Source: a bacterium
GTDB taxonomy: Bacteria; Patescibacteriota; Minisyncoccia; CAIUEV01; JAHKAQ01
Length of the DNA: 13,054 bases
Assembly (NCBI GenBank): GCA_018399475.1
Contig: JAGYOS010000068.1
Location: 1 to 13,054, forward strand
Direction: 5' to 3'
Shown here: one piece after another, positions 1 to 13,054 of the stretch
Layout of the letters: each line of letters opens with the position of its first letter
How positions within the stretch are numbered: the first letter of the stretch is position 1
Translations under genes and position numbers: made by a program
Notes under the pieces: generated by a model
What the model was told of the DNA's origin: nothing
Database searches by the model: none
The model's input: the letters and a program-made list of their open reading frames with translations, nothing else

Positions 1-1151
1 AAACGCATTTTTCCGGCGACTCCCTTAATCGCCTTGGTTTGAGCCGCCGAGCCAACTCTGGAAACGGAAAGTCCGATATTAATTGCCGGTTTTATTCCTT
101 GATGGAAAAGATCGGGCTCTAAATAAATTTGTCCGTCAGTAATAGAAATAACGTTAGTGGGAATATAGGCGGATACGTCTCCAGCCTGAGTTTCAATAAT
201 CGGCAGAGCGGTTAAAGTTCCACCGCCGTTCTTTTTATCCAAACAAGCTGCTCTTTCCAATAACCTGGAATGCAAGTAAAAAATATCACCCGGGTAAGCT
301 TCTCTTCCGGGAGGTCTCCTTAATAAAAGAGAAATTTGGCGGTAGCTCCAAGCATGTTTGCTTAAATCATCATAGACAATTAAAACATCTTTACCTTGAT
401 CCATAAAATATTCCCCGATAGCGCAACCGGCGTAAGGCGCAATAAAAGAGAGAGATGCCGGATCAGAAGAGCCCGCCAAAACAATTATGGTATGTTTTAA
501 GGCTCCTTTTTCTTCAAGTTCGGCTACAATTCTGGCCACTTTGGATTTTTTTTGGCCAATGGCGACATAAATGCAAAGGCAATCTTCCCCTTTTTGGTTG
601 ATAATAGTATCAACAGCAATAGTTGTCTTCCCGGTTTTTCGATCACCGATTATCAATTCGCGCTGACCTCTTCCAATAGGAATCATCAAATCAATGGCCT
701 TAATGCCTGTCTGCAAAGGAGTATTAACAGGTTCTCTGGCAATAACCCCGGGAGCGATTTTTTCAATGGGATAAAATTTTTGGCTTTCAATTTCTCCTTT
801 ATTATCCAAGGGACGGCCTAAAGGGTCTATGATCCTGCCAATTAATTCTTGGCTTACCGGAACCGATAAAACTTTACCGGTTGATTTTACGATATCGCCC
901 GCTTTAACTTTGGAATAATCTCCCAAAATAACGGAGCCGATGTTGTCTTCTTTCAAGTTTAAAGCTACTCCGTAAGTATCATTTCCGAAATCCAACAGTT
1001 CGGAGCTCATTACTTCGGGAAGCCCGGAAATTGAAGCTACTCCATCTCCTACTTCAACAACTTTCCCTATAGTTTCAATGGCAGTTTCTTTTTTTAGCTC
1101 TCCAATTTCTTTTTTTAAAAATTCTACAATTTGATCTTTTTGAGAAGCCAT
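1..1151 (-). CDS. atpA: F1Fo ATP synthase subunit alpha (3' end beyond window)
   Basis: Non-catalytic nucleotide-binding subunit of the F1 head. I translated it by hand from the ATG at 1149-1151; 383 codons are visible and the C-terminal helical domain (about 120 residues in the family) lies outside the left edge. Residues 1-25 form the N-terminal helix that meets delta, followed by the beta-barrel (about 26-95). The P-loop GDRKTGKT is at residues 169-176; most alpha subunits have Gln where Lys172 sits. The family block [15 protein letters not shown] (275-289) and [12 protein letters not shown] (360-371), with the arginine finger Arg365 that reaches the catalytic site on beta, are intact. It follows atpH by 47 bases in the same operon. 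No Shine-Dalgarno sequence precedes the start. Identification is certain; the effect of the Lys172 change is not. Confidence 0.97.
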
Positions 1152-1198
1152 AGCCTAATTTAAATTATTTAAAAAATATTTAACTAGTTTTCTAATTA

Positions 1199-1603
1199 TT
1201 AATCGTTTTTTAATTTTTCCTTAAATTTTTCCAAAAAGGAAAAAATTGATGAATCAATTAAACAATTTCTAAAAACTATTCTTGATCCTCCCAATAAACC
1301 GGCATCTTCTTCGGATTTAATCACAATTGCTTTTTTAGGATTTCTTTCTTGAAGAATTGCTTTTATTTTTTCTTGCGGATCAGGACCGGCATATTTTATT
1401 GAAGCTTTAAAAGTAAATTTTTCATTGGTAGAATAGTATTTTTCAATATTGTCTAAAATAAATTGCAAGTTTTCCAGCTGGTGGTGTTTTTCCAGAAGTT
1501 TTATAAAATTTTTAACTATTTTTTCCAAAGGCTTGTTTTCAGAAATCGCTTCTTCAGCTGATTCACACAGAGCTGTTGCGTATTTTTGAGTTGAAATTCT
1601 CAT
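1199..1603 (-). CDS. atpH: F1Fo ATP synthase subunit delta, unusually short
   Basis: Peripheral-stalk subunit (OSCP/delta family) that ties the top of F1 to the b subunits. It is 134 residues against about 175-180 in most bacteria. The N-terminus (QKYATALCESAEE) matches the first helix of the family. The C-terminal part, VIKSEEDAGLLGGSRIVF (about residues 94-111) followed by a short strand and a final helix, matches the family's conserved C-terminal end. The missing length falls in the N-terminal helical bundle and the middle of the protein. The ATG overlaps the atpF stop by four bases (ATGA, 1600-1603), so translation is probably coupled, and position between b and alpha is the canonical one. 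No membrane segment. Assignment rests on the C-terminal motif plus operon position. Confidence 0.9.
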   Translation of the reverse strand: MRISTQKYATALCESAEEAISENKPLEKIVKNFIKLLEKHHQLENLQFILDNIEKYYSTNEKFTFKASIKYAGPDPQEKIKAILQERNPKKAIVIKSEEDAGLLGGSRIVFRNCLIDSSIFSFLEKFKEKLKND

Positions 1604-2109
1604 AATTTTTTCTTACTCTTAACAGATGCTATTAGTTCCTGGTTTAGCTTTTCTTTATCAATTGCTTGGAGATTCCTTTTAATAATTTTTTCCGATAATT
1701 CAACAACCAAGTTTCCCACTTCTTTCTGAATTTCTTTTACCAGTTTTTCTTTATTTCTTTCGGCTTCTTCTTGAGCTTCTTTTTTTATTTCCTTTGCCTC
1801 TTGAATAGCTTTCCTCCTTATTTTCTCTTGATCTTTATCCATCTGAACCCTGGTTTTCCTTATAATTCGGACAGCTTCTTTCTCCGCTTGAGCAATTTTC
1901 TTTTCAGTTTCCCGTTTTACATTTTCCATTTTTTCGCTCATGGCATCGGCTTCTTCCAAGCTTTTCTTTATTTTCTCTCTCCTTTTTTCCAAAACATTAA
2001 GAATCGGCTTGTAAAGGAAAAAATAAAGAAGGGCCAGCAGGAGAAAAAAATTAACGATTTGAGCAAAAATAATTTTCCAATCTATTCCCAATTTTTCTAT
2101 TAGTTCCAT
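1600..2109 (-). CDS. atpF: F1Fo ATP synthase subunit b
   Basis: Membrane-anchored peripheral-stalk subunit, normally a dimer that holds F1 stationary against the rotating c-ring. It is 169 residues, a usual length. One hydrophobic segment (about residues 12-32, IIFAQIVNFFLLLALLYFFL) is followed by the family-typical YKPILNVLEKRREKI and then about 120 residues of charged, Lys/Glu/Arg-rich helix, as expected for the right-handed coiled-coil stalk. The C-terminus is predicted to contact delta. The start ATG at 2107-2109 follows a 117-base gap from atpE that contains a GC-rich hairpin. The stop is TGA, showing that TGA is a stop codon here. No Shine-Dalgarno sequence is visible. Confidence 0.96.
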   Translation of the reverse strand: MELIEKLGIDWKIIFAQIVNFFLLLALLYFFLYKPILNVLEKRREKIKKSLEEADAMSEKMENVKRETEKKIAQAEKEAVRIIRKTRVQMDKDQEKIRRKAIQEAKEIKKEAQEEAERNKEKLVKEIQKEVGNLVVELSEKIIKRNLQAIDKEKLNQELIASVKSKKKL

Positions 2110-2137
2110 GTTTTAAACAATTAAATGCAATCCGCGC

Positions 2138-2165
2138 GGCAATAAGCGCTAAAGGTCTATTGCCG
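2138..2165 (-). promoter_or_regulatory. RNA hairpin in the atpE-atpF intergenic gap
   Basis: On the minus-strand transcript, CGGCAATA (2165-2158 read in that direction) pairs perfectly with TATTGCCG over 8 bp, enclosing a 12-base loop that itself contains the palindrome AGCGCT. The block is clearly more GC-rich than its surroundings. No T-run follows, so it does not look like an intrinsic terminator. It lies just after the c-subunit gene, the one subunit needed in many copies per complex, so a role as a 3' stabilising or processing element for atpE mRNA is plausible. The pairing is seen directly; the function is inferred. Confidence 0.55.
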
Positions 2166-2226
2166 TCCAGGATTTCATTCAATCAAATAAGAATTCAACT
2201 TTTTACTAACCAAGTTTAAAATTCTT

Positions 2227-2478
2227 CTAAACAAATTTAATAACAAGAGCTACCACTAAAGAATAAATGGCTATCGCTTCCGCAAAAGCGATGGCTAGAA
2301 TCATTGCTCCTTGGATTTTAGAAGCGGCTTCGGGATTTCTACCGATGGCTTTCATAGCTTGTTTCGCCATAAGGCCGATGGAAATTGCCGGAGCGGCGCC
2401 CCCAATTGCGATCGCCAAAGCACTGGCCAGTTCTTTTAGTTGGGTACCTGACTCAACCACTTGTTTTGCTTCTTCCAT
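2227..2478 (-). CDS. atpE: F1Fo ATP synthase subunit c, proton type
   Basis: Rotor-ring proteolipid. I chose the ATG at 2476-2478 (83 residues, MEEAKQ...). A TTG 30 bases upstream would add MIINYLKKVT but is less likely. Two hydrophobic hairpin helices (about 16-38 and 57-80) flank the polar loop with the family signature RNPEA (47-51). Glu67 in AFAEAIAIYSLVVAL is the ion-carrying carboxylate. The residue after it is Ala rather than Ser/Thr, and the helix-1 position that is Gln in sodium-binding rings is Ile by my alignment, so the known sodium ligands are absent and proton coupling is expected. It lies between atpB and atpF as usual. No Shine-Dalgarno sequence is visible. Confidence 0.96.
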   Translation of the reverse strand: MEEAKQVVESGTQLKELASALAIAIGGAAPAISIGLMAKQAMKAIGRNPEAASKIQGAMILAIAFAEAIAIYSLVVALVIKFV

Positions 2479-2526
2479 TGTAACTTTTTTTAAATAATTA
2501 ATTATCAAATAATTTCTTAGTCTTTA

Positions 2527-3264
2527 TTAAGAGTGAGCTTCGGTTGCCATTTTAATGAAGACTAAAGAAAGGATTGTAAAAACCAAAGCCTGAACAAAGC
2601 CTACAAAAAGTTCCAATCCGTAAAAAGGCAGAGGTATTACATAAGGTACTAAAAAAGTCATTACCACCAAAAGCACTTCTCCCGCAAAAACATTGCCGAA
2701 AAGTCGAAAGCTAAAAGAAATCACCTTAGCAGTCTCGCCTACTATTTCTAAAATACCTACAAAAAAATTAATCGGATTGGAAAAATTGAAAAATTTCTTT
2801 AGATAACTAAAAGTCCCCAAGCTCATAGTACCGAAAATTTGAACCAAAACCACTGAAATTATTGCCCAGCTTAAAGTGGCATTTAAATCCGAGTTAACGC
2901 TTCTGAAGAAAGGGATGAAAACGGTATGTCCATCTTTGACCTCAGTAAAGCCAATAGAGCCTATCCCCGGCAAAAGGCCAAACCAATTGGAAATAATTAT
3001 AAAAATAAAGAAAGTTGCCAAAATAGGAAAGTATTTTTTGGTTTTTGTTCTGTTTTCCCAGACTGAATTGAAAAAATTAAAGAGCCCTTCAATAATGAGC
3101 TCTAAAATATTTTGAATTTTTCCCGGAACCATTTTGATTTTTCTTGTTCCGAAATAAGAAAGTAGGGCTAAAAAAGCTATTACCACCCAACTGGTCAGTA
3201 AAGTATTGTTTACGGAAAAACTTCCTAGGCTAAATATTTTTTCTGCTGCAAGAGAAATATGCAT
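2527..3264 (-). CDS. atpB: F1Fo ATP synthase subunit a
   Basis: Membrane stator subunit that forms the two proton half-channels against the c-ring. It is 245 residues with about five to six hydrophobic segments. The hallmark SFSFRLFGNVFAGEVLLVV is present with the essential Arg187. The last helix pair, YGLELFVGFVQALVFTILSLVFIKMA (about 215-240), carries the usual Glu and Gln. The conserved N-terminal GKIQNILELIIEGLF and SNWFGLLPG blocks are also present. It is the first of the contiguous a-c-b-delta-alpha genes and is separated from atpZ by 95 bases holding a terminator-like hairpin. A TATAAT lies 11 bases before the ATG on the same strand, and there is no Shine-Dalgarno sequence. Confidence 0.97.
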   Translation of the reverse strand: MHISLAAEKIFSLGSFSVNNTLLTSWVVIAFLALLSYFGTRKIKMVPGKIQNILELIIEGLFNFFNSVWENRTKTKKYFPILATFFIFIIISNWFGLLPGIGSIGFTEVKDGHTVFIPFFRSVNSDLNATLSWAIISVVLVQIFGTMSLGTFSYLKKFFNFSNPINFFVGILEIVGETAKVISFSFRLFGNVFAGEVLLVVMTFLVPYVIPLPFYGLELFVGFVQALVFTILSLVFIKMATEAHS

Positions 3265-3275
3265 TAAGCTTGGAA

Positions 3276-3281
3276 ATTATA
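3276..3281 (-). promoter_or_regulatory. candidate -10 box for a separate atpB promoter
   Basis: A perfect TATAAT on the minus strand lies 11 bases before the atpB ATG, which would place the transcription start about 3-5 bases upstream of the start codon. No convincing -35 hexamer lies at the usual distance, because that region is the hairpin at 3296-3323. In AT-rich sequence a chance match is quite possible. Confidence 0.3.
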
Positions 3282-3290
3282 AAGTTTTAA

Positions 3291-3323
3291 TAAAAAACTC
3301 CGCGTTTTTTCTAACCGCGAGTT
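3291..3323 (-). terminator. terminator-like hairpin between atpZ and atpB
   Basis: On the minus-strand transcript AACT and CGCG pair with CGCG and AGTT, with one bulged base and a loop of about 11 bases. The stem is followed directly by a T-rich run (3297-3291). This is the shape of an intrinsic terminator placed after secF-atpZ and before the structural ATP synthase genes. Only 26 bases remain before the atpB ATG, so it could end the upstream transcript partially (attenuation) rather than fully. Confidence 0.55.
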
Positions 3324-3359
3324 CTTGCAATAATTTTATAATGTTTCCGGACCCCGAAC

Positions 3360-3599
3360 TTATTTTAAATACTTTTTAAGCTTTATTACTAAAAAAATGC
3401 TTGAAAAAATTATTGCCACCAGAACTGAGGTTAAGAGAAATAACGGTTTTAAATTAAATTTTTCATCCAACCAATTGCCCAAAAGAACTCCTGCTATTAA
3501 TGGTATTACTATAACATAACCCAAAATAAGCGCAATATCCAAAATATTTACCTGTTCATTATTTTCTCGGTTTTTCTTCTCCTTTTTGAAATTTTTCAT
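3360..3599 (-). CDS. atpZ: AtpZ/AtpI-like small membrane protein of the ATP synthase operon
   Basis: A 79-residue protein with a charged Lys/Asn/Glu-rich N-terminus (1-17) and two hydrophobic segments (about 19-41 and 52-73). The segment around PLIAGVLLGNWLDEKF fits the AtpZ/AtpI family pattern of a glycine- and proline-bearing first helix ending in G-x-x-L/W-D. Members sit directly upstream of atpB and are linked to Fo assembly or c-ring insertion and to divalent cation uptake; which applies here cannot be read from sequence. Its ATG lies 7 bases after the secF stop. An AGAGG inside the secF tail (3611-3615), 11 bases from the ATG, may act as its ribosome binding site. Family placement rests on size, topology and position. 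Confidence 0.75.
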   Translation of the reverse strand: MKNFKKEKKNRENNEQVNILDIALILGYVIVIPLIAGVLLGNWLDEKFNLKPLFLLTSVLVAIIFSSIFLVIKLKKYLK

Positions 3600-3606
3600 T
3601 TGTTTC

Positions 3607-4587
3607 TTAACCTCTTTTTTGTTTCCACCAAACTAAAAGAGGAGAGGCTAAAAATATTGAAGAATAAGTTCCGGAAATTATACCGATAATTAAAGCTAGA
3701 ATAAAATAGAAAGTGCTTTGTCCTCCGAATAATAAAATACAAGAAAGAACCAACAAGGTTGTCGTTGAAGTATTGATTGAGCGAACTAAAGTCTCGTTCA
3801 CGCTTTGATTTACAACTTTGCCAAAATTCCCACTGCCTTTTTTCAAAATGTTTTCTCTAATTCTATCAAAAATCACGATAGTATCGTTTACTGAATAACC
3901 GAGGATAGTTAGAATGGCAGCGATAAAGAAAGTGTCCACCTCAACTCCACGGAAATGACCTAAAACGGCAAATAAACCCAAAATAATTAAGACATCATGG
4001 ACTAAAGCGATAATGGCAATCAGGCCGTAGCGGAAAGACTCGTATTTATTTATTTGGCTGGAGACTCCTCTAAAAGCCCAAGCTATAAAACCAATAATGG
4101 CTAAGAGAACAACAATTATAGCTCCTTGTGATTTTCTTTTTAGCTCTTCCCCAATAGAAGGCCCAATGGAATCAAATTTGGTTTCGCTAACCAATTCCTC
4201 TCCTTCCACAGCCAAATCTTTTTGGATTTCAGCTGTTTTCTCTTTTATTTTATTTAATGTCGCTTGATGAGTTTTTTCATCCATCGCTTTTAATTTCAAG
4301 ATTACCTCTTTATCCCCGACCGCTTGGATAGTTACGTTTTCTTGCCCTTCCGAATTTGAGATTACAATTCCTTCCAATTCTCCCGAACTATTCCCAAGGT
4401 CGCCGCTTAAAGCTTCTTTAATTTGCTCGTTGGTTATTTTTTCTTTTAAAAATTCAAGCCGCATTAAAGAGCCTCCTGTAAAATCAATCCCCGGTTTTAA
4501 ACCCCACATAATTAGGGCCAAGAGGCTTAATCCCATTAAAATAGAAGAAAAAGTGAACCAAATTTTATTTTTACCGATAATATTCAT
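3607..4587 (-). CDS. secF: protein translocase subunit SecF
   Basis: Partner of SecD in the ion-motive-force-driven complex that pulls and releases preproteins on the outer face of SecYEG. It is 326 residues, close to the E. coli length. An N-terminal membrane segment (about 10-30) leads into GLKPGIDFTGGSLMRLEF (about 29-46), then the periplasmic P4-type domain (about 45-145), then five membrane helices. The family signature LVHDVLIILGLFAVLG (195-210) and ILGYSVNDTIVIFDRIREN (228-246) are intact. The gene starts 10 bases after secD; an AGAGG inside the secD tail lies 16 bases from its ATG, long for a normal Shine-Dalgarno spacing. No insertion comparable to that in SecD was seen. Confidence 0.97.
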   Translation of the reverse strand: MNIIGKNKIWFTFSSILMGLSLLALIMWGLKPGIDFTGGSLMRLEFLKEKITNEQIKEALSGDLGNSSGELEGIVISNSEGQENVTIQAVGDKEVILKLKAMDEKTHQATLNKIKEKTAEIQKDLAVEGEELVSETKFDSIGPSIGEELKRKSQGAIIVVLLAIIGFIAWAFRGVSSQINKYESFRYGLIAIIALVHDVLIILGLFAVLGHFRGVEVDTFFIAAILTILGYSVNDTIVIFDRIRENILKKGSGNFGKVVNQSVNETLVRSINTSTTTLLVLSCILLFGGQSTFYFILALIIGIISGTYSSIFLASPLLVWWKQKRG

Positions 4588-4597
4588 TCCGTTTAAT

Positions 4598-6280
4598 TTA
4601 TTTCCTCTTTTTAAAACTGACTAAAATTAAAAATTTTTCCTTTAAAAATAAGGCCAAGAATTCCAAAACATTTCTAGTTACAAAAACCGCCGTAAACATA
4701 CTTAAAGAGACTCCAATTCCCAAGGTGATGGCGAAACCTTTGACCATGCCTGTTCCTAAACTAGCCAAAACGACGCAAGTTATTAAAGTTGATATATTGC
4801 CGTCTCTGATAGAAGACCAAGCTTTTTTAAAGCCATTGTTTATTGCCAATTTTGGCGGGCTTTTTTTCTTCAATTCTTCCTTGATGCGTTCAAAAATAAG
4901 GATATTGGCGTCTACTGCCATTCCTAAAGATAATATAAAACCGGCAATTCCCGAAAGAGTCAGGGTAATGCCTAAAATTTTAAAAGTGGCTGCCATGATC
5001 AGGGCATAAAAACTCAAGGCGAAAACGGCTACCAAACCGTAAATTAAATAAAAAACCAGCATAAACCCGGAAACAAGACTTAAGCCCAGCAAGCCGGCTG
5101 TTAGACTTTTTTTCAAAGAAGCAATCCCCAAAGAAGCCCCCACTTTTTCCTGGCTGACCAATTCAATTGGGACAGGCAAAGCTCCCGCATTCAATCTTTT
5201 AGCTAACTCTTTAGCTTCGGTGATATCCTGGGATCCGGTAATGACAGCCTTGCCGTCGGCAATAACAGTTTGGACAACCGGAACGGTAATTGGCTCTCCG
5301 TCTAAAAAAATAGCCAGCCGCCTGCCGACATTCTTTTCGGTTATTTCTTTAAACATTTTTTTACCCTCTTCATCAAATTGAAGAGAAACTTGAGGCTCTT
5401 GAGTATTCGGATCAAAAACCACTTCCGCTCGTTTTAAATTTTTTCCGGTAAGCAAGGTGGGTTTAAAGGGTTGGCTGGGCATTGCTTTGTACTCTTCATC
5501 AGCAATTTCAAAAAGAATATGGCTCACCTTAACCTGTTTTTGCCCCGCTTCTTCTTTTTCTCCGGTTTTTTTAAGCAAGTGATAGCCGAATGGAGTTTTA
5601 ACCAATTCAGGCCAAACAGAACCTTCTTGAAATTCTTCGTTAAAAGCCACTTCTTCAAATTCGGGAACCATCATTCCTTTCCCAAAGAATCCCAAATCCC
5701 CTCCTTGTTCTTTATTGGAAGCATCAGCAGAATTTTCTTGGGCCAATTTGGCAAAATCTTCTCCACTCAAAGCTTGCTGTAAAATTTTTTCCGCTTGAGC
5801 AAGATTTTTTTTATTTTTTTCCTTGGCCTCCTCTTGCTCCTCGGGAGATAATTTATAATCCTCTGCGTTTTCTTCCTCTCTGAAATCCAAAATGGGAGTT
5901 TCCCCGATCATGGAGATGGCTGCTTCAATATCGGAAACTCCGGCCATATCAACAATAATCCGATAATTTTCCCCGGATTTATTGGTGAGAACCTGAGGCT
6001 CAGAAACTCCGTAAGCGTTAATTCTTCTTTCAATAACATCGCGAATACCGCTTAGGCTTTCTTCCCAATTTTCAGGCGGTATTGCCGACATATTCGCTTG
6101 ATAAACCAAATGGGCTCCTCCTTGCAAATCAAGGCCCAGTTTTATTTCCAAGCCTCTTAAGGTTTGGCCGACGTTCTTTCCAAAAAGATTAAAATCCGGC
6201 ATTTTCGGGTAAGCGATAATTCCGGCCGCTAAAATTAGAAAAATCAAGGCAAAAACATTGGAGTAAATTTTTTTTCTCAT
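4598..6280 (-). CDS. secD: protein translocase subunit SecD with a parvulin-type insertion
   Basis: Export motor subunit using the ion gradient. I chose the ATG at 6278-6280 (560 residues), because MRKKIYSN followed by a hydrophobic helix (about 8-24) is the normal SecD N-terminus; a TTG at 6343 would add 21 residues of unlikely sequence. In order: the membrane helix, LGLDLQGGAHLVY (48-60), RINAYGVSEPQ (86-96) and ILDFRE (130-135), then an insertion at about 136-270, then PTLLTGKNL (274-282), the rest of P1, and the SecD/SecF membrane domain from about 392. LSLGMAVDANILIFERIKEE (450-469) contains the conserved Asp457. The insertion has prolyl-isomerase motifs in permuted order. It lies between secA and secF with short gaps. 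SecD identity is certain; isomerase activity is inferred. Confidence 0.97.
   Translation of the reverse strand: MRKKIYSNVFALIFLILAAGIIAYPKMPDFNLFGKNVGQTLRGLEIKLGLDLQGGAHLVYQANMSAIPPENWEESLSGIRDVIERRINAYGVSEPQVLTNKSGENYRIIVDMAGVSDIEAAISMIGETPILDFREEENAEDYKLSPEEQEEAKEKNKKNLAQAEKILQQALSGEDFAKLAQENSADASNKEQGGDLGFFGKGMMVPEFEEVAFNEEFQEGSVWPELVKTPFGYHLLKKTGEKEEAGQKQVKVSHILFEIADEEYKAMPSQPFKPTLLTGKNLKRAEVVFDPNTQEPQVSLQFDEEGKKMFKEITEKNVGRRLAIFLDGEPITVPVVQTVIADGKAVITGSQDITEAKELAKRLNAGALPVPIELVSQEKVGASLGIASLKKSLTAGLLGLSLVSGFMLVFYLIYGLVAVFALSFYALIMAATFKILGITLTLSGIAGFILSLGMAVDANILIFERIKEELKKKSPPKLAINNGFKKAWSSIRDGNISTLITCVVLASLGTGMVKGFAITLGIGVSLSMFTAVFVTRNVLEFLALFLKEKFLILVSFKKRK
5471..5875 (-). other. insertion in SecD P1: apparent circularly permuted PpiC/parvulin domain
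   Basis: Domain-level annotation inside secD, residues about 136-270 of the 560-residue protein. A charged linker is followed by helix LAQAEKILQQALSGEDFAKL, then GGDLGFFGKGMMVPEFEEVAF (two pieces: Asp195 in GGDLG, Met203/204 and Phe208/Phe213 in MMVPEFEEVAF), then VKTPFGYHLLKK with His234. These are normally the middle and end of a parvulin. The usual first strand, VKVSHILFE with His254, comes afterwards through a short linker GEKEEAGQKQ. In the parvulin fold the first and last strands are neighbours, so this order is structurally reasonable. Both active-site histidines and the Asp/Cys-position residue are present. An alternative reading is remnants of two tandem copies. Confidence 0.8.
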
Positions 6281-6350
6281 CTGAAAATTTTTACTGAAAG
6301 ATGATTCTTTAAAATAAACCTTATTAGAAAATTGTAAAATCAAAAATATT

Positions 6351-6369
6351 GTTAGCGGTTAATGCTAAC
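6351..6369 (-). promoter_or_regulatory. small hairpin over the secA stop codon
   Basis: GTTAGC and GCTAAC form a perfect 6-bp stem with a 7-base loop on the minus-strand transcript; the secA TAG stop lies within the stem and a short AATATTTTT run follows. It could weakly terminate, or modulate passage from secA to secD. The pairing is seen directly, but a stem this short can arise by chance. Confidence 0.3.
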
Positions 6370-9178
6370 GACCATATTTGGGATAACAGCACTTTTTATA
6401 CTTTTTACCGCTGCCGCAAGGGCAGGGATCGTTACGGCCCACTTTCTTACCGGCTTTAATCGGAACAGCTGTTTTTTCAACATTTCCGGCTGATTCCGTT
6501 TTTTCCTCTTCTCCGTTTTGGAAAAAACCGCTTTGGCCGGTAGCGGCTCCTTTCAATTGCAGCTTAGTAGAATCTTGGACTTTGGCTTCCCCTAAAATGT
6601 TTTCTTTTTTGGGAACCGTGCCTTCGGCTTCTCCCTTGGGTATTATTTGGATCTTAAATAAAGTTTCTACCGTTCTGAGACGAATACTGTTTAAAAAGTT
6701 TTGAAACATTTCAAAACCTTCTTTTTTATATTCAACCAAGGGGTCTCTCTGCCCGTAGCCTCTTAAGCCAACACCTTCTCTTAAATGTTGCATATTATCC
6801 AAATGTTCCATCCATAAAGTATCCAATGTTCTTAACATAATCGCTCTTTCCAATTTTCTCAAGACTTCGGCTCCAATTTTCTCTTCTTTAAGTTTATAGA
6901 CTTGAAAAGCGTAAGCCAAAATTTCCTTTTTTATTTTTTGTTGTTTCTCTTGAAGCTCTATTTTTTGGCTTTGGGCAATTGATGCCACTTTTTCCTTTAA
7001 AGATTCTTCAGCGCCAAAAAGAGAATGGCAGTATTCAAAAATTTCTTTAGTATTCCATTTAGAAGAATCTTCCGCTCTGGTGTGAAAATGCACAAAGTCT
7101 CCCACTACTTCTTCAACGGCATTTTTAAATTCTTCCCCGCCGGTAATCCCCAATAAATTTTGGCGTCTCTTTTGATAAATTGTTTCCCGTTGGCGGTTAA
7201 TCACGTCGTCGTAATCCAAAACGTGTTTTCTGATATCAAAATTAAAGCCTTCAATTTTCTTTTGAGCCGATTCAATAGATCGGTTGATGATCCGGTTCTC
7301 AATAGGCTGGTCTTCAGGCAAACCCAAAGTATCCATTATTTTTTTAATCTTTTCAGAGCCGAAACGCCTCATCAATTCATCCTCCAAAGAAACATAAAAC
7401 TGCGAACTTCCCGGATCGCCTTGCCTGCCTGCTCTTCCTCTCAACTGATTGTCTATTCTGCGAGCTTCATGACGTTCCGTTCCAATAATATGCAGACCGC
7501 CCTTTTTAACCACGCCTTTTCCAAGTTTGATGTCCGTCCCTCTACCGGCCATGTTGGTGGCAATAGTAACAGCTCCCGCTCTTCCGGCTTGGGAAATAAT
7601 TTGAGCTTCCCTTTCATGGTTTTTGGCATTTAAAATCTCATACTCAATTCCTTCCCTGTCCAAGTATTGGGAAAGAGCTTCTGATTTTTCTACGGAAATA
7701 GTTCCCACTAGAACCGGCTGTTTTTTGCTGTGGCGGGCTTTTATGTCTGCAGCAATAGCATTAAATTTGCCTTTCTCGTTTTTATAAATCTTATCGGAAA
7801 AATCAGTCCTAACCATTTTCTTGTGAGTCGGAATATTCAAGATATCCAATTTATAGACTTTAAAGAATTCTTCCGCAGAAGTAAGCGCCGTACCGGTCAT
7901 ACCGGCTAATTTTTTATAGAGGCGAAAATAATTTTGGAAAGTGATAGTAGCCATCGTCCGGCTTTCTCTTTGAATCTTAACTCCTTCTTTAGCTTCCAAA
8001 GCTTGATGTAATCCTTCCGAAAAGCGGCGGCCGGGCATTAACCTGCCGGTAAAATCATCTACAATTATTACTTCGCCTTCTTTAACAACATATTCCTTGT
8101 CCTTTTTAAAAATGGCCTGGGCTTTTAGAGCTTGATGCAAATGGTGAACATATTGCATTTGACCCGTCAGGTAAAGATTATCAATACCCAGCATTTTTTC
8201 CACCCTACTGATTCCCCTGTCGGTCAAAGTAACTGCCTGCATTTTTTCGTCAATATTGTAATCTTTATCCAGAGTTAAACGGGGAACGATCTTGGCAAAT
8301 TTTTGGTAAAGTTTGGTTGATTCTTCATCCGGAGCTGAAATAATCAAGGGAGTTCTGGATTCGTCAATCAAAATATTATCAACTTCGTCAACAATGGCAA
8401 AATTTAAGTAATCTTTTTTAAACATTCCTTCTTCATTCTCCTCTTGATTTTTTCCTTTTTTATTTTGTTTCGCTTCTTCTTCTTTTTTCAAAGCCGGAAA
8501 ATCTCTAATTTGAACCATCTGCCCGAGACTGGGAACCATATTATCTCGAAGATAGTCAAAGCCGAATTCATTATTGGTCCCGTAAGTGATATCCGCCCGG
8601 TAAGCTTCTTGGCGAGAAACCGGCCTTAAGTTTTCATATTCAATGCTGGTTTCATTGGCATCCGGTTCAATTTCTTGATCAAAAAGGTAAGCCGTATCAT
8701 GCTGGACACAACCCACCGAAAGCCCTAGAAAATTATAAATGGATCCCATCCAATTTGTATCACGGCGGGCTAAATAATCATTGACCGTTATAATATGCAC
8801 GCCCTTTTTCTCCAAAGCATTAAGATAAACCGCAAAAGTGGCGGCTAAAGTTTTTCCTTCACCGGTTTTCATCTCAGCTATTTTTCCTTGATGCAAAGCT
8901 ATTCCTCCTATCAGCTGGGTATCAAAAGCTCTTTGGCCAATAGTTCTTCTCCCGGCTTCTCGACAAACTGCAAAAGCTTCCGGCAAAAGGCTGTCTAATG
9001 TTTCTCCCCCCTTTACTCTTTTTTGGAATTCGCGCGTCTTTTCTTTAATTTGTTCCTCGGATAATTTTTCAACTTCTTTCTCTCGCTCATTAATAGAGGC
9101 AATCAGAGGTTGAATTTTTTTTAATTCCTTAGCGTTAGGATCACCAAGTAAATTTGATATTTTGGATAAAAAATTCAT
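6365..9178 (-). CDS. secA: preprotein translocase ATPase SecA
   Basis: Cytoplasmic ATPase that drives unfolded preproteins through SecYEG. It is 937 residues, starting at ATG 9176-9178. Walker A MKTGEGKTLAA is at 103-113, TVNDYLARRD at 131-140, TYGTNNEFGFDYLRDNM at 198-214, and the DEAD-like DEVDNILIDESRTPL at 264-278. The second nucleotide-binding domain has ATNMAGRGTDIKLG and QLRGRAGRQGDPGSSQF. The C-terminus carries the SEC-C zinc motif CPCGSGKKYKKCC (Cys919, 921, 930, 931), which in the family binds zinc and SecB or ribosomes. Two extra stretches relative to usual SecA are seen: about 164-187, and a Lys/Glu/Asn-rich low-complexity piece at about 227-256 just before DEVD. No Shine-Dalgarno sequence precedes it. 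Confidence 0.98.
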   Translation of the reverse strand: MNFLSKISNLLGDPNAKELKKIQPLIASINEREKEVEKLSEEQIKEKTREFQKRVKGGETLDSLLPEAFAVCREAGRRTIGQRAFDTQLIGGIALHQGKIAEMKTGEGKTLAATFAVYLNALEKKGVHIITVNDYLARRDTNWMGSIYNFLGLSVGCVQHDTAYLFDQEIEPDANETSIEYENLRPVSRQEAYRADITYGTNNEFGFDYLRDNMVPSLGQMVQIRDFPALKKEEEAKQNKKGKNQEENEEGMFKKDYLNFAIVDEVDNILIDESRTPLIISAPDEESTKLYQKFAKIVPRLTLDKDYNIDEKMQAVTLTDRGISRVEKMLGIDNLYLTGQMQYVHHLHQALKAQAIFKKDKEYVVKEGEVIIVDDFTGRLMPGRRFSEGLHQALEAKEGVKIQRESRTMATITFQNYFRLYKKLAGMTGTALTSAEEFFKVYKLDILNIPTHKKMVRTDFSDKIYKNEKGKFNAIAADIKARHSKKQPVLVGTISVEKSEALSQYLDREGIEYEILNAKNHEREAQIISQAGRAGAVTIATNMAGRGTDIKLGKGVVKKGGLHIIGTERHEARRIDNQLRGRAGRQGDPGSSQFYVSLEDELMRRFGSEKIKKIMDTLGLPEDQPIENRIINRSIESAQKKIEGFNFDIRKHVLDYDDVINRQRETIYQKRRQNLLGITGGEEFKNAVEEVVGDFVHFHTRAEDSSKWNTKEIFEYCHSLFGAEESLKEKVASIAQSQKIELQEKQQKIKKEILAYAFQVYKLKEEKIGAEVLRKLERAIMLRTLDTLWMEHLDNMQHLREGVGLRGYGQRDPLVEYKKEGFEMFQNFLNSIRLRTVETLFKIQIIPKGEAEGTVPKKENILGEAKVQDSTKLQLKGAATGQSGFFQNGEEEKTESAGNVEKTAVPIKAGKKVGRNDPCPCGSGKKYKKCCYPKYGR

Positions 9179-9222
9179 AAATAAAATTAATTAAAAACAT
9201 TTGGCTAATCCGCCCGTTTTTA

Positions 9223-9247
9223 CCAAAAGCCGAATAAGGGCTTCCGG
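9223..9247 (-). promoter_or_regulatory. RNA hairpin between hpf and secA
   Basis: On the minus-strand RNA, CCGGAAGCC (9247-9239) can pair with GGCTTTTGG (9231-9223) over 9 bp including two G-U wobbles, with a 7-base loop. The plus-strand RNA would have mismatches at the wobble positions, which favours a role in the hpf-secA transcript. If only the inner 5 bp form, the TTTT after it would resemble a weak terminator. It may partly separate expression of hpf from that of secA. Confidence 0.45.
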
Positions 9248-9267
9248 CGATCGCTTCCATAAAGATT

Positions 9268-9627
9268 TTATAACTTAAACCGCGCTCCCTTATTAATTGA
9301 AATATTTTTTTTAAGGCTAATGGCTTTTCTTTTAGCTATCGTCCGATGTTTTTTCTTTTCTTCCCTAGCCTGCTGGACTAATTCATCAAAAACCAAATCA
9401 AAAGCGGCTTGAACCGTGTCGGCTTCTTCTTCACCGATAAACTGAAAGCCGGGGCCTTTAAATTGAAGCTCAACCCGATAATCTCCCCGCTTATTTATCT
9501 CTATTTCTATTTCTCCAAGAATTGCCGGTTTCTCAAAATATTTTTGAATCTTATCAATTTTTCCTCGGATATAACCTTTTTCTTCTTTTTTAATTTGCAC
9601 TCCGTTGAAATAGAATCTTGTCTTCAT
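9268..9627 (-). CDS. hpf: ribosome hibernation promoting factor / S30AE family, short form
   Basis: Small ribosome-binding protein that blocks the decoding centre and tRNA sites and preserves inactive ribosomes. It is 119 residues. The pattern YIRGKIDKIQKYFEKPAI (19-36), followed by alternating strands (GEIEIEIN, DYRVELQFKGPGFQF) and EEEADTVQAAFDLVFDELVQQAREEKKKH, matches the beta-alpha-beta-beta-beta-alpha S30AE fold with a basic surface. It lacks the separate C-terminal dimerisation domain of long HPF (about 180-190 residues). A basic tail of about 25 residues follows the fold. It heads the minus-strand cluster, 89 bases upstream of secA, and is divergent from uvrA. Short Hpf versus RaiA/YfiA cannot be separated by eye. 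Confidence 0.9.
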   Translation of the reverse strand: MKTRFYFNGVQIKKEEKGYIRGKIDKIQKYFEKPAILGEIEIEINKRGDYRVELQFKGPGFQFIGEEEADTVQAAFDLVFDELVQQAREEKKKHRTIAKRKAISLKKNISINKGARFKL

Positions 9628-9672
9628 AGATTTAGACTTAAATTTTTAATTGCACCACGGCTTTTTTATCAT

Positions 9673-9678
9673 ATTATA
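9673..9678 (-). promoter_or_regulatory. candidate -10 box for hpf (and secA)
   Basis: TATAAT on the minus strand, 45 bases before the hpf ATG, predicts a leader of about 39 bases. No good -35 sequence is seen at 16-18 bases; a TTGTAA lies only 12 bases upstream. It lies in the divergent hpf-uvrA gap, which must hold promoters in both directions. Confidence 0.4.
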
Positions 9679-9755
9679 TAAAAGATTTATTTACAAACTG
9701 TCGGCCTCGTCCAGCTAAAAATTTAAACATTTTTCTCCAGAGCCGGCTTTCTTTT

Positions 9756-9782
9756 TTGAAAAATTAATTTTTATGCTAGAAT
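9756..9782 (+). promoter_or_regulatory. uvrA promoter, near-leaderless
   Basis: A TTGAAA -35-like hexamer (9756-9761) is followed after 15 bases by TAGAAT (9777-9782), with the extended -10 element TG one base upstream (TGCTAGAAT). Initiation 7-9 bases after the -10 falls at 9789-9791, that is one to three bases before the uvrA ATG. There is no Shine-Dalgarno sequence, which fits a leaderless mRNA. The 15-base spacer is short, but an extended -10 can compensate. Confidence 0.55.
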
Positions 9783-9791
9783 AGCCAAGAC

Positions 9792-12605
9792 ATGAAAAAA
9801 ATTATTATCCGCGGAGCGCGGGAACACAATCTTAAAAACATTAGCCTCAATTTGCCGCGAGGTAAATTTATTGTTTTCACGGGAATTTCCGGTTCGGGAA
9901 AATCAACTTTGGCTTTTGACACGATTTTTGCGGAAGGGCAAAGGCGTTATTTAAAAAGTCTTTCCAACTACGCTCGCCAATTCCTTAACCAAATGGGAAA
10001 GCCGGAAGTGGATTTAATAGAAGGCCTCTCTCCAACAATTTCCATAAACCAAAAAAACTTTGGGCGCAACCCCCGTTCAACTGTGGGGACCATTACTGAA
10101 ATTTATGATTATTTAAGACTCCTTTATACAAAAGTGGGAACTCCTTTCTGCCCTCGTTGCGGCCAAGAAATAAAAAAGAAATCTTTGGAAGAAATAATTA
10201 AAGACATTGCGAGCGAATTCAGGGAAACTGCCAAGATCCGAATTTATTCTCCGATAACTTGCAAAAACGAAGAAGATTGCCAATTGGCTTTGGGCAATCT
10301 TTACGAGCAAGGTTTTACCAAAGCCGTGATCGACAAAGAAACGGTCAAACTTTCTGCTTATCGTTTTATTAAATTTAAAAAAGATCCTCCTTTTGAAATT
10401 AAAATTTTGGTTGACGAATTAAAGCTTGATTCTAAAATCGCGGGAGAATTAGCTGAAAGTCTTGAAAAAGCTTTGAAAATAGGCAAAGAAAAAATCCTAG
10501 TGGAGCAAGGCGCAAAATTAAAAACTTTCAGCCGAAATATGAGATGTCCGAATTGCGGTTACACCCTAAAAAAAATTGAACTGAATTCTTTTTCTTTTAA
10601 CAGTCCTTACGGCGCTTGCCCTGTTTGCAACGGTCTCGGCAAAAATAAAAAAATATCCCTTAAGTTAATGTCGCCTGATCCTTCAAAAACTATAGGACAA
10701 GGCGGCCTCCTTCCTTACAGCTATCGCCGAAACAAACACTTCGTTGTTTTGGTTAACTCGGCAGCCAGAACATTGGGTATTTCCTTAAACATTCCCTTAA
10801 AGAAGTTAAGCCGCCGGGAACTTGATAGGCTGTTGTTGGGCAAGGGCGAACCTGTCAATTTCAAAATCAAAGAACCTTACTTTTTCTTAAACTCCAAAAA
10901 TACTTCTTTCCGGGGGCTAGTTGGTTATTTGGAAAATTGCTACAAAAAGACGAAATCCAAAAAAATAAAGAGAGAAATTGAGAAATATATGATTGAAGTT
11001 GAATGTTCCGCTTGCCGAGGCTCCCGCCTAAAGCCGACAAGCCTCTTGGTAAAAATAAAAAATAAAAATATAAGCGAAATAGCCAATTATTCAATTGAAA
11101 ACTTGCTAAGTTTTTTCCAAAAATTAAAATTTTCCGAGACCCAAGAACTTATTGCTAAAAGAATCAAACAGGAGATAATCAGCCGCCTTATTTTTCTCCA
11201 AAACGTAGGGTTGCCCTATTTAAGCCTAAATCGTTCAGCCGCCACTTTGGCGGGAGGAGAATTTCAAAGAGTCCGCTTGGCCAGCCAAGTCGGTACGGAA
11301 CTGACCGAGGTAATTTATATTTTAGACGAGCCTTCTGTCGGACTTCACCCTCGGGATAATAAAAAACTGCTGGCTATTCTTAAAAAATTAAGAGATGCCG
11401 GCAATACAGTGATTGTTATTGAACATGACAAGGAAACCATGCTAAATGCTGACTGGCTAACCGACATCGGACCTGAGGCCGGAGAAAACGGAGGCCGAAT
11501 AATAGAAAACGGCTCTTTGGCAAAAGTTTTAAAAAGTAAAAAATCTTTAACAGTCAGTTATTTGAAAGGAGAAACAAACATTAAAATCCCTTCTTCAAGA
11601 AGAAAGCCCTCTCCTAAAAAAATCACCGTTTTGGGAGCCCGGGAACATAACTTAAAAAATTTAAAAGTGGAAATTCCTTTGGAAACTTTCACTTGTGTCA
11701 CCGGAGTTTCGGGATCGGGTAAATCAAGCTTGGTTAATGATATTATTTACCGCGGTCTAGCCGCCCGTTTTCATCGTTCTCCCGTTCAACCGGGGAGATA
11801 TAAAAGCTTAAAGGGTTTAGAATTTATTGATAAAGTAATCGGCATTGACCAATCGCCCATTGGACGGACTCCCCGTTCCAATCCGGCAACTTATACCAAA
11901 ATTTTAACTCCCATCAGGCAATTGTTCGCTTCCACTCCGGCTTCCCAAGCCAAAGGATATACTCCGGGACATTTCAGTTTCAACATGGCGGGCGGGCGTT
12001 GTGAAAACTGCAAGGGGGAAGGTTTTTTAAGAGTGGAAATGCAATTCTTACCGGATGTTTATGTTCCCTGCGAAGTTTGTAAAGGGAAGCGTTTTAAAAA
12101 AGAAATTCTAAAAGTCAATTATCAAGGAAAAAATATAGCTGACATTTTAGATATGACCATTAACGAAGCCGCTCGTTTCTTTTTTAAAGAACCTTCTGTT
12201 TTTAATATTTTGAAAATTATTCAAGAAGTAGGGCTGGGCTACATCAAATTAGGCCAGTCAGCCACTACTTTTTCCGGAGGAGAAGCTCAGAGAATTAAGC
12301 TGGCCGCCGAATTAATTAAAAAGCCTACCAATAAAACTTTTTATATTTTAGATGAACCGACTACCGGCCTTCATTTTGAAGATATTAAGAAATTCTTGGC
12401 AGTTATCCAAAAACTGGTTGACCAGAAAAATACCGTTTTAATGATTGAACATAATTTGGATGTTATAAAATCAGCTGATTGGGTAATTGATTTGGGACCG
12501 GAAGGCGGAGATAAAGGAGGAAAAATAATCGCCCAAGGCATTCCGGAAAAAATCGCTAAAACTGCCGGAAGTTATACGGGGAAATTTCTTAAGCAATATT
12601 TTTAA
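9792..12605 (+). CDS. uvrA: excinuclease ABC subunit A (UvrA)
   Basis: DNA-damage sensor of nucleotide excision repair; the dimer loads UvrB onto lesions. It is 937 residues, normal length. The first ATPase module has Walker A GISGSGKS (31-38) and, far downstream, its signature [15 protein letters not shown] (485-499) with [10 protein letters not shown] (511-520). The UvrB-binding insert spans about 120-245. Zinc-binding cysteine pairs are Cys252/255 with Cys276/279 and the CSAC pair 405/408. The second module has Walker A GVSGSGKS (638-645), the DNA-contacting zinc finger Cys737/740 with Cys760/763, signature [13 protein letters not shown] and [10 protein letters not shown]. The first signature reads LAGG where most UvrA have LSGG. 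It stands alone on the plus strand, divergent from hpf. No other uvr gene is in view. Confidence 0.98.
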
Positions 12606-12752
12606 AATTTTTCAGTGCCTCCGCTAATTTCTACCCAAATAGTTTTTAAGCTTTAGCCTACTGTGCTATAATTAAAATAACATTTTCGGTAAGCTTTTTA
12701 AGAAAACATATCTTCAAGCTAAATAAAACAAAAATAAATTATTTTTAAAGCA
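12606..12752. other. intergenic gap after uvrA
   Basis: This stretch has no ORF of note. It contains the promoter at 12664-12672 and a weak AT-rich stem-loop (AGCTT/AAGCT at 12692-12696 and 12716-12720, plus AAGA/TCTT at 12700-12703 and 12711-12714). No convincing terminator for uvrA was found, so read-through into the next gene is possible. Confidence 0.5.
12664..12672 (+). promoter_or_regulatory. extended -10 promoter for the right-edge gene
   Basis: TGCTATAAT is a perfect -10 hexamer with an extended TG element. A poor -35-like TTTAAG (12645-12650) lies 16 bases upstream of the hexamer. The predicted start is near 12679, giving a leader of about 74 bases before the ATG at 12753, in which the weak stem-loop at 12692-12720 would be transcribed. 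The element closely resembles the uvrA -10 (TGCTAGAAT). Confidence 0.55.
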
Positions 12753-13054
12753 ATGGGAGTTTTTTCTTATTATTTTTTAAATATCTCGGCCGGATTAAGT
12801 GAATGGCTCTTAAAGTTTTTATTTTTTTGGCTGGTTGAAGGCCCTAAAAAGTATTGGCAGAAAGCCTTAAGCCTCTCTGCCGCTTTTGAAAGCCTTTGGG
12901 CAACCTTGATAACCTTGCGTTATTTTTTCTCCCCTCTTTATCAAGACTATTCTTTAACCGGCCGCATAATCGGTCCCTTTTTTAGATTGGGCAGAGTAAT
13001 AGTCGGAATAATGACCCATCTTCTCTTATTGGGAATTTACTCTGTCATCTTTTT
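12753..13054 (+). CDS. unrecognised membrane protein, 3' end beyond window
   Basis: I translated this by hand: 100 codons are open from ATG 12753 to the right edge with no stop. The protein is strongly hydrophobic and aromatic. The N-terminus MGVFSYYFLNISAGL is followed by a likely membrane segment (about residues 19-29, LLKFLFFWLVE). A middle part holds LWATLITLRYFFSPLYQDY (about 50-68), then GRIIGPFFRLGRVIVGIM and another hydrophobic stretch running off the edge. The RYFFSPLYQDYSLTGRIIG segment looks like a conserved-type motif, but I cannot name the family. It has its own promoter and no Shine-Dalgarno sequence. Codon use and base composition resemble the neighbouring genes. The function is unknown. 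Confidence 0.75.
   Translation, partial: MGVFSYYFLNISAGLSEWLLKFLFFWLVEGPKKYWQKALSLSAAFESLWATLITLRYFFSPLYQDYSLTGRIIGPFFRLGRVIVGIMTHLLLLGIYSVIF

What the first reader, a model, noticed from the sequence alone, without database searches (positions are those of the whole stretch)
5471..5875. Circularly permuted parvulin inside SecD
The sequence directly shows, within the SecD P1 region, the parvulin motifs in the order helix-GGDLGFF-MVPEFEEVAF-FGYHLLKK-linker-VKVSHILFE. In known PpiC/Pin1/PrsA/SurA-type domains the SHIL strand comes first. Conserved SecD sequence (ILDFRE before, PTLLTGKNL after) brackets it exactly, so it is a clean insertion in a functional gene. Both active-site histidines (His234, His254), Asp195, the Met and the Phe residues are kept, suggesting an active prolyl isomerase. 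The likely origin is duplication of an inserted parvulin followed by loss of the outer halves. It would put a folding catalyst at the exit of the translocon, doing in cis what PrsA or PpiD do in trans. I cannot tell whether this has been described.
Basis: partly seen in the sequence, partly recalled or inferred. Interest (0 to 1): 0.8.

Follow-up and report, generated by a model that had tools for sequence, protein, structure and literature searches.

The report
Rearranged prolyl isomerase inside SecD
In this tiny uncultured bacterium the protein-export subunit SecD carries a built-in folding enzyme (a parvulin) whose first strand has moved to its end, and relatives carry the same rearranged enzyme in other proteins or with a second, normally ordered one nested inside it.

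Summary
SecD (window 4598-6280, minus strand, 560 aa) has a 138-residue insert between the P1 base strand (ILDFRE) and the P1 head: a parvulin in the order helices-GGDLG-MVPEF-FGYHLLKK-turn-VKVSHILFE. Pfam matches only profile positions 27-113 of 116. A first-strand matrix finds that strand after the last strand in 108 of 108 short-insert SecDs. Moving it to the front raises the parvulin score by 15.5 bits on average. Both histidines are invariant. AlphaFold predicts a confident body plus hairpin.

Best reading: a circularly permuted parvulin acting as a cis folding helper at the Sec exit. Order and conservation are well supported; strand pairing and activity are inferred. My searches of open papers found no report. 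New variant of a known kind.

The parts
4598..6280 (-). SecD, 560 aa from the ATG at 6278-6280 (the 581-aa frame starts with TTG at 6343)
   Evidence: ORF; TIGR01129 secD 369.9 bits against cut-off 244.4; start codon checked
5870..6043 (-). SecD P1 N-terminal (base) domain, ending in the strand ILDFRE
   Evidence: PF21760 residues 101-158 of the 581-aa frame
5462..5875 (-). insert (138 aa, residues 136-273 of the 560-aa protein): circularly permuted parvulin
   Evidence: boundaries from N- and C-part SecD profiles; insertless relatives have 17-71 aa here
5549..5845 (-). parvulin body: helices 146-183 and 187-190, strand 195-199 (GGDLGFF), helix 206-212 (VPEFEEV), strand 227-229, last strand 232-244 (GYHLLKK)
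   Evidence: Pfam Rotamase_3/Rotamase; PDB parvulin matches; AlphaFold pLDDT 85-92 in blocks of ten over residues 151-260
5543..5548 (-). two-residue turn (A245-G246) joining the last strand to the transposed first strand
   Evidence: DSSP of the model; His-to-His distance 20 residues in 71 of 108 short forms, range 18-47
5507..5542 (-). transposed first strand of the parvulin, residues 247-258 (QKQVKVSHILFE)
   Evidence: strand-1 matrix 19.4 bits; strand in the model; moving it to the front raises the score from 95.2 to 113.4 bits, best of 200 controls 107.4
5723..5725 (-). D186, likely catalytic-position acid (Pin1 Cys113 equivalent)
   Evidence: D in 104 and C in 3 of 108; equivalence inferred
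5669..5671 (-). M204, proline-pocket residue (equivalence recalled)
   Evidence: M in 63, F in 38 of 108
5657..5659 (-). F208, proline-pocket residue (equivalence recalled)
   Evidence: F in 99, Y in 8 of 108
5579..5581 (-). H234, active-site His of the last strand
   Evidence: invariant in 108 of 108; codon
5519..5521 (-). H254, active-site His of the transposed first strand
   Evidence: invariant in 108 of 108; codon
5171..5461 (-). SecD P1 head domain
   Evidence: PF22599 residues 295-391, profile 18-114/114
4655..5167 (-). SecD C-terminal membrane domain
   Evidence: PF02355 residues 393-563
3607..4587 (-). SecF, partner subunit, downstream
   Evidence: TIGR00966 275.1 bits against cut-off 160
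6365..9178 (-). SecA, upstream in the same orientation
   Evidence: ORF; named from sequence by eye, no family search run

Best explanation
The insert is a complete parvulin-type prolyl isomerase domain that has been circularly permuted: its first strand follows its last strand through a tight turn, so the chain enters at helix 1 and leaves at the end of strand 1. This lets it sit in the P1 domain of SecD, between the base and the head. It most likely folds into the ordinary parvulin sheet, brings H234, H254 and D186 into one site, and binds or isomerises proline-containing segments of proteins leaving SecYEG, doing in cis what PrsA, PpiD or SurA do as separate proteins. Supported here by computation: the order, the conservation of the fold elements and both histidines, the predicted hairpin, the recurrence in SecD and in stand-alone foldases. 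Inferred: the exact strand pairing in the short form, catalysis, the substrate, and coupling to P1 movement.
Against: No parvulin chain appears among the 50 rows shown for the short model. A strand swapped between two SecD molecules is not excluded. His conservation may be structural: the SaPrsA paper reports that Pin1 histidines are not essential and that a double mutant keeps surprisingly high activity (PMC2678132, passages). The untrimmed score test gained only 2.8 bits on average and 33 of 48 beat their controls. One short form (L109) has a strand score of 4.7, at the level of insertless SecDs. Four of 14 scored permuted stand-alone foldases have strand scores below 11 (L139 4.7, L150 7.8, L145 9.8, L149 10.5). 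No activity data exist.
Confidence: 0.76

Rival explanations
1. It is a permuted parvulin fold, but it works as a binding and chaperone module or a structural extension of P1, not as a prolyl isomerase.
For: The outer permuted copy of long forms has mostly lost its histidines yet is kept (His in 2 of 62 outer last strands and 4 of 62 transposed first strands). L010/L011 keep only such a copy. A paper on SurA without its parvulin domains functioning in vivo is cited by title in the reference list of PMC8669966 (that paper itself not read).
Against: In short forms both His are invariant in 108 of 108 and D186 is D or C in 107 of 108; in long forms the inner copy keeps both His in 62 of 62. L010/L011 are the exceptions.
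Confidence: 0.3
2. The piece is the leftover of a tandem parvulin: the body of copy 1 plus the first strand of copy 2. The two do not form one domain, or pair only between two SecD molecules.
For: Tandem parvulins have the same body-linker-strand order in their middle, and tandem proteins with decayed outer halves exist (P0129, P0139, P0151, P0153).
Against: Both halves are conserved together in 108 of 108. The linker is short, 20 residues His to His in 71 of 108. The model makes a confident body and hairpin. The same single unit stands alone in other proteins without outer halves.
Confidence: 0.07
3. The permuted SecD unit came from decay of the long, two-parvulin form rather than the other way round.
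For: Very long inserts with a canonical inner copy sit on the deepest-drawn branch of the SecD tree (midpoint root only). L010/L011 suggest that a long form can shrink to a short one. On the short-form profile, inner blocks score higher (80.6) than outer blocks (58.9).
Against: Shrinking left a His-less copy in L010/L011, unlike the 108 short forms with both His. Outer-block sequences score best on the short-form profile among the three compared (58.9, 41.2, 28.6). The tree is weakly supported and unrooted.
Confidence: 0.3
4. Assembly or annotation artefact.
For: None found.
Against: The same arrangement occurs in P0002-P0004 on other contigs and in 108 short-form SecDs from many records.
Confidence: 0.01

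Closest known systems
Parvulin domains of PrsA/PpiC/Pin1 (Pfam PF13616, PF00639)
   Same: The fold elements from helix 1 to the last strand, the active-site His pair, the acid and the proline pocket; best PDB sequence match PrsA 1 6xd8, E 5.2e-16
   Different: The first strand comes last in the chain; the domain lies inside a membrane transport protein
SecD / SecDF (TIGR01129; 3aqp, 5yhf, 5xan)
   Different: 138-residue parvulin insert between base and head; insertless relatives have 17-71 residues there
SurA and PpiD (parvulin chaperones acting near the Sec exit)
   Same: Parvulin domains near the translocon exit; a published AlphaFold model puts SurA parvulins on the SecDF P1 head (PMC9987972, passages read)
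   Different: Separate proteins with strand 1 first; here fused in cis and permuted
Membrane-anchored SurA_N-type foldases of Patescibacteria (L133-L150 here)
   Same: The same permuted order in 15 of 18, both His kept in 13 of those 15
   Different: SurA_N-like helices and one N-terminal anchor instead of SecD; the permutation is described here, no paper found in my searches

Membership tests
SecD | TIGR01129 over its curated cut-off | tested here: met
   369.9 bits against 244.4
SecD | P1 base, P1 head and SecD_SecF_C domains in order, SecF next to it | tested here: met
   SecF at 3607-4587
Parvulin (PpiC/Rotamase) | Pfam profile over its curated cut-off | tested here: met
   PF13616 81.6 against 22.5 bits; PF00639 70.1 against 21.7
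Parvulin (PpiC/Rotamase) | Two active-site histidines on first and last strand | tested here: met
   H254 and H234, each 108 of 108
Parvulin (PpiC/Rotamase) | Chain order strand 1 first (beta-alpha3-beta-alpha-beta2; PMC2678132) | tested here: not met
   Strand 1 follows the last strand; hence filed as a circularly permuted variant, not as a standard member
Parvulin (PpiC/Rotamase) | Three-dimensional parvulin sheet with strand 1 beside the last strand | tested here: inconclusive
Parvulin (PpiC/Rotamase) | Prolyl isomerase activity | not testable with these tools
   No assay
Decayed tandem parvulin | Loss of active-site residues or of a fold element | tested here: not met
   Both His kept in 108 of 108 short forms; elements of the fold predicted in the window's protein

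The most novel reading that the evidence does not exclude
A circularly permuted class of parvulins, common in Patescibacteria and found in some other proteins, serves as the main extracytoplasmic prolyl isomerase there. Built into the moving P1 domain of SecD, it makes SecDF itself a proton-driven foldase that isomerises prolines as chains leave the translocon. The nested long form records the conversion between permuted and normal order by duplication inside one gene.
Probability: 0.4. Interest if true: 0.85.

Novelty: new variant of a known kind. Interest (0 to 1): 0.74.

Why it matters
A natural circular permutation of a well-studied enzyme fold, kept with an invariant His pair in 108 SecDs, gives protein chemists an evolutionary test of how the parvulin fold tolerates new ends. 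The fusion to SecD is a natural argument that SecDF and parvulin chaperones act together at the translocon exit, which was proposed for SurA from low-resolution data and models (PMC9987972). The nested long forms and the tandem PpiD/SurA-like proteins show plausible stages of how duplication can turn one chain order into another. It also suggests where some reduced cells keep their extracytoplasmic prolyl isomerase.

Tried and rejected
Tried without result: the short model against PDB by Foldseek and VIA shows SecDF, RND and related transporters in the 50 rows, so the insert's fold was not tested there; the best viral-library row has E 0.12. Model coordinates are not in the script box. A first cut-and-move score test without trimming gave weak gains (48 of 50 parsed, mean 2.8 bits, 33 of 48 above controls); the trimmed version gives the spacing a real parvulin has. 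Trees of the body alone have 105-106 columns and are poorly resolved. The strand spacing of long forms was read by choosing the pattern match nearest 17 residues and left out 6 of 62, which is biased; one search repeats it from alignment columns for all 62. The attempt to measure spacing in tandem canonical proteins found no pairs by its pattern and is not used.

Considered and rejected: an upstream stretch of SecD (such as ILDFRE) as the parvulin's first strand, because nothing there resembles strand 1 (at most 0.1 bits in the 4 proteins checked); assembly artefact (independent contigs).

Rows dropped: of 120 proteins listed (1419 found), 50 short and 45 long SecDs were used, 21 non-SecD proteins served as canonical parvulins (37 domains), and 4 further long forms (P0053, P0056, P0062, P0063) were left out. 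In one search, 3 of 201 SecDs could not be parsed. L008/L009 (acidic insert) and L010/L011 (His-less) are left out of the 108. Rows are not deduplicated in the counts of 108 and 62; the tree uses 131 rows and the body comparisons 57 short, 22 long and 37 canonical rows. The 46 genomes were my selection out of the 286, weighted to insert carriers. In one search a script scored 16 of 18 stand-alone foldases (14 permuted, 2 canonical); L143 (canonical) and L148 (permuted) were read by eye.

Full report
WHAT IS THERE. The window carries, on the minus strand, genes read by eye as secA (6365-9178) and ATP synthase subunits, and between them secD (4598-6280) and secF (3607-4587). SecD is a genuine SecD (TIGR01129, 369.9 bits against a cut-off of 244.4). 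Between the P1 base (PF21760) and the P1 head (PF22599) lies an insert of 138 residues (136-273 of the 560-aa protein; window 5462-5875). It matches parvulin profiles strongly (PF13616, E 8.4e-23) but only over profile positions 27-113 of 116.

THE ORDER IS PERMUTED. I built an 11-residue matrix of the first strand from 35 distinct strands of normally ordered, non-SecD parvulins. In the window's SecD it scores 19.4 bits at KQVKVSHILFE, just after the FGYHLLKK strand; the next best place scores 0.7 and 2000 shuffles reach at most 15.3. In 50 of 50 whole short-form proteins and 108 of 108 short forms cut to the profile-bounded part the best window lies after the last strand, with scores from 4.7 to 31.4, median 19.6; in 21 insertless SecDs no window exceeds 4.9. 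One short form (L109, 4.7) is thus no better than the insertless ones by score, though its position and His fit; the next lowest is 8.1. If the strand is moved to the front with the natural spacing, the score against the canonical profile rises by 15.5 bits on average (minimum 3.4), and 107 of 108 beat all 200 shuffled or displaced controls; the window's protein goes from 95.2 to 113.4 bits, best control 107.4. A first version without trimming was weaker (mean gain 2.8 bits, 33 of 48 beating controls).

STRUCTURE. AlphaFold on an alignment of 50 short forms gives pLDDT 85-92 over residues 151-260 (whole protein mean 82.2, pTM 0.52), with helices 146-171, 176-183 and 187-190, strand 195-199, helix 206-212, strands 227-229 and 232-244, a two-residue turn, and strand 247-258. 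These are the elements of the parvulin fold (beta-alpha3-beta-alpha-beta2; PMC2678132, passages and section 7 read) with the first strand last. Foldseek and VIA rows for the whole protein show SecDF, RND and related transporters.

ACTIVE SITE. H234 and H254 are invariant in 108 of 108; S184 is S in 107; D186 is D in 104 and C in 3; F208 is F in 99; D195 is D in 88. D186 therefore looks like the position of Pin1 Cys113 / PrsA Asp (equivalence inferred; PMC2678132 says Cys113 is replaced by Asp in PrsA). The same paper reports that the histidines of Pin1 are not essential for activity, so conservation suggests but does not prove catalysis.

Body profiles (57 short, 22 long, 37 canonical rows): the outer-body profile scores short bodies 74.1, canonical 47.7, inner 37.4; outer bodies score 58.9 on the short profile, 41.2 on the canonical, 28.6 on the inner one. 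Against this, on the short profile the decayed outer bodies score less than inner (80.6) or canonical (84.2) ones, and inner bodies show no preference for short (80.6) over canonical (85.6). I read this as the outer unit being the resident one and the inner a separate copy, but the direction is not settled. L010 and L011 keep a His-less outer body joined to the last strand, without the inner domain; L010 falls inside a supported set of otherwise long forms on the SecD tree (10 long plus L010, 99*), L011 having been dropped there as a near-copy. L008 and L009 have an acidic linker instead.

NOT ONLY SECD. In 46 genomes that I chose from the 286, parvulin hits outside SecD gave 18 stand-alone proteins, all fetched. 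Fifteen have the same permuted order, 2 of them (L138, L139) with the first-strand His replaced, and 3 (L141, L143, L147) are canonical. Of 14 permuted ones scored by script, 10 have strand scores of 12.2-24.9 and 4 are weaker (L145 9.8, L149 10.5, L150 7.8, L139 4.7). L142 has a SurA_N-like domain (PF13624), and 12 aligned ones keep both His invariant. Two protein searches started from permuted foldases (445 found; 1168 found; one listed each) gave 12 of 120 and 27 of 120 proteins with a single body and the strand only downstream, the 27 all within the best 34 rows of the second list. P0168 among them has a decayed second body and P0155 may. A taxon is shown for few of these: P0126 (Patescibacteria), P0250 ('bacterium'), P0155 (Zixiibacteriota, partial). 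P0221 (458 aa, zinc-ribbon start) has none.

ORIGIN. Some tandem PpiD/SurA-like proteins (P0129, P0139, P0151, P0153, read; more by script) have a His-less first strand, an intact first body, an intact SHIL strand and a decayed second body. Their working parts already stand in permuted order, so losing the outer halves would give the permuted single domain. Which came first, SecD or stand-alone, is not resolved by the body trees. On the SecD tree the insert types cluster (15 changes against 51.3 shuffled), but root and direction are open.

DISTRIBUTION. SecD matches occur in 243 of 286 sampled genomes of the phylum. Most matches listed cover only the part after the insert, so I give no count of insert carriers. 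Among the 80 loci (the best of 497), those whose SecD carries the insert are titled Moranbacteria, Kerfeldbacteria, Kuenenbacteria, Falkowbacteria, Buchananbacteria, Magasanikbacteria, Uhrbacteria, Komeilibacteria, Parcubacteria, Patescibacteria, Elulimicrobium or plain bacterium, plus one contig titled Lysobacteraceae (L040), probably misbinned; that the named groups belong to Patescibacteria is recalled. Loci from Acidobacteria, clostridia and other phyla gave no SecD with the insert in my parsing. Thirteen genomes of the window's own class without the insert (L112-L124) have no hit to PF13616 or PF00639. In the window's genome (88% complete) SecD holds the only PF13616 hit, no cyclophilin is found, and the single FKBP hit reads by eye as trigger factor.

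FUNCTION. The most likely role is a folding helper in cis at the exit of SecYEG. A published AlphaFold model of E. coli SurA with Thermus SecDF places SurA's two parvulin domains on the SecDF P1 head (PMC9987972, passages read), the part next to this insert. Isomerase activity, substrates and coupling to P1 movement are not shown.

LITERATURE. Searches of the held PMC library found no paper with 'circular permut' and 'parvulin', none with SecD, peptidyl-prolyl and Patescibacteria, none with circularly permuted, peptidyl-prolyl and PPIase domain, none with PPIC-type, SecD and fusion. Twelve papers hold SecD and parvulin; I read passages of two (PMC9987972, PMC8669966) and saw the other ten only in the listing. 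Listings only: 18 papers for two of SecD / domain insertion / PPIase, 6 for SecD and candidate phyla radiation, 3 found and 2 listed for SecDF and Patescibacteria, 46 found and 12 listed for translocon-parvulin terms, and 9 for parvulin fold terms, of which PMC2678132 was read in passages and one section. Subscription papers and preprint servers are not covered, so novelty is provisional. Databases already carry the parvulin and SecD Pfam domains on such proteins, so the presence of a parvulin is visible in annotation even if the permutation is not.

Noticed in passing
L133-L140, L142, L144-L146, L148-L150: Stand-alone membrane-anchored SurA_N-type foldases with the same circularly permuted parvulin; L141, L143, L147 have similar architecture in canonical order, so the order seems to switch between related proteins.
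   Followed up: partly
L010, L011 (genomes G255, G056): SecDs that look like long forms which lost the inner canonical parvulin and keep a His-less permuted remnant.
   Followed up: yes
L008, L009: SecD insert replaced by a roughly 120-residue acidic low-complexity linker at the same site.
   Followed up: no
L125, L126, L127: Very long SecD inserts (346-348 aa by the profile boundaries): a diverged first part, a canonical parvulin, then further residues before the P1 head.
   Followed up: partly
P0129, P0139, P0151, P0153 and similar ones by script: Tandem PpiD/SurA-like proteins whose outer halves (first strand, second body) are decayed, leaving intact parts in permuted order.
   Followed up: partly
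L040: A contig titled Lysobacteraceae carries a Patescibacteria-type SecD with this insert, probably a misbinned contig.
   Followed up: no
G195:C12, G189:C1, G077:C3: SecD reading frames with in-frame stop codons (TAA; TGA and TAG; TGA) in the read-through search; not checked for recoding or error.
   Followed up: no
window 12753-13052: Partial ORF running off the window, rich in hydrophobic stretches, downstream of a uvrA-like gene.
   Followed up: no
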